In this document: positions 1-64,000 of the stretch, in pieces
How the letters are laid out: every line of letters starts with the position of its first letter
How positions within the stretch are numbered: position 1 is the stretch's first letter
Assembly: GCF_016728505.1 (NCBI RefSeq)
Contig: NZ_CP068159.1
Span: 2,356,001 to 2,420,000 of the forward strand
Reading direction: 5' to 3'
DNA: 64,000 nucleotides
Origin: Corynebacterium riegelii
GTDB lineage: Bacteria > Actinomycetota > Actinomycetes > Mycobacteriales > Mycobacteriaceae
Position numbers and translations under genes: made by a program
Notes under the pieces: model-generated
Told to the model about the DNA's origin: nothing
Seen by the model: the letters and a program-made list of their open reading frames with translations, nothing else
Database searches by the model: none

Positions 1-1435
1 CCTGGTACACGCCAGCCATTTGCAGCGCGGACCAGCTCATGCCCTGCCCAATTGGCAGATTGGCAAAGGTACCGCCCGACCACTGCTCACGCACCGGCAA
101 CAGACCATCGGACTCATTTGGCAGCTCAATGCCGGTGGTCTGGCCAATGCCGAAGCGGCGCACATAATCCCAGTAACGGTCCTCACCCAGGCGCTGTGCA
201 AGCTGCAGCGTGCCCACGTTGGAGGACTTACCAAAGATGCCCGCCGTGGTGTACGGCGCAACGTCGTGGGACCAGGCGTCGTTGACCCGAACACCAGCCA
301 TCTCAATAAAGCCCGGCACCTGGTGGACCTCATACGGGTCAGTCAGGCCCTCTTCAATTGCTGCGGCGGCGGTGATCACCTTCGCCACAGAACCCGGCTC
401 AAAGGGGTGCGAGATTGACGTGTTGTCAAAGTCCCGGCCCTCCTTCAGCTGCTTTTCCAAGTTGCCGTTCGGGTCAATGGTGTCCGTGTTAGCCATTGCC
501 AGCACTTCACCCGTGTGCGCGTCCAGCACCACTGCCTGGCCACTCTTGGCCAGCGAGTTCGCTTTCGCCTGCTCAAGCGTCTGCTGGACAAAGGTCTGCA
601 GATCCAAGTCAATGGTCAGCTGGATATCCGCGCCGTCAACCGCCGGCACAACGTCGCGAAGACTGCCCGGAATAGCAAGGCCGTCGGCGGAGACATCCTC
701 GGTAGAACTGCCGTTAATACCGGTCAGGATCGCGTCACTGGAGGCCTCCAGGCCGAACTGGCCGTGGCCGTCCATGCCAACCTTGCCCAAAATGTTTTCA
801 CCAATCGCGCCATTCGGGTACTGGCGGATGTCCTGGTGGTCTGCCGCCACGCCGTGGAAACTCTTAGCAACCTTCGCGGCCACATCCGGGTCCACGTTGC
901 GTACCAACACCTCGTAGTGGGTATCTGCCTTCAGCTTGTCCAGGATCTCGCGGGCGGAAACGTTACCTACGGTGCGGTTGCCGCCATCGTCCACGCTTTG
1001 ATCCGTCTCCGGCTTGCCTTCCGCAATCATGACCGGAATCTCATTGGCCATGGTGCGCAGGACGTCTTCAACACGAGCATCGATCTGGGCGTCGATGTCT
1101 TTTTTAGACAAGCCCTCTACACGCAGCTTCAGCTCCTGCTGCTCCTGGATCTCCTTGCGCAGCATGATCGGCGAAACGGTTAGCGATCGTGCCTGCATGG
1201 TGTAGGCCAAACGCTTGCCCTCACGGTCAGTGATCTCGCCGCGGCGCGCAACATCGTCGTACTTGCGGGTGCGCTGGTCAGCAGCCTGGACGCGAAGTTC
1301 CGGGCCCCACACCACCTGCACCCAAAACAGGCGGCCAACTAAAAGCGCAGCTACAAGGAGAAACGCCACCGCAAGCCCAGAGGCGCGGCGGTTTGTAATG
1401 TGGGATTGCCGTACCGGCTGCGGATGTTTGCCCAC
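1..1435 (-). CDS. ftsI: FtsI-type penicillin-binding protein (partial, C-terminus off the left edge)
   Basis: Class B PBP, a transpeptidase that cross-links septal peptidoglycan at the divisome. The frame opens at a GTG at 1435 preceded by GAGGTAGGTGAGG. A cytoplasmic tail is followed by one membrane segment (about residues 19-42) and a PBP dimer domain containing RRGEITDREG. The transpeptidase domain has the active-site serine in SVAK near residue 349 and the SSN motif near 404. The KTG motif would lie beyond base 1. It follows ftsL by 81 bases in the usual dcw order. ftsI rather than another class B PBP is inferred from this position and the sequence. Confidence 0.95.
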   Translation of the reverse strand, partial: MGKHPQPVRQSHITNRRASGLAVAFLLVAALLVGRLFWVQVVWGPELRVQAADQRTRKYDDVARRGEITDREGKRLAYTMQARSLTVSPIMLRKEIQEQQELKLRVEGLSKKDIDAQIDARVEDVLRTMANEIPVMIAEGKPETDQSVDDGGNRTVGNVSAREILDKLKADTHYEVLVRNVDPDVAAKVAKSFHGVAADHQDIRQYPNGAIGENILGKVGMDGHGQFGLEASSDAILTGINGSSTEDVSADGLAIPGSLRDVVPAVDGADIQLTIDLDLQTFVQQTLEQAKANSLAKSGQAVVLDAHTGEVLAMANTDTIDPNGNLEKQLKEGRDFDNTSISHPFEPGSVAKVITAAAAIEEGLTDPYEVHQVPGFIEMAGVRVNDAWSHDVAPYTTAGIFGKSSNVGTLQLAQRLGEDRYWDYVRRFGIGQTTGIELPNESDGLLPVREQWSGGTFANLPIGQGMSWSALQMAGVYQ

Positions 1436-1516
1436 GCCGAAACCTCACCTACCTCTATCTGCTGCTAGTTCCCATCCATCTTGCACCCTGGCGAGTGCAA
1501 GTTGGCGCACCACGCG

Positions 1517-2215
1517 CTAGAACGCGGCGGGAACGTTCGGCTGGTACGGCGCCAAGTTGGCCAAGCCCTCAACGGCGGGAGCTTCACCCACCACGTTGCC
1601 GCCCGGGACCTGAGCCAAGTTATCGCCAAGCTCAGCGGTTGCCTTCTCATCACTGCTTGCGCGGTCGGCGCGGGTCGGTGCCCCATTAACGTCAACCAAC
1701 TTGGCCACAGACTCTGGGTTGAAGTCGCGGCGGTGCTCAATGCGGCCGTCGTCAAGCATGGCGACAATGCCCGGCTGACCAGCAACCAACATGCCCTTCT
1801 CTGCCGCGCGCTGAGTGACCTCCGCAGAAGAACGCAGATCCTCCAGATTGCGGTTGAGGGATTCAACCTCATTGGTCAGCTGGCGCTCCTGGGACTGCAG
1901 CTGCTGGATGGTAAACGTCTGCGCCGTGGACAGACCAGACAGCAGCATCGCAATGGTCACGCCGATGACAAGTAGCACGACCGTCAAGCCGCCCACCTTG
2001 CCTAATGCGGTCTTCTGCTTCGCCGTCGTGGCCACCCTACGGCCACGGACCGACACCACCTGCTGGGAGCCAAGACGCCCACCGCGCGACTTCTGATGCG
2101 GCACATGCGGGCGCACATTCGGGCGCAACCCCGGACGGGTGTCAGGCGAGGTACGCGGCGTGCGCGTCGGCGCCGGCGCGTACACAGTTGCAGCTGCGCG
2201 GGTTTTCACTGCCAT
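1517..2215 (-). CDS. ftsL: FtsL-like septum formation protein
   Basis: Small bitopic divisome protein, 232 residues. A long basic proline/arginine-rich cytoplasmic tail (1-70) leads to one membrane helix (about 74-94) and then a predicted coiled coil (about 100-135, SQERQLTNEVESLNRNLEDL), the region by which FtsL pairs with FtsB. The C-terminal tail is low in complexity. I chose ATG 2215, with GGACAGTGAGACC upstream, over earlier in-frame starts that run into rsmH. It lies 4 bases after rsmH and ahead of ftsI. FtsL proteins diverge fast, so the name rests on position and architecture. Confidence 0.88.
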   Translation of the reverse strand: MAVKTRAAATVYAPAPTRTPRTSPDTRPGLRPNVRPHVPHQKSRGGRLGSQQVVSVRGRRVATTAKQKTALGKVGGLTVVLLVIGVTIAMLLSGLSTAQTFTIQQLQSQERQLTNEVESLNRNLEDLRSSAEVTQRAAEKGMLVAGQPGIVAMLDDGRIEHRRDFNPESVAKLVDVNGAPTRADRASSDEKATAELGDNLAQVPGGNVVGEAPAVEGLANLAPYQPNVPAAF

Positions 2216-2219
2216 GGTC

Positions 2220-3233
2220 TCACTGTCCTTCGTTCGGGGTATCGGTCGGGAGCTTCTCAATGCCACGCACTCGCACCGGGGCGGCACGTGGGTTTTCATC
2301 AATCTCGGCCTGCGACGCCTTCTCGGCTCCGTGGGTGACAAGCTTGAACTTCGGCGCGGTACCCGGAAGATCCATCGGCAACCCCGGCGGGGTCTTCGAC
2401 GTGGTCAGATCCGCAAACGCGGATTTGATGATCTTGTCTTCCAAGCTCTGGTAGCTCATGAACACCACACGACCGCCAACGCCAAGCAGATCCGTAATCA
2501 CCGGCACGACGTTCTCCACCGCTTCAAGCTCACGGTTGACCTCAACGCGCAGCGCCTGGAATGTGCGCTTCGCCGGGTGGCCGCCGGTGCGCCTGGACGC
2601 GGCCGGGATCGTCGCATACAGCAACTCCACTAAGCGCCCACTGCGGCTAAACGGCTCACGCTCGCGCTCCTTGACAATTGCAGACGCGATCTTGCCCGCA
2701 AAGCGCTCATCACCATACGTCTTCAAAATGCGTGCAATGTCACCATGCGAGTAGGTGTTGAGCACCTCCGCCGCCGTGATTCCCTGCGTGGGATCCATAC
2801 GCATGTCCAGCGGAGCGTCCACCTTGTAGGCAAAGCCGCGCTCTTCCTGATCCAGCTGCATCGACGACACACCCAGGTCATAGAGCGCACCGGCCACGCC
2901 GACTTCGCGTACGAGATCGAAGGCGTCGCCCTCACCGTCGTCAATCGGCCCAGCGATCTGGTCAAAGCGCGCCTGCAGTGGGGTAAACCGATCACCAAAT
3001 GGCGCTAGGCGCTTCGTGGCCTGCGCAAGCGCCAACGGATCACGGTCAACGCCAATAACGCGAGCCTGCGGGAACACAGTCAGGAAGTGCTCAGTGTGGC
3101 CGCCGGCGCCCAACGTGCCGTCCACAATCACCGCTTGGGAACCGAACTTCTCCACCGCAGGCGCAAGAAGCTCCGCCATGCGATCACGCATAACAGGGAC
3201 ATGACCGTGATTCGCCTCAATTGCGTAATCCAT
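2220..3233 (-). CDS. rsmH: 16S rRNA (cytosine(1402)-N4)-methyltransferase
   Basis: RsmH (MraW) methylates N4 of C1402 in 16S rRNA using S-adenosylmethionine. The protein has 337 residues. The SAM-binding loop [15 protein letters not shown] is near residues 38-52, followed by [22 protein letters not shown] and the family block [17 protein letters not shown]. The start ATG at 3233 has GGGGTGG upstream. The longer open frame to 3347 runs into the structured leader and lacks family similarity. It is the first gene after mraZ, from which it is separated by 196 bases holding a likely leader RNA. Confidence 0.96.
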
Positions 3234-3309
3234 GGGTGCCACCCCTTTTGCCCTGCTGCGCGTGTGTAGATGTGTTGAAGAGTTGCCCTTGCGGGGAGCG
3301 AGTAGAGCC

Positions 3310-3371
3310 CTGTCCGGGGCGGCTGCTCTGATGTCGGGGAAGTACACCAGAGGAGCTCACGCCCCGGACAG
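3310..3371 (-). ncRNA. Probable mraW RNA motif (leader hairpin upstream of rsmH)
   Basis: Between mraZ and rsmH there is a long stem: CTGTCCGGGGC (3310-3320) pairs perfectly with GCCCCGGACAG (3361-3371), and an inner stem of about nine pairs follows (GCTCTG with CAGAGGAGC). On the transcribed strand the terminal loop contains ACTTCCCCGA. From memory, the published actinobacterial mraW RNA motif is a hairpin just upstream of mraW with a CUUCCCC-type loop. Both features fit here. No U tract follows, so it is not a simple terminator. Confidence 0.68.
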
Positions 3372-3429
3372 AGTCCGTACACGCTCTCCGTCAGTAGTCA
3401 GTGCCTGCCGTGTTAGGGGTAGTCAGTCC

Positions 3430-3864
3430 CTAGAGCAGACCGGAGAGAATGTCGTCATCATCCGCCGCCGAGAAAGCGGCTTCAGTTTCTTGTTGGTATG
3501 CGGCCCAGGACTCTGCGTCCCAGATCTCCAGAAAATCAACCGAGCCAATGACCACGCACTCCTTAGTCAGGCCTGCGTACTCACGGTGCGCCGGCGACAA
3601 CGTGATGCGACCGGAACCATCAAGCGTTTGCTCATCCGCACTGGCAGCCAGATTTCGGATGAACGCGCGTGCCTTCGGGTTCGTACGAGAAGCCGCCGCG
3701 GCCTTGCGGGCACGTTGCGCGAACTCCTCGCGGGGAAAGACCGCTAGCGAGTGGTCCTGCCCCTTGGTCACCATCAACCCGTCCGCCAGCTCCTCACGGA
3801 ACTTGGCGGGCAGCGTCAGGCGCCCCTTGTCGTCGAGCTTGGGAGTGTAGGTTCCCAGAAACAT
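3430..3864 (-). CDS. mraZ: Transcriptional regulator MraZ
   Basis: First gene of the dcw cluster, 144 residues, close to the usual family length. It has the two AbrB-like repeats with their DxxxR signatures: [15 protein letters not shown] at residues 11-25 and [15 protein letters not shown] at 82-96. MraZ forms a ring and binds short direct repeats of the TGGGN type upstream of its own gene. Such boxes are present about 110-134 bases upstream (3974-3998). The start ATG at 3864 has AAAGGTAGG upstream. The longer frame to 4020 would run into the operator region and was rejected. Confidence 0.95.
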
Positions 3865-3973
3865 CCGGCGACCTACCTTTCCTTCACCTTCTGACATTGG
3901 CTTATGCAGTTTTCTGTGGCTTCGATTCCCGGTGGACACGTAGTCAAGGCGACCACCACGATTCTCCGCTGTG

Positions 3974-3998
3974 CCCCACTTTAACCCACTTTGCCCCA
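3974..3998 (-). promoter_or_regulatory. MraZ operator: three TGGG(G/T) boxes at 10-bp spacing
   Basis: Read on the mraZ strand, the boxes are TGGGG (3998-3994), TGGGT (3988-3984) and TGGGG (3978-3974), each followed by a 5-base spacer (CAAAG, TAAAG, CACAG). This gives an exact 10-bp period. It matches the known MraZ-binding pattern of TGGGN boxes separated by five bases, in the usual orientation toward mraZ. Autoregulation of the cluster is inferred. Confidence 0.85.
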
Positions 3999-4116
3999 CA
4001 AACGCCACACCGCGCGGCAAAATAAACGGAAAAATCTCTATTACTGCAGGTTAATGCGGTGGGGGATATACGGGGATTCTACCGCCACATGTGTCACTTT
4101 CGTACATTTAGGACAC

Positions 4117-4133
4117 TTTGCTTCACGACGCCC
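4117..4133 (-). repeat. Dispersed motif copy 1 (GGCGTCGNNAAGCAARAG type)
   Basis: Reads GGGCGTCGTGAAGCAAA on the minus strand. It is intergenic, upstream of the mraZ operator, so no coding constraint explains it here. Confidence 0.6.
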
Positions 4134-4216
4134 ACAGCTCCCCCACCCCTCAAACCGGACAAAACCCACGCTGAATACCCACCATGGGCGCATATCGACC
4201 CCAAACAAGACTCCAG

Positions 4217-4267
4217 TGGGGCGAAGTGGGGGCTTCTAGTGGGGCGAAGTGGGGGGCCCTGGTGGGG
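4217..4267 (+). repeat. Second TGGGG box array, opposite strand to the mraZ operator
   Basis: On the plus strand TGGGG occurs at 4217, 4227, 4240, 4250 and 4263. Within each pair the period is exactly 10 bp with spacer CGAAG, and the two pairs are 13 bp apart. AGTGGGGCGAAGTGGGGG is thus a near-exact duplicated unit. The boxes have the MraZ pattern but point away from mraZ. Irregular GCCCA boxes (TGGGC on the minus strand) follow at 4309, 4318 and 4332. Confidence 0.6.
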
Positions 4268-4346
4268 GCGTGCGGACATAACAACCCCCGGCTAGTCCAA
4301 CAGGCCGAGCCCAACTAGCCCAACACGCCTCGCCCAACTTCAACAG

Positions 4347-4456
4347 ATATGCAGGGGAAGATATGCAGGTCTGCAGGTAGCGCCCCATTTTCATTAACGG
4401 GCCTCTTATTGAAAAATCCCTTTGACCTGCAGACCTGCATATCTTCCCCTGCATAT
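4347..4456. repeat. Perfect 32-bp inverted repeat with 46-bp loop
   Basis: The left arm is 4347-4378 and the right arm 4425-4456. The arms are exact reverse complements over all 32 bases. Each arm contains GATATGCAGG-like direct repeats and a TGCAGGTCTGCAGG sub-palindrome. There is no U-rich tail and no gene inside. It could be a cruciform, an operator for a dimeric or tetrameric protein, or an insulator between the DUF3040 gene and the dcw promoter. Confidence 0.9.
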
Positions 4457-4536
4457 TTGTCCAGAGATGGCCACATAGGAAGTCGGCGCGGCCAATCGGT
4501 CAATACGCGACACCTTTTGACATACAGCCGGGAATG

Positions 4537-4569
4537 AAAAAAACGCCCTCCCAAAAACGGAAGGGCGCA
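4537..4569 (-). terminator. Rho-independent terminator after the DUF3040 gene
   Basis: On the minus strand GCGCCCTTCC, a short GTTTTT loop and GGGAGGGCG form a strong stem followed by TTTTTTT. It starts about 16 bases after the stop codon at 4585. Confidence 0.9.
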
Positions 4570-4584
4570 TAAGACTGCTACTGA

Positions 4585-4980
4585 CTATGCGTCAGGGTTT
4601 TGGAAGCGACGGCGGAAATTCTCTTCCATGTTCACACTGCGCGCAGAGCGGGGACGCTGCCCACCTGCCGCTGGGCGCTGGCCACGAGACGGGGATGCGG
4701 GTGCACGAAGTGCCATGACACCACCGGCCATCATGACACCGAAGCCGACCACGCTAATCAGCACGGCCCAAATGGTGAGGGAAGACAAGGCGACGCCGCC
4801 AAGCAGCAGCACGATGCCAAGGACCAGCAGCGCGACGCTGCGCAGCGTTAGCTGACCACTTCGCGGCGCATCCGAAAAGCCGGCTTCACGGGCCACGCTG
4901 CTAGCAAACCTCGGGTCATCCGCGAGGAGTGACTTCTCAATTTCGCGCAGCATTTGCTGTTCTTGCTCAGATAGAGACAC
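4585..4980 (-). CDS. DUF3040 domain-containing membrane protein
   Basis: A 131-residue protein of unknown function found next to the dcw cluster in many actinobacteria. The N-terminus MSLSEQEQQMLREIEKSLLADDPRFA is the DUF3040 hallmark: a short amphipathic helix, then the DDP(R/K)FA motif. Two membrane helices follow (about residues 45-62 and 66-88). The basic tail ends in NMEENFRRRFQNPDA. The start is GTG 4980, with a weak upstream AAGAG. It has its own terminator. The role is not known; a link with division is only suggested by position. Confidence 0.85.
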   Translation of the reverse strand: MSLSEQEQQMLREIEKSLLADDPRFASSVAREAGFSDAPRSGQLTLRSVALLVLGIVLLLGGVALSSLTIWAVLISVVGFGVMMAGGVMALRAPASPSRGQRPAAGGQRPRSARSVNMEENFRRRFQNPDA

Positions 4981-5101
4981 TGGCTATAACTCTTTCACAA
5001 CTACCGGTGGGCAATGCTAAATCTCTGTTGCTGTAACAACGGCCATCGTAGCCGTTTTGTTCCCGCAGCCACACTAGCTATGCAAAGAGTTCGATAACCA
5101 G

Positions 5102-5539
5102 CTAGGCAGCAGCCAGCGGCGCCTTGCCCGGATGCGTTGCGTAAAGAAACTCTTCCGCATCGCCCAAAAGGTTCAGCACAACCGCCGGATCGGGGTGCAA
5201 CTCTAAACCGGAGGCGACCCGCCCACGCAGGCGGGAGTAGGCGCTAAAGCGAGCAGCCCACTCCTTACCTTCCGGCCCACACAACGCTAATTTTTCCCAC
5301 GCGCTAGTTGGCAGACGCTTGCGCTTGCGCAGTACCTCAGAACCGGCGTTGACCGCGCCCGCAATACGCAGTGCTGCACGGTAGGCGTTCTCCATGGCTA
5401 AATCGAAGCGGCCAGCTTCAACGTCATCGTGAGCCGCAGCAATCAGGTCTTCGGCGGCATTAAAGAATGCATCCCGGCGCGAAATCCTCGCCGGCGACCC
5501 GTAGACCTTGGACGTTGTGGCAGATACAACACTATTCAT
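5102..5539 (-). CDS. SAV_6107-type HEPN domain protein
   Basis: About 145 residues, predicted all-helical, matching the small actinobacterial family called SAV_6107-like HEPN. The core is SRRDAFFNAAEDLIAAAHDDVEAGRFDLAMENAYRAALRIAGAV, then RKRKRLPTSAWEKLALCGPEGKEWAARFSAYSRLRGRVASG. ATG 5539 is preferred because AGGGGAAA precedes it. An ATG at 5566 is also in frame but has a poorer site. It is divergent from the acetyltransferase gene. I do not see a clear R-X4-6-H RNase motif, so catalytic activity is doubtful. Function unknown. Confidence 0.78.
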   Translation of the reverse strand: MNSVVSATTSKVYGSPARISRRDAFFNAAEDLIAAAHDDVEAGRFDLAMENAYRAALRIAGAVNAGSEVLRKRKRLPTSAWEKLALCGPEGKEWAARFSAYSRLRGRVASGLELHPDPAVVLNLLGDAEEFLYATHPGKAPLAAA

Positions 5540-5685
5540 GGGTGTTTCCCCTATCTTTTCTTCCATTGTTTTCTTTGTTGCCCTAACCCTAAAACGCCCA
5601 CCCCACACACCCACCCAACGGATAGCACACCAGTTCGATACCGAATGTGCCACGGGGAAGACCTGCGGCATGGTTAGGTAGTGGA

Positions 5686-6246
5686 GTGCCAATCAGCATT
5701 CGACGTTTGAGTCCCGGCGAGTTTTCCATCCTCGCGCCCACCCTCGTGGGGATCTACGTTTCGGCGATGGGCTATGACCCACAGATAAGTAACCAACGCG
5801 TGCGCGTCTGGCGCGGCGAGGTCACTGCCCCTGGGTTTACTGCTTTGGCCGCAATTGACGGGGACACGGTGGTGGGCGGCTGCTACGGCTTCCTCGGCAG
5901 CCGCGAACGCTGGTGGGACAAGCAATTGGTACGCGCAATGGAAGAAAACGGCGGTATAACCCCACAGCGCCAGGACCTGCTCAACAGCTATTTCGAGGTA
6001 GCCGAGATCCACGTCCACCCCTCACAGCAGGGCGCCGGCATCGGTGCTGCCATGCTGCGCGAACTACTGCGCCTTGCCCCGGCAAAGTGGGCAGTGCTTT
6101 CCACCCCGGAGGTGGACAATGAGGCCAACAACGCGTTCAGCCTGTACCGCAAATTTGGATTTGAAGATGTCGCGCGGGATTTCTACTATCCCGGCGACGC
6201 CCGCCCTTTTGCCATCCTGGGTCGGCGCTTGCCGCTTGATCTGTAG
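5686..6246 (+). CDS. GNAT family N-acetyltransferase
   Basis: About 186 residues with the acetyl-CoA-binding core of the GNAT fold. Strand beta-4 is EVAEIHVHPSQQ, followed by the pyrophosphate loop QGAGIGAAMLRELLR (motif A, Q/RxxGxG/A) and the motif B region NNAFSLYRKFGFEDVARDFYYPG. The start is taken as GTG 5686 (VPISIRRL), with GGTTAGGTAGTGGA just upstream. An earlier in-frame start at 5647 overlaps the divergent promoter. The substrate cannot be told from sequence. It ends 11 bases before idsA. Confidence 0.85.
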   Translation: MPISIRRLSPGEFSILAPTLVGIYVSAMGYDPQISNQRVRVWRGEVTAPGFTALAAIDGDTVVGGCYGFLGSRERWWDKQLVRAMEENGGITPQRQDLLNSYFEVAEIHVHPSQQGAGIGAAMLRELLRLAPAKWAVLSTPEVDNEANNAFSLYRKFGFEDVARDFYYPGDARPFAILGRRLPLDL

Positions 6247-6257
6247 TCTTAGAGGCT

Positions 6258-7361
6258 ATGCAAGCCCCATCATCACAACAGATCCCTGATTTCGAGCACA
6301 TCCCTGAAGCGGTCAACGCGGAACTTGAGCGTTTCTTCCGCCAGCGCGACAGCGATATTGCCAAGCTTGGGGGCCCGGTTACCGCAGCTGTGGGGCACTT
6401 GGAGCGATTCGTTCTTGGTGGCGGCAAGCGTATCCGTCCGCTGTTTGGCTGGGCAGGGTTTGTCGGCGGCGGTGGCCTGCAAAACCAGAGTGAGGATCCT
6501 GCTGCGGTGCTGCGCGCGGTTACAGCTCTGGAGTTCATCCAGGCCTGCGCCTTGGTGCATGACGACATCATTGATGCTTCCGATACCCGGCGCGGCAACC
6601 CCACCGTGCACCGCAGCGTTGAAGCCTCACACCGCGCGCAGGGTTTTCGCGGAAACGCTGCGGTGTTTGGCACCAATGCCGCCATCTTGATCGGTGATCT
6701 GGCTCTGGTGTGGGCTGAAGATATGTGGCGCGGCTCCGGTGTAGGCACCCAAGCCTTGGCCCGTGCTGAGGGTGCCTGGCGTGGTATGCGCACCGAGGTT
6801 ATCGGCGGGCAGATCCTGGACATCATGCTGGAGGCCGAGGGCAGCGAGTCGGTGGAAATGGCTGATCGCGTGAACCGCTTCAAAACTGCCGCGTACACCA
6901 TTGAGCGTCCCCTGCATCTTGGGGCGGCGCTCGCGGGTGCTTCCGAGGAAGTCATCGAGGCGTTTCGTGGCTACGGCGAGGACATCGGCATCGCTTTCCA
7001 GCTGCGCGATGATCTGCTTGGTGTCTTCGGTGACTCCGCGGTGACCGGCAAGCCTGCTGGTGATGACATCCGGGAGGGCAAGCGCACCGTGCTGTACGCA
7101 AGTGCGCTTTCGCTTCTGGACGCGGCGTCAAGCCCCCACGCCGCCACTCTTCGCGACGGCATCGGCGTCGCCTCCGACCCCGAGCACCTGCAGGAACTGG
7201 CGCGCATTATTGAGCAAAGCGGTGCCGTCGACACGGTAGAAGAGCGCATTGAGGCGCTTACCACCTCAGGGTTGGCAAAGCTTGATGCAGCTGACCTACC
7301 CGAAAACGTGCGGGAAAACCTACGCGCACTGGCTATCAAGGCCACCGCGCGGCACAACTAG
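6258..7361 (+). CDS. idsA: Polyprenyl diphosphate synthase (geranylgeranyl type)
   Basis: Trans-isoprenyl diphosphate synthase that condenses isopentenyl diphosphate with allylic diphosphates. This makes precursors of menaquinone, carotenoids and longer lipid carriers. The 367 residues include GGGKRIRP near 55, the first aspartate-rich motif DDIID near 99-103 and the second DDLLG near 253-257, with GGQILD and KTA(A)YT between. A TAGTCT -10 box at 6244-6249 lies 8 bases before the ATG, so the mRNA is probably leaderless. The name idsA follows the C. glutamicum gene near pknL. Exact chain length cannot be read from sequence. Confidence 0.92.
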   Translation: MQAPSSQQIPDFEHIPEAVNAELERFFRQRDSDIAKLGGPVTAAVGHLERFVLGGGKRIRPLFGWAGFVGGGGLQNQSEDPAAVLRAVTALEFIQACALVHDDIIDASDTRRGNPTVHRSVEASHRAQGFRGNAAVFGTNAAILIGDLALVWAEDMWRGSGVGTQALARAEGAWRGMRTEVIGGQILDIMLEAEGSESVEMADRVNRFKTAAYTIERPLHLGAALAGASEEVIEAFRGYGEDIGIAFQLRDDLLGVFGDSAVTGKPAGDDIREGKRTVLYASALSLLDAASSPHAATLRDGIGVASDPEHLQELARIIEQSGAVDTVEERIEALTTSGLAKLDAADLPENVRENLRALAIKATARHN

Positions 7362-7366
7362 AACTT

Positions 7367-7408
7367 ACTTAGAACGCCACACTTAGAACGCCATACTTAA
7401 AACGCCAT
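7367..7408. repeat. 14-bp tandem repeat, three copies, spanning a stop codon
   Basis: Units ACTTAGAACGCCAC, ACTTAGAACGCCAT and ACTTAAAACGCCAT lie end to end at 7367, 7381 and 7395. On the minus strand each holds GCGTT(C/T)TAA, that is the last codons and stop of the Rv2175c-like gene. The true stop (7397-7399) is therefore followed by two duplicated stop-bearing copies. It sits between convergent genes. Confidence 0.9.
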
Positions 7409-7801
7409 GGCCTGCGCGCGGCGAATCACTTCGCGCGCACCGTGGCCATGCAACGCGTCTACTGGGCGCCCCGGCAGGGACGCATCGGGCGTGAACAAAA
7501 AGTGGAGGATTTCTTCGGGGTTAAAGCCGCCGTCTGCAAGCACGGTGATCGCACCCGCTACAAACTTGGATAGCTCGCCGTCATCCAGAAGCGCGGCGGG
7601 AATGTAGCGCACACCGTCTTTGCGGTAGGCCACAAGCTTGCCTGCGGCTACAAGGTCGTGGACCTTGGTCACAGGTACGCCGAGGGTTTCGGCAACGTCG
7701 GGGTACGCGAGCAGTTCTTCGTCTGCAAGCAAGGCATCAAGTGTCTGTGGCTGCTGTGGCTGTTGCTGTGGTGTATTCACGGTGTGTAAGTGTAATGCCA
7801 T
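7397..7801 (-). CDS. Rv2175c-family DNA-binding protein
   Basis: A 134-residue homologue of mycobacterial Rv2175c, a winged-helix DNA-binding protein phosphorylated by PknL, which here is the divergent neighbour as in Mycobacterium. The conserved body is YPDVAETLGVPVTKVHDLVAAGKLVAYRKDGVRYIPAALL (helix-turn-helix). It continues ILHFLFTPDASLPGRPVDALHGHGAREVIRRAQAMAF, which closely follows the family C-terminus. ATG 7801 lacks a ribosome site. A GTG at 7780 with a TACACT box 8 bases upstream (7789-7794) is a plausible leaderless start instead. Target genes are unknown. Confidence 0.88.
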   Translation of the reverse strand: MALHLHTVNTPQQQPQQPQTLDALLADEELLAYPDVAETLGVPVTKVHDLVAAGKLVAYRKDGVRYIPAALLDDGELSKFVAGAITVLADGGFNPEEILHFLFTPDASLPGRPVDALHGHGAREVIRRAQAMAF

Positions 7802-7810
7802 ACTGGTTGC

Positions 7811-9020
7811 ATGCAGTTGGCAGTTGGGGACTATTTAGATAACCGCTATGTCATTGACCGTGCGATTGCACGCGGCGGCATGGCTACCGTCTACCGCTGC
7901 GTGGATACTCGCTTAGGCCGCGAGGTCGCGGCGAAGGTGATGCATGAACAGTACGTGCACGATCCGGTGTTTGCGGAGCGGTTTCGCCGCGAGGCACGCG
8001 CTATGGCGCAGCTGAGCCACCCGAACCTGGTCAACGTGTACGACTTTTCCTCTGAGGGCGACGCGATCTTTTTGATCATGGAGCTGATCACTGGCGGGAC
8101 GCTGCGTGAGTTGTTAGATGAGCGCGGTCCTATGCCTGCGCACGCCGCAGCGGCTGTGATGCGTGGGATGCTCACCGGTCTTTCGGTTGCGCACCGCAAG
8201 GGGTTGATTCACCGCGACATTAAGCCGGATAACGTGCTGATTGATGTGGATCACCGCGTAAAGCTGGCGGATTTCGGGTTAGTGCGTGCCGCCGCCGATG
8301 CCACGCATTCCACGGATCAGATTGTGGGCACGGTCAGCTACCTTTCCCCCGAGCAGGTAGACGGCTCCCCCATGACACAGTCCTCTGACGTTTACGCCGC
8401 CGGCATCGTGCTCTTTGAGCTGCTTACCGGCCGCACGCCATTTTCTGGTGAGACTCCCCTCGCCCACGCCTATGCGCGCCTGCGTGAGGACGTCCCGCCG
8501 CCTTCAGCCTGGATGCCTGGGGTGCCCATGCTTTTCGACGAGCTCGTGGCCACCGCAACCGCCCGCCACCCCGAAGATCGCTTCCGCGATGCAGCGGAGT
8601 TTTTGGGAGCGCTTGAAGATGTTGCGGATGCACTGGCGCTACCGGACTACACAGTGCCGGTACCTCGCAACGCCGCGGCGAACCGTGCGGCAGCGCACCC
8701 GACAGTCTTTGGGGTCGGCGCTCCACGTGCGCGCGACGAGCGCCTTTTCCCGGAAGCGCCGTCAGCCACACGCTACGAGCCAGCCGTGCCCGCACCCGCC
8801 CCCGAGCGTGCGCCCATGCCAGCGCCCGCACCCGAGCACGTTGCGGCCCCTGCCCCGCAGCCGCAGCGCACGCCGGCGCCGCGCCCCCGCGCGGTGAGTA
8901 ACCGCGGCGGGTTCGCTATCACGCTGTTTGTGGGCTTTGCCATTGCCGCCACCGCCGCCGTGTTGGTTGGCGGCTGGTGGTTCGGCTCGGGCATGTACGG
9001 GATGTTCCCGCCGATTTTTG

Positions 9021-9034
<14 letters not shown>
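7811..9034 (+). CDS. pknL: Serine/threonine protein kinase PknL (no PASTA domains)
   Basis: Membrane-bound Hanks-type kinase, 407 residues. The kinase domain spans residues 12-275: glycine loop AIARGGMATVY, catalytic lysine in VAAKVM, HRDIKPDN catalytic loop, DFG in LADFGL, and SPEQ. A juxtamembrane Pro/Ala-rich linker (about 300-365) is followed by one membrane helix (about 372-395) and a tail of about 12 residues. PknL of C. glutamicum carries extracellular PASTA repeats. This one lacks them and resembles the mycobacterial form. It is divergent from its likely substrate gene. A CATACT box 6 bases before the ATG suggests a leaderless mRNA. Confidence 0.93.
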
Positions 9035-10487
<1,453 letters not shown>

Positions 10488-10502
10488 TCAATGTGTGAAA
10501 TA

Positions 10503-11018
10503 TCAGTTCCGCAATGTGGACACCTTGCCGTCGCGAGTCAACGGCAACGCTTCCGCACACGCTTTGTACTTGCGCAAGTTGTGCCGCGCGTCCACCAACG
10601 CGTTGTGGTTTCCGTCCGGCAGCTTCGGCAAACGCGGACGCCCTGCCATCAGCCAGTACTGCTTCAACTCACGCGTGTAGCGCGGCAGCTGCCTGGGCAA
10701 ACCACGCATGTCACCCCACAGTTGCGCAAGCACGACATGATCGTAGGCACCCACCCATGCCCACAGTTCCGGCTCCCCACGCGCGGTCAGGAACGCAAAC
10801 AGCTCATCACGGATGGTCTCCAACGGCTTCCACACGTCTGCACCAGCCTCGGGCAGCTTGTCCAGCACGTTGTCACGCACCCAACTATTGGCTTTCGCCG
10901 GATCAAACTCAGTGGATACGGCGTAATATTCGCGCCCATCCTCGGCCACAACGCCAATGGAGATCAGCTCGATCGTGGAGCCGTCTTCGATAAATTCAGT
11001 GTCGTAAAAGTACTTCAC
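10503..11018 (-). CDS. Rv2179c-type 3'-5' exoribonuclease (DEDDh fold)
   Basis: About 171 residues. The first exonuclease motif is YDTEFIEDG (catalytic D and E), a middle region includes WVGAYDHVVLAQLWGDM, and the last is HNALVDARHNLRKYKACAEAL with the His and Asp of DEDDh nucleases. The family is annotated from the mycobacterial protein as acting on polyadenylate 3' ends. The start is GTG 11018, which overlaps the upstream stop as GTGA, so translation is likely coupled. The longer frame to 11069 lies inside the upstream gene. Physiological substrate not known. Confidence 0.87.
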   Translation of the reverse strand: MKYFYDTEFIEDGSTIELISIGVVAEDGREYYAVSTEFDPAKANSWVRDNVLDKLPEAGADVWKPLETIRDELFAFLTARGEPELWAWVGAYDHVVLAQLWGDMRGLPRQLPRYTRELKQYWLMAGRPRLPKLPDGNHNALVDARHNLRKYKACAEALPLTRDGKVSTLRN

Positions 11019-11203
11019 GCTTTGGGCTTCTTGCTTGTCGACGCCGCGTTGTCCCCCACCCGCGGCCAAAACATAATCACCGCCACTGCCAGAACAGCAA
11101 TCGGCGCGAGCACCGTGTTGTGAAACTCAAGAGTGTCTGCAATCAGGTACGCAATCACCGTCACCACCACAAGGACGATACGTACAACCAGATCTTTATC
11201 CAT
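11015..11203 (-). CDS. Small two-helix membrane protein
   Basis: A 62-residue protein, MDKDLVVRIVLVVVTVIAYL..., with two hydrophobic segments (about 6-24 and 31-47) and a lysine-rich tail. ATG 11203 lies inside the end of plsC (overlap to 11196), and its stop overlaps the exoribonuclease start. It is thus the middle member of a tightly coupled plsC-membrane protein-exonuclease set. No family recognised. Confidence 0.75.
   Translation of the reverse strand: MDKDLVVRIVLVVVTVIAYLIADTLEFHNTVLAPIAVLAVAVIMFWPRVGDNAASTSKKPKA
11031..11045 (-). repeat. Dispersed motif copy 2
   Basis: GGCGTCGACAAGCAA on the minus strand, inside the C-terminal codons of the small membrane protein gene, where it is read as AlaSerThrSerLys. 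Confidence 0.55.
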
Positions 11204-11951
11204 GCCACGACTCCAAAGCACCACCCGGCTGCGCACCTTCCGGATAGTTTCCTGTTGCGTCTAATTCTTTCTTCACGTCAGATGCGTAAATGTCCACATA
11301 CGGGTTTTCAGAAAGCGCAGCCAGCTTCTGCATGCAGTAATCCGTAAACGGACGCATGACCTCGCGCGAATCTGGGTCAAACCCGTTCTCTCGTGCCCAC
11401 GCATGCGGATCAATCGGCTCACTCAGTTTGATGTGCACCTTCACTGGGCGCAGCAGCCACGAGCCGATCGGGTTGGCCTCCCGCGCACCAAACATGGCCA
11501 CAAGGACAATCGGTGCGCCACTGGCCATGGCAATGCGAGCCACACCAGTACGCCCCTTGTACACACGCCCATCGGGTGAGCGAGTGCCCTCCGGGTAGAT
11601 ACCAAAGACGTCACCACGCTCCAGCACCTTTGTGGCAGCTTCCTGCAGCGCATCGCCAGCATCTTTGCTTCCACGGTCAACCGGAATCTGGCCCACCGCA
11701 CTAAAGAAGAACTTTTGCAGCCTGCCTTTGATGCCCGGCGCGGTGAAGTACTCATTCTTCGCCGGGAATTGGATCTGACGCGGCATCATCAGCGGCAGGT
11801 AGAACGAGTCCATCACGGACTGGTGGTTAGACACCAAGATCACCGGGCCGGTGTCTGGGACGTGCTCCTTGCCCTCAATCGTCGGGCGGTTATACACCCG
11901 CAGAGGAAGTCCGAAGATTACCTTGAAAAACGAGTACCACCGGTTTTTCAT
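11196..11951 (-). CDS. plsC: 1-acyl-sn-glycerol-3-phosphate acyltransferase
   Basis: PlsC-family acyltransferase making phosphatidic acid from lysophosphatidic acid at the inner membrane face. In its 251 residues the catalytic HX4D motif is NHQSVMD near residue 42. FPAKNEYF and the substrate-binding EGTRSPDG follow. The N-terminal helix is amphipathic and there is no clear long membrane anchor. The start ATG at 11951 has AGGATC upstream. It is the orthologue of the gene found between aroG and glk in corynebacteria and of Rv2182c in mycobacteria. Confidence 0.9.
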   Translation of the reverse strand: MKNRWYSFFKVIFGLPLRVYNRPTIEGKEHVPDTGPVILVSNHQSVMDSFYLPLMMPRQIQFPAKNEYFTAPGIKGRLQKFFFSAVGQIPVDRGSKDAGDALQEAATKVLERGDVFGIYPEGTRSPDGRVYKGRTGVARIAMASGAPIVLVAMFGAREANPIGSWLLRPVKVHIKLSEPIDPHAWARENGFDPDSREVMRPFTDYCMQKLAALSENPYVDIYASDVKKELDATGNYPEGAQPGGALESWHG

Positions 11952-11964
11952 ATGCAGGATCCTT

Positions 11965-12933
11965 CTAGTTCGTCTTCACGCGGGCCAAATCAGCTACGCC
12001 GATCATACCCGCCTGGGGGCCCAGCTTTGCCTGCAGTACCTCAGGCACTGGGCGGTAGCCCGCGCCGACCATGGTTTCTCTCATCTCTGTGCAGGCGGTG
12101 TCCAGGAACAGATCCGCATCCGCGCTTACTCCACCGCCCAGCACAATCAGGGAAGGATCGAGCACGTCAGCGACAATGGAAAGCCCGCGCCCCAGCCAAA
12201 TGCCGAAGCTTTCCAGCGCTGCCAACCCCAACGGGTCACCCGCTCGCGCGGCATCCATGACGTCGTGGCCCGTGGCCCGCTTGTCCACTACCTTGCGGTA
12301 CAGCCCACAGTCAGTGAACTCACCCTGAGTGGCGCGCTCCACCGCGCAATCTACTAACGACGTGCCAGAGGCATATCGCTCCAAACATCCCTTCTTCCCA
12401 CACGAGCACACACGCCCACCGGGCACGACGGTGAGGTGCCCGAACTCCGGTGCAGTACCAAACGCGCCGCGGTAGATCTCGCCTTTGTGCATCAAGGTTG
12501 CGCCGATACCCGTACCGACGGCGAAAAACACCCACGTCTCAGCATCTTTTGCCACGCCGAAGCGGTACTCACCCCAGGCGGCGGCGTTCGCGTCGTGTTC
12601 AAGGCGCACCGGCAGGCCAATGGCGGCTTCCAACTCTTTGCGCACCGGCGCATCATTACGCCACGCCAAGTGCGGAGCGAACCGCACGACCTCGCACTCT
12701 GGGTCTAAAAAGCCGGCAATTGCCACGCCCACTGCACTGATGTTGTGCTCAGCGCGCAGCTGTTCCACCATGTCCACGATCGCCTTGGTCAGGCCCGCAC
12801 CGGTATCCGGCGTAGCGCCAGAGCGCACCGCGATCACGCTGCCGCCAGCATCCACCACAGCCGCGCGAGTGTTCGTTCCGCCGATATCAAACCCGACAGT
12901 CAGCGGCGAAGAAGTTGCAACCATAGGTGCCAA
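11965..12933 (-). CDS. glk: ROK-family glucokinase
   Basis: Phosphorylates glucose to glucose 6-phosphate. About 322 residues with the ROK layout: N-terminal phosphate loop GFDIGGTNTRAA, catalytic Asp in EHDANAAAWGE, and the signature GTAPEFGHLTVVPGGRVCSCGKKGCLERYASG with a zinc-binding Cys set. The C-terminal part has LIVLGGGVSADADLFL. A TTG at 12933 with GGGGGAG about 7 bases upstream fits better than the ATG at 12924. ATP or polyphosphate use cannot be decided. It follows pimB by 30 bases. Confidence 0.9.
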   Translation of the reverse strand: MAPMVATSSPLTVGFDIGGTNTRAAVVDAGGSVIAVRSGATPDTGAGLTKAIVDMVEQLRAEHNISAVGVAIAGFLDPECEVVRFAPHLAWRNDAPVRKELEAAIGLPVRLEHDANAAAWGEYRFGVAKDAETWVFFAVGTGIGATLMHKGEIYRGAFGTAPEFGHLTVVPGGRVCSCGKKGCLERYASGTSLVDCAVERATQGEFTDCGLYRKVVDKRATGHDVMDAARAGDPLGLAALESFGIWLGRGLSIVADVLDPSLIVLGGGVSADADLFLDTACTEMRETMVGAGYRPVPEVLQAKLGPQAGMIGVADLARVKTN

Positions 12934-12963
12934 TCGTAGACTCCCCCGCTCTCAATACCCGTT

Positions 12964-14079
12964 TCAACTACCCAGCACGTCCACCAAAACGTCGCCCAAT
13001 GCCTGCCAAGCGAAGCGTTCGGTGACAAATTGGCGGCCGGAGGGCAGCCCGTTGGCGTCGATAAGCAACCTGCTCACAGCAGCAATGAGTGCATCCGTGT
13101 CGCGGCCGGGAACCACAATGCCAGAATCCGCTGCAACCGTCTCGGGCGCGCCACCGGAATCCCCCGCCACCACGGGTACGCCGCACGCCTGGGCCTCCAG
13201 ATAGACAATGCCAAGGCCCTCAACATCCAAACCGCCGAAACGCGTGCGTGCCGGCATGGCAAACACATCTGCGGCGGCAACGATGTCGCGCAGCATGTCA
13301 CGCTCCACCGCGCCAGTGAAATGCACCCCCTCGGTGGCCATGGATTCCAGACGAGCGCGATACGGTCCCTCCCCCACGATCACCAGCTGCGTGCCGGGTA
13401 CCTGCTGCCGGATCTTCGGCAGAGCACGGATCAGCTGGTCCTGGCCCTTCCGGCGCACAAGGCGCGAGGCACACACCACCAACGGTGCATCCCCAATGCC
13501 CAAAACCTTTCGAGTTTCGGCACGTTTTTCGGGGCTTGCAGGGCGGAAATACTGCGTATCTACCCCCGAAGGCAACGCCACGTAGCGCGGCTGATTACCA
13601 AACACCGGCCGCAAACGCCCATAGGTATAGGTGGAAATGTACGTGATGACGTCAGCGTGGCGCCCGATGGCTTTCAGCGCTTGGCGGGCGCCTGGCAGCA
13701 TCGACCAGCCCACCTCATGCCCATGCGTAGTGGCGACGACGCGCTTCGCACCCGCCTGCTTCGCTGCCTTGCCCATCAACCCAAGCGGGGCTGCAGCGCC
13801 GAACCAGACGGTGTCAATGTTGTGCTCACGAATCAGCTCTTGCATGCGGCGCTTCGTCGCCGGCGTAGGCAACATCACCCGTCGCGGCCAACGGACTACC
13901 TGAAAGGGCTGCACTGCGTCGAACGCCTCGGTGCCTTCATTGCCTTCCGGCGTGGAGGCAAACACCACGATCTTCTCAGCACCACAGCGCGCGATGTACT
14001 CATTGACGTAATCACGCAGGTAGGACTGAATCCCGCCAACAGTGGGCGGGAAATCATTGGTGACAAGCAGCACCGACAT
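12964..14079 (-). CDS. pimB: GDP-mannose-dependent alpha-mannosyltransferase PimB-type
   Basis: GT4 glycosyltransferase of 371 residues, starting MSVLLVTNDFPPTVGGIQSYL, with a GT-B fold. It adds the second mannose in phosphatidylinositol mannoside synthesis, feeding lipomannan. The C-terminal domain carries RLVRRKGQDQLIRALP and the donor-binding motif FGGLDVEGLGIVYLEAQACGVPVVAG (EX7E). Position between an NlpC/P60 gene and glk matches pimB' of C. glutamicum. The start is ATG 14079, 5 bases after the upstream stop. Confidence 0.9.
   Translation of the reverse strand: MSVLLVTNDFPPTVGGIQSYLRDYVNEYIARCGAEKIVVFASTPEGNEGTEAFDAVQPFQVVRWPRRVMLPTPATKRRMQELIREHNIDTVWFGAAAPLGLMGKAAKQAGAKRVVATTHGHEVGWSMLPGARQALKAIGRHADVITYISTYTYGRLRPVFGNQPRYVALPSGVDTQYFRPASPEKRAETRKVLGIGDAPLVVCASRLVRRKGQDQLIRALPKIRQQVPGTQLVIVGEGPYRARLESMATEGVHFTGAVERDMLRDIVAAADVFAMPARTRFGGLDVEGLGIVYLEAQACGVPVVAGDSGGAPETVAADSGIVVPGRDTDALIAAVSRLLIDANGLPSGRQFVTERFAWQALGDVLVDVLGS
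13054..13068 (+). repeat. Dispersed motif copy 3
   Basis: GGCGTCGATAAGCAA on the plus strand, antisense inside pimB, where the minus strand reads LeuLeuIleAspAla. Confidence 0.55.
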
Positions 14080-14084
14080 AGTGG

Positions 14085-15113
14085 CTAGTAGCGCACCGCA
14101 CCAGAGATAGGCATGGAGTCATACGGCACCACCTGGACAGGAATGCCGTAATCAGAGGAATGCACAATCATTCCATTGCCTATGTACATGCCAACGTGCG
14201 TTGTCCCCGGAAAGTAGCCAATAATGTCGCCCGGCTGCAGGTGGCTAAGCGGCACCGGGGTTCCTCCCGCAAGCTGCGCCTGCGAGGTACGCGGGATACC
14301 AATGCCATTTTGTGCGTAGGCGTACACCATGAGCCCAGAGCAGTCGAACGCGTACGGGCCGGTCGCTCCCCACCCATAAGGCTTGCCCAACTGCCCCATC
14401 GCAGAGGCGACCACCCCGCTCGTTGCGCCCGGAAGAGACAGGCCAAGCAAGTCAACAGGGCCGTCCTTAGCAATCCAGCGGGAACGCTCCTCAGGCGTCA
14501 GGTTATCCACGCGGTGCTCAATCTCACGCACACGCTCTTCCAAATCCTCGCGCTCACGCTCGAGCTCATCACGCTTCCGGTGCAGCTCCTCGCGCTCCCG
14601 CTGCGCTTCATCCATCGCGCGGGTCACAGCATCCGAGCGCTCTGACGCAAAACGCGTTGCCTCATTGAGCCCATCAAGCGTGCGCCCAGCGCTGCGAGTC
14701 AACGCCCCCAAGTACGCGGCCCGGTCAATCGCCGCCTGCGGGCTACCGGACTCAAGCGTGTTCAGCAGCAACTCCTGCTGATTGTTGCGGTAGCGCGACT
14801 GCGCAATCCCATTGACTTGCCCCTGATAACCCGCGCGCGCCCCGCTCGCCCGCTCAACATCTACACGTGCAGCATCAGCATCAGCGTGCAGCTTGTCAAT
14901 GTGCTGCTCCTTAGCCGCAATCTCGTCTTCGAGCGCCTTGATCTCTTCCGACTTCGCGGTCGTATCGTGGGAAACCTGCTCAAGCGCCTCAATCAGGTCA
15001 TCGATCTCGTCTGCACCCGCCTGCACCGGCACGACTATCGACGCAAGCAGCGCGCCCGCCAGGACCCCAGGAACATACGACTGCCTAGCCCTACGCTTTG
15101 AGTGCTTCCCCAC
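14085..15113 (-). CDS. Secreted NlpC/P60 peptidoglycan hydrolase with coiled coil
   Basis: A 342-residue RipA-like endopeptidase that likely cleaves stem peptides during daughter-cell separation. The signal peptide is about residues 1-34 (VPGVLAGALLASIVVPVQAGA). A long coiled coil runs from about 40 to 200, with a heptad-rich EREELHRKRDELEREREDLEERVREIEHRV. The C-terminal NlpC/P60 domain has catalytic Cys in FDCSGLMVYAY and His in TTHVGMYIGNG. The start is GTG 15113 with GAGGAGAGG upstream. It is paired with a shorter NlpC/P60 gene as in C. glutamicum (cg2401/cg2402). Confidence 0.92.
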   Translation of the reverse strand: MGKHSKRRARQSYVPGVLAGALLASIVVPVQAGADEIDDLIEALEQVSHDTTAKSEEIKALEDEIAAKEQHIDKLHADADAARVDVERASGARAGYQGQVNGIAQSRYRNNQQELLLNTLESGSPQAAIDRAAYLGALTRSAGRTLDGLNEATRFASERSDAVTRAMDEAQREREELHRKRDELEREREDLEERVREIEHRVDNLTPEERSRWIAKDGPVDLLGLSLPGATSGVVASAMGQLGKPYGWGATGPYAFDCSGLMVYAYAQNGIGIPRTSQAQLAGGTPVPLSHLQPGDIIGYFPGTTHVGMYIGNGMIVHSSDYGIPVQVVPYDSMPISGAVRY

Positions 15114-15292
15114 GCCTGAAAACCTCTCCTCAATCCCACAGCGCTATATAAAACCGTTATCACTATAGCGGCGCACGCCACGCCTTCCAAGCCCTTTGCC
15201 ACACTTTCCGCGGCGCGGAAAAACGGGTGTGTAGTGCAGGTATGCAGAGTTACGGATGTGGCTGGAGGGAAGGATGTGGGCGGGGACGTTGT

Positions 15293-15314
15293 GGCGTCGA
15301 AAAGCAAAAAGCCC
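15293..15314 (+). repeat. Dispersed motif copy 4
   Basis: GGCGTCGAAAAGCAAAAAG followed by CCC. Intergenic, abutting the terminator of the c-di-AMP-controlled hydrolase gene. Confidence 0.6.
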
Positions 15315-15340
15315 GGCCCCTTCAGACAGGGAACCGAGCG
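15304..15340 (-). terminator. Terminator after the short NlpC/P60 gene
   Basis: On the minus strand AGCTCGGTTCCC and GGGGCCGGGCT pair with one bulge across a TGTCTGAA loop, followed by TTTTTG. It is placed 13 bases after the stop at 15353. Confidence 0.75.
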
Positions 15341-15352
15341 AAGAAGCTCGCT

Positions 15353-16045
15353 TTAGTGGAAGCGGAATGCCGAGTGGATCGGCATCAGGTTCAGGCTGCG
15401 GTAGCCAACCGGAATGCCGGAGTTCAGCGCGTCGATGATCTGGCCATTGCCAGCGTAGATAGCAACGTGGGACGCACCGCCATAGTAAGCGACGATGTCA
15501 CCCGGCTGCAGCTGATCCAGCGGCACACGCTGGCCAGCGGAAGCCTGAGCCTGAGAGGTACGCGGGATGTTGATGCCAGCCTGGGAGTAAACCCAGGAGG
15601 TGAAGCCAGAGCAGTCGAACGCTGCCGGGCCAGCCGCGCCGTAGACGTACGGTGCGCCAACCTTCGCACGTGCAATGTCAACGATCTGCTGGCCCTTGTT
15701 CACGGCCGGAGCAGGCTCCGCAGCCGGCAGCGGCAGCGCGTCAGCCACAGCCGCGACGTTTGCAGCCGGCGCCGCCGGAGCAAACTGAGACTGCACAGCC
15801 TCAATAGCGTTGTTCAGCTCAGGAACGGCGTTAACAGCCGGCACGTTACGAGCCGCATCAACAGCAGCCTGGACGTTGTCTGCAAGGCCCGGGATGGCAT
15901 CGAAGTTCGGCAGACCAACCTCGGTTGCGCCCGCAGTCGGTGCGATCAGCGTTGCGCCAGCAACTGCTGCGGTAGCTGCGGCCACTGCACGGGTTGCAGT
16001 GTTGGTCTCCTGGCGACGGTGTTTAGCCACGAAAGTGTTCTCCAT
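15353..16045 (-). CDS. Secreted NlpC/P60 peptidoglycan hydrolase
   Basis: A 230-residue exported cell-wall hydrolase. The signal region is about residues 18-40 (AVAAATAAVAGATLIAPTAGA), followed by an Ala/Pro-rich linker. The NlpC/P60 domain from about 118 has catalytic Cys in AFDCSGFTSWVY and His in ASHVAIYAGNG. PRTSQAQ and PGDIVAYYGG are conserved with the neighbouring hydrolase. A c-di-AMP riboswitch precedes it, so expression is probably tied to wall or turgor signalling. The start is ATG 16045 and the gene has its own terminator. Confidence 0.92.
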   Translation of the reverse strand: MENTFVAKHRRQETNTATRAVAAATAAVAGATLIAPTAGATEVGLPNFDAIPGLADNVQAAVDAARNVPAVNAVPELNNAIEAVQSQFAPAAPAANVAAVADALPLPAAEPAPAVNKGQQIVDIARAKVGAPYVYGAAGPAAFDCSGFTSWVYSQAGINIPRTSQAQASAGQRVPLDQLQPGDIVAYYGGASHVAIYAGNGQIIDALNSGIPVGYRSLNLMPIHSAFRFH

Positions 16046-16051
16046 ATCATC

Positions 16052-16231
16052 TCAGTGCCTACCGGGTTAGCTGTCGGGTTGGGCTTGAGAGCCAGCCCTG
16101 GCTCGCTCCGTAGCGCTTGTCGCGCTATCCTTGCGGCCATTCACCCCAGGGGGTGAATCCATTTGGATCCTGTTGTGGGCCCCCGGCTTCCACATCCTGG
16201 CCACCCTTTGTGACCATGCCGTGGAATTCGG
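16052..16231 (-). promoter_or_regulatory. c-di-AMP riboswitch (ydaO-yuaA type)
   Basis: The leader carries the conserved core of actinobacterial ydaO riboswitches. It begins with GCCGAATTCC and has GGGGTGAAT in the middle. Near the 3' end (about 16077-16052) it reads GACAGCTAACCCGGTAGGC, a highly conserved block. It ends about 7 bases before the hydrolase ATG, so control at translation is as likely as at termination. In actinobacteria this class often precedes NlpC/P60 and Rpf cell-wall genes, as here. Confidence 0.9.
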
Positions 16232-16261
16232 CTTATATGTTGTTTTCGTACCTTGCGTCAA
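16232..16261 (-). promoter_or_regulatory. Promoter of the riboswitch-hydrolase transcript
   Basis: On the minus strand TTGACG (16261-16256) and TATAAG (16237-16232) are separated by 18 bases, close to the sigma-A consensus. The RNA would start near 16225, at the 5' edge of the riboswitch. Confidence 0.65.
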
Positions 16262-16535
16262 CGTATGTCGTCGCAATGTCTCGGTTAGATTACGAAACGG
16301 CAACGACAATGTCCACCCACCGCGCCGTTACAGATTCGTTATTTGTAAAAATTGCCCCAATTCGGGGGCGTCCGTCTTGGAAAGTCGGCGAAACCATCAC
16401 CTATTTCCAGCAGCATGAAAGGCCCATGACCTGCATGTTTCGGAAGATGGCGTATGAGTAGACAGGAAACGGCACGTGAGTTGCCTGACCGTTCGAAGCT
16501 CAGATGTGAATTGCGCTACGTAACCGGTTTGTTAC

Positions 16536-16567
16536 ATAACAAAACCCCCTCCCTTGGGAGGGGGTTT
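16536..16567 (-). terminator. Terminator after qcrB
   Basis: An 11-bp perfect stem AACCCCCTCCC / GGGAGGGGGTT with a two-base loop, followed on the minus strand by TTTTGTT. It lies about 29 bases beyond the qcrB stop. Bases 16262-16535 upstream of the hydrolase promoter show no other feature I can support. Confidence 0.9.
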
Positions 16568-16595
16568 CACGCGTAAGCGACCGCAGGCTTAAGCG

Positions 16596-18221
16596 TTAGT
16601 CACGCGGGGTGGCGTCGCGATCAGCGAGGTGCTTGGTCTCCTCAAGCTGACGCAGCGTCTCAACCTCTTCGTGGTGGTATTCGGCAGCCTTCTCGCGGAC
16701 CTTCTCGGTGACACCGATCGGAGCCGGCTTGAACTTACCGATGGTCTCGGAGTCAGCGAAGCCAAGCTGGTTGAGCTGCTTCGGCACACGTGCACCGCCG
16801 TACTCAAGCGGAATCGGGTGGCCGTGCTCATCAACCGGGCCGAGCGGCTGGTGGATCTCAACGAAGGCACCGTTCGGCAGCTTCTTGATGATACCGGTCT
16901 CAATACCGTGCTCCAGAACCTCACGGTCGGAGCGCTGCAGACCAACACAGATGCGGTAGGTGATCCAGTAGGCAATCGGCGGCAGAATGATCAGGCCGAT
17001 GCGACCGAACCAGGTCATCGCGTTCAGGGAGATCTGGAAGAAGTGTGCTACGTGGTCGTTACCACCAGAGACGGTCAGGATCATGAAGAAGACGATGCCC
17101 ATGACACCCAGGCCGGTACGTGCCGGAACGTCACGCGGACGCTGCAGCAGGTTGTGGTGCGCGTCGTCACCAGTGACCTTCTTCTCAATGAACGGGTATG
17201 CAATCAGCAGACCAACCATCACACCACACATCAGGGCAACCCAGAAGGCGCCCGGGATGGTGTAGTTACCGATGTAGAGCTCCCACGCCGGCATGACACG
17301 AGCAGCACCGTCAGTCCACAGCATGTACACGTCAGGCTGGGAACCAGCAGACACCTGCGACGGGTTGTACGGGCCGATGTTCCAGATGCCGTTAATGGTG
17401 GTGAGACCAGCCATTGCTGCAAGCACTGCGAACACGATCATCATGAAGCCAATTGCCTTGACGGCGAAGACCGGCATGATGCGGATACCCACAACGTTGT
17501 TCTCCGTACGGCCAGGGCCCGGGAACTGCGTGTGCTTCTGGAACCAGACGAGCAGCAGGTGAGCTGCGATCAGTGCCAGGATTAGGCCCGGCAGGATCAG
17601 CACGTGCAGGATGTAGAAGCGGTCCAGCATCAGGTCGGACGGGAAGTCACCACCGAAGATGGCCCAGTGGGTCCAGGTACCAATGATCGGCACGGACAGG
17701 ATGATCGCGGACATAATGCGCAGACCCACACCGGAGAGCAGGTCGTCCGGCAGGGAGTAGCCCATGAAGCCTTCGATCATGCCGAGCAGGATCAGGGTGA
17801 CACCGATGAGCCAGTTAGCCTCACGCGGGCGACGGAACGCGCCGGTGAAGAAGATACGCATCATGTGGGCGAACATCGACATCATGAACATCAGTGCAGC
17901 CCAGTGGTGCATCTGGCGGACAAACAGGCCGCCGCGCACGTCAAAGGAAATATCAAGTGCCGTTGCGTAGGCGCGAGACATCTCGACACCGTTGAGCGGC
18001 AGGTACGCACCGTCATAAATGACCTTGGTAATGGACGGGTCAAAGAACAGTGCCAGGTAAATACCAGTCAGCAGAAGGATGATGAAGCTGTACAGAGCCA
18101 TCTCACCGAGCATGAAGGACCAGTGGCTCGGGAACACCTTGTTGAGCTGAGCGCGGAGGAAGCCAGCGCCGGAGAGGCGCGAATCAGCGTTGTCCGCGGC
18201 TTTAGCGAGTTTTGTAGTCAT
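16596..18221 (-). CDS. qcrB: Cytochrome bc1 complex cytochrome b subunit
   Basis: Menaquinol-oxidising subunit of the actinobacterial bc1 complex, 541 residues with eight to nine membrane helices and the C-terminal extension typical of actinobacteria. The heme-carrying region includes [23 protein letters not shown] (paired His), and the Qo site is [13 protein letters not shown] (PDDL in place of PEWY). It also contains [21 protein letters not shown]. The start ATG overlaps the qcrA stop as TAATG. Together with qcrC and qcrA it forms the obligate supercomplex with the aa3 oxidase. Confidence 0.97.
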
Positions 18222-19441
18222 TAGGACTTACGCTCCCAGAATGCCGGGCCAACGGGCTCGATGAAGTTGCCGTTGGCGATGAGGTAACCTTCTTCGTCAA
18301 TTGTCACAGGCAGCTGCGGCAGCGCACGAGCAGCCGGGCCGAAGATCGGCTTAGCGTACTGCAGCGCGTCGAACTGCGACTGGTGACACGGGCAAAGGAT
18401 GCGGTTCGTCTGCGCCTCGTACAGCGAGGTCGGGCAGCCGATGTGGGTGCAGATCTTCGAGTAGGCGTAGTAATCGCCGTAGTGGAAGTCTTCCTGCCCC
18501 TCACGCTCCACAACCTTCTTCGCATCTGCGGAACGCAGGCGAATCAGCATGACCGCGTTACGCGGACCGTGGATGGAGTGCATGTGGTTTTCGTACACAT
18601 CGCGCTCCGGGTTGTACTGCGCACCGTCGTTCACATCTTCCTCGTACAGCGGGAAGACGGTCTCCATAGCTGCAGCAGCCAGGTCCTCCGGACGCATACG
18701 CACCAGGCGGGAAACACCAGCGGTGGTGAAGTGCTCCCCTGCCACGCCAGAGTGCTTTTCAGCGATCGCACCGGTATCGCGGCCCAGGTAGATCTTCACG
18801 CCCTGCTCGTGCAGGGTCCAGCCGTGGGTCCACAGGGTGCCGTCACCGTTGTAGCCAAGAGCATGACGCTCGCGCCACGGGTTCTTGATCATGCCACCCA
18901 TCGGAGCGATAACCACGAGACCAGCCAGCACACCAGCGGTGCCGAGCAAGCCCTTGATGGCCTTACGACGACCCAGGGTGGAAGTCTCCCACGCATCATT
19001 CAGCAGAGCGGTGGTCGTACGGCGGTCCAGCTCAGAAGACCGGCCGTCATGACGACGCTGTACCGAAATCTCTTCCGGGATGAACTTCTTCACGTACTGG
19101 ATGATGGCAAAGCCAAGAGCAGCAAAGGTCAAACCAGCGGTCAGACCCAGCAGCGGCGTGTACAGGGTGAAGGTCAGCAGACCTTCATCACCGTGGAACT
19201 TCGGCTCCCACGGCCAGAACAGGTACACACCCAAAAACGCAATCGCGGAGATTACGGAAACAACCAGCCACGCGGTGATGCCGGCAGCAGCCGACTTCTC
19301 GCGCGGGTCACCCTCTACCGGGTAACGCTCCTTGCGGTAGGCAACCGTAACGTCATCGAGCTCGGTACCCAGAGCAGCGAGCTCGGCATTGCTCATGCGG
19401 TCGAGCTCTTCAGTCGTGTAGTTCTTCTTCACATCACTCAT
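18221..19441 (-). CDS. qcrA: Cytochrome bc1 complex Rieske iron-sulfur subunit
   Basis: Rieske [2Fe-2S] protein, about 406 residues, larger than mitochondrial versions. It has three membrane segments (about residues 55-78, 95-118 and 168-190) as in other actinobacterial QcrA. Cluster ligands are in [12 protein letters not shown] and CPCHQSQFD near the C-terminus. The start ATG 19441 ([13 protein letters not shown]) overlaps the qcrC stop by 4 bases (ATGA), which indicates coupling. The earlier in-frame start at 19498 lies within qcrC. Confidence 0.97.
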
Positions 19442-20286
19442 GAGCGGGATCCAATCCAAATAGCACCGGCAGCCACGAGGGTCACGCCGATAATCCACAT
19501 CGCCATACCTTCAGAAACTGGGCCCAAGCCACCGAGACCGTAGCCACCCGGGCTCGGAGTCTCCTTGGAGGACTTGATGAAGGCAATGATGTCCTTCTTC
19601 TCATCAGCGCTGAGCTGACGATCAGAGAACTTCGGCATATTCTGCGGGCCAGTCAGCATCGCCTGGTAGATCTCCTGCTCATTCGCAGGATCCAGGACCG
19701 GTGCGTACTTACCGGAGGACAGTGCGCCACCACGACCGGTGAAGCTGTGGCAGGAGGCACAGTTCAGGCGGAACAGCTCGCCGCCACGGGCGACGTCTTC
19801 TGCCTGCATCTGTCCATCGAAGTTCTTGCCACGGAGCTCCTCCATGGCGAGCGTGCCGTCCGGGTTGTACACCAGCTCCGGGCCGCCACCGTTGGCAGCA
19901 ACATACGCGGCCAAGGCGAGTGCCTGAGACTCGGTGTAACGCGGGCGCTTGCGCTCAGCCTGCGCATCGTTGGACATCATCGGCATACGGCCGGAGTTGA
20001 CCTGGAAGTACACGGCACCTTCGCCGGTACCGATCAGGGAGGGGCCGCGGCCCTCAACGCCCTGCAGGTTCGCGCCGTGGCAGGTGATGCACGCCACGTC
20101 GTAGAGATCCTTGCCCTCTTGAATCAGAGCCTGCTCATCACGCTGGGCGGTAGCAACCTGCGCGTTCGGCGCAAGCGCGGATGCAAGGAAACCCGCGCCG
20201 GTCAAACCCAACGTAAGCGCTGCAGCACCAGCGACGGTGCGCTGCGTCTTGCGACGGCTACGCGTCTTCTTAGGTGTGTTTTCCAT
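19438..20286 (-). CDS. qcrC: Cytochrome bc1 complex diheme cytochrome c subunit
   Basis: Diheme cytochrome cc that passes electrons from the Rieske centre straight to CuA of the aa3 oxidase, so no soluble cytochrome c is needed. 282 residues: N-terminal signal/anchor (about 19-42), heme motif CITCH (near residue 67), second heme motif CASCH (near 173), and a C-terminal membrane helix ([19 protein letters not shown]). The start ATG at 20286 has AAAGGAAACAAG upstream. It is the first gene of qcrCAB, 49 bases after ctaE. Confidence 0.97.
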
Positions 20287-20335
20287 CTTGTTTCCTTTAA
20301 AAGAAATGCTTTGAGAAGTACGTCAGTTCGCCTGA

Positions 20336-20956
20336 CTACTGGACCAGGTACAGCGTGATGAACACGCCAACCCAAATCACGTCAACGAAGTGCCAGTAGT
20401 AGGACGTTGCCATTGCGGCGGTTGCCTGTGCAGGAGTGAACTTCGACTTCGAAACACGCATCATCACAACGATGAAGGCGATGATGCCTGCCGTCACGTG
20501 AGCCATGTGGAAGCCGGTGATGATGTAGATCATCGAGCCATACACGCTGGACTGAATGGTCACACCCGCGTGAATCATCTCCGTCCACTCAATACCGACG
20601 AGGACGAGGAAGACGAAGCCGAGTGCGATGGTGACACCGAACCACTTGCGCAGTCCGAAAACGTCACCCCTTTCAGCAGCGAAGACACCCAGCTGGGACG
20701 TCACCGACGAGGTCAGAAGGACGACGGTAATAATTCCGCCGAACGCCACGTTCAGGTGCGCCGTCTGGTTGCCCCAATCGCCAGCCGTCAAGCCGTTGGC
20801 TCGAGACACGAAGTACATCGAGAACAGGCCGGCGAAGAACATTAATTCTTGGGCGAGGAACGCAATCGTGCCGACGCTGACCATGTTGGGACGGTTCAGC
20901 GCTGCGACGCGATCATGCGGTGTCGCCATACCTTGGTTAGAAATTGCGGTCGTCAC
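20336..20956 (-). CDS. ctaE: Cytochrome c oxidase subunit III
   Basis: Subunit III of the aa3 oxidase, about 206 residues with five membrane helices and the conserved RPNMVSVGTIAFLAQELMFFAGLFSMYFVSR start. The last part, GFHMAHVTAGIIAFIVVMM...YYWHFVDVIWVGVFITLYLVQ, is typical of the subunit. GTG 20956 (VTTAISNQG) is preferred by similarity to the corynebacterial N-terminus, and AGGGGATAA lies upstream. It heads the ctaE-qcrCAB operon. Confidence 0.95.
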   Translation of the reverse strand: MTTAISNQGMATPHDRVAALNRPNMVSVGTIAFLAQELMFFAGLFSMYFVSRANGLTAGDWGNQTAHLNVAFGGIITVVLLTSSVTSQLGVFAAERGDVFGLRKWFGVTIALGFVFLVLVGIEWTEMIHAGVTIQSSVYGSMIYIITGFHMAHVTAGIIAFIVVMMRVSKSKFTPAQATAAMATSYYWHFVDVIWVGVFITLYLVQ

Positions 20957-21082
20957 GCATGTGATTATCCCCTGAAAGAGCCGTAAAGTCACCTCGATTA
21001 CCCCCGCAATTTCTCTGCACGTAGGACTACAACCAGCTCTTTTTAGTCATAAACGTGTTGCAGAAAAACTTTTTTCAAAACC

Positions 21083-21225
21083 CGGGAACTATTTAGCCCT
21101 CATATCCGACCAGCATCCATGCAGGTCACCCGCAAAGGCTAAATAAATCACGTTGGAAAAAGCGCAATTTAGCCCTTGGCAAAGCGCTGCCAACACTACG
21201 TCTCTGGCTCTCGAAATAGTTCCCG
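21083..21225. repeat. Repeat cluster upstream of ctaE: 12-bp inverted repeat plus ATTTAGCC copies
   Basis: CGGGAACTATTT (21083-21094) recurs inverted as AAATAGTTCCCG (21214-21225). ATTTAGCC occurs at 21091-21098 and 21167-21174, and inverted as GGCTAAAT at 21137-21144. All lie in the 422-base non-coding stretch 20957-21378 between ctaE and ctaF, so they are candidate operators of the ctaE-qcrCAB promoter. No known regulator site was recognised. Confidence 0.6.
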
Positions 21226-21303
21226 TATGTGCCCAACGTCACACGACTAACTCTCCCACCTTTAAGGGTCCACCTTTCGGATGACCCCAGCCTATAGCCA
21301 GCA

Positions 21304-21348
21304 AAGCAAAACCCCGCCGGCTCCGAAGTGCTATCGGAGCGGGCGGGG
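21304..21348 (-). terminator. Terminator after ctaF
   Basis: CCCCGCC-GCTCCGA (21312-21326) pairs with TCGGAGC-GGCGGGG (21334-21348), interrupted by one mismatch. On the minus strand it is followed by TTTTGCTTTGC. It lies 31 bases after the ctaF stop. Confidence 0.88.
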
Positions 21349-21378
21349 TATTCCCAGTCGGTGAAGGCTATGCCGACA

Positions 21379-21810
21379 TTAGTGCTTCTCGCGCGGAATG
21401 CCGTACTGCAGGTTCAGCTGGGTGGTCGTCCAGATCAGGAACACTGCACCGAAGGCAATCAGCCACAACTGATAGAAGGCAATGCCCAGGCCCAGGAAGA
21501 AGATCGCACCGGCCATCGCGAGCGGCCAGATGGAGCTTGGAGAGAAGAAGCCCAGCACACCAGCACCGTCCTCAATCTCAGCCTCTTCCCAGTCTTCCGG
21601 GACGATATCCATACGACGCTCGGTGAAGTCGAGGTACACCGCAAGCATGAAGCACAGTCCGGTAGCCAGTACCAGTGCGACAGAACCAACCCACTCGGTG
21701 CCGAACAGCCACGCGTCCTCACCAATCCAGGCAGTGGAAATGATGTAGAACACCGCCATCAACCCCAAGAAGGTGCCAATTGCGTAGAAAACTCTTGCGC
21801 CAGTTCCCAT
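21379..21810 (-). CDS. ctaF: Actinobacterial cytochrome c oxidase subunit IV
   Basis: A small fourth subunit of the aa3 oxidase specific to actinobacteria. 143 residues with four hydrophobic helices (about 5-25, 35-58, 92-112 and 113-132) and an acidic loop (DIVPEDWEEAEIEDGAG). It is immediately downstream of ctaC (16 bases), with GAGAGGTG before the ATG at 21810. The terminator at 21304 closes the ctaC-ctaF unit. Confidence 0.95.
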   Translation of the reverse strand: MGTGARVFYAIGTFLGLMAVFYIISTAWIGEDAWLFGTEWVGSVALVLATGLCFMLAVYLDFTERRMDIVPEDWEEAEIEDGAGVLGFFSPSSIWPLAMAGAIFFLGLGIAFYQLWLIAFGAVFLIWTTTQLNLQYGIPREKH

Positions 21811-21826
21811 TTTTTACACCTCTCTT

Positions 21827-22921
21827 TTAAACGTTCGCGTTCGGGTCTTGGTAGTTGATGCCGTCGCGGGAACCGGTACGGTCACTCACGAACGGGCGGG
21901 TGGAGGTTGCGTACGGTGCCTCACCGATGGCGCGCAGAGCGTCAGAGTTCGGCGCCTGCGGGTTAGCAGTACGGTATGCAACGTAGTCGCGGAACTTCTC
22001 TGGGCTCACAGCGCGAACCTCGAAGTTCATCATTGCGTGGTAGGTACCGCACATCTCGGCACAGCGGCCAACGAATGCGCCTTCACGGTCGATCTGCTCA
22101 ATCTGGAATGCGCGCTGCTGCTGGTTGGATTCCGGGTGAGCGTAAGCGTCACGCTTGAACAGGAACTCCGGAACCCAGAACGCGTGGTTCACATCGCCAG
22201 AAGCGAGGCGGAACTCAATCGCGGTCTCGGTCGGCAGAACCAGAACCGGTACTTCCTCGGTGGAGCCGATGGTCTCGATCTCATTGAAGTTCAGGTAGGA
22301 GATATCACCCGTGGACATGCCGTGAATCGGGTTGGCGTTGCGCGTGCCCTCCGGGTCGAACTTCGTCGCATCCGCGAGCGCCTGGCGCTCCTCATCAACG
22401 CCGTCGTACGCCTGGCCGTCTGGGGTGAACTCACCGTCAATGGCCGCGTAGCCAAACTTCCAGTTCCACTGGTAGCCGGTGACGTCAACCGTCACCTTCG
22501 GATCCTTGTTCAGCGCCGTAGCATGCGTCTGCGACTGCACGGTGAAGAAGAACAGCACCATGACGATGATGATCGGCACGATGGTGAGAATCAGCTCAAG
22601 CGGAACGTTGTACTGCAGCTGCTTCGGAAACTCCGGAGCACCCTGCTTCTCGCGCTTCTTGTTGTTCCAAGCAAAAATCGCGGTGAGGAACAGACCCCAC
22701 ATGATGATGCCAATGATCCAAGCGGCAACCCAGGTCCATACCCAGAAGTTGTACATCTGAGCACCCTCAGGGGTGACCGGGTCCGGCCAGCCCATGTCCA
22801 TGAGTCGATTGACCGCGTCCGGCGCTGCTACGTCACAGCCGGTGAGCGTGAGCCCACCAAGCAGGAGCGAAGCCGCAATGCCAGCCTTCTTGGCAAAGCT
22901 GCGGTTCGTGTGCTTTTCCAC
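21827..22921 (-). CDS. ctaC: Cytochrome c oxidase subunit II
   Basis: CuA-bearing subunit of the aa3 oxidase, about 364 residues. A lipoprotein signal peptide ends at LTLTGC (Cys near residue 29), followed by two membrane helices (FWVWTWVAAWIIGIIMWGLF and LILTIVPIIIVMVLFFF). The C-terminal cupredoxin domain contains VTGYQWNWKF and the CuA ligand set in CAEMCGTYHAMMNF, with an upstream His in DVNHAFWVPEF. GTG 22921 (VEKHTNRSF) with AGGAAGG upstream is preferred over the longer frame. Confidence 0.95.
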   Translation of the reverse strand: MEKHTNRSFAKKAGIAASLLLGGLTLTGCDVAAPDAVNRLMDMGWPDPVTPEGAQMYNFWVWTWVAAWIIGIIMWGLFLTAIFAWNNKKREKQGAPEFPKQLQYNVPLELILTIVPIIIVMVLFFFTVQSQTHATALNKDPKVTVDVTGYQWNWKFGYAAIDGEFTPDGQAYDGVDEERQALADATKFDPEGTRNANPIHGMSTGDISYLNFNEIETIGSTEEVPVLVLPTETAIEFRLASGDVNHAFWVPEFLFKRDAYAHPESNQQQRAFQIEQIDREGAFVGRCAEMCGTYHAMMNFEVRAVSPEKFRDYVAYRTANPQAPNSDALRAIGEAPYATSTRPFVSDRTGSRDGINYQDPNANV

Positions 22922-23316
22922 GTGTGTTTGCCTTCCTGTCCACACTTCATGTTCATGTTCCGGCCGCTCCATTCACGGTTCTTCGCAGTCTTCGCGAAAA
23001 AGTGCATGAAACTACCAGAACATTCCTACCCAGTCAGAATAGTTCAAATGAATTCCGGTGTTGGAATTCCAAGCGCTTCACTTCGCTTCCTCGCTCGGGG
23101 GTGGCCCGTCAGCCGGAGAAACCCCCGCTTGTTGGGGTGCGTGCTGGGCTTTTGGCGTGGCGTCGATAAGCAAAAGCTCTTCCTTCGTCCAAAAGTTGGC
23201 CCCCTTTCGGGGCACGGCAAAAGATGGACCGGCGCGGTTGCCGGATGTTGGGTGTTCGTCTCTATTGTGGAGGGAAGCAACACGCGCACCTTATATATAG
23301 GAGAGGTTTCCAAATT
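22922..23316. other. Divergent intergenic region between ctaC and ltsA
   Basis: The 395 bases hold no gene I can support. Visible are a GGAATTCC palindrome (near 23054), the hairpin ACCCC/GGGGT (about 23121-23138) and the hairpin GCCCC-CTTTC-GGGGC (about 23199-23213). A dispersed motif copy lies at 23159, and TATATATAGGAGAGG lies just before the ltsA start. The promoters of ctaC and ltsA must lie here, but I cannot fix them. The two hairpins in the ltsA leader could be regulatory. Confidence 0.5.
23159..23176 (+). repeat. Dispersed motif copy 5
   Basis: GGCGTCGATAAGCAAAAG, the best match to consensus. It is non-coding, about 140 bases before the ltsA start. Confidence 0.6.
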
Positions 23317-25239
23317 ATGTGCGGTCTTCTAGCAATGCTCACGGCCAATGGCGCAGGCGCCTCCTTTGTTGAGCCTGTTGAGCGGGCGCTTCCCTGCATG
23401 TACCACCGCGGCCCTGACGCCGCCGGCACGTGGAACGACGCGGACGCGGTTTTCGGTTTCAACCGCCTCGCCATCATTGACATCGAGCATTCCCACCAGC
23501 CATTGCGGTGGGGACCTGAGGACAACCCGCAGCGTTACGCCCTGACGTTTAATGGTGAGATCTACAACTACATCGAACTGCGCGAAGAGCTGCAGAAAGA
23601 GGGCTTCAGCTTTGCGACGGAAGGCGACGGCGAACCCATCGTTGTTGGCTTCCACCACTGGGGCGAGAAGGTAGTCGAGCACCTGCGCGGCATGTTCGCC
23701 TTTGTTATTTGGGACACGGAGACAAAGACGATGTTCGCCGCCCGCGACCAGTTCGGCATCAAGCCGCTTTACTACGCAACAACCGAGGCGGGCACCGTTT
23801 TTGCTTCTGAGAAGAAGTCCATCCTGGAGATGGCGCCTGAGCTGGGCCTGTCGCTGGATCTGGATCGCCGCGCAATCGAGCACTACGTGGACCTGCAGTA
23901 CGTCCCGGAACCGGAGAGCTTGCACACCGGGATCCGTCGCGTGGAGTCCGGCTGCACGGTGACGCTGACCCCGGGCGGGACGGTTAAGTCCAAGCGCTAC
24001 TTCAAGCCCCACTTCTCCCCCACTCCTGTGGTGAAGGGCAAGGAGCAGGACCTCTACGACCGTATCGCTGCTGCGCTTGAAGATTCTGTGGCGAAGCACA
24101 TGCGCGCTGACGTCACCGTGGGCTCTTTCCTCTCCGGCGGCATTGACTCCACCGCCATTGCCGCGCTGGCCAAGCGCCACAACCCGGACCTGTTGACGTT
24201 TACCACCGGCTTTGAGCGCGAGGGATACTCCGAGGTGGACGTTGCCGCCGAATCTGCTGCTGCGATCGGCGTGGAGCACATTGTCAAGATTGTCTCGCCC
24301 GATGAATACGCCGACGCGATTCCGAAGATCATGTGGTACCTGGATGATCCTGTGGCTGACCCCTCGCTGGTGCCGCTGTTCTTCGTGGCCCAAGAGGCAC
24401 GCAAGCATGTCAAGGTAGTGCTCTCCGGCGAGGGAGCGGACGAACTGTTTGGCGGCTACACCATTTATAAGGAGCCGCTGTCGCTTGCGCCGTTTGAGAA
24501 GCTGCCGACTGCGTTGAACCGTGGGCTGAACCGGCTTTCGCGCGTTTTGCCGGATGGAGTCAAGGGCAAGAGCTTGCTTGAGCGCGGCACGACCCCGATG
24601 GAAGAGCGGTACTACGGCAACGCTCGCTCCTTTCACTTCGAGCAGCTCCAGCGCGTGCTGCCGTGGGCGAAGCGCGAGTGGGACCACCGCGAGGTCACCG
24701 CACCGATCTACGCCACCTCCACCGAGATGGATCCGGTTGCACGCATGCAGAACCTCGATCTGTTCACCTGGATGCGTGGCGACATCCTGGTCAAGGCCGA
24801 CAAGATGAACATGGCCAACTCGCTTGAACTCCGCGTTCCGTTCCTGGACAAGGAAGTCTTCGAGGTTGCGCAGACCATCCCGTTTGACCAGAAGATTGCC
24901 GGCGGCACCACCAAGTACGCGTTGCGCAAGGCGATGGAGCAGATCGTGCCGCCGCATGTTCTCCACCGCAAGAAGCTGGGCTTCCCTGTTCCGATGCGCC
25001 ACTGGCTGGCCGGCGATGAGCTCTTTGGTTGGGCCCAAGACACCATCCGTGAGTCCCAGACCGACGACATCTTTGCCAAGGATCAGGTCCTGGAGATGCT
25101 CAAGGAGCACCGTGATGGTGTCTCTGACCACTCGCGTCGCTTGTGGACGGTCCTTGCGTTCATGATCTGGCACGGCATCTTTGTTGAAGACCGCCTTGAC
25201 CCGCAGATTGAGCAGAAGGATTACCCCGTCAAGCTCTAA
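23317..25239 (+). CDS. ltsA: LtsA-type asparagine synthase family amidotransferase
   Basis: Glutamine-dependent amidotransferase of the AsnB family, 640 residues. In C. glutamicum LtsA amidates diaminopimelate in peptidoglycan, and its loss gives lysozyme and temperature sensitivity. The start must be ATG 23317, because the next codon is the catalytic Cys2 (MCGLLAML). AGGAGAGG lies upstream. The glutaminase domain has YHRGPDAAG and FNGEIYNY. The synthetase domain has the PP-loop SGGIDST and the SGEGADELFGGY block. Position next to ctaC matches C. glutamicum. Plain asparagine synthetase activity is the alternative. Confidence 0.93.
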   Translation: MCGLLAMLTANGAGASFVEPVERALPCMYHRGPDAAGTWNDADAVFGFNRLAIIDIEHSHQPLRWGPEDNPQRYALTFNGEIYNYIELREELQKEGFSFATEGDGEPIVVGFHHWGEKVVEHLRGMFAFVIWDTETKTMFAARDQFGIKPLYYATTEAGTVFASEKKSILEMAPELGLSLDLDRRAIEHYVDLQYVPEPESLHTGIRRVESGCTVTLTPGGTVKSKRYFKPHFSPTPVVKGKEQDLYDRIAAALEDSVAKHMRADVTVGSFLSGGIDSTAIAALAKRHNPDLLTFTTGFEREGYSEVDVAAESAAAIGVEHIVKIVSPDEYADAIPKIMWYLDDPVADPSLVPLFFVAQEARKHVKVVLSGEGADELFGGYTIYKEPLSLAPFEKLPTALNRGLNRLSRVLPDGVKGKSLLERGTTPMEERYYGNARSFHFEQLQRVLPWAKREWDHREVTAPIYATSTEMDPVARMQNLDLFTWMRGDILVKADKMNMANSLELRVPFLDKEVFEVAQTIPFDQKIAGGTTKYALRKAMEQIVPPHVLHRKKLGFPVPMRHWLAGDELFGWAQDTIRESQTDDIFAKDQVLEMLKEHRDGVSDHSRRLWTVLAFMIWHGIFVEDRLDPQIEQKDYPVKL

Positions 25240-25250
25240 GCTGGGGCGCC

Positions 25251-25676
25251 ATGAGCGTCGTTGAGATCATTTCGTCCCGTGAGGTGCCACTCGGTGGCCC
25301 GCGCGCGATGACGGTGCACCGGACTATTCCGCACAGGCAGCGCCCCATGATTGGGGCCTGGTGTTTCGTCGACCATTTCGGTCCCGATGACGTGGCACGC
25401 ACCGGCGGGATGGACGTTGCCCCGTTTGAGGAGGAAATCCTCATGTGGTGGAACTTTGTCGCCCGCGACTTTAGCGAGATCAAGCAGGCGCGCACGCAAT
25501 GGCAGGCACAAGCCGGAGGCGACGGTGAGCGTTTCGGGCAGGTCGACGGCTACGTTGGCCACGGCGGGCCAGGGAAAAACCCTGATGGGATGAGCTGGCT
25601 GCCGGCCCCAGAGCTTCCCAACGCCACGCTAAAGCCGCGGCGCAACCCGGGGCCGATAGCCCGGGCTGATATTTAG
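25251..25676 (+). CDS. Pirin-family protein with internal deletion (likely pseudogene)
   Basis: 141 residues against about 300 for pirin. Residues 1-58 are a normal pirin N-terminus (EVPLGGPRAMTVHRTIPHRQRPMIGAWCFVDHFGPDDV...GGMDVAP). From residue 58 the sequence jumps directly to the normal C-terminus (PFEEEILMWWNFVARDFSEI ... LPAPELPNATLKPRRNP). The missing middle holds the cupin metal ligands (HPHTG block and later His/Glu), so iron binding and any quercetinase-like activity should be lost. The frame stays open. It starts 11 bases after ltsA. Confidence 0.85.
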   Translation: MSVVEIISSREVPLGGPRAMTVHRTIPHRQRPMIGAWCFVDHFGPDDVARTGGMDVAPFEEEILMWWNFVARDFSEIKQARTQWQAQAGGDGERFGQVDGYVGHGGPGKNPDGMSWLPAPELPNATLKPRRNPGPIARADI

Positions 25677-25685
25677 CTGCTGCCG

Positions 25686-26735
25686 TTAGCCCTCGGCGAG
25701 CATCTCGCGCACCATGGGCACAACCTTGGTTCCGTAGAGCTCCACGGAACGCATGCGCGCTGCGTGCGGGATCTGGCCAACAGTGGAATAGACCATGTCG
25801 TAGCGTCCCAGGTCCAGCGTGCGAACCGTGTCTGCGATCTTCCTAGCCACCGTCTCCGGCGAGCCAACGGTGAGCGCACCATCGTTGATCTCCGACTCAA
25901 ACCTGCCGCGGGTCAGTCGCGGCCACCCGCGCGTAATGCCGATGCGGTGCTGGGCTGCCGCGTACTCCTCAAAGATGAGGTCCTTGGCTTCCTCATCAGT
26001 GTCAGCGACAAAGCCCGGCGAGTGCACGCCCACTGGGTGCGCGGTGGTGCCGAATTGCTCGGTTGCCTGCTTGTACAGGTCAATAAACGGCTTGAAGCGC
26101 ACCGGCGCCCCGCCAATAATCGCCAACATGAGGCCAAAGCCGTAGCGGGCAGTGCGCACCACAGACTCCGGCGAGCCACCCACGCCGACCCAGGTGGTCA
26201 GGCCATTTTCGGTCTTCGGGAACACATCGGCGTTGTCCAGTGCCGGACGAGTCTCACCCGACCAGGTCACCGGCTCCTCTTTGACCAACTCCGCCCACAG
26301 GTTGATCTTTTCCTCAAACAGACGGTTGTAGTCCTCCAGCTTGTAACCGAACAGTGGAAAAGACTCCGTAAAGGACCCGCGGCAAAGGATGATCTCCGCA
26401 CGGCCGTTAGACAACGCGTCCAACGTAGCGAACTGCTCAAACACCCGAACCGGGTCGTCGGAAGACAGCACCGTCACCCCTGACGCCAGCTTCAGGTGCT
26501 TCGTTGCGGTAGCAATACCGGCCAGCATGGTCGGCGGCGAGGAAATCGCGTAATCCGGCCGGTGGTGTTCGCCAACCGTAAAAGCGTCGACGCCGATGCT
26601 GTCTGCCAGCACGGCCTCCTCCAGCGTTGCGCGGATTGCTTCTGCGTGCGTGAACAGGGTGCCGTCTTCATGGCGCGGCAGGTCGCCGAAGGTGTCTAGG
26701 CCAAATTGAATAACTGCTGGGTCCAGCGTGGTCAT
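25686..26735 (-). CDS. LLM-class flavin-dependent oxidoreductase
   Basis: Luciferase-like monooxygenase fold, 349 residues, using FMN or F420. The N-terminus MTTLDPAVIQFGLDTFGDL is followed by DAFTVGEHHRPDYAISSPPTMLAGIATATKHLKLASGVTVLSSDDPVRVFEQFATLDALSNGRAEIILCRGSF, the family core. GVGGSPESVVRTARYGFGLMLAIIGG and a C-terminal VGSPETVARKIADTVR follow. ATG 26735 has AAAGGGAGTG upstream. Substrate unknown. It converges on the deleted pirin gene. Confidence 0.88.
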   Translation of the reverse strand: MTTLDPAVIQFGLDTFGDLPRHEDGTLFTHAEAIRATLEEAVLADSIGVDAFTVGEHHRPDYAISSPPTMLAGIATATKHLKLASGVTVLSSDDPVRVFEQFATLDALSNGRAEIILCRGSFTESFPLFGYKLEDYNRLFEEKINLWAELVKEEPVTWSGETRPALDNADVFPKTENGLTTWVGVGGSPESVVRTARYGFGLMLAIIGGAPVRFKPFIDLYKQATEQFGTTAHPVGVHSPGFVADTDEEAKDLIFEEYAAAQHRIGITRGWPRLTRGRFESEINDGALTVGSPETVARKIADTVRTLDLGRYDMVYSTVGQIPHAARMRSVELYGTKVVPMVREMLAEG

Positions 26736-26810
26736 GTGCACTCCCTTTATTACGTGACGTGTCAACTACATTAACCGATTGGGTGTGGGAATATTCCCGG
26801 CGTTGGGGAT

Positions 26811-26828
26811 GCGTCAATAAGCAAGAGC
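26811..26828 (+). repeat. Dispersed motif copy 6
   Basis: GCGTCAATAAGCAAGAGC in non-coding DNA between the LLM gene and the lipoprotein gene. The first flanking base and the seventh motif position deviate from the consensus. Confidence 0.55.
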
Positions 26829-26961
26829 CCTGCCCTACTAGCAGATAAAAATTTTCGGCCCCTATTTCCGCAGGTCAGATGTCAATACCTTCAGCTGGAA
26901 ACGCGTTATCTGCTAGGAGCAGCGCGGTGCAATCGCCGAAAGCACGCGATAATTGGCAAGC

Positions 26962-27522
26962 ATGAAGCGAACCCTTGGCATCAGCATCATGGCAACGGTG
27001 GCACTTTTCGCTTCGGCCTGCGGGTCGGGCGAGGAAGCTACCCAAACGGAAACCAATACTGAGACGACAAGCACCGCCGAGCGCGGTGGCACATCCACCA
27101 TCACCTTCGCCCTGCCCGACGGGGTGAGTGAGGTTGCGGACTATTCGCCTACGGACGGCTGGACGAAGTCCTACACCGACAACCCGGAGAACCCAACGAT
27201 TGTCATTCGTGTCAGCGATGACTTGGGCCGAACCCCTGACGCGGATTCAACGGTTGGTGTGCTGCGTGGTGAGGCCATGCTCAATGGCGCTTACGGCCCC
27301 GACTGGTCCCCGGGCGAGGTGGAGAAGCTGGAAGTGGATAACGCTGACATTGGGATTGAATACTCGTTCAGCACGAAGCAGGAAGACGCTGACATCACCG
27401 GCACTTGGTTCCTGCTGTCTCATGACGAAAGCGAGAAGGTCGCAGGCGTTGAGGTCATTGGTACGGATGTCTCCCCCGCCCTGGTCTCGCAGATCCGCGA
27501 CTCGCTCGAATACACCCCGTAA
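26962..27522 (+). CDS. Secreted lipoprotein of unknown function
   Basis: 186 residues. The signal peptide MKRTLGISIMATVALFASAC ends in a lipobox (ASAC, Cys near residue 20), then a Thr/Glu-rich linker of about 25 residues. A compact domain starts at TITFALPDGVSEVADYSPTDGW and shows alternating strands. It has no catalytic motif that I recognise. A GATAAT-like box lies about 8 bases before the ATG, and there is no good ribosome site. It converges on erpA across an 18-bp inverted repeat. Confidence 0.8.
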   Translation: MKRTLGISIMATVALFASACGSGEEATQTETNTETTSTAERGGTSTITFALPDGVSEVADYSPTDGWTKSYTDNPENPTIVIRVSDDLGRTPDADSTVGVLRGEAMLNGAYGPDWSPGEVEKLEVDNADIGIEYSFSTKQEDADITGTWFLLSHDESEKVAGVEVIGTDVSPALVSQIRDSLEYTP

Positions 27523-27536
27523 GAACCCCACAAATA

Positions 27537-27607
27537 CATTCCGCCGCGCGGAAACCTCACCCAAGCCCATCAAAGGCTTAAAGGGAAGTTTTCCGCGCGG
27601 CGGAATG
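27537..27607. terminator. 18-bp perfect inverted repeat between convergent genes, probable bidirectional terminator
   Basis: CATTCCGCCGCGCGGAAA (27537-27554) pairs with TTTCCGCGCGGCGGAATG (27590-27607). A nested AAGCC/GGCTT stem sits in the loop. It lies between the stops at 27522 and 27628. No U tract is present on either side, so the terminator role is inferred from position and stem strength. Confidence 0.65.
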
Positions 27608-27627
27608 CGTAAGAAAGCTAACAGCGC

Positions 27628-27972
27628 TTAGTTAAAGCTGTCGCCGCAAGCGCAGGCGGAGCCAGCGTTCGGGTTATCAATGGTGAAACCCTGCTGCTCA
27701 ATGGTGTCAGCAAAGTCGATGGTTGCGCCGGTCAGGTACGGCACGCTCATCTTGTCCACCACGAGACGGACACCGCCAACCTCGTCGATCTTGTCACCGT
27801 CAAGCTCACGGTCATCAAAGTAAAGCTGGTAGCGCAAGCCTGCGCAGCCACCCGGCTGCACGGCAATACGCAGGGAAAGGTCGGTGCGACCTTCCTGGTC
27901 TAGCAGCGCCTTTGCCTTTGCGGCAGCTGCCTCGGTCAGGGTTACGCCTGTTGCGGAAGTAGGTGCAGTCAT
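27628..27972 (-). CDS. erpA: HesB/IscA-type iron-sulfur insertion protein
   Basis: A-type carrier that delivers Fe-S clusters to apoproteins. 114 residues with the three conserved cysteines: one in QPGGCAGLRYQLYF and two in the C-terminal GSACACGDSFN. ATG 27972 has GTGAGGAGAAAACA upstream. It is divergent from the DUF3043 gene. Nearby clients could include the Rieske protein QcrA and LipA, but that is inference. Confidence 0.9.
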   Translation of the reverse strand: MTAPTSATGVTLTEAAAAKAKALLDQEGRTDLSLRIAVQPGGCAGLRYQLYFDDRELDGDKIDEVGGVRLVVDKMSVPYLTGATIDFADTIEQQGFTIDNPNAGSACACGDSFN

Positions 27973-28104
27973 TGTTTTCTCCTCACGTTCTTGGTGGAGT
28001 TTGCGCCCAGCGTACTCCAACTACGCCTTGCAACGTCACGCACACCCTACCTATTCCTGCATCCCGCCTTTGGACTATGGGGGTGGCCTTGTAGCCTAGG
28101 ACTC

Positions 28105-28809
28105 GTGAAACTTCCCTGGCAGAAATCTGAAACGGCAGCAGATGCCGAAACGTTGAGCACCGACACCTCCGCAGAAACCGCCGCGGCGGCTGAGCCTGAA
28201 CCGCAGTACCCGAAGGGCTACACCCCGCCGAAGGGTAAGCCGACGCCGAAGCGTCATGACCAGGAGGTCAAGCGCGGCGTGGTGCGCGATCCGAATGCGG
28301 CGACGCCGGCGCAGCAGGCGCAGCGTCGTAAAGAGTTAAAGCAGTCCATGAGCAAGGAAGAGTGGAAGGCGTACAAGCAGCAGGAGCGCGAGGAGCGCCG
28401 CAAGGCATCGCGCGAGATGCAGCAGCGCATTGACGCAGGTGATGATCGCTACCTCATGGAGCGTGACCGCGGTGAGGTCCGCCGCTACGTGCGCGACTGG
28501 GTGGACTCGCGCCGCCTGTTTAATAACTACGCCATGCCGTTTGCCATGGTGCTGCTTGCAGTGATGTTTATTGGCACGTTCTTGCCGCGTCTGGCTGCTG
28601 CGCTGAGTATTGTGACGTTTATTTTTGTGGTCACGATCTTCTTGGAGGCGTTCATCGTTGGCAAGCGTGTGAACAGTGATGTTCGCAAAAAGTTCCCGGG
28701 CACCACGGACACTGGTTTTGCGCTGGGTATGTATGCGTGGACGCGTGCGTCGCAAATGCGCAGCTGGCGTTCCCCGAAGCCGCAGGTTGCGTTGGGTCAA
28801 AAGGTCTAA
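28105..28809 (+). CDS. DUF3043 domain-containing membrane protein
   Basis: 234 residues, an actinobacterial family of unknown function. The N-terminal half is soluble and charged (KGKPTPKRHDQEVKRGVVRDPNAATPAQQAQRRKELKQSMSKEEW...). The signature DRYLMERDRGEVRRYVRDWVDSRRLFNNYAMPFAMVLL leads into two membrane helices (about 145-165 and 170-190). GTG 28105 is preceded by a TAGCCT box 7 bases upstream, so it is probably leaderless. The earlier frame start at 27991 overlaps the erpA promoter. cobT follows after 3 bases. Confidence 0.85.
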   Translation: MKLPWQKSETAADAETLSTDTSAETAAAAEPEPQYPKGYTPPKGKPTPKRHDQEVKRGVVRDPNAATPAQQAQRRKELKQSMSKEEWKAYKQQEREERRKASREMQQRIDAGDDRYLMERDRGEVRRYVRDWVDSRRLFNNYAMPFAMVLLAVMFIGTFLPRLAAALSIVTFIFVVTIFLEAFIVGKRVNSDVRKKFPGTTDTGFALGMYAWTRASQMRSWRSPKPQVALGQKV

Positions 28810-28812
28810 GCC

Positions 28813-29793
28813 GTGGCTGTGCAATTCCCGCCAGTTGAGGCGCCGAATGCGTCCCGAAAGCAGACGATCCTAGACAGCCTGCAGGTGTCGGTGCCCGGCC
28901 GCTCCCTGGGGCGCTTAGCGCAGATCGGTGCGTGGGCTGCGGCGGTGCAGGGTGCGGATGTGCCGCAGCCGTTTACGCGTGCGCGTGCGGTGGTTGTTGC
29001 TGGCAATCATGGGATTGCGCGTCGTGGTGTCTCGGCGTGGGTTGAGGATGCCGCGCAGCAGCAGGTGCAGCAGATCGCTGCAGGTGGCGGGCCGGCTAAT
29101 GCGGCTGCCAGGCTTGCCGGTGGGAGCATCAGGCTTGTCGACGTTTACGTGAACCACCCCACCCGCCCCATCGACACCGAACCCGCCATGACGCTTCAGG
29201 CGTGCACGGAGGCCTTCGAGCACGGCATTGCTATTGCTGACCAGGAGATTGATGCCGGCGCGGACCTGATCATCCCGGGTGATTGCGGGGTTGGAAACAC
29301 CACGGTGGCCGCCGCGCTGTTCGGGGTATTCACACGCACGGAACCGGTCAAGGCGATCGGCCGGGGTTCCGGAATCAATGATGAGGTGTGGAAGGTCAAA
29401 GTCACCGCGATTCGGGACGCAATGTTTCGAGTGCGCTCCTTCCGCGATGATGAAGAGCGCGTGATCGCAGAGATTGGCGGGCCGGATTTTGCTTGCCTGG
29501 TGGGGTTGATTGCACAGTCGGCGGCGCGCCGTACCCCCGTGGTTATTGACGGCGCGTACGCCGCCGTTGCCGCCTACGTGGCTGAGCGCATGGCACCCGG
29601 CACGAAGCGCTGGCTGATTGCCAGCCAGCTCACTGCTGAGCCTTGCCACGTGACCTGCCTGGAAGCGCTCGAACTTGAGCCGGTGTTGGCGTTGGACTGC
29701 ACCGTCGGCCAGGCAGCCGGCGGGTTGGCGGCGTTGCCAACAATCAACCTCGCCGCCGAGCTAGTCGCTGACGCCCTGGCGGACGCCACCTAA
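28813..29793 (+). CDS. cobT: CobT-like nicotinate-nucleotide-dimethylbenzimidazole phosphoribosyltransferase
   Basis: CobT activates the lower ligand base in cobalamin assembly. 326 residues with VVVAGNHGIARRGVSAW, IPGDCGVGNTTVAAALFGV and GRGSGINDEVW typical of the family. It is shorter than usual (about 350). Near residue 300, where most family members have GEGTGA with the catalytic glutamate, this one reads GQAAGG, a Glu to Gln change. cobU and cobS, its neighbours in C. glutamicum, are absent here. Activity is therefore uncertain. GTG start 3 bases after the upstream stop. Confidence 0.82.
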   Translation: MAVQFPPVEAPNASRKQTILDSLQVSVPGRSLGRLAQIGAWAAAVQGADVPQPFTRARAVVVAGNHGIARRGVSAWVEDAAQQQVQQIAAGGGPANAAARLAGGSIRLVDVYVNHPTRPIDTEPAMTLQACTEAFEHGIAIADQEIDAGADLIIPGDCGVGNTTVAAALFGVFTRTEPVKAIGRGSGINDEVWKVKVTAIRDAMFRVRSFRDDEERVIAEIGGPDFACLVGLIAQSAARRTPVVIDGAYAAVAAYVAERMAPGTKRWLIASQLTAEPCHVTCLEALELEPVLALDCTVGQAAGGLAALPTINLAAELVADALADAT

Positions 29794-29800
29794 CCCCGGT

Positions 29801-30901
29801 TTAAACCAGGCGATAGTTCCAGCCGTGGGTGTCTTCCACGGTGCCGTTTTGGATACCGCGCAGGCGCTCACGCAGCTGCAAGGTGATTGGGCCTGCCTCG
29901 TTGTTGTTAATGGTGAACTCACCATCGGCAGACAGCACGCGGCCCACGGGCGTGATCACGGCGGCGGTACCGCAAGCCAGCGTCTCGGTGATCTGGCCGG
30001 ACTCGGCGCCGTTGCGCCAGTCGTCGACAGTAATCTTGCGCTCTTCCGGCGCATAGCCCAAGTCCTCCGCAACCTGCAGCAGGGACTTGCGGGTAATGCC
30101 TGCCAAAAGGGAGCCCGACAGCGCAGGCGTAATCAGCTTGGCGTTATCGCCGGAGCCTTCGACGAACATGAGGTTCATGCCGCCCATTTCCTCGATGTAC
30201 TTACGCTCGATTGCGTCCAGCCACACAACCTGGTCGCAGCCCTTCTCCTCTGCCTCAGCCTGAGCCAGCAGAGATGCGGCGTAGTTGCCGGCAAACTTTG
30301 CGTCACCGGTACCACCAGGTGCTGCGCGGACGTACTCCTTGGAAATCCACACGCTGACCGGCTTGATGCCGCCGGAGAAGTACGCACCGGCAGGTGAGGC
30401 AATGAGGTAGAAGGTGTACGAGCTACTCGGCTTAACCCCCAGGGTTGCCTCCGTAGAAATCATGAAGGGGCGCAGATACAGCGCTGCCTCGCCGCCGGCT
30501 GCCGGGACCCAGTCCTGGTCCACGGTCACCAGCTGCTTGATCGCTTCGATGAATGTCTCTTCCGGCAGCTCCGGCATGGCCAAGCGGTGTGCGGAGTGCT
30601 GGAAACGGGCAGCGTTTTGCTCCGGGCGGAACGTGGTGATGGAGCCATCTTCATGGCGGTATGCCTTCAGGCCCTCGAAGATGGCTTGACCGTAGTGCAG
30701 CACGCTGGTTGCCGGGTCCAGAGAAATTGGGCCGTAGGGGCGCACGCGTGCGTCGTGCCAACCGTCTTCTTCCGTCCACTCGATGGAAACCATGTGGTCA
30801 GTGAACGTTTTGCCGAAGGCTGGGTTTTCCAGGATCGCCTGACGCTCAGCGTCGCTCACGGGATTGTCGGTTTTGGTAATGCTGAATTCGATCGAAGACA
30901 T
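29801..30901 (-). CDS. ilvE: Branched-chain amino acid aminotransferase
   Basis: PLP fold-type IV transaminase for the last step of valine, leucine and isoleucine synthesis and the first of their breakdown. 366 residues. Landmarks are [25 protein letters not shown], the PLP-lysine in [27 protein letters not shown], and [21 protein letters not shown] with [15 protein letters not shown]. It is divergent from pepA with only 17 bases between starts. A TAAGGT box 6 bases before the ATG suggests a leaderless mRNA. Confidence 0.96.
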
Positions 30902-30918
30902 GACCTAACCTTACTCCT
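30902..30918. promoter_or_regulatory. Shared -10 region of divergent leaderless ilvE and pepA
   Basis: Only 17 bases separate the start codons. TAACCT (30906-30911) lies 7 bases before the pepA ATG. On the other strand TAAGGT (30913-30908) lies 6 bases before the ilvE ATG. The two -10 boxes overlap, so polymerase binding in one direction should exclude the other. Confidence 0.55.
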
Positions 30919-32394
30919 ATGAAGTTGAACAATTTCAGCGCCCGCGGCACGACCGTGGCGCTTCGCACTGCTGACACTGCCCCTACTACTGCTGCACGCA
31001 TCGTCCCTATTGCCAAAGGCGATGATGGCCTTGAGCTTCCGGTGACGTCTCTTGCACCGGAAGGCTTGCTCGACGCACTGTCCGCTCTCGGCGCCAAGGG
31101 TGGCGCTGGCGAGACGCTTCGCCTGCTTATCGACGGCACCGTGTACCTCACCACCGGCCTCGGCAACGCCGACGACATCGATGATGAGGCGGTACGCCGC
31201 GCCTACGGTGTCGCAGCCCGCGCGCTTGGCGATATCAAGGAAGCCGCCGCATCCTGTGAGTTTGGCACCCAGGCCGTGGTTGAGGGTCTGCTTCTGGGCA
31301 GCTACAAGTACGCAGGCTTCAAGTCTGAGAACGACAAGGACGGTGACAACTCCCCTGCCACCGTGACTGTGGTTGGCGCTGACCAGGAGGAGTTTGACCG
31401 CGCGGTTGCCGTGGCCGATTCCGTGAATTTCTCCCGTGACCTGGTCAACACCCCGGCCGCGTTCCTCTACCCGGAGGCCTACGCCGGCATTGTCAAGGAC
31501 CTCGCCGAAGAGTGGAAGGACGAGGTTGACCTGACAGTTGAGGTCATCTCGGGCGACCAGTTGGCCCAGCAGGGCTTCGGCGGCATCGTGGCAGTTGGCA
31601 AGGGTTCCAAGAACGGCCCGCAGCTGGTGCACGTGTCTTACGACGGTGGCGGCGACAAGCACATCGCCCTGGTTGGCAAGGGCATCACGTTTGATACCGG
31701 CGGGATCTCCCTGAAGCCTTCCGCGAATATGGAAGACATGATTTCGGACATGGGCGGTTCGGCCGCGCAGTTGGGTGCGATCGTTGCCGCAGCAAAGCTG
31801 AAGCTGCCTGTGCGAGTCAATGCGTGGCTGCCTATGGCTGAAAACATGCCGTCGGGCAACGCAACCCGCCCGGGCGATGTGATCACCCACTACGGTGGCA
31901 AGACCTCTGAGGTGCTCAACACCGACGCTGAGGGCCGCCTCGTGCTTGCCGACGCTATTGCGCGCGCATGCGAGGACAACCCGAACTACCTGATTGAGGC
32001 CGCAACCCTGACCGGCGCACAGCTTGTCGCACTCGGCGCACGCACCACCGCCGTGATCGGTTCCGACGAGTTCCGCGACACCGTCGCCGAAATTGGCCGC
32101 GGCGTCGGCGAGCCGGCTTGGGCAATGCCGCTGCTTGAAGAGCAGGAAGAGGAACTGAAGTCCCCTGTGGCTGACATGCGCAATGTACACAACAAGCGCA
32201 CCGGCGGCACCAGCTTCGCAGGCCTCTACCTGTCCAAGTTCGTGCCGGAGGACGTTGAGTGGGTACACCTGGACATCGCTGGCCCGGCATGGAACGGCGG
32301 CTCCCCCTACGGCTACGTGCCTGCACGCGCAACCGGCGCGCCGGTACGCACCATCGTGGAGACGATCAGCCGCATTGCTGCTGACCAGGTCTAA
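30919..32394 (+). CDS. pepA: Leucyl aminopeptidase (M17)
   Basis: Cytosolic two-metal aminopeptidase, 491 residues. The catalytic C-terminal domain has VGKGITFDTGGISLKPSANMEDMISDMGGSAA (metal ligands and Lys), the signature NTDAEGRLVLADA near residue 334, and the ATLTGAQLVALG block. The N-terminal domain is divergent, as in other M17 enzymes. The start ATG is probably leaderless. It precedes a small convergent gene. Confidence 0.95.
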   Translation: MKLNNFSARGTTVALRTADTAPTTAARIVPIAKGDDGLELPVTSLAPEGLLDALSALGAKGGAGETLRLLIDGTVYLTTGLGNADDIDDEAVRRAYGVAARALGDIKEAAASCEFGTQAVVEGLLLGSYKYAGFKSENDKDGDNSPATVTVVGADQEEFDRAVAVADSVNFSRDLVNTPAAFLYPEAYAGIVKDLAEEWKDEVDLTVEVISGDQLAQQGFGGIVAVGKGSKNGPQLVHVSYDGGGDKHIALVGKGITFDTGGISLKPSANMEDMISDMGGSAAQLGAIVAAAKLKLPVRVNAWLPMAENMPSGNATRPGDVITHYGGKTSEVLNTDAEGRLVLADAIARACEDNPNYLIEAATLTGAQLVALGARTTAVIGSDEFRDTVAEIGRGVGEPAWAMPLLEEQEEELKSPVADMRNVHNKRTGGTSFAGLYLSKFVPEDVEWVHLDIAGPAWNGGSPYGYVPARATGAPVRTIVETISRIAADQV

Positions 32395-32415
32395 AAGCCT
32401 GATTAGCTAGCCTGA

Positions 32416-32811
32416 CTAGCTGTAAGGATTCTCGCCGCGCTCAAACTTAGCGCGGCGTTCCTTTTGCTCCGCACGCTTGCGCAAAATGCGCTCCTGCTCA
32501 ATTTTCTTGCGCATGCGGTCGGGGTAGCCGGTCTCCTCAACGTCGTAAAGCGAGATGCCCAACATGCGGGCAACCTCATCAATGCCCTTCGGCCCCCCGA
32601 TACGGCGGCGGGTGTAGTTGCCCTTTTCATCCACCAACACCACGGACATTTCATTAACCATGGTTTCCGGCTCAACAAAACCCTCAACAAAGGTGCGCCC
32701 CTGGACCCAATCACGCAAATATGCAGCGTCGTCAGGGCGGATCGTCTCCCCCGGAGCACGGGGTGGGGCGAACTGAGAATGGCGTTTGCCTCTGCCGAAA
32801 AGGTTGAACAC
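32416..32811 (-). CDS. Conserved corynebacterial protein of unknown function
   Basis: 131 residues, VFNLFGRGKRHSQFAPPRAPGETIRPDDAAYLRDWVQGRTFVEGFVEPETMVNEMSVVLVDEKGNYTRRRIGGPKGIDEVARMLGISLYDVEETGYPDRMRKKIEQ..., ending in a basic helix. A gene of this type lies between pepA and sucB in C. glutamicum. GTG 32811 is chosen because the coding pattern starts there; the open frame continues to 33852 only as antisense of the lipoyl repeats. Function unknown. Confidence 0.78.
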   Translation of the reverse strand: MFNLFGRGKRHSQFAPPRAPGETIRPDDAAYLRDWVQGRTFVEGFVEPETMVNEMSVVLVDEKGNYTRRRIGGPKGIDEVARMLGISLYDVEETGYPDRMRKKIEQERILRKRAEQKERRAKFERGENPYS

Positions 32812-32920
32812 GTCGAAACATCCTAGTTCAGGGGGTGCAAATAGCAACGCGCCGAGGCGATAGCGGGTAGTCTGTGAGACCGTATAACTTCCACAAAGAT
32901 TATGAGGAGACGTTGCAACC

Positions 32921-35014
32921 ATGGCGCACTCAGTAGAGATGCCCGAGCTGGGCGAGTCTGTAACCGAAGGCACGATTACGACCTGGCTGAAGGAAGTCGG
33001 CGACACCGTCGAGGTAGATGAGCCGTTGCTGGAGGTTTCCACCGACAAGGTTGACACGGAAATCCCCTCCCCCGTCGCCGGCGTGATCCTGGAGATCAAG
33101 GCTGAAGAAGACGACACCGTTGAGGTGGGCGACGTGATTGTCATCATCGGCGAGGAGGGTGAAGCAGCTGATGCTTCCTCCGACAAGGCTGAAGAAGCTG
33201 AGGCTGAAGCTGAGGAGGCTCCGGCCGAGGAAGCTTCCGAGGAGAAGGAAGAGGCACCGAAGAAGTCTGGCGGTGCTTCCGGTTCCGCAACCGACGTTGC
33301 TATGCCGGAGCTGGGCGAGTCCGTGACCGAGGGCACGATTACCACCTGGCTGAAGGAAGTCGGCGACACCGTTGAGGTGGACGAGCCGCTGCTGGAGGTC
33401 TCTACCGACAAGGTTGACACCGAGATCCCGTCCCCAGTCGCCGGCACCCTGGTTGAGATCCTGGCGCAGGAGGACGACACCGTTGAGGTGGGCGAGGTCA
33501 TCGCCCGTATTGGTGACGCGAACGCGGCTGCTGAAGAGCCGGCGGACGAGCCGAAGGAAGAGCCGAAGGCTGAGGAGCCGAAGAAGGAAGAGCCGAAGAA
33601 GGAAGAACCGAAGCAGGAGGAGAAGCCTGCAGCTGCTCCGAAGAAGGCTTCTGGCAAGTCCACCACGGTTGATATGCCGGAGCTGGGCGAGTCTGTCACC
33701 GAGGGCACGATTACCACTTGGCTGAAGTCTGTTGGTGACACCGTTGAGGTGGACGAGCCGCTTTTGGAGGTCTCCACCGACAAGGTTGACACCGAGATCC
33801 CCTCCCCGGTCGCCGGCACCATCCTGGAGATCCTGGCTGAGGAGGACGACACCGTTGACGTTGGTCAGGCCATCGTGGTGATTGGTGACGCTGACGCAGC
33901 TGCCGAAGAGCCGGCGGACGAGCCGAAGGAAGAGCCAAAGGCTGAGGAGCCGAAGGAAGAGCCGAAGCAGGAAGAGAAGCCTGCCGAGGAGCCGAAGAAG
34001 GAAGAGCCGAAGGCCGAGGAGTCCAAGGAGTCCGTGAACACCTCCGCCAAGCTGGAGGACCGCGGTGACAAGGTTCCGTACGTCACCCCGCTGGTACGCA
34101 AGCTGGCTGAGAAGCACGGCGTTGACCTGAGCACGGTTGAGGGCACCGGTGTTGGCGGCCGTATCCGTAAGCAGGACGTCTTGGCTGCCGCTGAGGGCGG
34201 TTCCGCTGCTGATGCTTCGGCTGCTGCAAAGGATGAGCCGAAGGGTGCTCGCGCTAACTGGTCCACCAAGTCCGTGGATCCGGCGAAGCAGGAGCTCATC
34301 GGCACCACGCAGAAGGTCAACCGCATCCGCGAGATCACCGCTGCGAAGATGGTCGAGTCCCTGCAGACCACCGCACAGCTCACCCACGTCCAGGAAGTGG
34401 ACGTTACCCGCGTTGCGGAGCTGCGTAAGAAGGTCAAGCCGGCATTCGTTGAGAAGCATGGTGCCAACATCACCTACCTGGCGTTCTTTGTGAAGGCCAC
34501 GGCAGAGGCACTGGTCTCCCACCCGAACGTGAACGCGTCCTTCAACGCGGACACCAAGGAGATCACCTACCACGAGGACGTCAACATCGGCATCGCTGTG
34601 GACACCCCGCAGGGCCTGCTGGTTCCGGTGATTAAGAAGGCACAGGACCTCAACCTGGCTGAGATTGCCAAGGCAATTGCAGACCTGGCTGAGCGCGCAC
34701 GCAACAAGAAGCTGCGTCCGAACGACCTGTCTGGCGCTACCTTCACGGTGACCAACATTGGCTCCGAGGGTGCGCTGCTGGATACCCCGATCCTGACCCC
34801 GCCGCAGGCCGGCATCCTGGGCACCGCCGCGATTGAGAAGCGCCCGGTCATTGTGACCGAGGACGGCATTGATTCCATCGCTATCCGCCAGATGTGCTAC
34901 CTGCCGTTCACCTACGACCACCAGCTGGTTGACGGTGCAGATGCTGGTCGCTTTGTAACCACCATCAAGGACCGCATCGAGGAAGGCGACTTCGAGGCTG
35001 ACCTGGACATCTAA
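32921..35014 (+). CDS. sucB: Dihydrolipoamide acyltransferase E2 with three lipoyl domains
   Basis: E2 of the corynebacterial pyruvate/2-oxoglutarate dehydrogenase supercomplex, 697 residues. Three nearly identical lipoyl domains (about residues 1-80, 125-205 and 248-328) each carry the lipoyl lysine in [15 protein letters not shown]. They are joined by Glu/Lys/Pro-rich linkers. The E3-binding domain ([35 protein letters not shown]) is about 385-427. The catalytic domain ends in [16 protein letters not shown] with the active His and Asp. ATG 32921 has GAGGAGACG upstream. Lipoate would come from the lipB-lipA genes downstream. Confidence 0.95.
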
Positions 35015-35051
35015 GTCCTAGTCCAGCCCTAGATACCTTCTAGAAAGCGCA

Positions 35052-35082
35052 AGCCCGGTACCGACATTCGGTGCCGGGTTTT
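35052..35082 (+). terminator. Terminator after sucB
   Basis: CCCGGTACCGA / TCGGTGCCGGG form an 11-bp stem (one G-U type pair) with a CAT loop, followed by TTTTCG. It lies about 40 bases after the sucB stop. Confidence 0.85.
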
Positions 35083-35231
35083 CGCATTGCTGCATACTAT
35101 GCAAAACCGGCCGCACGCTGCACCTACGGGCTTACTGTGAGCTGTCTACAGAGAATGCAAAACCCCGTACGTACCTTGCGTAAATAGCTATGCTGGTGCG
35201 TAATTTGTACGCCTTGGATAAGGAGTTCTCG

Positions 35232-38057
35232 TTGGACTACATTTCCCGACATATTGGCCCGGACCAGGATGAGCAGCGCGAGCTGTTGGATGCGCTGGGG
35301 TATGACTCGCTTGACGCGTTGATCGCGGCGGCAGTGCCGTCCGGCATCTTGGCTGACAAGCCGCTGGATCTTCCTGCGGCGCTTTCGGAGTATGAGGCAC
35401 AGGACCGGCTGCGTGAGCTAGCCGGTAAGAATACTGTGCTTCGTGCTTTCTATGGTCAGGGCTTTTCCTCCACGTTGACCCCGCCGGTGATTCGCCGTGG
35501 TGTTGTGGAGGATGCGGGCTGGTATACCGCCTATACCCCGTATCAGGCGGAGATCTCCCAGGGCCGCCTGGAGGCTCTTTTGAACTTCCAGACCATGGTG
35601 CAGGACCTGACTGGGTTGGATATTGCGAATGCTTCGCTTTTGGACGAAGCGTCTGCCGCCGCCGAAGCCGTCGGCCTAATGTCTCGCGCTGTGAAGAAGG
35701 GCCGCCGGGTGCTGCTGGATTCTCGCCTGCACCCGCAGGTGATCAAGGTGACCACTGAGCGCGCTCGCGCCATTGACCTGGAGGTTGAGGTCACCGATCT
35801 AACCCAGGGTGTGGTTGGTGAAGACCTGGTTGGCGCAGTGCTTGCGTACCCGGGCACGGAGGGCGACATTGTTGACCCGCGTCCGGTGATTGAGGCAATC
35901 CATGAGCGTGGCGGCCTGGTTGCTGTGGACGCAGACATTCTGGCACTCACGCTGCTGGAGTCTCCAGGTGAGCTGGGTGCTGACATTGCCATTGGTTCGA
36001 CGCAGCGCTTCGGTGTGCCGTTGTTCTACGGTGGCCCGCACGCCGCATACATGGCAGTGCAGGCAAAGTTACAGCGTCAGCTTCCGGGCCGCCTGGTGGG
36101 TGTGTCTAAGGACGCGGAGGGCTACCCGGCGTACCGCTTGGCCTTGCAGACGCGTGAGCAGCACATTCGCCGTGAGCGCGCGACGTCCAACATTTGTACC
36201 GCGCAGGCGCTTTTGGCGGTCACTGCTTCGATGTACGCGGTCTACCACGGCCCTGAGGGGCTCAAGGAGATTGCACGCGAGGTGCACCAGCGTGCAGCTG
36301 ACTTCGCTACCGCACTTGAAAACGGCGGCGTGAAGGTGAAGCACGCACAGTTCTTTGACACCGTCGCCGTTGAAGTAGACAACGCGCAGGGTGTAGTGGA
36401 TGCGCTTGCAGAGGCTGGCTACCTGGTTCGCCCGATTGATGCGACCACCGTCGGAGTGTCCTTCGGTGAGGACACCACGGATGCAGACGTTGCAGCCCTT
36501 CTAGGTGGCTTTGGGGTGGACTCCCCCGTCACTGATTCCCCGGCGCGCCTGCCGGAGGCGCTTGAGCGCGCAACCGAGTTTCTCACGCACGTGACGTTTA
36601 ACAGCATCCACTCTGAGACCCAGATGATGCGCTACATCCGCACGCTGGGTGACAAGGACTTGGCGCTGGATCGCACGATGATCCCGCTTGGTTCCTGCAC
36701 GATGAAGCTCAACCCCACCGCGGGTCTTGAGGCAATCACGTGGCCTGGTTTTGCCAACGTCCACCCGTACACGCCGGATGCGTACACCACGGGTTGGCGT
36801 GAGCTGATCGATGAGATTCGTTCCTGGCTGGTGGAGATCACCGGCTACGCCGAGGTCAGCGTGCAGCCGAACTCTGGTGCAACCGGTGAGCTGGCGGGCC
36901 TTTTGGCTATCCGCGCCTACCACGTGGCAAACGGTGACACGGAGCGTGACATCTGCCTGATTCCGGCGTCTGCGCACGGTACTAATGCGGCGTCGGCGAC
37001 GTTGGCGAACCTGCGCGTGGTTGTGGTCAAGACTGCCGAAGACGGCTCTATCGACCTGGCTGATCTGGAAGAGAAACTGGATAAGTACGGCTCCCACGTT
37101 GCCGCCATCATGTTGACCTACCCGTCCACACACGGTGTGTACGAGGAAGACGTGCGCGTGGTGTGCGACAAGGTGCATGCGGCCGGCGGTCAGGTCTACA
37201 TCGACGGCGCGAACATGAACGCGCTGACTGGCATTGCCCGCCCGGGCGATTTCGGCGGCGACGTATCTCACCTGAACCTGCACAAGACCTTCACCATTCC
37301 GCACGGTGGTGGCGGCCCGGGTGTTGGCCCGATCGGCGTGGCGGAGCACCTCATTCCGTTCCTGCCGGGCGACCCGACGGATCCCGAAGACACCCGTGGC
37401 GTGCCGGTGGCATCCACGCTCTACGGCTCTGCGGGTGTGCTGCCGATTTCCTGGTCCTACATCGCCATGTCTGGTGCGGAGGGACTGCGCAGCGCCACGG
37501 CACACGCGGTGCTCAACGCCAACTACATTGCGCGTGAGCTCAATGACAGCTTCCCGGTGCTCTACACCGGCGCCAATGGCTTGGTTGGCCACGAGTGCAT
37601 CCTGGACCTGCGCGAGCTGACGGACCAGTCTGGCGTGACAGCAGCCGATGTGGCCAAGCGCCTGATTGATTACGGCTTCCACGCCCCCACCTTGGCGTTC
37701 CCGGTTGCGGGCACGCTGATGGTGGAGCCGACCGAGTCTGAGGACAAGGCTGAGCTGGATCGTTTCATTGCGGCGATGCGCTCCATCCGTGCGGAGATCC
37801 AGGAGATTATCGACGGTGCCGTGGAGTACGAGCGCTCTGTTATCCACAACGCGCCGTACACAGCGATCAGTGTGATCCGTGATGAGTGGCCGTACGAGTT
37901 CTCACGAGAGCAGGCCGCATACCCGGTGGATACGCTGGCGCGTTCCAAGTACTTCCCGCCGGTGCGCCGCATCGACGAGGCGTTCGGCGACCGTAACCTG
38001 CAGTGTGCGTGCCCGCCGCCGGAGGCGTTCGACATCGATTTGGATAAGGAGGATTAA
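35232..38057 (+). CDS. gcvP: Glycine dehydrogenase (decarboxylating), P-protein
   Basis: P-protein of the glycine cleavage system. It decarboxylates glycine and passes the aminomethyl group to lipoyl-GcvH. About 941 residues with fused N- and C-terminal halves (YISRHIGP start; PLGSCTMKLNP). The PLP lysine is in HLNLHKTFTIPHGGGGPG, with VGHECILDLR near the end. TTG 35232 is preferred because AAGGAG lies 6 bases before it and the protein then begins LDYISRHIGPD. ATG 35190 is in frame but lacks a site. It heads the gcvP-gcvT-gcvH operon. Confidence 0.95.
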   Translation: MDYISRHIGPDQDEQRELLDALGYDSLDALIAAAVPSGILADKPLDLPAALSEYEAQDRLRELAGKNTVLRAFYGQGFSSTLTPPVIRRGVVEDAGWYTAYTPYQAEISQGRLEALLNFQTMVQDLTGLDIANASLLDEASAAAEAVGLMSRAVKKGRRVLLDSRLHPQVIKVTTERARAIDLEVEVTDLTQGVVGEDLVGAVLAYPGTEGDIVDPRPVIEAIHERGGLVAVDADILALTLLESPGELGADIAIGSTQRFGVPLFYGGPHAAYMAVQAKLQRQLPGRLVGVSKDAEGYPAYRLALQTREQHIRRERATSNICTAQALLAVTASMYAVYHGPEGLKEIAREVHQRAADFATALENGGVKVKHAQFFDTVAVEVDNAQGVVDALAEAGYLVRPIDATTVGVSFGEDTTDADVAALLGGFGVDSPVTDSPARLPEALERATEFLTHVTFNSIHSETQMMRYIRTLGDKDLALDRTMIPLGSCTMKLNPTAGLEAITWPGFANVHPYTPDAYTTGWRELIDEIRSWLVEITGYAEVSVQPNSGATGELAGLLAIRAYHVANGDTERDICLIPASAHGTNAASATLANLRVVVVKTAEDGSIDLADLEEKLDKYGSHVAAIMLTYPSTHGVYEEDVRVVCDKVHAAGGQVYIDGANMNALTGIARPGDFGGDVSHLNLHKTFTIPHGGGGPGVGPIGVAEHLIPFLPGDPTDPEDTRGVPVASTLYGSAGVLPISWSYIAMSGAEGLRSATAHAVLNANYIARELNDSFPVLYTGANGLVGHECILDLRELTDQSGVTAADVAKRLIDYGFHAPTLAFPVAGTLMVEPTESEDKAELDRFIAAMRSIRAEIQEIIDGAVEYERSVIHNAPYTAISVIRDEWPYEFSREQAAYPVDTLARSKYFPPVRRIDEAFGDRNLQCACPPPEAFDIDLDKED

Positions 38058-38059
38058 CC

Positions 38060-39145
38060 ATGGCACAGACCCCGCTTCACGCCACGCACGAGAAGCTTGG
38101 CGCTACGTTTACTGATTTCGGTGGCTGGGAGATGCCGCTGAAGTACGGCAATGAGTTGGATGAGCACAGGGCCGTACGCAATGGCGTTGGCATCTTTGAT
38201 CTTTCCCACATGGGTGAGATCAACGTCCAGGGCCCGGATGCTGGTGCGTTTTTGGACTACGCCCTGATTTCCACCATGAGCACGCTCAAGGACGGCAAGG
38301 CGAAGTACTCGATGATTGTCAACGCTGACGGCGGGATCATCGATGACTTGATTACCTACAAGTTCAGCGACAACCACTTCATGGTTGTGCCAAACGCCGC
38401 GAACACCCCTGCGGTGTGGGAGGCGTTCCAGGCCCGCGCGGAGGGCTTTGACGTGCAGCTGAGCAACAACACTGATCAGTTCGGTCTGGTCGCTGTGCAG
38501 GGCCCGGGTTCGCTTGAGGTGATCAAGGGCCAGCTTGAACATGACCCAACGGACTTGCCTTACTACTCCGGCGCGTGGAACACGCTGCGCGCAAACGGCG
38601 AAGAGGTTGAGGTCTTCGTTGCCCGTACCGGCTACACCGGTGAGGACGGCTTTGAGCTGTTCTGCTCCAGCGAAGACGCTCAGAAGGTGTGGGACGCCGT
38701 GATTGACCACGGCACGCCGTGTGGGTTGGCGTCGCGTGACTCGTTGCGTTTGGAAGCATCCATGCCCCTGTACGGCCATGAGCTGTCCACCGAGATCACC
38801 CCCGTTGAGGCGGGTATGGGCCGCGCGTTTGCGAAGAAGGAGGCTGACTTCGTGGGCAAGGACGCGCTCACCGGCCGCGAGCCGAGCGTGGTCATCGCTG
38901 GGCTTACTTCTGAACAGCGCCGCGCAGCCCGCGAAGGCTCCGAGATCTTCCTGCCAGGTACGGAAGACAAGATCGGCGTGGTTACTTCTGGCCAGCCTTC
39001 ACCAACATTGGGCCACCCGGTTGCTCTTGCACACGTGCAGCCTGAGCATGCGGAAATTGGCACCGATGTTGAAATTGATATCCGCGGGAAGCGTTACCCG
39101 TTTACCATTAGTGCAACCCCCTTCTACAAGCGAAAGGACGCTTAA
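38060..39145 (+). CDS. gcvT: Aminomethyltransferase, T-protein
   Basis: T-protein transfers the methylene unit from GcvH to tetrahydrofolate and releases ammonia. 361 residues: PLHATHEKLGATFTDFGGWEMPLKYG, FDLSHMGEI with the folate-binding Asp region in the later CGLASRDSLRLEASMPLYGHEL block, and a C-terminal TSGQPSPTLGHPVALAHV. AAGGAGG precedes the ATG, which lies 2 bases after the gcvP stop. Confidence 0.96.
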   Translation: MAQTPLHATHEKLGATFTDFGGWEMPLKYGNELDEHRAVRNGVGIFDLSHMGEINVQGPDAGAFLDYALISTMSTLKDGKAKYSMIVNADGGIIDDLITYKFSDNHFMVVPNAANTPAVWEAFQARAEGFDVQLSNNTDQFGLVAVQGPGSLEVIKGQLEHDPTDLPYYSGAWNTLRANGEEVEVFVARTGYTGEDGFELFCSSEDAQKVWDAVIDHGTPCGLASRDSLRLEASMPLYGHELSTEITPVEAGMGRAFAKKEADFVGKDALTGREPSVVIAGLTSEQRRAAREGSEIFLPGTEDKIGVVTSGQPSPTLGHPVALAHVQPEHAEIGTDVEIDIRGKRYPFTISATPFYKRKDA

Positions 39146-39148
39146 GTC

Positions 39149-39535
39149 ATGGCTCTGAACCCTGATTTCTACTACTCCGAGGACCACGAGTGGATCAACG
39201 CCACCCCGGACACCGCTGTGGGCGCGACCGTGCGCGTTGGCATCACTGACGTTGCTGCTGACCGCCTGGGCGAGGTTGTCTTCGCTGAACTGCCGGCTGT
39301 GGGCGACACTGTGACCGCTGGTGAGACCTGTGGTGAGATCGAGTCCACCAAGAGCGTGTCCGATCTCTACTCCCCCGTCACCGGTACCGTCACCGCGGTT
39401 AACGAGGACATCGATGGCGCGTACGAGACCATCAACAATGACCCCTACGGCGAAGGCTGGCTGTTTGAGGTCCAGGTGGAAGAGGTTGGAGAGCTGATGA
39501 CTGCAGACGAGTACGCTGCAGCCAACGGCGTCTAA
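39149..39535 (+). CDS. gcvH: Glycine cleavage system H-protein
   Basis: Lipoylated shuttle protein, 128 residues: YSEDHEWINATPDTAVGATVRVGITDVAADRLGEVVFAELP, with the lipoyl lysine in GEIESTKSVSDLYSPVTG (near residue 65) and NDDPYGEGWLF-like NNDPYGEGWLFEV. It starts 3 bases after gcvT. The octanoyl/lipoyl enzymes LipB and LipA, which modify it, are encoded about 1.2 kb downstream on the same strand. Confidence 0.97.
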   Translation: MALNPDFYYSEDHEWINATPDTAVGATVRVGITDVAADRLGEVVFAELPAVGDTVTAGETCGEIESTKSVSDLYSPVTGTVTAVNEDIDGAYETINNDPYGEGWLFEVQVEEVGELMTADEYAAANGV

Positions 39536-39539
39536 GTTG

Positions 39540-40469
39540 TTATTCGGCGGTGGGGTGTATTGCCGCCGCCGCAACAACAGCATCTTCCCAAGGCATTCCG
39601 GTGGTTTTGAATACCACTCGCCCGGGTGCTTTTGTGAAATCGGTGCTGGATGTTACCGCCTCCTGAAGGCTCACCAGCGCCGATTTTTCAATGAATCCTT
39701 CTGCGATCGCTTGCACGACATCTCCAGCTTCACGCATAGCCACGGCCACATCTTCAACAATTACCGTCGCCCCCTCGAAGACGTCACCTGCCAGCTCACG
39801 CGTGTCAGGAGTATGCGCACCCATGGCAACCACAATGGCGTCTTCTCGCAAATCTGATGCTTGAACAATTGGTTCTGTTGCACTCGTTGCCGTAATCACA
39901 AGTTCGGCAGCGTTCACGGCAGCTGAGGCTTCCTCGCTGCCGCTTTCACACCAGTGCAGCGAGGCATCTTCAGGGCGCGAGCGCCCGATATACGTCACGT
40001 TTACTTCGCGGATTCCGTCTAAGACGTCTCGCAATGTCGCCTCGTGGTGGCGTGCTTGCAACCCGGTGCCGAAAATAACCGCTGACAGCGGCTCTGAGGA
40101 CTCCACCAAAAGGTTACGTACGCCTGCAATGGATACCGCCGGTGTGCGCAGTGCAGTCAACGCTGCGCCATCGATGGTTGCTACGGGAGCCATCGACGTT
40201 GCGTCGAATAGCAGGTAGGCCCCCTGGATCAGAGGAATGTCTCTGGCAGCAGCGTCATCGGCAAGCGAAAGCACCTTGATGCCGAAATAGTCTGTGACGG
40301 TCGATGGCATCAGCAGGAGTTGCCCGCCGGAGACGTCGTAACGCGTGCGCGGAAGGTCCATAGCCGGGTCGAATCCAGCGTTGAGCGCTTCAATCAAGGC
40401 ATCCACCGCTTGGGCTGGTCGCACGCGGCGAAAGAGCTCCTCCCCACTGATGTATGCAATTGAACTCAT
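39540..40469 (-). CDS. Ornithine cyclodeaminase / mu-crystallin family protein
   Basis: 309 residues. The N-terminal part is ISGEELFRRVRPAQAVDALIEALNAG, then RTRYDVSGGQLLLMPS and the KVLSLADD lysine region. The NAD-binding Rossmann part is LSAVIFGTGLQARHHEATLRDV, with AMGAHTPDTRELAG typical of the family. The reaction could be ornithine cyclodeamination, ketimine reduction or alanine dehydrogenation. Its ATG overlaps the TGA of a decayed oxidase remnant (ATGA), so it was once translationally coupled to that gene. Confidence 0.88.
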   Translation of the reverse strand: MSSIAYISGEELFRRVRPAQAVDALIEALNAGFDPAMDLPRTRYDVSGGQLLLMPSTVTDYFGIKVLSLADDAAARDIPLIQGAYLLFDATSMAPVATIDGAALTALRTPAVSIAGVRNLLVESSEPLSAVIFGTGLQARHHEATLRDVLDGIREVNVTYIGRSRPEDASLHWCESGSEEASAAVNAAELVITATSATEPIVQASDLREDAIVVAMGAHTPDTRELAGDVFEGATVIVEDVAVAMREAGDVVQAIAEGFIEKSALVSLQEAVTSSTDFTKAPGRVVFKTTGMPWEDAVVAAAAIHPTAE

Positions 40470-40705
40470 AGCATTTTTCCCTTCCTCCGAAGAATCTCAG
40501 CGACGATTTCTGCCGTGTGCAAAGCTTGTACTCCGGTTCCCTGCTGAACATGGGTCCTGCAGGAAAAACCGTCTGCAATAACAATGCCACCTTCCTTGAA
40601 AGTACGTGCCCTACAAGAAGGGCTTCGGCAATGTCATTCGCTTGTTGCCCACCACATCCGAAACCACACCCCTGCGGCATCGTAGGCCGCTGCGTGCAAT
40701 GAACT
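40466..40705 (-). pseudogene. C-terminal remnant of an FAD/Fe-S oxidase, two frameshifts
   Basis: Reading the minus strand through three frames gives HAAAYDAAG / CGFGCGGQQANDIAEALLVG / ARTFKEGGIVIADGFSCRTHVQQGTGVQALHTAEIVAEILRRKG-stop. This matches the end of YdiJ/GlpC-like FAD-binding and Fe-S oxidases (Gly-Cys-Cys-Gly-like block, then ADGFSCRTQ). The shifts fall near a GGGG run (about 40670) and near 40610. Everything upstream has been replaced by the lipB promoter. It marks a gene lost by deletion and decay. Confidence 0.7.
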
Positions 40706-40721
40706 GATTACACTTTCATCC

Positions 40722-41507
40722 ATGACTGCCCCCCGCGATCCGTTTTTTCCGGCCGATAAGTCCATTCGCGCCTCCAGCGCGCCGATTGAGGTGCGCAGGC
40801 TGGGCGTGGTGGATTATCGCGAAACGTGGACGCTGCAGGCTGATTTGGCTGCGAAGCGCGCCGCAGATGAGGTGCCGGATACGTTTTTGGTGCTAGAGCA
40901 TCCGTCGACGTTTACGGCCGGAAAGCGCACGCAGCCGGAGGATATGCCGGATCCGTCGTATCCAGTACCGGTGGTCACTGTGGATCGCGGTGGGCGTATT
41001 ACGTGGCATGGGGAGGGCCAGCTGGTTGTCTACCCCATTGTCAAGCTTGCTGAGCCGGTGGATGTGGTTGATTACGTCCGCAGGCTTGAAGAGGCCATCA
41101 TTGAGGCCGTCCGCAAGGCCGGTGTGCACACGGCTGGGCGTATTGATGGCCGCTCCGGGGTGTGGGTGCCCGCAACAACAAAGGCGGCGGATCCGGCTGC
41201 CCCGACACGGGACCGGAAGGTTGCAGCACTTGGTATCCGCATCACGCGTGGGGTGACCATGCACGGGCTGAGCCTGAATTGCGACAACACGCTTGAGCAC
41301 TACAACCACATCGTGGCCTGCGGTATTGATGACGCAGATGTGACCACGATGAGCCTTGAGCTTGGCCGTGACGTCACCCCGTCTTCGATGGAGCCTTTGC
41401 TTATCGACGCTTTAACTCGCGCCCTCGCCGGCGACCTCGTCGTCGCTGACCACTCGTTTGGGTCTGCCCCTGACCCGTCGAAAGGTTTGCGAAAACGTCA
41501 CTCTTGA
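40722..41507 (+). CDS. lipB: Lipoyl(octanoyl) transferase
   Basis: Moves octanoate from acyl carrier protein to the lipoyl lysines of SucB and GcvH. 261 residues with [35 protein letters not shown], the catalytic Lys in [22 protein letters not shown] and the acyl-carrying Cys in [15 protein letters not shown] box (40709-40714) 7 bases before the ATG indicates a leaderless start. lipA follows after 22 bases. Confidence 0.95.
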
Positions 41508-41529
41508 CACATCCACTACAGTCGGGGAC

Positions 41530-42573
41530 GTGACTGTAGCACCTGAAGGTAGAAAAATGTTGCGCATTGAGAAACGAAATGCGCAGACCCCTATTGAAAC
41601 GAAACCGCGTTGGATCCGTAACGCTGTAAAAACCGGTCCTGAGTATGAGGACATGAAGCAGAAGGTCAAGGGCGCCTCACTGCACACGGTGTGCCAGGAG
41701 GCTGGCTGCCCCAATATTCATGAGTGCTGGGAATCCCGTGAGGCGACGTTCTTGATCGGTGGCGCGAATTGCTCGCGGCGCTGTGATTTTTGCCAGATTA
41801 ACTCCGCAAAACCAGAACCGTTAGACCGCGGTGAGCCGTTGCGTGTAGCCGAGTCCGTGCGTGAGATGAATCTGAATTACTCCACGATTACGGGCGTGAC
41901 TCGTGATGACTTAGAGGATGAGGGCGCTTGGCTCTACGCAGAGGTTGTGCGCAAGATTCATGAGCTCAACCCGCACACCGGTGTGGAAAACCTCACCCCG
42001 GATTTCTCCGGTAAGCCGGATCTTCTGCAGGAAGTGTTTGAGGCTCGCCCTGAGGTGTTCGCTCACAACTTGGAGACGGTGCCGCGTATTTTTAAGCGCA
42101 TCCGCCCGGCGTTCCGTTATGAGCGTTCCTTAGACGTAATCCGCCAGGCTCGTGACTTTGGCCTGATCACCAAGTCCAACCTGATTCTGGGTATGGGTGA
42201 AACACGTGAGGAGGTTATGGAGGCACTGCAGGACCTGGTTGATGCTGGCTGTGACATCATCACGATTACCCAGTATCTGCGCCCGGGCCCCATGTACCAC
42301 CCGATTGAGCGTTGGGTAAAGCCTGAGGAGTTCATCGAATACCGCGATGCTGCCTACGAGATGGGCTTTGGCGCTGTTATGTCCGGCCCGCTGGTGCGTT
42401 CCTCGTACCGCGCAGGCAAGCTCTACGTAGAAGCAATGGAGCACCGAGGGCTTGAACTGCCGGAGAATTTGAAGCACTTGGCGGAGACGTCGCAAGGCGA
42501 AACTGCTCAAGAAGCCTCGACCCTGCTGGCGAAGTACGGGGAGAGCAAAGAGCACCCGGTGACCACCCGCTAA
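41530..42573 (+). CDS. lipA: Lipoyl synthase
   Basis: Radical SAM enzyme inserting two sulfurs into octanoyl groups. 347 residues. The auxiliary cluster motif is [12 protein letters not shown], and the radical SAM cluster motif [10 protein letters not shown] (CX3CX2C). TPDFSGKPD and GLMLGMGE-like [12 protein letters not shown] follow. The C-terminal serine ligand is in [14 protein letters not shown] 41530 ([11 protein letters not shown]) is chosen by similarity to other corynebacterial LipA proteins; the frame extends further upstream inside lipB. Confidence 0.95.
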
Positions 42574-42574
42574 C

Positions 42575-43372
42575 ATGAGTCGCATGGCTAAAGAGGATTC
42601 GAAGGCTGCTGCTAAGGCAGCCAAGAAAGAAGCTCGCGCCGCGAAGCGCGCGAAAGGCAAGCAGACGCGTGGGCAGTTGATCCAAGCGTTCAACATCCAG
42701 CGCAAGCGGGATAAGTTGCTGATCCCGATCATGCTTGCGTGTGTGTTTGGTGTAGCGCTTGCGTTCTTCCTCCTTGGCTTGCTGTGGAACGGCCAGTGGT
42801 ACATGCTGGTGCTGGGCCTGCTGCTCGGCGTGGTGCTGGCCATGTTCGTGTTCTCCCGTCGCCTTGAGGCCTCGATGTATGACGAGGTTGGTGACACCCC
42901 TGGTGCTGCCGGTTGGACGCTGGAGAACATGCGCAACACCATGGGCATTGTCTGGCTGACCCAGACGGGCGTGCAGGCAAACACGCACATGGACACGGTG
43001 CACCGCGTGGTGGGCAACCCCGGCGTGGTGCTGGTGGGTGAAGGCAACCCGAATCGCCTGAAATCTCTGATGGCGAAGGAGCACAGGCGCGTGGACCGTC
43101 TGCTTGCCGGTGTACCTATTTATGAGGTGTATGCCGGTGAGGGCGAGAACCAGGTGCGCGTGCGTGATTTGCAGAAGCACCTGCTGAAGCTGCCGAAGAA
43201 CTACCAGAAGAATGACGTGTACGGGCTGGCTGCAAAGCTGGATGCGATGGATGCGCGTACCCGTGGCGGCAATATGCCGGGCTTGCCGGGTGGTCCGTTG
43301 CCTCGTCAAGCACAGAACATGGCGGGTATGAACCGCAAGATGCGTCGTATGCAGGAGCGCAAGGGCCGGTAA
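42575..43372 (+). CDS. DUF4191 domain-containing membrane protein
   Basis: 265 residues. A lysine/alanine-rich N-terminus is followed by two membrane helices (about 51-70 and 75-92). A soluble domain contains RRLEASMYDEVGDTPGAAGWTLENMRNTMGIVWLTQ and RVVGNPGVVLVGEGNPNRLKSLMAKEHRRVDRL. The family always follows lipA in corynebacteria and mycobacteria, but its function is unknown. The start could be ATG 42575 or ATG 42584. A terminator follows at 43432. Confidence 0.87.
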   Translation: MSRMAKEDSKAAAKAAKKEARAAKRAKGKQTRGQLIQAFNIQRKRDKLLIPIMLACVFGVALAFFLLGLLWNGQWYMLVLGLLLGVVLAMFVFSRRLEASMYDEVGDTPGAAGWTLENMRNTMGIVWLTQTGVQANTHMDTVHRVVGNPGVVLVGEGNPNRLKSLMAKEHRRVDRLLAGVPIYEVYAGEGENQVRVRDLQKHLLKLPKNYQKNDVYGLAAKLDAMDARTRGGNMPGLPGGPLPRQAQNMAGMNRKMRRMQERKGR

Positions 43373-43431
43373 AAATACCCGCTGTGAGCCGTCATGGCCG
43401 TCATGGCTACTGACTCCCGCATTACTTTCGC

Positions 43432-43468
43432 CGCCGAGGCCAACACTGCGTTGCGCCTCGGCGTTTTA
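43432..43468 (+). terminator. Terminator after the lipB-lipA-DUF4191 unit
   Basis: CGCCGAGGC (43432-43440) and GCCTCGGCG (43455-43463) form a 9-bp perfect stem followed by TTTTAA. It is situated between convergent genes. Confidence 0.88.
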
Positions 43469-43503
43469 ATGCTGTCTGCAGGCGCGGCAGCGCCAATTAA
43501 CCC

Positions 43504-43926
43504 CTAGAGCCTGATCACGGTGGTGTTGGTTGCGCGATCGTGCATGCCGCGCCCGTCAGCGTCGACAAGAGCCGCGGGCAAAATGAAACCTGTCAAGATG
43601 GTGCGTACCGCAGCCCGCCAGAAGCCCACGGGTGCCTCCGCATCGACGCGGGCTACCCCCATGCCCAGCACCATCATCCCCGGGGTACGGGCGAAGAGCC
43701 AGCCAAACAGAATCCCCATGGCTATCCACAACAAGTAGGTCAGCGTGGCCCTGTCCCCAAGCGCGTCGGTTTGGGTGACCGCAAAGCTTGCAATGGCAAG
43801 ACAGATCAGCCAATCGATCAAAACCGCCACCATGCGTCGCATCACGGACGCCTGTGAGCCAGAGCCGGTTTTCGGCATACCCAAAAATTCACCCGGATAT
43901 GAGGGCACCGCGTCATCTTCGTACAT
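43504..43926 (-). CDS. RDD family membrane protein
   Basis: 140 residues with three hydrophobic helices. The RDD hallmarks are present: [20 protein letters not shown] (Arg and Asp in helix 1), [17 protein letters not shown] and [11 protein letters not shown]. Function unknown; some family members are channels or exchangers. Position next to glnA is the same in C. glutamicum (cg2425). ATG 43926 lies 70 bases from the divergent glnA start. Confidence 0.88.
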
Positions 43927-43996
43927 GTCTCACACCCTAGCTGGCCGCCTTTTGTCTAAAATTGATAGCACTGTTTTACATCTGAAGGAGACACAC

Positions 43997-45433
43997 GTGG
44001 GCTTCGAAAACATCGAAGACGTTCAAAAATTCATCCGCGACGAAGAAGTCGAGTTCATCGATGTTAGATTCACCGATGTTCCGGGAATCGAGCACCACTT
44101 CTCCATCCCCGCCTCCATGTTTGATGAAGATGTGATGGAGGAAGGCCTCGCATTCGACGGCTCTTCAATCCGTGGTTTCACCACCATCGAAGAATCCGAC
44201 ATGACGCTGATGCCGGATCTGGCAACGGCACGCCTGGACCTGTTCCGTGCGTCGAAGACGCTGAACATGAAGTTCTTTGTCAATGACCCATTCACGCACG
44301 AGGCGTTCTCGCGCGACCCGCGCAACGTGGCAAAGAAGGCCGAGGAGTACCTAGCATCCACCGGCATTGCAGATACCTGCAGCTTCGGCGCTGAGGCAGA
44401 GTTCTACCTCTTCGACAACATCCGCTATGAGGTTGAGGGCAACCGCGCCTTCTACGAAATCGATGCCGAAGAGGGCTGGTGGAACCGTGGCAACGAGGTT
44501 GAGCCAGACGGCGGCCCGAACCTGGGCTACAAGAACCGCTGGAAGGGCGGCTACTTCCCTGTCCCGCCGCACGACAAGACGGTGGAAGTGCGCGACGCGA
44601 TGGTGCACAACCTGGCCAAGAGCGGCTTCAACATCGAGCGTTTCCACCGTGAGGTGGGCAACGGTGGCCAGCAGGAGATCAACTACCGCTTCAACACGCT
44701 GCTGCACGCGGCCGATGACCTGCAGGACTTCAAATACATTGTGAAGAACACCGCTACGCAGTTTGGCAAGACGGCAACGTTTATGCCCAAGCCGCTGGCT
44801 GGTGACAACGGCTCGGGCATGCACGCCCACCAGTCTTTGTGGAAGGACGGGGAGCCGCTGTTTTATGACGAGTCGGGTTACGGCGGCCTCTCCGACATCG
44901 CGCGCTGGTACATCGGCGGCATCCTGGAGCACGCCGGTGCAGTGTTGGCGTTTACCAACCCGACGCTGAACTCGTATCATCGTCTGGTGCCGGGCTTTGA
45001 GGCGCCGATCAACCTGGTGTACTCCCAGCGCAACCGCTCCGCGGCGATCCGTATCCCGATCACGGGCACGAACCCGAAGGCCAAGCGCATTGAGTTCCGC
45101 GCCCCGGACCCGAGCGGCAACCCGTACTTCGGCTTCGCAGCGATGATGCTCGCTGGCCTGGACGGCATTAAGAACCGTATTGAGCCGCACGCACCGGTGG
45201 ACAAGGACCTCTACGAGCTGCCGCCGGAGGAGGCCAAGGACATCCCGCAGGCACCGACCTCGCTGGAGGCATCCCTGGCCGCGCTAGAGGCGGACCACGA
45301 CTTCCTCACCGAGGGCGACGTGTTTACCGAAGACCTCATTGAGACCTACATCCGTTTGAAGGTTGACAATGAGATCGCCCCGGCGCGCCTGCGCCCGACT
45401 CCGCTGGAGTTCGAGCTCTACTTCGACTGCTAG
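43997..45433 (+). CDS. glnA: Glutamine synthetase type I (adenylylated)
   Basis: Main ammonium-assimilating enzyme, about 478 residues. The start is GTG 43997 with GAAGGAGA upstream. Motifs include [13 protein letters not shown], the ATP region [52 protein letters not shown] and the adenylylation tyrosine (Tyr406 in [10 protein letters not shown]). GlnE, which would modify it, is encoded in this window (57772-60714). A TAAAAT -10 box lies at 43957-43962. An AmtR-like half-palindrome (CTA-N6-ATAG) overlaps it but is not a full match. Confidence 0.96.
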
Positions 45434-45444
45434 AGCACTCGATG

Positions 45445-45468
45445 CGCACCTAGTACGCGCTAGGTGCG
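45445..45468. terminator. Small stem between convergent glnA and MFS genes
   Basis: CGCACCTAG (45445-45453) and CTAGGTGCG (45460-45468) form a 9-bp perfect stem with a short loop. The MFS stop codon lies inside it. There is no long U tract, so its strength is uncertain. Confidence 0.55.
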
Positions 45469-46740
45469 TAACTTTGTGCGTGCGGCGGCCGCTAGTTCAT
45501 CATCGATAGTGGTGGCCGCCGTCGCGCGTATGCCTACAAGGCCCATGAGTACGGCGCTGGCAACGAGTGCGATGAGGATGCCGCGCCACTGCCCTGTTGC
45601 GTCGTAGGCGGCGCCAACCAGGATCGGGCCTGCGCCTGCCAAGAGGTAGCCGTACGGCTGCACAAACCCGGACAGTTTCGCCGTGACCACGTGTGATCGG
45701 CTCCGAGCCGGGATCAGCGCGATAGCGGTTGGGAAGCAAAATCCGCCGATGCCCAGGAGGAACGCCCAGAGGTAGGGCAGTTGGGCGTCGGTAAGCAAAA
45801 GCCCCAAATAACCTATTGCCGTGGCTGCGGCGAAGGTGACCACAAACGGGGTGAGTGTGCGGGCGCGGGCAATGAGCATTGGCATGACCAGCCCGCCGAT
45901 CACATTCAGGCTGCCGAGAAGCGCCAACGCGATCGTGCCGGTTGTGGCTGACGCGCCGGCGTCGCGGTAGATCTGCGGCAGCCAGCCCATTTGGATATAG
46001 GCGTTCATGGACTGCAGGCCGAAAAACAGCAGGAGGAACCGTGCTGTTGGGGAGCGCCACAAAGCAACGTCGAGGGCCTGGTCGGGCTCGGCTGCGTTTG
46101 TGTTGTGCTGGGGTGCGTCGCTACCAACCTTGGCCACAACCACGATCCACACAACTACCTGCAGCGCCGCTGGCACAGCCCAGACGGCAAGTGCCCACTG
46201 CCAGGCACCGTTGCCGGAAAATGCGAGCGCACTTAAGGGGCCCACGGCGCCAGAGAGGCCGAGGAGGGCGCCGTACACCGTCATCAATGCCACGAGGTGG
46301 CGCCCACCGTGCTGCTTAATCCACGCCGGCAGCAACACGTTAGCCACCGCGATGCCGGCAACCACGAAGCCGGTGAGCACGATGAACACCGCCATCTGGC
46401 CCACCCAGGGCCGCACTGCCAACCCGATAAACGTGAACGCGGCGCCGATCGCAATGGTGCGGGTGAGGCCAAGCCGCATTGCAACTGGCACCGCACTTAG
46501 GCCCATCAGCGCGAACAGGAATCCGGGCATTGCCGTGATCAGACCCGCCTGCGAAGCACCTGCACCGAAAGCGGCAAGTGTTTCCTCCAACACCGGGCCT
46601 ACCGAGGAAATACCGGCGCGCAGATTGATGGCCACCACAACAACTGCAGCGAACAACAGCGGTGCCGACAGCAGCGCCGCTGTGCTGCGGCACCGAGAAG
46701 CAGGACGCTGAGAAGTAGATCGCTTGGACGAGTTCTCCAT
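45460..46740 (-). CDS. MFS transporter, CynX/NimT-like
   Basis: 426 residues with about 12 hydrophobic helices. The first helix region, LLFAAVVVVAINLRAGISSVGPVLEETLAAFG, and LLLFFGLQSMNAYIQMGWLPQIYRDAGAS are typical of the cyanate/2-nitroimidazole (CynX/NimT) branch. The start ATG 46740 (MENSSKRSTSQ) has CCTAAT about 6 bases upstream and may be leaderless. The earlier open frame overlaps the next promoter. Substrate unknown. Confidence 0.85.
   Translation of the reverse strand: MENSSKRSTSQRPASRCRSTAALLSAPLLFAAVVVVAINLRAGISSVGPVLEETLAAFGAGASQAGLITAMPGFLFALMGLSAVPVAMRLGLTRTIAIGAAFTFIGLAVRPWVGQMAVFIVLTGFVVAGIAVANVLLPAWIKQHGGRHLVALMTVYGALLGLSGAVGPLSALAFSGNGAWQWALAVWAVPAALQVVVWIVVVAKVGSDAPQHNTNAAEPDQALDVALWRSPTARFLLLFFGLQSMNAYIQMGWLPQIYRDAGASATTGTIALALLGSLNVIGGLVMPMLIARARTLTPFVVTFAAATAIGYLGLLLTDAQLPYLWAFLLGIGGFCFPTAIALIPARSRSHVVTAKLSGFVQPYGYLLAGAGPILVGAAYDATGQWRGILIALVASAVLMGLVGIRATAATTIDDELAAAARTKLRT
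45783..45804 (+). repeat. Dispersed motif copy 7
   Basis: GGGCGTCGGTAAGCAAAAG followed by CCC, antisense inside the MFS gene, where the coding strand reads GlyLeuLeuLeuThrAspAla. The ends GGGC and GCCC are complementary. Confidence 0.55.
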
Positions 46741-46809
46741 TCGACCATTAGGCACCCAGATCACAAAAACGTCAACCTTTAACCAAACAAAGCGAGTACG
46801 GTACCGGTT

Positions 46810-47565
46810 ATGTCCGAGAGGTACGGCAAGCTTCCCCCGCCTGGTCCGGCGTGGGGTGGCAGCTTGATGGGCACGTCTATCGTTGCCCGTTTGTTGGTTG
46901 AGGTGGGCATGCTGCCTTTGGCGGGCATGTTCGCCGTGATCGCCTGTGCCATCTTGGTTGTCCTTACGGCGGGGTTTGTACGGTACCGCAACCCTGCCTT
47001 CCAACGGACGACGTTGGCGGCGTGGGCTATGTACGCCATGGGCATCCTCGCGTTGGGCGATGCCCTTTCGGGACTCAGCGGCGAGCCTGTTTTCCGGATG
47101 ATCGGCTTCTGGATCGGTGCGCCACTTGCCGTGGTGGTTTATCTAACGCAGCTGCGAGGCTTCCACGGCCCTCCGCAGTTCGCGTGGGGCTTGCCCCTTG
47201 TCGGGCCAATGGTTTCTGCTTCCACTGCGGGTGCACTATCCCGTAACTTCGGGCACTTTTACCAGGTCACCGGCACGGTGCTGTTTTGCATGACTATTTT
47301 CACTGCTGTGCCGCTCTTCGTCTACGTATATTGGTCATGCTGGCGCGGCCGAGTGCCGCTCGAAGGTGCGACATCCGCCACCGCGTGGGTGCCACTTGGC
47401 GTAGCAGGCCAGTCAACGACGGCGATCCAGCTCCTGCACCCGGGAAGCTTTTCCATTTGGTATGGATACGTGGCACTGATCATTGCCATCCCGTTGGCAG
47501 GCTTTGCCATGGTCGTGTTCTACCCGAATGTGGCCCGCTGGGTTGACTACTCCCCTGCGTGGTAG
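46810..47565 (+). CDS. TDT/SLAC1-type transporter, first copy, premature amber stop
   Basis: 251 residues with about eight of the expected membrane helices; starts MSERYGKLPPPGPAWGGSLMGTSIVARLL. It is about 60% identical to the next gene by eye over its length. The frame ends at TAG (47563-47565) where the paralogue has Trp (SPAW-W). The missing tail is still encoded in frame downstream. A TACGGT box 7 bases before the ATG suggests a leaderless mRNA. The family exports or imports small anions such as dicarboxylates or tellurite. Substrate unknown. Confidence 0.85.
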   Translation: MSERYGKLPPPGPAWGGSLMGTSIVARLLVEVGMLPLAGMFAVIACAILVVLTAGFVRYRNPAFQRTTLAAWAMYAMGILALGDALSGLSGEPVFRMIGFWIGAPLAVVVYLTQLRGFHGPPQFAWGLPLVGPMVSASTAGALSRNFGHFYQVTGTVLFCMTIFTAVPLFVYVYWSCWRGRVPLEGATSATAWVPLGVAGQSTTAIQLLHPGSFSIWYGYVALIIAIPLAGFAMVVFYPNVARWVDYSPAW

Positions 47566-47742
47566 GCATGCACGTTTCCCACAGGCACGGTCAGCATGGG
47601 TAGCCACCAGGTTGCTCTCCTCAACGGCTCGCAGTGGCTCGACGTTGTGGCACTGAGCATCCCGGCACTCCTCATTGCGCACTGGGTGATCTGCGCGGCG
47701 CGCTTCGTCTCCTGGACGGTTGGCGAGCGCCAACCTACCTAA
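47566..47742 (+). other. In-frame conserved C-terminal tail beyond the amber stop
   Basis: After the TAG the same frame stays open for 58 codons to a TAA (47740-47742). It reads ACTFPTGTVSMGSHQVALLN, then SQWLDVVALSIPALLIAHW. This closely follows the paralogue's tail (CTFPTGTVSMGGHQVAQVNG...). The lack of decay points to a recent stop mutation or to readthrough. Confidence 0.85.
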
Positions 47743-47802
47743 ACCAGCACACTTAACACCCCAAAGTTTTCCCACACACCCCAAAGGGATTACCATACTG
47801 GC

Positions 47803-48747
47803 GTGACTGACAAGTTCCGCGAACTTCCCCCACCCGGCCCCGCATGGGGCGGCAGCCTCATGGGCACATCTATCGTTGCCCGCCTGCTGGTTGAAGAAGA
47901 GATGATGGTAGCCGCCGGCTGTTTCGCCGCGATCGCGTGCGTCATCCTGATCGTGCTTACCGCAGGGTTTCTTCGCTACCACTTTCCCCGGTTCGGGCAA
48001 ACCACCATGGCTGCGTGGTCGATGTATTTCATCGGCATCCTCGCCTTGGGTGCGGCACTTTCGGGGCTAACCGGCAACGGCGTCTACCGCCTTATCGGCT
48101 TTTGGATCGGCGCGCCGCTGACCATCCTCACCTACACAATCCAGCTGAGGAGGTTCGAGGGCAAACCGCAGTTCACCTGGGGCCTGCCCCTTGTTGGCCC
48201 GATGATTTCCGCGTCTGTGGCTGGTTGGTTGGCTCGTGATTACGGCCAGTTCTACCACCTAGTCGGCACTGTGCTGTTCCTCATGTCAATCCTTACCGCG
48301 GTGCCCACGTTTGCCTACGTCTACTGGGCTGCATGGCACAAGCGTGTGGACCTTACGGGTGCCAACTCCGCCACCGCTTGGGTGCCGCTCGGCGTAGTTG
48401 GCCAGTCCACTACCGCGGTCCAGATCATGTACCCGGGAACGTTCTCAATATGGTACGGCTATGTGGCACTGACGTTGTCCATCCCTCTTGCCATCTGGGC
48501 GATGGTGCAGTTCTACCCCAACGTGGCGCGCTGGGTGGACTACTCGCCTGCCTGGTGGTCGTGCACCTTCCCCACCGGCACGGTCAGCATGGGCGGCCAC
48601 CAAGTAGCCCAGGTCAACGGCTCGCACTGGCTCGACGTGGTTGCACTGAGCATCCCGGCACTCCTCATCCTGCACTGGACGTTGTGCTCCAGCAGATTTC
48701 TCACATGGGCTCTTGCTTCACGACGCCCAAGCGCACCCTCCGAGTAA
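47803..48747 (+). CDS. TDT/SLAC1-type transporter, second copy
   Basis: 314 residues, full length, a tandem paralogue of the preceding gene; about ten membrane helices. Conserved stretches shared by both copies include PPPGPAWGGSLMGTSIVARLLVE, IGFWIGAPL, GLPLVGPM(I/V)SAS and ATAWVPLG. GTG 47803 is preceded by TACCAT 6 bases upstream, so it is probably leaderless. The tail ends LASRRPSAPSE over a dispersed motif copy. Substrate unknown; an anion or dicarboxylate channel is likely from family. Confidence 0.87.
   Translation: MTDKFRELPPPGPAWGGSLMGTSIVARLLVEEEMMVAAGCFAAIACVILIVLTAGFLRYHFPRFGQTTMAAWSMYFIGILALGAALSGLTGNGVYRLIGFWIGAPLTILTYTIQLRRFEGKPQFTWGLPLVGPMISASVAGWLARDYGQFYHLVGTVLFLMSILTAVPTFAYVYWAAWHKRVDLTGANSATAWVPLGVVGQSTTAVQIMYPGTFSIWYGYVALTLSIPLAIWAMVQFYPNVARWVDYSPAWWSCTFPTGTVSMGGHQVAQVNGSHWLDVVALSIPALLILHWTLCSSRFLTWALASRRPSAPSE
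48707..48728 (-). repeat. Dispersed motif copy 8
   Basis: On the minus strand GGGCGTCGTGAAGCAAGAG followed by CCC, in the last codons of the second transporter. The ends GGGC/GCCC are complementary, so a 4-bp stem is possible. Confidence 0.58.
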
Positions 48748-48805
48748 TAAATTGCCCAAAAAGTTGCTGTAATTACCCACACCAAGCTATTCTGGCTTTA
48801 CAGAT

Positions 48806-48851
48806 CCCCCCTCCAAGCTTCTCGTAAGATCAGCGAAATATGAGAGGGGGG
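48806..48851 (+). repeat. Inverted repeat before the Abi_2 gene
   Basis: CCCCCCTC (48806-48813) and GAGGGGGG (48844-48851) are complementary across 30 bases. The second arm is followed by CTTGTTATT. It could terminate the transporter transcript or act as an operator for the Abi gene that starts 18 bases later. Confidence 0.5.
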
Positions 48852-48868
48852 CTTGTTATTCTAAGACG

Positions 48869-49797
48869 ATGAATCGCCGGAAGCCTTTTCTTCCCATTCC
48901 CCGCCAACTAGATTTGCTCACCAGCCGGGGTCTGACGCTCCCCGATAGAGAAGCTGTAGCCAGTTTTTTAATGCAACACAATTATTACCGCTTTTCTGGC
49001 TACATGAGGTACTTCCAGGTTGCTCCTTCACACGGCAATGAAGACTTCGAACCCAATACTCACTGGGGCGACATAGTGGAGATTTACAGTGGAGATTTAC
49101 AGTGGAGATTTACAACCTCGATGTTCAACTCCGTGCCCTGTTGTTTGAAGGCATTCACCTCGCAGAAATATCAGCGAGAACGGCTTTCGCATACAGCGAA
49201 GCGAATATCCATTCCCCTTACGAAGAGTATTTAGCTACTGATGCTTACAAGCGCCCTCCTAACCCAACCATAAAGGCAACCAACGAGCTGATACTCAGCG
49301 AGCTGCACCGCTCACGTGAGCCATATATCGCAAAGTTTCGGAAAGGCTGCACAGACGTAAACCAGTTGTGGACCGACGACGTCCCCGTATGGGCTGCAGT
49401 AGAAACCTTGTCTTTAGGGACACTGTCTAAAGCGATCAGCTTCCGCAATGATGGGAATGCTGTTTATCAAGGAACCTGCAAGGCCCTCGGGGTCGGGCAG
49501 CCATACTTGTCGCCGCAGTTGCGTTCTTTCACGTTCATAAGAAACAAATGTGCCCACTCCTCCCGTCTTTGGAACTGTTTCGTTGTCGATCCTCCTCGGG
49601 TGCCGGAGGGGGTAAAACGGCGCGCAGAAAGGTTGAACGGTTCGTACGCAGGAAACTCAGTGTTTGCTGTGATCGTTGCACTCGATTATTTCCTGTTCAC
49701 CACCAAGCTGCGTGAAGGCTTCTTGAACGAGTATCTACAGTTAGCCAGTACTTCAGAGTTATTTAGCCAGGGTATTTCTCATCCGCGAGCTTCATAA
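48869..49797 (+). pseudogene. Abi_2 family abortive-infection protein, frameshifted by a 13-bp repeat
   Basis: The first frame starts at 48869 with RKPFLPIPRQLDLLTSRGL..., HNYYRFSGYMRYFQ and THWGDIVEIY. It is thrown out of frame at a 13-bp triplet repeat and stops at 49234. The second frame, from 49102, continues EIYNLDVQLRALLFEGIHLAEISARTAFAYSE and carries the HEPN RNase motif R-X4-H in FIRNKCAHSSRLWN. Removing two repeat units (26 bases) joins them into one protein of about 300 residues. AbiD/AbiF-like proteins act in phage defence. The gene is more AT-rich than its neighbours, suggesting transfer. Confidence 0.85.
49076..49114 (+). repeat. Three exact copies of GTGGAGATTTACA inside the Abi_2 gene
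   Basis: Units lie at 49076-49088, 49089-49101 and 49102-49114. One copy (or four) keeps the frame; two or three break it. This is the layout of a slipped-strand switch. Confidence 0.97.
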
Positions 49798-49819
49798 CCC
49801 AAAACCAGTAAGCCCCTGC

Positions 49820-51112
49820 CTACCGCGCGGTGACACGCTCAAGCACCACGGATTCACGGCGCGCGGGCGCTTCGGCACTGATGGTAAAGCCGTCGCGCAA
49901 GACTTCCAGGGAACGCTCGAAGCGGTACTCGTCGTCGGTATGCAGACTAAACAGCGGCTGGCCTGCGCGAACTTTGTCGCCCTTGACGGCGTGCAACTCA
50001 ATGCCGGCACCGAACTGCACGGGATCTTGCCTGCGGGCACGCCCCGCCCCGAGGCGCCAGGACGCCACGCCAACGGACAACGCATCAAGCTCAGCGAGGT
50101 AACCGTCCGCATCCGCGGTCACGGTATGCGTGTGCGCGGCAGTGGGCAGCGCGGCATCCGGATCGCCACCCTGGGCGCGGATCATCTTCCTCCACGTGTC
50201 CATAGCGCGGCCGTCTTTCAACGCAGCGGCGGTATCGGCGTCGGGGACGCCGGCGGCCTTCAACATTTCGTCGGCAAGCGAAAGTGTTAGCTCCACAACA
50301 TCATCGGGACCGCCGCCTGCTAAGACCTCGACTGCTTCTTCCACCTCAAGTGCGTTGCCCACCTTGCGGCCGAGTGGGGTGGACATGTCGGTGATCAGCG
50401 CAACCGTGTTCGTACCGGCATCAGTTCCCAGGTCAACCATGGTTTGGGCGAGATCGCGCGCGGCGTCAATATCCTTCATAAACGCACCAGTTCCCACCTT
50501 GACGTCTAGCACCAGGTTCGCAGTACCCTCGGCGATCTTCTTGCTCATGATGGAGCTTGCGATCAACGGGATGCAGTCCACAGTCGAAGTGATGTCTCGA
50601 AGCGCGTAAAGCTTCTTATCTGCCGGGGCAAGCCCGCTGCCTGCGGCACAAATGACGCAGCCGGGGTCTTCGAGAATCTCCATCATGCGCTCGTTGGATA
50701 TCGCGGCCTGCCAGCCGGGGATGGATTCCAGCTTGTCCAGCGTGCCGCCGGTATGCCCCAACCCGCGTCCGGAAAGCTGCGGCACCGCCACGCCGAAGGT
50801 GGCCACCAGGGGCGCTAGCGGCAGGGTGATCTTGTCGCCCACGCCGCCGGTGGAGTGCTTGTCCGCGGTAACGCGCGTAAGTGAGGCAAAGCTCATCGTC
50901 TCGCCCGAGTTGATCATGGCCTGGGTCCACTGTGCGATCTCTTCACGGCTCATCCCGTTGAGAAAGATGGCCATGGCCAGGGCAGACATCTGTTCCTCGG
51001 CAACCACGCCGCGAGTGTACGCATCCACCACCCAGTCGACCTGCTCTTTGCTCAAGGGCTGGTTGTCGCGTTTGGTGCGGATGACATCGACGGCGTCAAA
51101 GCGCTCGGCCAT
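49820..51112 (-). CDS. deoA: Thymidine phosphorylase
   Basis: Nucleoside salvage enzyme that splits thymidine into thymine and deoxyribose 1-phosphate. 430 residues: DVIRTKRDNQPLSKEQVDWVVDAYTRG, the signature DKHSTGGVGDKITLPLAP with phosphate-binding residues, SGRGLGHTGGTLDKLESIPGW and KIAEGTANLVLDVKVGTGAFMK. ATG 51112 has AGAAGGAATTC upstream. It is divergent from cdd, a related salvage gene. Confidence 0.95.
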   Translation of the reverse strand: MAERFDAVDVIRTKRDNQPLSKEQVDWVVDAYTRGVVAEEQMSALAMAIFLNGMSREEIAQWTQAMINSGETMSFASLTRVTADKHSTGGVGDKITLPLAPLVATFGVAVPQLSGRGLGHTGGTLDKLESIPGWQAAISNERMMEILEDPGCVICAAGSGLAPADKKLYALRDITSTVDCIPLIASSIMSKKIAEGTANLVLDVKVGTGAFMKDIDAARDLAQTMVDLGTDAGTNTVALITDMSTPLGRKVGNALEVEEAVEVLAGGGPDDVVELTLSLADEMLKAAGVPDADTAAALKDGRAMDTWRKMIRAQGGDPDAALPTAAHTHTVTADADGYLAELDALSVGVASWRLGAGRARRQDPVQFGAGIELHAVKGDKVRAGQPLFSLHTDDEYRFERSLEVLRDGFTISAEAPARRESVVLERVTAR

Positions 51113-51178
51113 GGTGAATTCCTTCTGGTTATGATTTCGGTGTCAATCCATCACGGTAGTAGAAAACCAGGTGTTCCC

Positions 51179-51604
51179 ATGGCCACCTCCGCAGTCACTG
51201 ACGCCCAGCTCATCCAGCAGGCCCGCAACGCGCAGGCCCGTGCGTACGCGCCGTACTCCAAGTTTCCGGTTGGCAGTGTGCTGCTGCTTGATAACGGCCA
51301 CGTGGTCCCCGGCTGCAACCTTGAAAACGCCTCCTACGGTTTGAGCATGTGCGCCGAGCGCAACGCCGTCGCCGGCGCGATCGTGGGCTCTGGACCGCGT
51401 GGGGTTGCAGACGCCGGGTTCACCATCGAAGCCGTGGCCATTGTGGGCAAACCTGGCGAGCCGTGCTTCCCCTGCGGTGCGTGCCGCCAGGTACTTCGAG
51501 AGTTCGGCTGCAAGCGCGTGATTGTTGAAGACGGGGAGGGTTTACGCTCATTTAAATTCAGCGAGGAACTGTTGCCCTACTCGTTTGGCCCGGAATCGCT
51601 CTAG
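51179..51604 (+). CDS. cdd: Cytidine deaminase
   Basis: Deaminates cytidine and deoxycytidine to uridine forms. 141 residues with YAPYSKFPVGSVLL, the Cys-Ala-Glu zinc motif in CAERNAVAGAI and PCGACRQVL, all required for the zinc site. ATG 51179 (MATSAVTDAQ) is preferred; the ORF extends to 51131 without similarity. Deoxyuridine can be passed on to the phosphorylase encoded next door. Confidence 0.95.
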   Translation: MATSAVTDAQLIQQARNAQARAYAPYSKFPVGSVLLLDNGHVVPGCNLENASYGLSMCAERNAVAGAIVGSGPRGVADAGFTIEAVAIVGKPGEPCFPCGACRQVLREFGCKRVIVEDGEGLRSFKFSEELLPYSFGPESL

Positions 51605-51740
51605 ACTCCATTTCGCGCTCTAGCAGCGCAAACATGTGCGAAGCGCTGCTTAGCCTGCCCTATGGAAAGCTACCCTGACCTGCACAAAGGCAGCCTTTGC
51701 TTGCTTGTTCAGGGGTTTTATCCCGTGCACCATGGGGTGC

Positions 51741-52325
51741 ATGACCGTTGTAGTTGAACCCATCATCGGCTCTCACGTCGCGCAGGAGCCGGCCACTCCA
51801 CCGCAGCACGAGGCTGGTCTTGGTGAGCGCATGAACCGACTGCGCGCAGGTGTCTTAGGCGCCAACGACGGCATCGTGTCCACCGCCGCCGTGGTGGTGG
51901 GTGTTGCGGGTGCCACCGACAGCCTCTCCGCTATCGCCACCGCGGGTCTTGCCGCGGTTGTCGGTGGCGCGATCTCGATGGCGCTGGGCGAATACGTCTC
52001 CGTGTCCTCCCAACGCGACTCGGAGCGAGTCCAAGGTTTAGCCGATCACCACTTAGTCAACCCGTGGTCCGCCGCGATCGCCTCCTTCTTGGCGTTCCTG
52101 TTGGGTGCGGCGCTGCCGTTCGCTGCAGCTGTGCTCACCCCGGTGTCGGCTCGCGTGGTTGCGATCTTTGCTTTGACGCTGGTGTCCTTGTCGCTCACCG
52201 GCGCGCTGTCCGCCAAGCTCGGTGGCGCGGCTGTTGGGCGCTCCGTTGCGCGTGTGGTGCTCGGAGGCACGTTGGCACTTGGCGCTACCTTCCTTGTCGG
52301 CTCCCTGTTTGGCAGCCAGCTGTAG
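51741..52325 (+). CDS. VIT1/CCC1-family metal transporter
   Basis: About 194 residues with five membrane helices. Hallmarks are RLRAGVLGANDGIVSTAAVVVGVAGA (helix 1), GGAISMALGEYVSVSSQRDSERV (helix 2 with metal residues) and the two-helix bundle at the C-terminus. The family moves Fe2+ or Mn2+ out of the cytosol. ATG 51741 and ATG 51732 are both possible. A weak resemblance to a DtxR box lies near 51650 but is too poor to call. Confidence 0.88.
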   Translation: MTVVVEPIIGSHVAQEPATPPQHEAGLGERMNRLRAGVLGANDGIVSTAAVVVGVAGATDSLSAIATAGLAAVVGGAISMALGEYVSVSSQRDSERVQGLADHHLVNPWSAAIASFLAFLLGAALPFAAAVLTPVSARVVAIFALTLVSLSLTGALSAKLGGAAVGRSVARVVLGGTLALGATFLVGSLFGSQL

Positions 52326-52392
52326 TCGCCTGTGTACTCCCGTTGTAAGCTTTTGGCATTTACCAAGCTTATTTTTAACGTGAGGGGTGCGT

Positions 52393-53145
52393 ATGTCTTC
52401 GCCGTTTAATCCGAACCAGCAGCCACAGTTTGGGGGTCAGCCGCAGTTCGGACAGGGTCCTGGTCCCACTCAAGGTCCTGGCCAGCCGCAGTTCGGTGGT
52501 CAACCGCAATTCGGCGGTCAGCCACAGTTTGGTGGCCAGCCACAGTTCGGGCCCGGCCCAGTCCAGCAGTTTCCCGGTCAACCGTTCGGCCAGCCAGCAC
52601 CGAAGCGTCGCGGCCCGGGCTGGCCAACCTGGTCCTACTTGGCGTTGACCGTTGCGTCGCTTCTGGGCAGCTTCCTGCCGGTGGCGGCGGTCGCTCTTGC
52701 ATGGGAAGGTCTCGGCAGCGCGGCGCTGACGTTCAACTGGTGGGGCTCGATGTCCTATGAGGGCACCGGTTTCGGCACGATTGGCCAGGAGTACTTCGAA
52801 GAGGGGCTCGGCGGTCCTGATGCTGGCATGCTGATCGGGTCCATCGCCGTGATCTTGTTGTACGTCGGCGCCACGGTTGTTGGCTTTCTTGGCCGTGACA
52901 AGATTGCGGCGATTGTCGCAGCTGTCGCGGGTGGCACACAGTTGCTGACCACCATCGTGACCGCGTTCCAGATTGACGGCATGTACGGTTCCCTGGCCGC
53001 CGGCTGGTACCTGTGGTTGCTGTGCTCCCTGATTGGCCTGGGCATTGCCGTTTGGATGTTGGTGAAGGGCACGCGTCCGGCGCCTGCACCACAGTCACCG
53101 TTTGGGCAGCCGCAGCCAATGCCACAGCAGGGTCGGGGCTGGTAA
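52393..53145 (+). CDS. Membrane protein with QPQFGG repeat N-terminus
   Basis: 250 residues. Residues 1-70 are Gln/Pro/Gly/Phe-rich with about seven degenerate QPQFGG units, then KRRGPGWPTWSYLALTV leads into four membrane helices. The C-terminal tail is again Pro/Gln-rich. The start ATG has GAGGGGTGCGT upstream. Such proteins are common in corynebacteria and similar repeats occur in wall-growth proteins, but no function can be assigned. It is followed after 2 bases by a lipoprotein gene. Confidence 0.8.
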   Translation: MSSPFNPNQQPQFGGQPQFGQGPGPTQGPGQPQFGGQPQFGGQPQFGGQPQFGPGPVQQFPGQPFGQPAPKRRGPGWPTWSYLALTVASLLGSFLPVAAVALAWEGLGSAALTFNWWGSMSYEGTGFGTIGQEYFEEGLGGPDAGMLIGSIAVILLYVGATVVGFLGRDKIAAIVAAVAGGTQLLTTIVTAFQIDGMYGSLAAGWYLWLLCSLIGLGIAVWMLVKGTRPAPAPQSPFGQPQPMPQQGRGW

Positions 53146-53147
53146 AG

Positions 53148-53486
53148 ATGAAGCGCTTTGGGGCTTTACTCTTGACGACGCTCACGTTAACCCTCACCAC
53201 CGCCTGCACCAACAACGGCGGGGTGGACCTTGAGGCGCCGGTCTACGTCACTGTGGACAGTCTCGACGGCGCGAAGGTGACCATTACCAAGCATCAGCCG
53301 CTCGTCGTCCCCGTTGGCGAGAACCTAGATCCGGATGCGTGGACTGAGGGCAGCGTTGAAGACGAGACGATCGCAACCTTTGAATCCGGCCCGAGCTTCC
53401 GCGCGGTAGGCGTTGGCACCACCAGCGCCCAGCTGACCAACCCGGATACGGGTGAGGTCTACACCTTCACCCTGGTTGCGAAGTAG
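53148..53486 (+). CDS. Small lipoprotein
   Basis: 112 residues. The signal peptide MKRFGALLLTTLTLTLTTAC ends in a lipobox (TTAC). A small beta-rich domain follows (VYVTVDSLDGAKVTITKHQPLVVPVGENLDPDAW...), ending DTGEVYTFTLVAK. No family recognised. It starts 2 bases after the upstream membrane protein, so it is probably cotranscribed. It converges on the NUDIX gene. Confidence 0.8.
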   Translation: MKRFGALLLTTLTLTLTTACTNNGGVDLEAPVYVTVDSLDGAKVTITKHQPLVVPVGENLDPDAWTEGSVEDETIATFESGPSFRAVGVGTTSAQLTNPDTGEVYTFTLVAK

Positions 53487-53499
53487 TCCGGTGAAGGAG

Positions 53500-54024
53500 C
53501 TAACGCTTCTTCAGCCCAAAGCGGGGGGTAAATGAGGTGGGGTGTTTGCGCTGCGCGGCGGCGTCTCCAATCACCAAACGCCACTTCGGGTCGGTCACCG
53601 GCATGTTTGAGATCGGGAACCAGCCGACCTCAGTGGACTCGTCATCGCCTACAACGGGTATTTGGTTCGGATCGTCGGCCTCACAACGAATCTGCACCGA
53701 CATGTAGCTGGCCTTGTCCCCGTTGTCATGGGTCACGGGCCCAACGGTTCCCACGCCCAGCAGTGCAGCGGCGCTCACGCGCACTCCGGTCTCTTCCAGG
53801 ACTTCGCGAACAGCCGCGTCATGTGGCTCCTCCCCCGGGTCCGCAATGCCGGTGACCGGCGTCCACTTACCGTTGTCGGCGCGCTTGACCAACAGCACCT
53901 CGGGGACGGCCCAGACGGAATTATCCGTTGAGTCTCGCAGCACCACCGCGGCCACTGCGGGCAGCCACATTAGGTCGGTGCCGATCTTGGCGCGTGTCTG
54001 AACAATGAACTCCGGGATTGGCAT
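53500..54024 (-). CDS. NUDIX hydrolase
   Basis: About 174 residues. The Nudix box is GIADPGEEPHDAAVREVLEETGV (near residues 71-93), matching GX5EX7REUXEEXGU, so a magnesium-dependent nucleoside diphosphate-X hydrolase is expected. The substrate is not known. ATG 54024 (MPIPEFIVQ) is chosen because a TACACT box lies 8 bases upstream. It is divergent from the 54053 gene. Confidence 0.9.
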   Translation of the reverse strand: MPIPEFIVQTRAKIGTDLMWLPAVAAVVLRDSTDNSVWAVPEVLLVKRADNGKWTPVTGIADPGEEPHDAAVREVLEETGVRVSAAALLGVGTVGPVTHDNGDKASYMSVQIRCEADDPNQIPVVGDDESTEVGWFPISNMPVTDPKWRLVIGDAAAQRKHPTSFTPRFGLKKR

Positions 54025-54052
54025 GGTTGCCAAGTGTAGACTTCCTGTCATC
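54025..54052. promoter_or_regulatory. Overlapping divergent -10 boxes of NUDIX and 54053 genes
   Basis: The core AGTGTAGACT carries TAGACT on the plus strand (about 54036-54041) and TACACT on the minus strand (54038-54033). The start codons are 28 bases apart. Both transcripts would be leaderless or nearly so. Confidence 0.5.
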
Positions 54053-54814
54053 ATGAGCACGAACAAACGCATCCCCACCCCGATTTTTGTCATCGGCTAC
54101 GGAGCAATCGTGCTCACCCTCATCGTTGCCATGGCCATGCTGGTGAGCTACCGCGCGGACGCAGAGGCGGATGCAGAAGCGAATGCCGGCGCTGCAGACG
54201 GCAGCGCCGCAACCGGTACAGCAAGCACCACAACCACAACCGAGCAGGATCCGCGCCAGGCGTGGAACCCGCCGCTTCGAGACGAAGCGAATGTCCTGGC
54301 CAGCATCCGCCCCTACCTGATCACGGACGTGGAATCAGCCGTCGGCGAAACCGGAGTCATCGTGCGCGGAAAAGCCACGGAAACCGCGATGGCGTCCACG
54401 GCAGAGTTCACCGGGCACCTCTCACGCCTGCTGGAGCAAAACTGCCTGGACACACTTGTGCTGACCACCCCAAACAACATGCGCATCAGCTTTTTGGGAT
54501 TCTGCTTCTCCACGCTGCCGCCGGCAAGCATTGAGAAATACACAACGTTTGCTGTAGACGAAGACGCGGACTCGCTAGCGTTTGTGAACTACAACAGCGC
54601 GGCTGGGGTTGAGGTGGCGTTGGGGTGGTTGGACGTGGCGTCGGCAAGCAAGCTGAGCGAACTGGAGCAGACCTGGAAGCGCCTACCTCTGGAGCCTGGC
54701 TTGGACCGACTGCGAACCAGTGCTTACACCGACGAGGAGGTTGCTGCCGGGCAGCGCGTGCGCGGCACATACATGGAGATTCGCCGCGGCGAGCTGTTTA
54801 CCACGACTGAGTAA
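54053..54814 (+). CDS. Membrane-anchored secreted protein of unknown function
   Basis: 253 residues. A short cytoplasmic start (MSTNKRIPTPIF) is followed by one membrane helix (residues 12-33) and an Ala/Thr-rich linker of about 30 residues. The mixed alpha/beta outer domain has two cysteines (NCLDTL and FCFSTL) that could pair. No family recognised. The last 17 bases overlap the 3' end of the convergent protease gene. Confidence 0.8.
   Translation: MSTNKRIPTPIFVIGYGAIVLTLIVAMAMLVSYRADAEADAEANAGAADGSAATGTASTTTTTEQDPRQAWNPPLRDEANVLASIRPYLITDVESAVGETGVIVRGKATETAMASTAEFTGHLSRLLEQNCLDTLVLTTPNNMRISFLGFCFSTLPPASIEKYTTFAVDEDADSLAFVNYNSAAGVEVALGWLDVASASKLSELEQTWKRLPLEPGLDRLRTSAYTDEEVAAGQRVRGTYMEIRRGELFTTTE
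54637..54652 (+). repeat. Dispersed motif copy 9
   Basis: GGCGTCGGCAAGCAAG, in frame in the 54053 gene as SerAlaSerLys. The final AG of the consensus is replaced by CTG. Confidence 0.5.
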
Positions 54815-55700
54815 CCCACGCCGGCTCCGGCACCACCGCATGAATCACGCCCATGAGCTGCTCAATGTTGGAGTAACTCATGCGCTTCGGGTTGTCCATC
54901 CCCTCAAAGCACTCCTCATCGGAGCGGCCCGCCTCAGTGCCGGAAACCACGCCAATGATCACGGCGCGGCCGTTGACTTCACTAAATACCGGCCCGCCGG
55001 AGTCCCCCGGGGAGACGCACACGCCCGCAATGTCGCCGAAGGTGGGCAGCTGCTCCTCCACCATGGTGTCTACAATCTGCACGCGCTGGGTCTCTAGGAA
55101 CTCACCGCACGTATAACCCGTGGTCCCGCCTGTCTTGCAAACGTGGCCCGGGGCGGGAATGTCCTGCGCAATACCGGTTGGGATGGGATCACCCACAACC
55201 TCCATGGCGCGCTCCGGGTCAGTGATCTCAATGATGCCAATGTCAACGCGCTCCCCACCCGGGTTAAACAGACCGGAGTAAATGAACCGGCCGGCCTCGC
55301 GCTCATAATCGGAGGCAAACGTAGCGTTCGTCGGCCACACCAAATCCCCCTCGTGCCCGCAATGCCCAGCGGTCACGGCGTAGTTGCGGCCGTGGATATC
55401 ACTGAAGGAAAACGCCACCGTGCACGACTGCGCGGTAAAACTCTCCCCCGGCGCCGGGTAATGGTCCGTGGTCTGAATCTTCGTGCCCGGCGCCCACACC
55501 GCGTACTCCGGCACCAACACCTGGTTCGCTGGCTGCTGCGGCTCACCTTCCGGGTGCTCCTCACCGGGTGGCGTGCGTACCTCTTCAAGCGCCTGGCGCT
55601 CCTGATCCGTAGGACTTGGCACTTTGGACGTGGTCACCCCCAACCACACCACGCCCGCAACCAGCGCTAGTACGGCGACGACGGCAAACAGCCACGCCAC
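54798..55700 (-). CDS. Trypsin-like serine protease (S1), start codon probably mutated
   Basis: 300 residues from GTG 55700. One membrane anchor (about 2-20) is followed by the protease domain. The triad is His in AVTAGHCGHEG, Asp in RVDIGIIEI and Ser in CVSPGDSGGPVFSE, so it is likely active outside the membrane. The same frame upstream looks coding (VSTYPQEPGQRDEFGAARKY...GPAWAFPEQGPP) back to a GTA at 55841, exactly at the stop of the 54-codon gene. This suggests an ancestral GTGA start/stop overlap changed to GTAA. Confidence 0.87.
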   Translation of the reverse strand: MAWLFAVVAVLALVAGVVWLGVTTSKVPSPTDQERQALEEVRTPPGEEHPEGEPQQPANQVLVPEYAVWAPGTKIQTTDHYPAPGESFTAQSCTVAFSFSDIHGRNYAVTAGHCGHEGDLVWPTNATFASDYEREAGRFIYSGLFNPGGERVDIGIIEITDPERAMEVVGDPIPTGIAQDIPAPGHVCKTGGTTGYTCGEFLETQRVQIVDTMVEEQLPTFGDIAGVCVSPGDSGGPVFSEVNGRAVIIGVVSGTEAGRSDEECFEGMDNPKRMSYSNIEQLMGVIHAVVPEPAWVTQSW

Positions 55701-55837
55701 GCCCGGCCGGCGGTGTGTTTGTTGGGCAGGCTGAGGCGGGCCCTGCTCAGGAAACGCCCACGCAGGGCCCGCGCCAGTCTGATACTTCCGGGCAGCACCA
55801 AACTCGTCGCGCTGACCCGGTTCCTGCGGGTACGTGC

Positions 55838-56002
55838 TTACTGCCCCGCCTTGTCCTCGTTCTGCGCCTCTTGTTGCGCCCCTTGTTGCGCTTCAGCCTT
55901 CTCCTTCGCGGCCTCTTCCGCCTGAATCTTCAGGTCACGGATGAACTTCTCCGGATCAAACTCCGTGTACTGCTCCGGGCCTGCGAACTGCTCCTGTGCC
56001 AT
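55838..56002 (-). CDS. Small acidic/glutamine-rich protein, 54 residues
   Basis: MAQEQFAGPEQYTEFDPEKF, then IRDLKIQAEEAAKEKAEAQQ and a Gln/Glu tail. It is a charged helix, not secreted. A strong GGAGG site lies 7 bases before ATG 56002, just after the thrC stop (56005), so it is translated as part of the thrC transcript. It was too short to be found by length-limited searches. Function unknown. Confidence 0.75.
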   Translation of the reverse strand: MAQEQFAGPEQYTEFDPEKFIRDLKIQAEEAAKEKAEAQQGAQQEAQNEDKAGQ

Positions 56003-56004
56003 GG

Positions 56005-57465
56005 TTAGACCTCCGTCTTATTAATAGCGTTGGCAATGAACTGCTTGACCGCCTCGGTGTCATTGGGCAGGTCGGTGACGTGGCGCTCAGCGTCCATAAT
56101 CCCCTTGAAGCGCTCCGGCACCCTCGGGTATTCCTCAATCGCTTCATAAATGGTGCGGCTGAACTTCACCGGCAGTGCGGTCTCCAGCACGATCACCGGG
56201 GTATCCAGCTTGTATTGCTGCGCAGCCGACACGCCATCAGCCGTGTGCGGGTCCACCACAATCCAGAAGTCTTCCTTCAGCTGGCGGATGATCTCCAAAC
56301 GGTCCTCATGGGTAGAGGTGCCGGAGAGGAACCCAAACTCATCACGAATCCGTGCCATGACCTCCTCGCCTGCCGCACCGAAGTCATCAGCATTGAAGCC
56401 GCCGTCTTTGACCTTGGTGCCAAACAGCTCGGCGGTAAGCGTGGGGTTGCGCAGGGTGGCATCAAAAATCATGCGCTCAAAGTTCGAGGCCTTGGAGATG
56501 TCCATCGACGGCGAGGAGGTTGCAAACGTCTCGGCCGCAGAGCGCGGGCGGTACTCGCCGGTGACAAAGAACTCATCCAACACGTCATTTTCGTTGGTGG
56601 CCACGATCAGCTTGTCAATCGGCAGCCCCATCTGCTTGGCAATGTGGCCTGCGCACACATCACCAAAGTTGCCAGTTGGCACGCTGAACGAGACCTGCTG
56701 GTCATTGCTCTCCGTCACCTTCAGGTAGCTGGAGATGTAGTACACAATCTGCGCGAGCAAACGAGCCCAGTTAATGGAGTTGACCGCACCAATCGAGTAC
56801 TTGGACTTAAACGCCGCATCCCCGTTGACTTCCTTGACCACATCCTGGCAGTCATCAAACACGCCATCGAGCGCGATGTTGAAAATGTTCGGGTCATCCA
56901 GACCAAACATTTGCGCCTGCTGGAACGGCGTCATGCGCCCCGCCGGGGTGAGCATGAACACGCGGATGCCGTCACGGCCACGCATGGCGTACTCCGCAGA
57001 AGAGCCCGTATCACCGGAGGTGGCGCCCAGGATGTTGATCTCCTCGCCGCGGCGGCCCAACTCAAACTCGAACAGCTCGCCGAGCAGCTGCATCGCCATG
57101 TCCTTAAACGCCGCGGTCGGACCCTCAGACAGGTGGGCGATGTAGAGCTTGTCATCCTCCAGGCACGTCACCGGCACGATCTCTTCGTGGGCGAACTTGC
57201 CCCCCTCGGTGGTGTACGCCTTCGCGGTGAGCTGCTCAATCACCTGCGGCGGAATATCGTCCACGTACAGCTTGAGCACCTCGGCAGCTAGCGCTGCATA
57301 CCCCTTCTGTGCCAGCAGCGTGCGCCACTGATCAAGCGTGTCGCCGCTGATCTGCGGGTAAACAGCAGGCATGTACAACCCGCCGTCTGGGCTTAGGCCC
57401 TGCAGCAGGATGTCAGTAAACGAATGGGCAGTCGAGTGCGGGTCGCGCGTTGAGATGTAATCCAC
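56005..57465 (-). CDS. thrC: Threonine synthase
   Basis: PLP enzyme converting O-phosphohomoserine to threonine, 486 residues of the long (fungal/corynebacterial) type. DYISTRDPHSTAHSFTDILLQGLSPDGGLYMP starts the protein. The PLP lysine is in PTAAFKDMAMQLLG, and GATSGDTGSSAEYAMRGRDGIRVFMLTP and FSVPTGNFGDVCAGHIA follow. GTG 57465 has TAGACT 8 bases upstream (57479-57474), consistent with a leaderless mRNA. Confidence 0.96.
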   Translation of the reverse strand: MDYISTRDPHSTAHSFTDILLQGLSPDGGLYMPAVYPQISGDTLDQWRTLLAQKGYAALAAEVLKLYVDDIPPQVIEQLTAKAYTTEGGKFAHEEIVPVTCLEDDKLYIAHLSEGPTAAFKDMAMQLLGELFEFELGRRGEEINILGATSGDTGSSAEYAMRGRDGIRVFMLTPAGRMTPFQQAQMFGLDDPNIFNIALDGVFDDCQDVVKEVNGDAAFKSKYSIGAVNSINWARLLAQIVYYISSYLKVTESNDQQVSFSVPTGNFGDVCAGHIAKQMGLPIDKLIVATNENDVLDEFFVTGEYRPRSAAETFATSSPSMDISKASNFERMIFDATLRNPTLTAELFGTKVKDGGFNADDFGAAGEEVMARIRDEFGFLSGTSTHEDRLEIIRQLKEDFWIVVDPHTADGVSAAQQYKLDTPVIVLETALPVKFSRTIYEAIEEYPRVPERFKGIMDAERHVTDLPNDTEAVKQFIANAINKTEV

Positions 57466-57486
57466 AACGCAACAGTCTACGTGGTG

Positions 57487-57762
57487 CTAGTGGCGCGGTG
57501 GCTCTTGACGGCCGGTGAGGATGTCCACCACGGAGCGAATCGCGGCGTCTCCAAGCGGCGGCAACGGACGATGCGCCGCAACTTCCGCCTCCGGCTCCTC
57601 CTTCGGCGCCGTGATCGCAGGCTCTACCTGCAGGGTGAGCGTCTCGCCCTCAAGCGCAAGCTTCGCATCGGGGGCCACACCAGCAACGCGGGCGGCCTCC
57701 ACCAACGCCACCAGATCCGTGTAGGTAGCGTCAGCCAGATCAATCGTCATATTCACAGCCAT
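57487..57762 (-). CDS. Conserved small protein of unknown function between glnE and thrC
   Basis: 91 residues: MAVNMTIDLADATYTDLVALVEAARVAGVAPDAKLALEGETLTLQVEP, then a Pro/Glu-rich linker and PLPPLGDAAIRSVVDILTGR. The first part has a strand-helix-strand look. No catalytic residues or membrane segment. It starts 9 bases after the glnE stop. Family not recognised. Confidence 0.7.
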   Translation of the reverse strand: MAVNMTIDLADATYTDLVALVEAARVAGVAPDAKLALEGETLTLQVEPAITAPKEEPEAEVAAHRPLPPLGDAAIRSVVDILTGRQEPPRH

Positions 57763-57771
57763 GGCACAAGG

Positions 57772-60714
57772 CTACTCGTGCTCCAGTGAGGGCGCCTCGC
57801 CCCAGAACACCTCCTCCACCACACGGTGCGCGCGGCGGGTAATGCGCAGGTAATCCTCCAGAAACTGTTGCTGATCATCCGGGTCATAACCAGCCGATCC
57901 GGCGACCTGCGCCAGGTGCGGGCCCGGCGCGGGCAGCTGGTCCGTGCGCTTTCCGGACACCAAGACCAGCGCGTTTCGGGCGCGCGTGGCGGTCAGCCAT
58001 GCGGTGCGCAGCGTCCGGGCTTGGGCGGCGGGGAGCACGTCCGGGTCGTCCAGCTCCGCCAGGTAGTCCAGCGCCTCAAGCGTGGAGGTGGTGTGCAGCT
58101 GCGGGTGCTTGTGCGCGTGCATCATGGTCAGAAGCTGCACGGTCCACTCCACGTCCGCCAGCGCCCCGCGTCCAAGTTTGGTGTGTACGGAACGATCAGC
58201 GTTGCGAGGCAGCCGTTCATCATCCACACGCGCCTTGATACGCCGGATTTCGCGCACGGCAGATGGCGGGGTGCCGCCATCCGGGTACCTAAACGCATCC
58301 GCCATGTGCAGGAAACGCTCGCCGACCTCCTCATCACCGGCGATCACGGTGGCGCGCAGCAGCGCCTGGTACTCCCAGACCTCGCCCCACTCGGTGTAAT
58401 AGCGCTCATAGGAAGCAATCGTGCGCACGACAGGTCCCGAGCGCCCCTCAGGCCGCAGGCCCAGGTCCACCTCAAGCGGCGGATCGCCCGAGGGCTTGGA
58501 CAGGCGCGCACGCATCTGCTCAATCATGCGGCTCGCCCACGCCAACGCCTCTTCCTCATTCGCGCCTTCAACAGGTTCGGCCACCGCCATCACGTCCGCA
58601 TCCGAGCCGTAGCCCAGCTCCCCACCGCCAAGCCGGCCCATGCCGATAATGGCAATGCGCGCAGGCTCCGCACTCACGCCGCGCTCCGCAAGATCAGTAC
58701 GGATCTCCGCCAACAGGGCGGCTTGCAGCACGGCGTCCCAAATAATGGTCAGCTCCAGGCACACCTGGCGCACCTCCATCAACCCCAACAGATCGGCCGA
58801 GGCGATACGCGCAAGCTCCGCGCGCCGCAACGAACGCGCCACACTCACCGCCTTGTCCGCATCGTCCTGGTAGCGCTTTGAGGCTGCAATGATCGCCTTC
58901 TTCACCTGGTCCGGTGCGGGTTCGATGAGGCGGGGGCCCGCGGAGCCGTCTCCAAGCAACTTGACCACTTCCGGCGCCGCAATGATCAGATCAGAGGTGT
59001 ACGGCGAATTGCCCAGGATCTTCATCAGGCGCATGGACACCACGCCCTCATCACGCAGCATCCGCAAGAACCACGGCTTATCCTCCGCCGCCTCAGACAG
59101 CTTGCGATAGTTCAACAGGCCCGCGCCGGGATCCGCGGTGCTGGCCAGCCACGTCATCAACGTTGGCAGCAAAATCGCCTGCAGCTTCGCCTTGCGCGAC
59201 GTGCCCTTCACCAGCGCCGCCAGGTGATCGTAAGCGCGCGCCGGGTGGCGGTACCCAAGGGCCGCCAGACGCGCCTTCACGTCTTCCGCCGACAGCGCCG
59301 CCTCGCCCACCGTCAGATCCACCACAGCGCCCAGCAGCGGCCGGTAGAACAGCCGCTCATGCAGGGTGGACACGGTGTCGCGGACGCGCTTCAGCTCAGC
59401 TTCCATCTCACCTATGGCACTTTTGCTTGTCGACGCCACAAACCCCGCCGACCTTGCCAACCACCGCATCCGGCGCTCATCATCAGCCTCCGGCAACTGG
59501 TGCGTGCGCTTAAACCGCTGCAACTGCAGCCGGTGCTCCAGCAGGCGCAAAAACTCATACGCACCAATCAGCGCCTTGGCGTCCTCGCGGCCCACGTAGC
59601 CGCCTTGAGAAAGTGCTTCGAGTGCGTCGATGGTGTTGCGGGTGTTGGGGGTGCGCAACGTGGCGTCGATACGCCCGTGCACCAACTGCAACAGCTGAAC
59701 CGCAAACTCCACATCGCGCAGGCCCCCGTAGCCCAACTTCAGCTCGCGCGAACGCACCCCCTCCGGCACGTTATCCAGCACGCGGCGGCGCATGGCCTGG
59801 ACGTCCTCAACGAAACTGTCGCGCTGGGACGCCTCCCACACCATCGGCCCCACCGCGTCCACATACTGCTGGCCAAGCTCCATATCCCCCGCCATCGGAC
59901 GCGCTTTGAGCAGCGCCTGGAACTCCCACGTCTGCGCCCACCGCTTGTAATAGGTCACGTGCGAATCCAGCGTGCGCACCAACGCGCCCGCCTTTCCTTC
60001 AGGACGCAACCCCGCATCCACCTCAAAAAACGCCGCCGAACCAATCTTGATGAACTCGGATGCCACCCGCGTGATCTTCGTTGTCACCTCATCAGCCACA
60101 AAGATCACGTCCACGTCAGAGATGTAATTGAGCTCCCGCGCGCCACACTTACCCATGGCGATCACGGCCAGCGTCGCGTCCGGCTCCTCCTCGCCATACA
60201 CCCGCTCAGTGGCAAGCGTCAGCGCGGCCTTTAACGCAGCATCCGCAATGTTCGTCAGCGCCTCCGTCACCGCGTGATACCCCAACGGCTCGCCTTCACC
60301 AAAGCCCTTAACCGCCGCAAACGTACCCGCCAAATCCTTGGCGGCCACCCGCATCACCAACGACCGATGCGCATTCTTCAACGCTTTTTCATCCGTGGCG
60401 GCCTTCGCCATGAACTCGTCCGCTTCCTGTGCGCTTGGCAGCGGCAGCGTCAGCGTGTCTAGAAGCTCAGGATGTGCAATCAAGTGATCCGCCAAGGCGG
60501 TGGACCCGCCCATGAGCGCGAAGAAGGGGGTACGTTGGGCGTCGTCAAGCAAAAGGCTCCTGCCGTTGGCGAAGCGATGCGCATTGTTTAAGGCAAGGTC
60601 AGGATCGGCGGCGCCTGCAAGCGTCCACAAGGAAGCCTCATCTTTTAGGCCAAGGGCTTCGAGGTCCTCGGCGGCGCGGCGGCTAGTCAGACCAAGTTTC
60701 GCGGGGCTGATCAT
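57772..60714 (-). CDS. glnE: Bifunctional glutamine synthetase adenylyltransferase/deadenylase
   Basis: GlnE adds and removes AMP on glutamine synthetase according to nitrogen state. 980 residues with two nucleotidyltransferase halves. The N-terminal deadenylase half has MGKCGARELNYISDVDVIFVAD and the C-terminal adenylylating half has MGRLGGGELGYGSDADVMAVAEP, each with the Asp-x-Asp metal pair. Helical linkers with regulatory regions lie between. ATG 60714 overlaps the glnA2 stop by 4 bases. Its target GlnA is encoded at 43997-45433. Confidence 0.96.
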   Translation of the reverse strand: MISPAKLGLTSRRAAEDLEALGLKDEASLWTLAGAADPDLALNNAHRFANGRSLLLDDAQRTPFFALMGGSTALADHLIAHPELLDTLTLPLPSAQEADEFMAKAATDEKALKNAHRSLVMRVAAKDLAGTFAAVKGFGEGEPLGYHAVTEALTNIADAALKAALTLATERVYGEEEPDATLAVIAMGKCGARELNYISDVDVIFVADEVTTKITRVASEFIKIGSAAFFEVDAGLRPEGKAGALVRTLDSHVTYYKRWAQTWEFQALLKARPMAGDMELGQQYVDAVGPMVWEASQRDSFVEDVQAMRRRVLDNVPEGVRSRELKLGYGGLRDVEFAVQLLQLVHGRIDATLRTPNTRNTIDALEALSQGGYVGREDAKALIGAYEFLRLLEHRLQLQRFKRTHQLPEADDERRMRWLARSAGFVASTSKSAIGEMEAELKRVRDTVSTLHERLFYRPLLGAVVDLTVGEAALSAEDVKARLAALGYRHPARAYDHLAALVKGTSRKAKLQAILLPTLMTWLASTADPGAGLLNYRKLSEAAEDKPWFLRMLRDEGVVSMRLMKILGNSPYTSDLIIAAPEVVKLLGDGSAGPRLIEPAPDQVKKAIIAASKRYQDDADKAVSVARSLRRAELARIASADLLGLMEVRQVCLELTIIWDAVLQAALLAEIRTDLAERGVSAEPARIAIIGMGRLGGGELGYGSDADVMAVAEPVEGANEEEALAWASRMIEQMRARLSKPSGDPPLEVDLGLRPEGRSGPVVRTIASYERYYTEWGEVWEYQALLRATVIAGDEEVGERFLHMADAFRYPDGGTPPSAVREIRRIKARVDDERLPRNADRSVHTKLGRGALADVEWTVQLLTMMHAHKHPQLHTTSTLEALDYLAELDDPDVLPAAQARTLRTAWLTATRARNALVLVSGKRTDQLPAPGPHLAQVAGSAGYDPDDQQQFLEDYLRITRRAHRVVEEVFWGEAPSLEHE
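59416..59437 (-). repeat. Dispersed motif copy 10
   Basis: On the minus strand GGCGTCGACAAGCAAAAG, in frame in glnE as AlaSerThrSerLys. Confidence 0.58.
60537..60560 (+). repeat. Dispersed motif copy 11
   Basis: GGGCGTCGTCAAGCAAAAGG, antisense within glnE where the coding strand reads LeuLeuLeuAspAspAla. Confidence 0.58.
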
Positions 60715-62039
60715 AGATCCAACCCAGTCTCAATCTCCCACGGCGTGACCTGCGACTGATACTCATGCCACTCATCCCACTTCGTGCGCAAAAAGAACTC
60801 AAACACCTGCTCACCCAACACCTCCGCCATAAACTCAGAACGCTCAAGATGGCGAAGCGCCTGATCAAGAGAACCCGGCAAATCCCGATACCCCATCGCA
60901 CGACGTTCACGACGCGTCAACGCAAACACATCATCACGCGCCGGCTCATCAAGCTCATACTCACCCTCAATACCCTTCAAACCCGCCGCCAACACCGCCG
61001 CAAACGCCAAATACGGATTACACGCCGAATCCAACGAACGGACCTCAATACGACGCGAATCCGCCTTATGCAGCCGATACGTAGGCACACGCACCATCGC
61101 CGAACGATTCGAAATACCCCACGTAGCAGCCGTCGGCGCCTCAGAACCAAACTGCAAACGCTTATACGAATTCACCCACTGATTCGTCACCGCCGAAATC
61201 TCCGGCGCGTGCTCAATAATCCCCGCAATAAACTGACGCCCCACCCGCGACATACTGATCTCATCATCCGGATCATGAAACGCATTCGTCTCACCCTCAA
61301 ACAACGAGAAATGCGTATGCATCGCCGAACCATCCAAATGCGGGAAAGGCTTCGGCATAAACGTCGCATGCACACCCGTCGCCTCCGCCACCGTCTTCAC
61401 GATGTACCGAAACGTGACCACATTATCCGCCATAGTCAACGCATCCGTATGCCGCAGATCAATCTCCTGCTGGCCCGGGCTCGCCTCATGGTGCGAAAAC
61501 TCCGTAGTGATGCCCATGTACTCAAGCGCAGCAATCGCCTGCCTGCGCAACTTCGGCGCCTCATTACGCTTCGCCTGGTCGAAATACCCACCCTTATCCG
61601 CCGGCGTGATCTTATCCTCACCCGGCTTGACCACATAAAACTCAATCTCAGGACTTGCGAAAAACTCAAAGCCCATCTCACGCGCCGCATTCATCTGACG
61701 CCTCAGCACCTGCCTCGGGTCAGCGAAGAGCGGATCCCCATCCGGCATCGTAATGTCACAAAACATACGCGCCGTCTGCAGGCCCGCGTCCTCATCAAAC
61801 GGCAAAATCTGGAACGTAGACGGATCCGGCCTCAACAACGTATCCGACTCAGACACACGACTAAACCCCTCAATCGAACTCCCATCAAACCCCACCCCCT
61901 CCTCAAACGCCGACTCCAACTCCGCAGGCGACATCATCACCGTCTTCAAACTCCCCGAAATATCCGTAAACCACAGACGAATGAAAGCGATGTCCTGCTG
62001 CTCCACCAAGCGCAGCACGTTATCCGTTTGAGAGCTCAT
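60711..62039 (-). CDS. glnA2: Glutamine synthetase GlnA2-type
   Basis: Second glutamine synthetase paralogue, about 442 residues from ATG 62039 (MSSQTDNVLRLVEQQDIAFIRLWFTDISGSLK). It has GVGFDGSSIEGF, FMPKPFPHLDGSAMHTHFSLF and NSYKRLQFGSEAPTAATWGISNRSAMVRVP. The tail LTRRERRAMGYRDLPGSLDQALRHLERS replaces the adenylylation loop; the Tyr motif of GlnA (DLYELPPEE) is absent. So it is probably not regulated by GlnE despite the overlapping gene. Whether it makes glutamine in vivo is unclear. Confidence 0.95.
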   Translation of the reverse strand: MSSQTDNVLRLVEQQDIAFIRLWFTDISGSLKTVMMSPAELESAFEEGVGFDGSSIEGFSRVSESDTLLRPDPSTFQILPFDEDAGLQTARMFCDITMPDGDPLFADPRQVLRRQMNAAREMGFEFFASPEIEFYVVKPGEDKITPADKGGYFDQAKRNEAPKLRRQAIAALEYMGITTEFSHHEASPGQQEIDLRHTDALTMADNVVTFRYIVKTVAEATGVHATFMPKPFPHLDGSAMHTHFSLFEGETNAFHDPDDEISMSRVGRQFIAGIIEHAPEISAVTNQWVNSYKRLQFGSEAPTAATWGISNRSAMVRVPTYRLHKADSRRIEVRSLDSACNPYLAFAAVLAAGLKGIEGEYELDEPARDDVFALTRRERRAMGYRDLPGSLDQALRHLERSEFMAEVLGEQVFEFFLRTKWDEWHEYQSQVTPWEIETGLDL

Positions 62040-62165
62040 GGTGGGAAGTTTAGCTTTGGTTGGGGGTGGGGTTGAGTGGGTTTGTGTGGGTTTGGAGTGT
62101 GCGGTTGGGTCGGGCCCGACACCGTCCCCGGCCGCCTCGGACGCCGTTCCCAGCGCCGTTTTTGG

Positions 62166-62251
62166 CGCCGCCACACCTAAACCCCGTTTAGTGGACCCCG
62201 TTTCCGCTGCGATTCTACGGTCTAAACGGGGTCCTCCGAACGGGTTTTGGC
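62166..62251. repeat. 86-bp direct repeat, copy A, with internal hairpin
   Basis: The element holds CTAAACCCCGTTTAG (a near palindrome) and GGACCCCGTTT ... AAACGGGGTCC, an 11-bp perfect inverted repeat. It ends GAACGGGTTTTGGC. It is nearly identical to copy B with two mismatches. Confidence 0.9.
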
Positions 62252-62353
62252 CACTCGACCTCTACGGCAATGCCAGAGCTAACACATCGAAGTCAGGAAA
62301 TGAACCACCCTGCCCAAATCCCTCGCTGAAACCACCCCTGTTGTGGCTCCCGA

Positions 62354-62439
62354 CGCCGCCACACCTAAACCCCGTTTAGCGGACCCCGTTTCCGCTGCGA
62401 TTCTACGGTCTAAACGGGGTCCTCCGAACGGGTTCTGGC
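62354..62439. repeat. 86-bp direct repeat, copy B
   Basis: Same element as copy A, offset by exactly 188 bases. The differences are C for T after TTTAG and C for T in GGGTTCTGG. It ends about 135 bases before the AbiEi-like gene. Confidence 0.9.
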
Positions 62440-62575
62440 GCATAGAAAGACGCATCCGGATGCTCGGATCGACAAAGCAAGACGGAAAACAGTATTTCCA
62501 TGCGAATGCGGTGGTGCGACCGCGCCTGCATGCGTTAAACTCCCCTCAACGCAGCAACATTTTCGGGGGGAAATT

Positions 62576-63538
62576 GTGGACATTTACGCACTCATTGATC
62601 GTCTGATCCGTCCTGGCCGGGCGGACCAGCAGGTGTGTGAGAAGTTGTCGGCAACCAAGTTCATCGCAACGTCGGATTGGCAGGCACTAAAACGCCACGA
62701 GCAGGAGTTTCTTCGCTGCTATGCCGTGGGGGCGGCCACGCGAAGCGCAGTCTTGATCGGTCGTTCAGCTGCGGCTATTCACAGCATTTGGACGCTTCCC
62801 GACAACGATGCGCCTGTCCATCTTGCACACCCGAAACCCAGGGGTCCAAAATTCTGGCCCCAAGGTGTGACTTACTCCAGTATGCACATCCCGGACATGG
62901 ACACCATCGCATTCACCCCCACAGGAACCACGGACAAACTCCGCGTCACCAACCCCGTTCGAACCGCAGTAGATATTGCACGCATCCACGGGGTACGCCA
63001 CGGGGTCATAGCTATAGACTCGTTGTTCCACAAAGCACAGAAGCCGTGGGAGCGACAGAAGATACGTGAAGATCTCGAAGCCACGATTCGGCGGATGACC
63101 GGGAAGAAGGGCATTGACAAGGCAAGGCAGGCGTTGGAGTGGAGTTCGACCTGCTCAGAGTCGCCGTACGAATCGCTCTTCCGCGTCGTGCTGCGAGAAC
63201 ACGGCATTGTTGTCCAGGAGCAGATGTGGATTGGCAAACACGTCCGGCCAGACTTTGTATGGGGCCAAGCTGTGGCCGAAATTGATGGCGCGGTCAAACT
63301 CGACGAAGACCCCAAACGAGCGGCCCTCGAACAACTGCAGCGTGAAAACTGGATCCGTTCCCAGCTCTATGAAGTGCTTCGCATCACAGTGCCCGAACTC
63401 CTCCGCAATGAAGCAGAGTGTGTCCGCCGCTTCCTTGAAATCAAAGCGCGATCCGAGCTACTCGGCGAACCGCTAACCAAAGCAACACGCGAACGCCCAC
63501 ACATCGGCGAGCACTGGCGCTACCCGGCCACCGGATAA
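62576..63538 (+). CDS. AbiEi-like / DUF559 (Vsr-fold) protein, orphan
   Basis: 320 residues. The N-terminal half resembles AbiEi-type antitoxins (RHEQEFLRCYAVGAATRSAVLIGRSAAAIHSIW, then VTNPVRTAVDIARIHGVRHGVIAIDSLF). The C-terminal DUF559-like nuclease fold has SPYESLFRVVLREHGI, RPDFVWGQAVAEIDGAVKLDED, LQRENWIRSQLYEVLRIT. No toxin gene is adjacent. GTG 62576 has GGGGGGAAA upstream. Such orphans are widespread in corynebacteria and their role is unknown. Confidence 0.7.
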   Translation: MDIYALIDRLIRPGRADQQVCEKLSATKFIATSDWQALKRHEQEFLRCYAVGAATRSAVLIGRSAAAIHSIWTLPDNDAPVHLAHPKPRGPKFWPQGVTYSSMHIPDMDTIAFTPTGTTDKLRVTNPVRTAVDIARIHGVRHGVIAIDSLFHKAQKPWERQKIREDLEATIRRMTGKKGIDKARQALEWSSTCSESPYESLFRVVLREHGIVVQEQMWIGKHVRPDFVWGQAVAEIDGAVKLDEDPKRAALEQLQRENWIRSQLYEVLRITVPELLRNEAECVRRFLEIKARSELLGEPLTKATRERPHIGEHWRYPATG

Positions 63539-63641
63539 CCGGAACGCCAACCGCCACCCGCACCGCCACACCACACCCCGGGCGACTCACACCGCCCGCG
63601 ACTATCGTTGTAGCTAATACCCAATCAAAGGAGGCCACCCC

Positions 63642-64000
63642 ATGGGCGAGAAGAAAAACAAGCAGGCAGAGCGCCACCTGGAGGTGGAGATCAAGCTTGC
63701 CGTGGATGATTCGACGGCGGTGCCGGATTTAACGCAGCTGCCGGGGGTGAGCGCGATGAAGGACACCACGGAGCACAACTTGTCCGCGGTGTATTACGAC
63801 ACGCCTGATCTGAGGCTTACGCGGCAGAAGGTTACGTTGAGGCGTCGTAAAGGAGGCGCCGATGACGGCTGGCACTTGAAGTTGCCGGCGGACGGTGATG
63901 GTCGTCAAGAATTGCGCGCACCGTTGGATGATCCGGCCACGATCCCGGCTGAGCTGCTGGATCAGGTGCGTGCGATTGTGCGCAATGTGCCGCTAGAGCC
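63642..64000 (+). CDS. CYTH domain protein (partial, runs off the right edge)
   Basis: The visible 119 residues are the N-terminus of a CYTH (CyaB/thiamine triphosphatase) tunnel fold. They contain HLEVEIKLAVDD (the ExExK signature), then YYDTPDLRLTRQKVTLRRRKGGADDGWHLKLP with the basic residues that bind triphosphate. In corynebacteria such proteins often continue into a CHAD domain and act on inorganic polyphosphate or triphosphates. ATG 63642 has a strong AAAGGAGG upstream. Confidence 0.9.
   Translation, partial: MGEKKNKQAERHLEVEIKLAVDDSTAVPDLTQLPGVSAMKDTTEHNLSAVYYDTPDLRLTRQKVTLRRRKGGADDGWHLKLPADGDGRQELRAPLDDPATIPAELLDQVRAIVRNVPLE

Follow-up and report, generated by a model that had tools for sequence, protein, structure and literature searches.

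An in-frame amber codon in one of two tandem SLAC1/TDT channel genes of Corynebacterium riegelii, most probably a recent nonsense mutation

Introduction

HiTehA and plant SLAC1, both of the TDT family (Pfam PF03595), are the closest described counterparts of a tandem pair of channel genes found in Corynebacterium riegelii. According to a published account (PMC11050165), the pore of TehA is formed by the odd-numbered helices and the gating residue Phe262 lies on TM9. A second body of work bears on the stop codon that interrupts one member of the pair. Belinky et al. 2021 (PMC7918605) described in-frame stops within bacterial genes that evolve under purifying selection and argued that many of them do not denote pseudogenes.

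The present locus shares features with both described systems and departs from each. As in HiTehA and plant SLAC1, both copies of the pair score above the gathering cut-off of the Pfam SLAC1 profile, but copy 1 is truncated ahead of helices 9–10. With the recent nonsense pseudogenes and in-frame stops treated in PMC7918605 it shares a stop lying in an otherwise constrained gene, a condition described there as short-lived, and the worked example given there is likewise a TAG. It differs in that the stop is seen here in one genome only, whereas that paper describes a filter of at least two genomes as a guard against sequencing error.

Layout and identity of the tandem pair

The window, by which we mean the whole stretch of 64,000 nucleotides that was analysed, comes from a genome assembled as a single contig of 2,519,232 bp. 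Two SLAC1/TDT genes lie in tandem on the same strand at 46810–48747, 60 bp apart, with the following features.

46810–47565, + strand: copy 1, readable part, a SLAC1/TDT (TehA-like) channel gene by profile match, from ATG to the in-frame TAG, 251 aa (PF03595, E 2.2e-15)
47563–47565, + strand: amber codon TAG, codon 252 of copy 1, with Trp at this place in each of the 35 aligned relatives
47566–47742, + strand: tail of copy 1 past the stop, 58 open codons and a TAA (47740–47742), corresponding to helices 9–10
47743–47802, + strand: spacer of 60 bp separating the two copies, shared in its 3′ part with the sister genome
47803–48747, + strand: copy 2, intact paralogue, 314 aa, GTG start (PF03595, E 4.6e-22), matching the single copy of the sister genome

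Both copies are assigned by sequence to the SLAC1/TDT (TehA-like) channel family, with PF03595 scores of 79.0 bits for copy 2 and 57.1 bits for the upstream part of copy 1 (cut-off 27.9), and are putative anion channels. A sequence search of the PDB at E 0.1 returned no match. The two copies align without internal gaps, and by this alignment the readable part of copy 1 spans helices 1–8 of the 10 in copy 2. Translation and alignment bear out the first-pass annotation, which had reported that copy 1 stops at TAG (47563–47565) where its paralogue has Trp (TGG in copy 2); its further statement that 58 codons stay open past the TAG was confirmed by translating 46810–47742.

An AlphaFold model of copy 2 (seven-sequence input) contains 10 helices, the last two at residues 256–272 and 276–305, in a weak prediction with a mean pLDDT of 61.3 and values under 50 at residues 239–289. 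When the model was compared with the PDB using Foldseek, 19 of the top 20 hits (ranks 1–18 and 20) were TehA or SLAC-family structures, an assignment that for 9m7s, 9m7r, 9m7w and 4ycr is inferred, their titles carrying no protein name; the best were plant SLAC1 and TehA. TM-scores by query length were 0.56–0.68 at ranks 1–18. Copy 2 resembles the TehA/SLAC1 structures in its ten predicted helices, of which copy 1 read to the stop would keep eight, but differs from them in sequence, with 12–16% identity at ranks 1–18 and a single hit at E 0.001 or better. A product ending at residue 251 would be without helices 9 and 10, including the equivalent of the pore-lining gate helix of TehA, and on this model and analogy it would very probably be non-functional.

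Distribution of the gene and origin of copy 1

A protein search at E 0.001 matched copy 2 in 148 of 242 Corynebacterium genomes, and a close copy (at least 66% identity, counted from the listing of that search) is present in 59 genomes including its own. Among the matches listed, no second close copy appeared in any other of the 242 genomes. Copy 1 is taken to be absent elsewhere on the strength of this protein search, in which, for the rows listed, as many candidates were scored as had been found; the DNA search scored only two candidates per genome. In a family sample of 401 genomes the best match of copy 1 was its own neighbour copy 2 at 70%, all others among the matches listed reaching at most 66%. 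By DNA, copy 1 is 71% identical to the gene of Corynebacterium sp. HMSC29G08 (G153, the sister genome, which was not among the protein matches listed) as against 72% to copy 2.

The alignments took in 39 of the 59 close-copy genomes, with G142, G135 and the second genes of G067 and G158 as outgroups. Eight near-duplicate rows were removed from the 44 before the outgroup-rooted tree was built, and hence also from the counts of 35 relatives and of invariant columns. The position of the stop is occupied by Trp in all 35 aligned relatives, four distant paralogues among them; TAG at codon 252 occurs in none of the 35, nor was it seen in any other genome. Of 30 close copies fetched, eight were flagged for in-frame stops, each within the last five residues. 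Frame changes were found in two orthologues, those of G173 (L144, 937–1948), in which a segment around residues 212–243 occurs twice, and of G064 (L143, 154–1046), where the assembly is a draft in about 90 contigs and could be at fault. Side-by-side pairs of more distant SLAC1/TDT paralogues, 44–50% identical to copy 2, were observed in G135, G136, G160 and G161, the second paralogue of G161 being a partial match only.

The sister genome has the same locus with the same flanks and gene order, and its single copy is 94% identical to copy 2. It differs in having no copy 1, with 55 BLAST-unaligned bases at this point as against 971 in the window. A fresh tandem duplication was considered and rejected, as identity is 70% between the two copies (175/251) but 94% between copy 2 and the sister gene. 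In the outgroup-rooted tree copy 1 branches outside the whole orthologue clade (support 99), a placement to which long-branch attraction may contribute, and forcing it together with copy 2 and the G153 gene cost 8.8 log units, which the AU test counts against this grouping (p 0.029) and the KH and SH tests do not (p 0.063). The DNA trees had no outgroup and cannot decide the root. Judged by identity and tree placement, copy 1 is an old paralogue, which would either have been lost by G153 and others or have been acquired separately in the lineage of the window.

Conservation and selection beyond the stop

The first-pass annotation had called the tail of copy 1 perfectly kept and had offered two readings, a very recent mutation or some readthrough. 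The tail is indeed well kept, but not perfectly so: 40 of its 58 residues are identical to copy 2, next to 175/251 in the upstream part, and among the columns invariant in 31 other family members copy 1 has a different residue at 2 of 24 in the tail and at 10 of 107 upstream. The motifs CTFPTGTVSMG and WLDVVALSIPALLI are present in both copies. Taken alone, the tail matches positions 284–330 of the 331 in the PF03595 profile (E 2e-4) with 21.1 bits, which is below the whole-protein cut-off of 27.9.

A codon model was fitted to 10 of the 44 sequences on a topology simplified from the tree and fixed by hand. The converged log-likelihoods were −5985.38 with separate omegas for copy 1, −5985.44 with the tail tied to the upstream part, −5985.62 with one omega for all branches and −6010.36 with a neutral copy 1 tail, neutrality of the tail along the entire copy 1 branch being 25.0 log-likelihood units worse. 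No relaxed constraint was detected on the copy 1 branch, the single omega lying only 0.24 log units below the separate ones. The tail-only PF03595 match and the poor fit of a neutral tail both indicate that the tail is kept more than chance would allow, and the codon model points to purifying selection on it through the long history of copy 1.

Synonymous sites are saturated on the copy 1 branch, whose fitted length ran to the bound or to about 16, and the upstream omega of copy 1 shifts with the length assumed (0.03 at about 16, 0.06 at 7.4 and 0.16 at 3), so that only the bound on neutral time is trustworthy. This bound comes from an age model in which the tail is constrained up to some time and neutral thereafter, the other parameters being held during profiling. 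The tail is best fitted with a neutral time of 0 and an upper 95% bound of 0.22–0.23 neutral substitutions per codon that is stable across assumed copy 1 branch lengths of 3, 5, 7.4 and 12; a second profile with fixed parameters agreed. Counted from the split with the sister lineage, the copy 2 branch measures 1.03–1.14 neutral substitutions per codon, and the bound amounts to 20–22% of it. Of the two readings first offered, recency therefore gains support from the estimate and its bound, while for readthrough no positive evidence emerged. A young stop and a tail still in use predict the same sequence pattern, however, so the selection data alone cannot separate them; both would fit, and youth needs no extra mechanism.

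A probable recent nonsense mutation

We consider a real and recent nonsense mutation in copy 1 to be the best explanation and give it a probability of about 0.88. The mutation may be fixed or a strain variant; the stop is known from one genome, and in a single genome of a species fixation, strain polymorphism and sequencing error look alike. Copy 1 would have been a functional TehA/SLAC1-type channel paralogue until lately, when the nonsense mutation arose. Ribosomes would end at codon 252, the truncated product would be non-functional and probably degraded, and copy 2 would cover whatever need remains. The good state of the tail would reflect the short time since the mutation, rather than continued reading. 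Copy 1 would on this best explanation be dispensable and its truncation an ordinary gene-loss event; the other breaks counted for gene loss are those in the orthologues of G173 and G064 and in the Abi_2 gene adjacent to the pair.

Alternative explanations

An assembly or base-calling error at 47564 would account for a lone substitution in an otherwise intact gene, but we think it improbable given the single-contig assembly, the lack of a homopolymer at the stop codon and the outcome of a sister-guided scan of open reading frames (ORFs). When ORFs from a stretch of some 98 kb on the sister contig were compared with the window, 49 matched cleanly and 12 were flagged; the alignments of five flagged ORFs were inspected, and Pfam was run on six, with no sign of many base errors in the five. 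In two of these (VIT1 and an acetyltransferase), which look over-extended, the stop precedes the Pfam domain, and the other three have no Pfam match. Two further flagged ORFs stand out, the Abi_2 gene downstream of the pair, which is clearly broken, and the channel gene of the sister, whose counterpart in this comparison was copy 1.

Partial readthrough of the UAG would give some full-length channel, leaving the gene tuned down and not dead, and the signature of past purifying selection in the tail with no detectable drift would suit it. So would the widespread in-frame stops with dN/dS below 1 for which lowered expression was suggested by Belinky et al. 2021 (PMC7918605). We nevertheless consider readthrough very unlikely. 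The stop is seen in one genome only (0 of 35 aligned relatives), next to the two or more required in that paper, and in-frame stops are said there to persist for short times as a rule. The check for an amber suppressor that the first-pass annotation had put forward, run in silico, went against it: no tRNA with a CUA anticodon is found among 49 tRNAs (49 Rfam matches in the genome, with ARAGORN used to type the stretches around them), and tRNA-Trp is encoded by a single gene with anticodon CCA (ARAGORN). RF1 is encoded, prfA scoring above its cut-off. The RNA after the stop folds more weakly than the mean of its shuffles, with z-scores of +0.79 (75 nt) and +1.16 (101 nt) in a comparison that covers pseudoknot-free structures; the equivalent stretch of copy 2 gave +1.43 and +1.40.

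Near-cognate misreading at a background level always occurs in principle. A more specific proposal is that copy 1 serves as a low-dose channel, in which the amber codon would throttle a divergent functional paralogue and near-cognate readthrough would yield enough full-length subunit, possibly mixing with copy 2 in trimers; this, too, we hold to be highly doubtful. Our literature search found nothing on readthrough of this channel gene. If readthrough were true, it would make the locus a natural actinobacterial example of stop-codon throttling, but none of the present results favours it over recency.

Gene conversion from copy 2 could have refreshed the tail after the stop arose, in which case its good state would say nothing on the age of the stop. 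The longest exact run common to both copies (26 bp) does sit in the tail, and at codons 277–300 third-position identity of copy 1 is 0.67 to copy 2 as against 0.54 to the sister gene. Runs of at least 26 were, however, obtained in 135 of 2000 codon shuffles, and the two copies are not identical at 265, 270 and 271. Where copy 2 and the sister gene disagree, copy 1 sides, from codon 252 onwards, with copy 2 at seven sites, with the sister at three and with neither at four; upstream of codon 252 the corresponding figures are 30, 27 and 31. We rejected gene conversion as the preserver of the tail, the signal in codons 277–300 being suggestive but not significant, and rate its chances as slight.

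A split protein, in which the 251-aa part would work together with a second product of 48 aa initiated at the in-frame ATG of codon 263 (47596), is hardly credible, since Met 263 is an internal residue in 30 of 30 other sequences, so that its presence needs no explanation, and a restart there would begin within predicted helix 9.

The neighbouring Abi_2 gene and other observations

Just downstream of the pair, at 48869–49797 of the window, lies an abortive-infection-like Abi_2 gene (PF07751) that is split into two frames. At the break is a perfect 13-bp tandem repeat (49075–49114) in 3.1 copies, as against one copy in the sister genome, where the gene is not frame-shifted. As 13 is not divisible by three, slippage would change the frame; the repeat may possibly act as an on/off switch or may simply mark a recent break.

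Abi_2 occurs widely in the genus, with matches at E 0.001 in 163 of 242 genomes. Positions compared by eye place it beside the SLAC1/TDT orthologue in no fewer than 11 of the 59 close-copy genomes. In nine of these (G061, G106, G201, G219, G220, G221, G222, G238 and G239) it lies upstream on the same strand, with the end of the match about 400 bp from the channel gene, and the scores of eight resemble one another very closely; in the genome of the window and in the sister genome it lies downstream. The adjacency of Abi_2 and the channel gene may reflect one shared insertion site.

Elsewhere in the window, a 372-bp tandem repeat in 2.8 copies occupies 32939–33975, with short GAAGAGCCGAAG-type repeats around it; it may encode the repeated lipoyl domains of an E2 subunit.

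Significance

As it stands, the finding matters little in itself; read as a recent nonsense mutation, the locus would be a clean case, still young, in which one of two long-standing tandem genes has been switched off.
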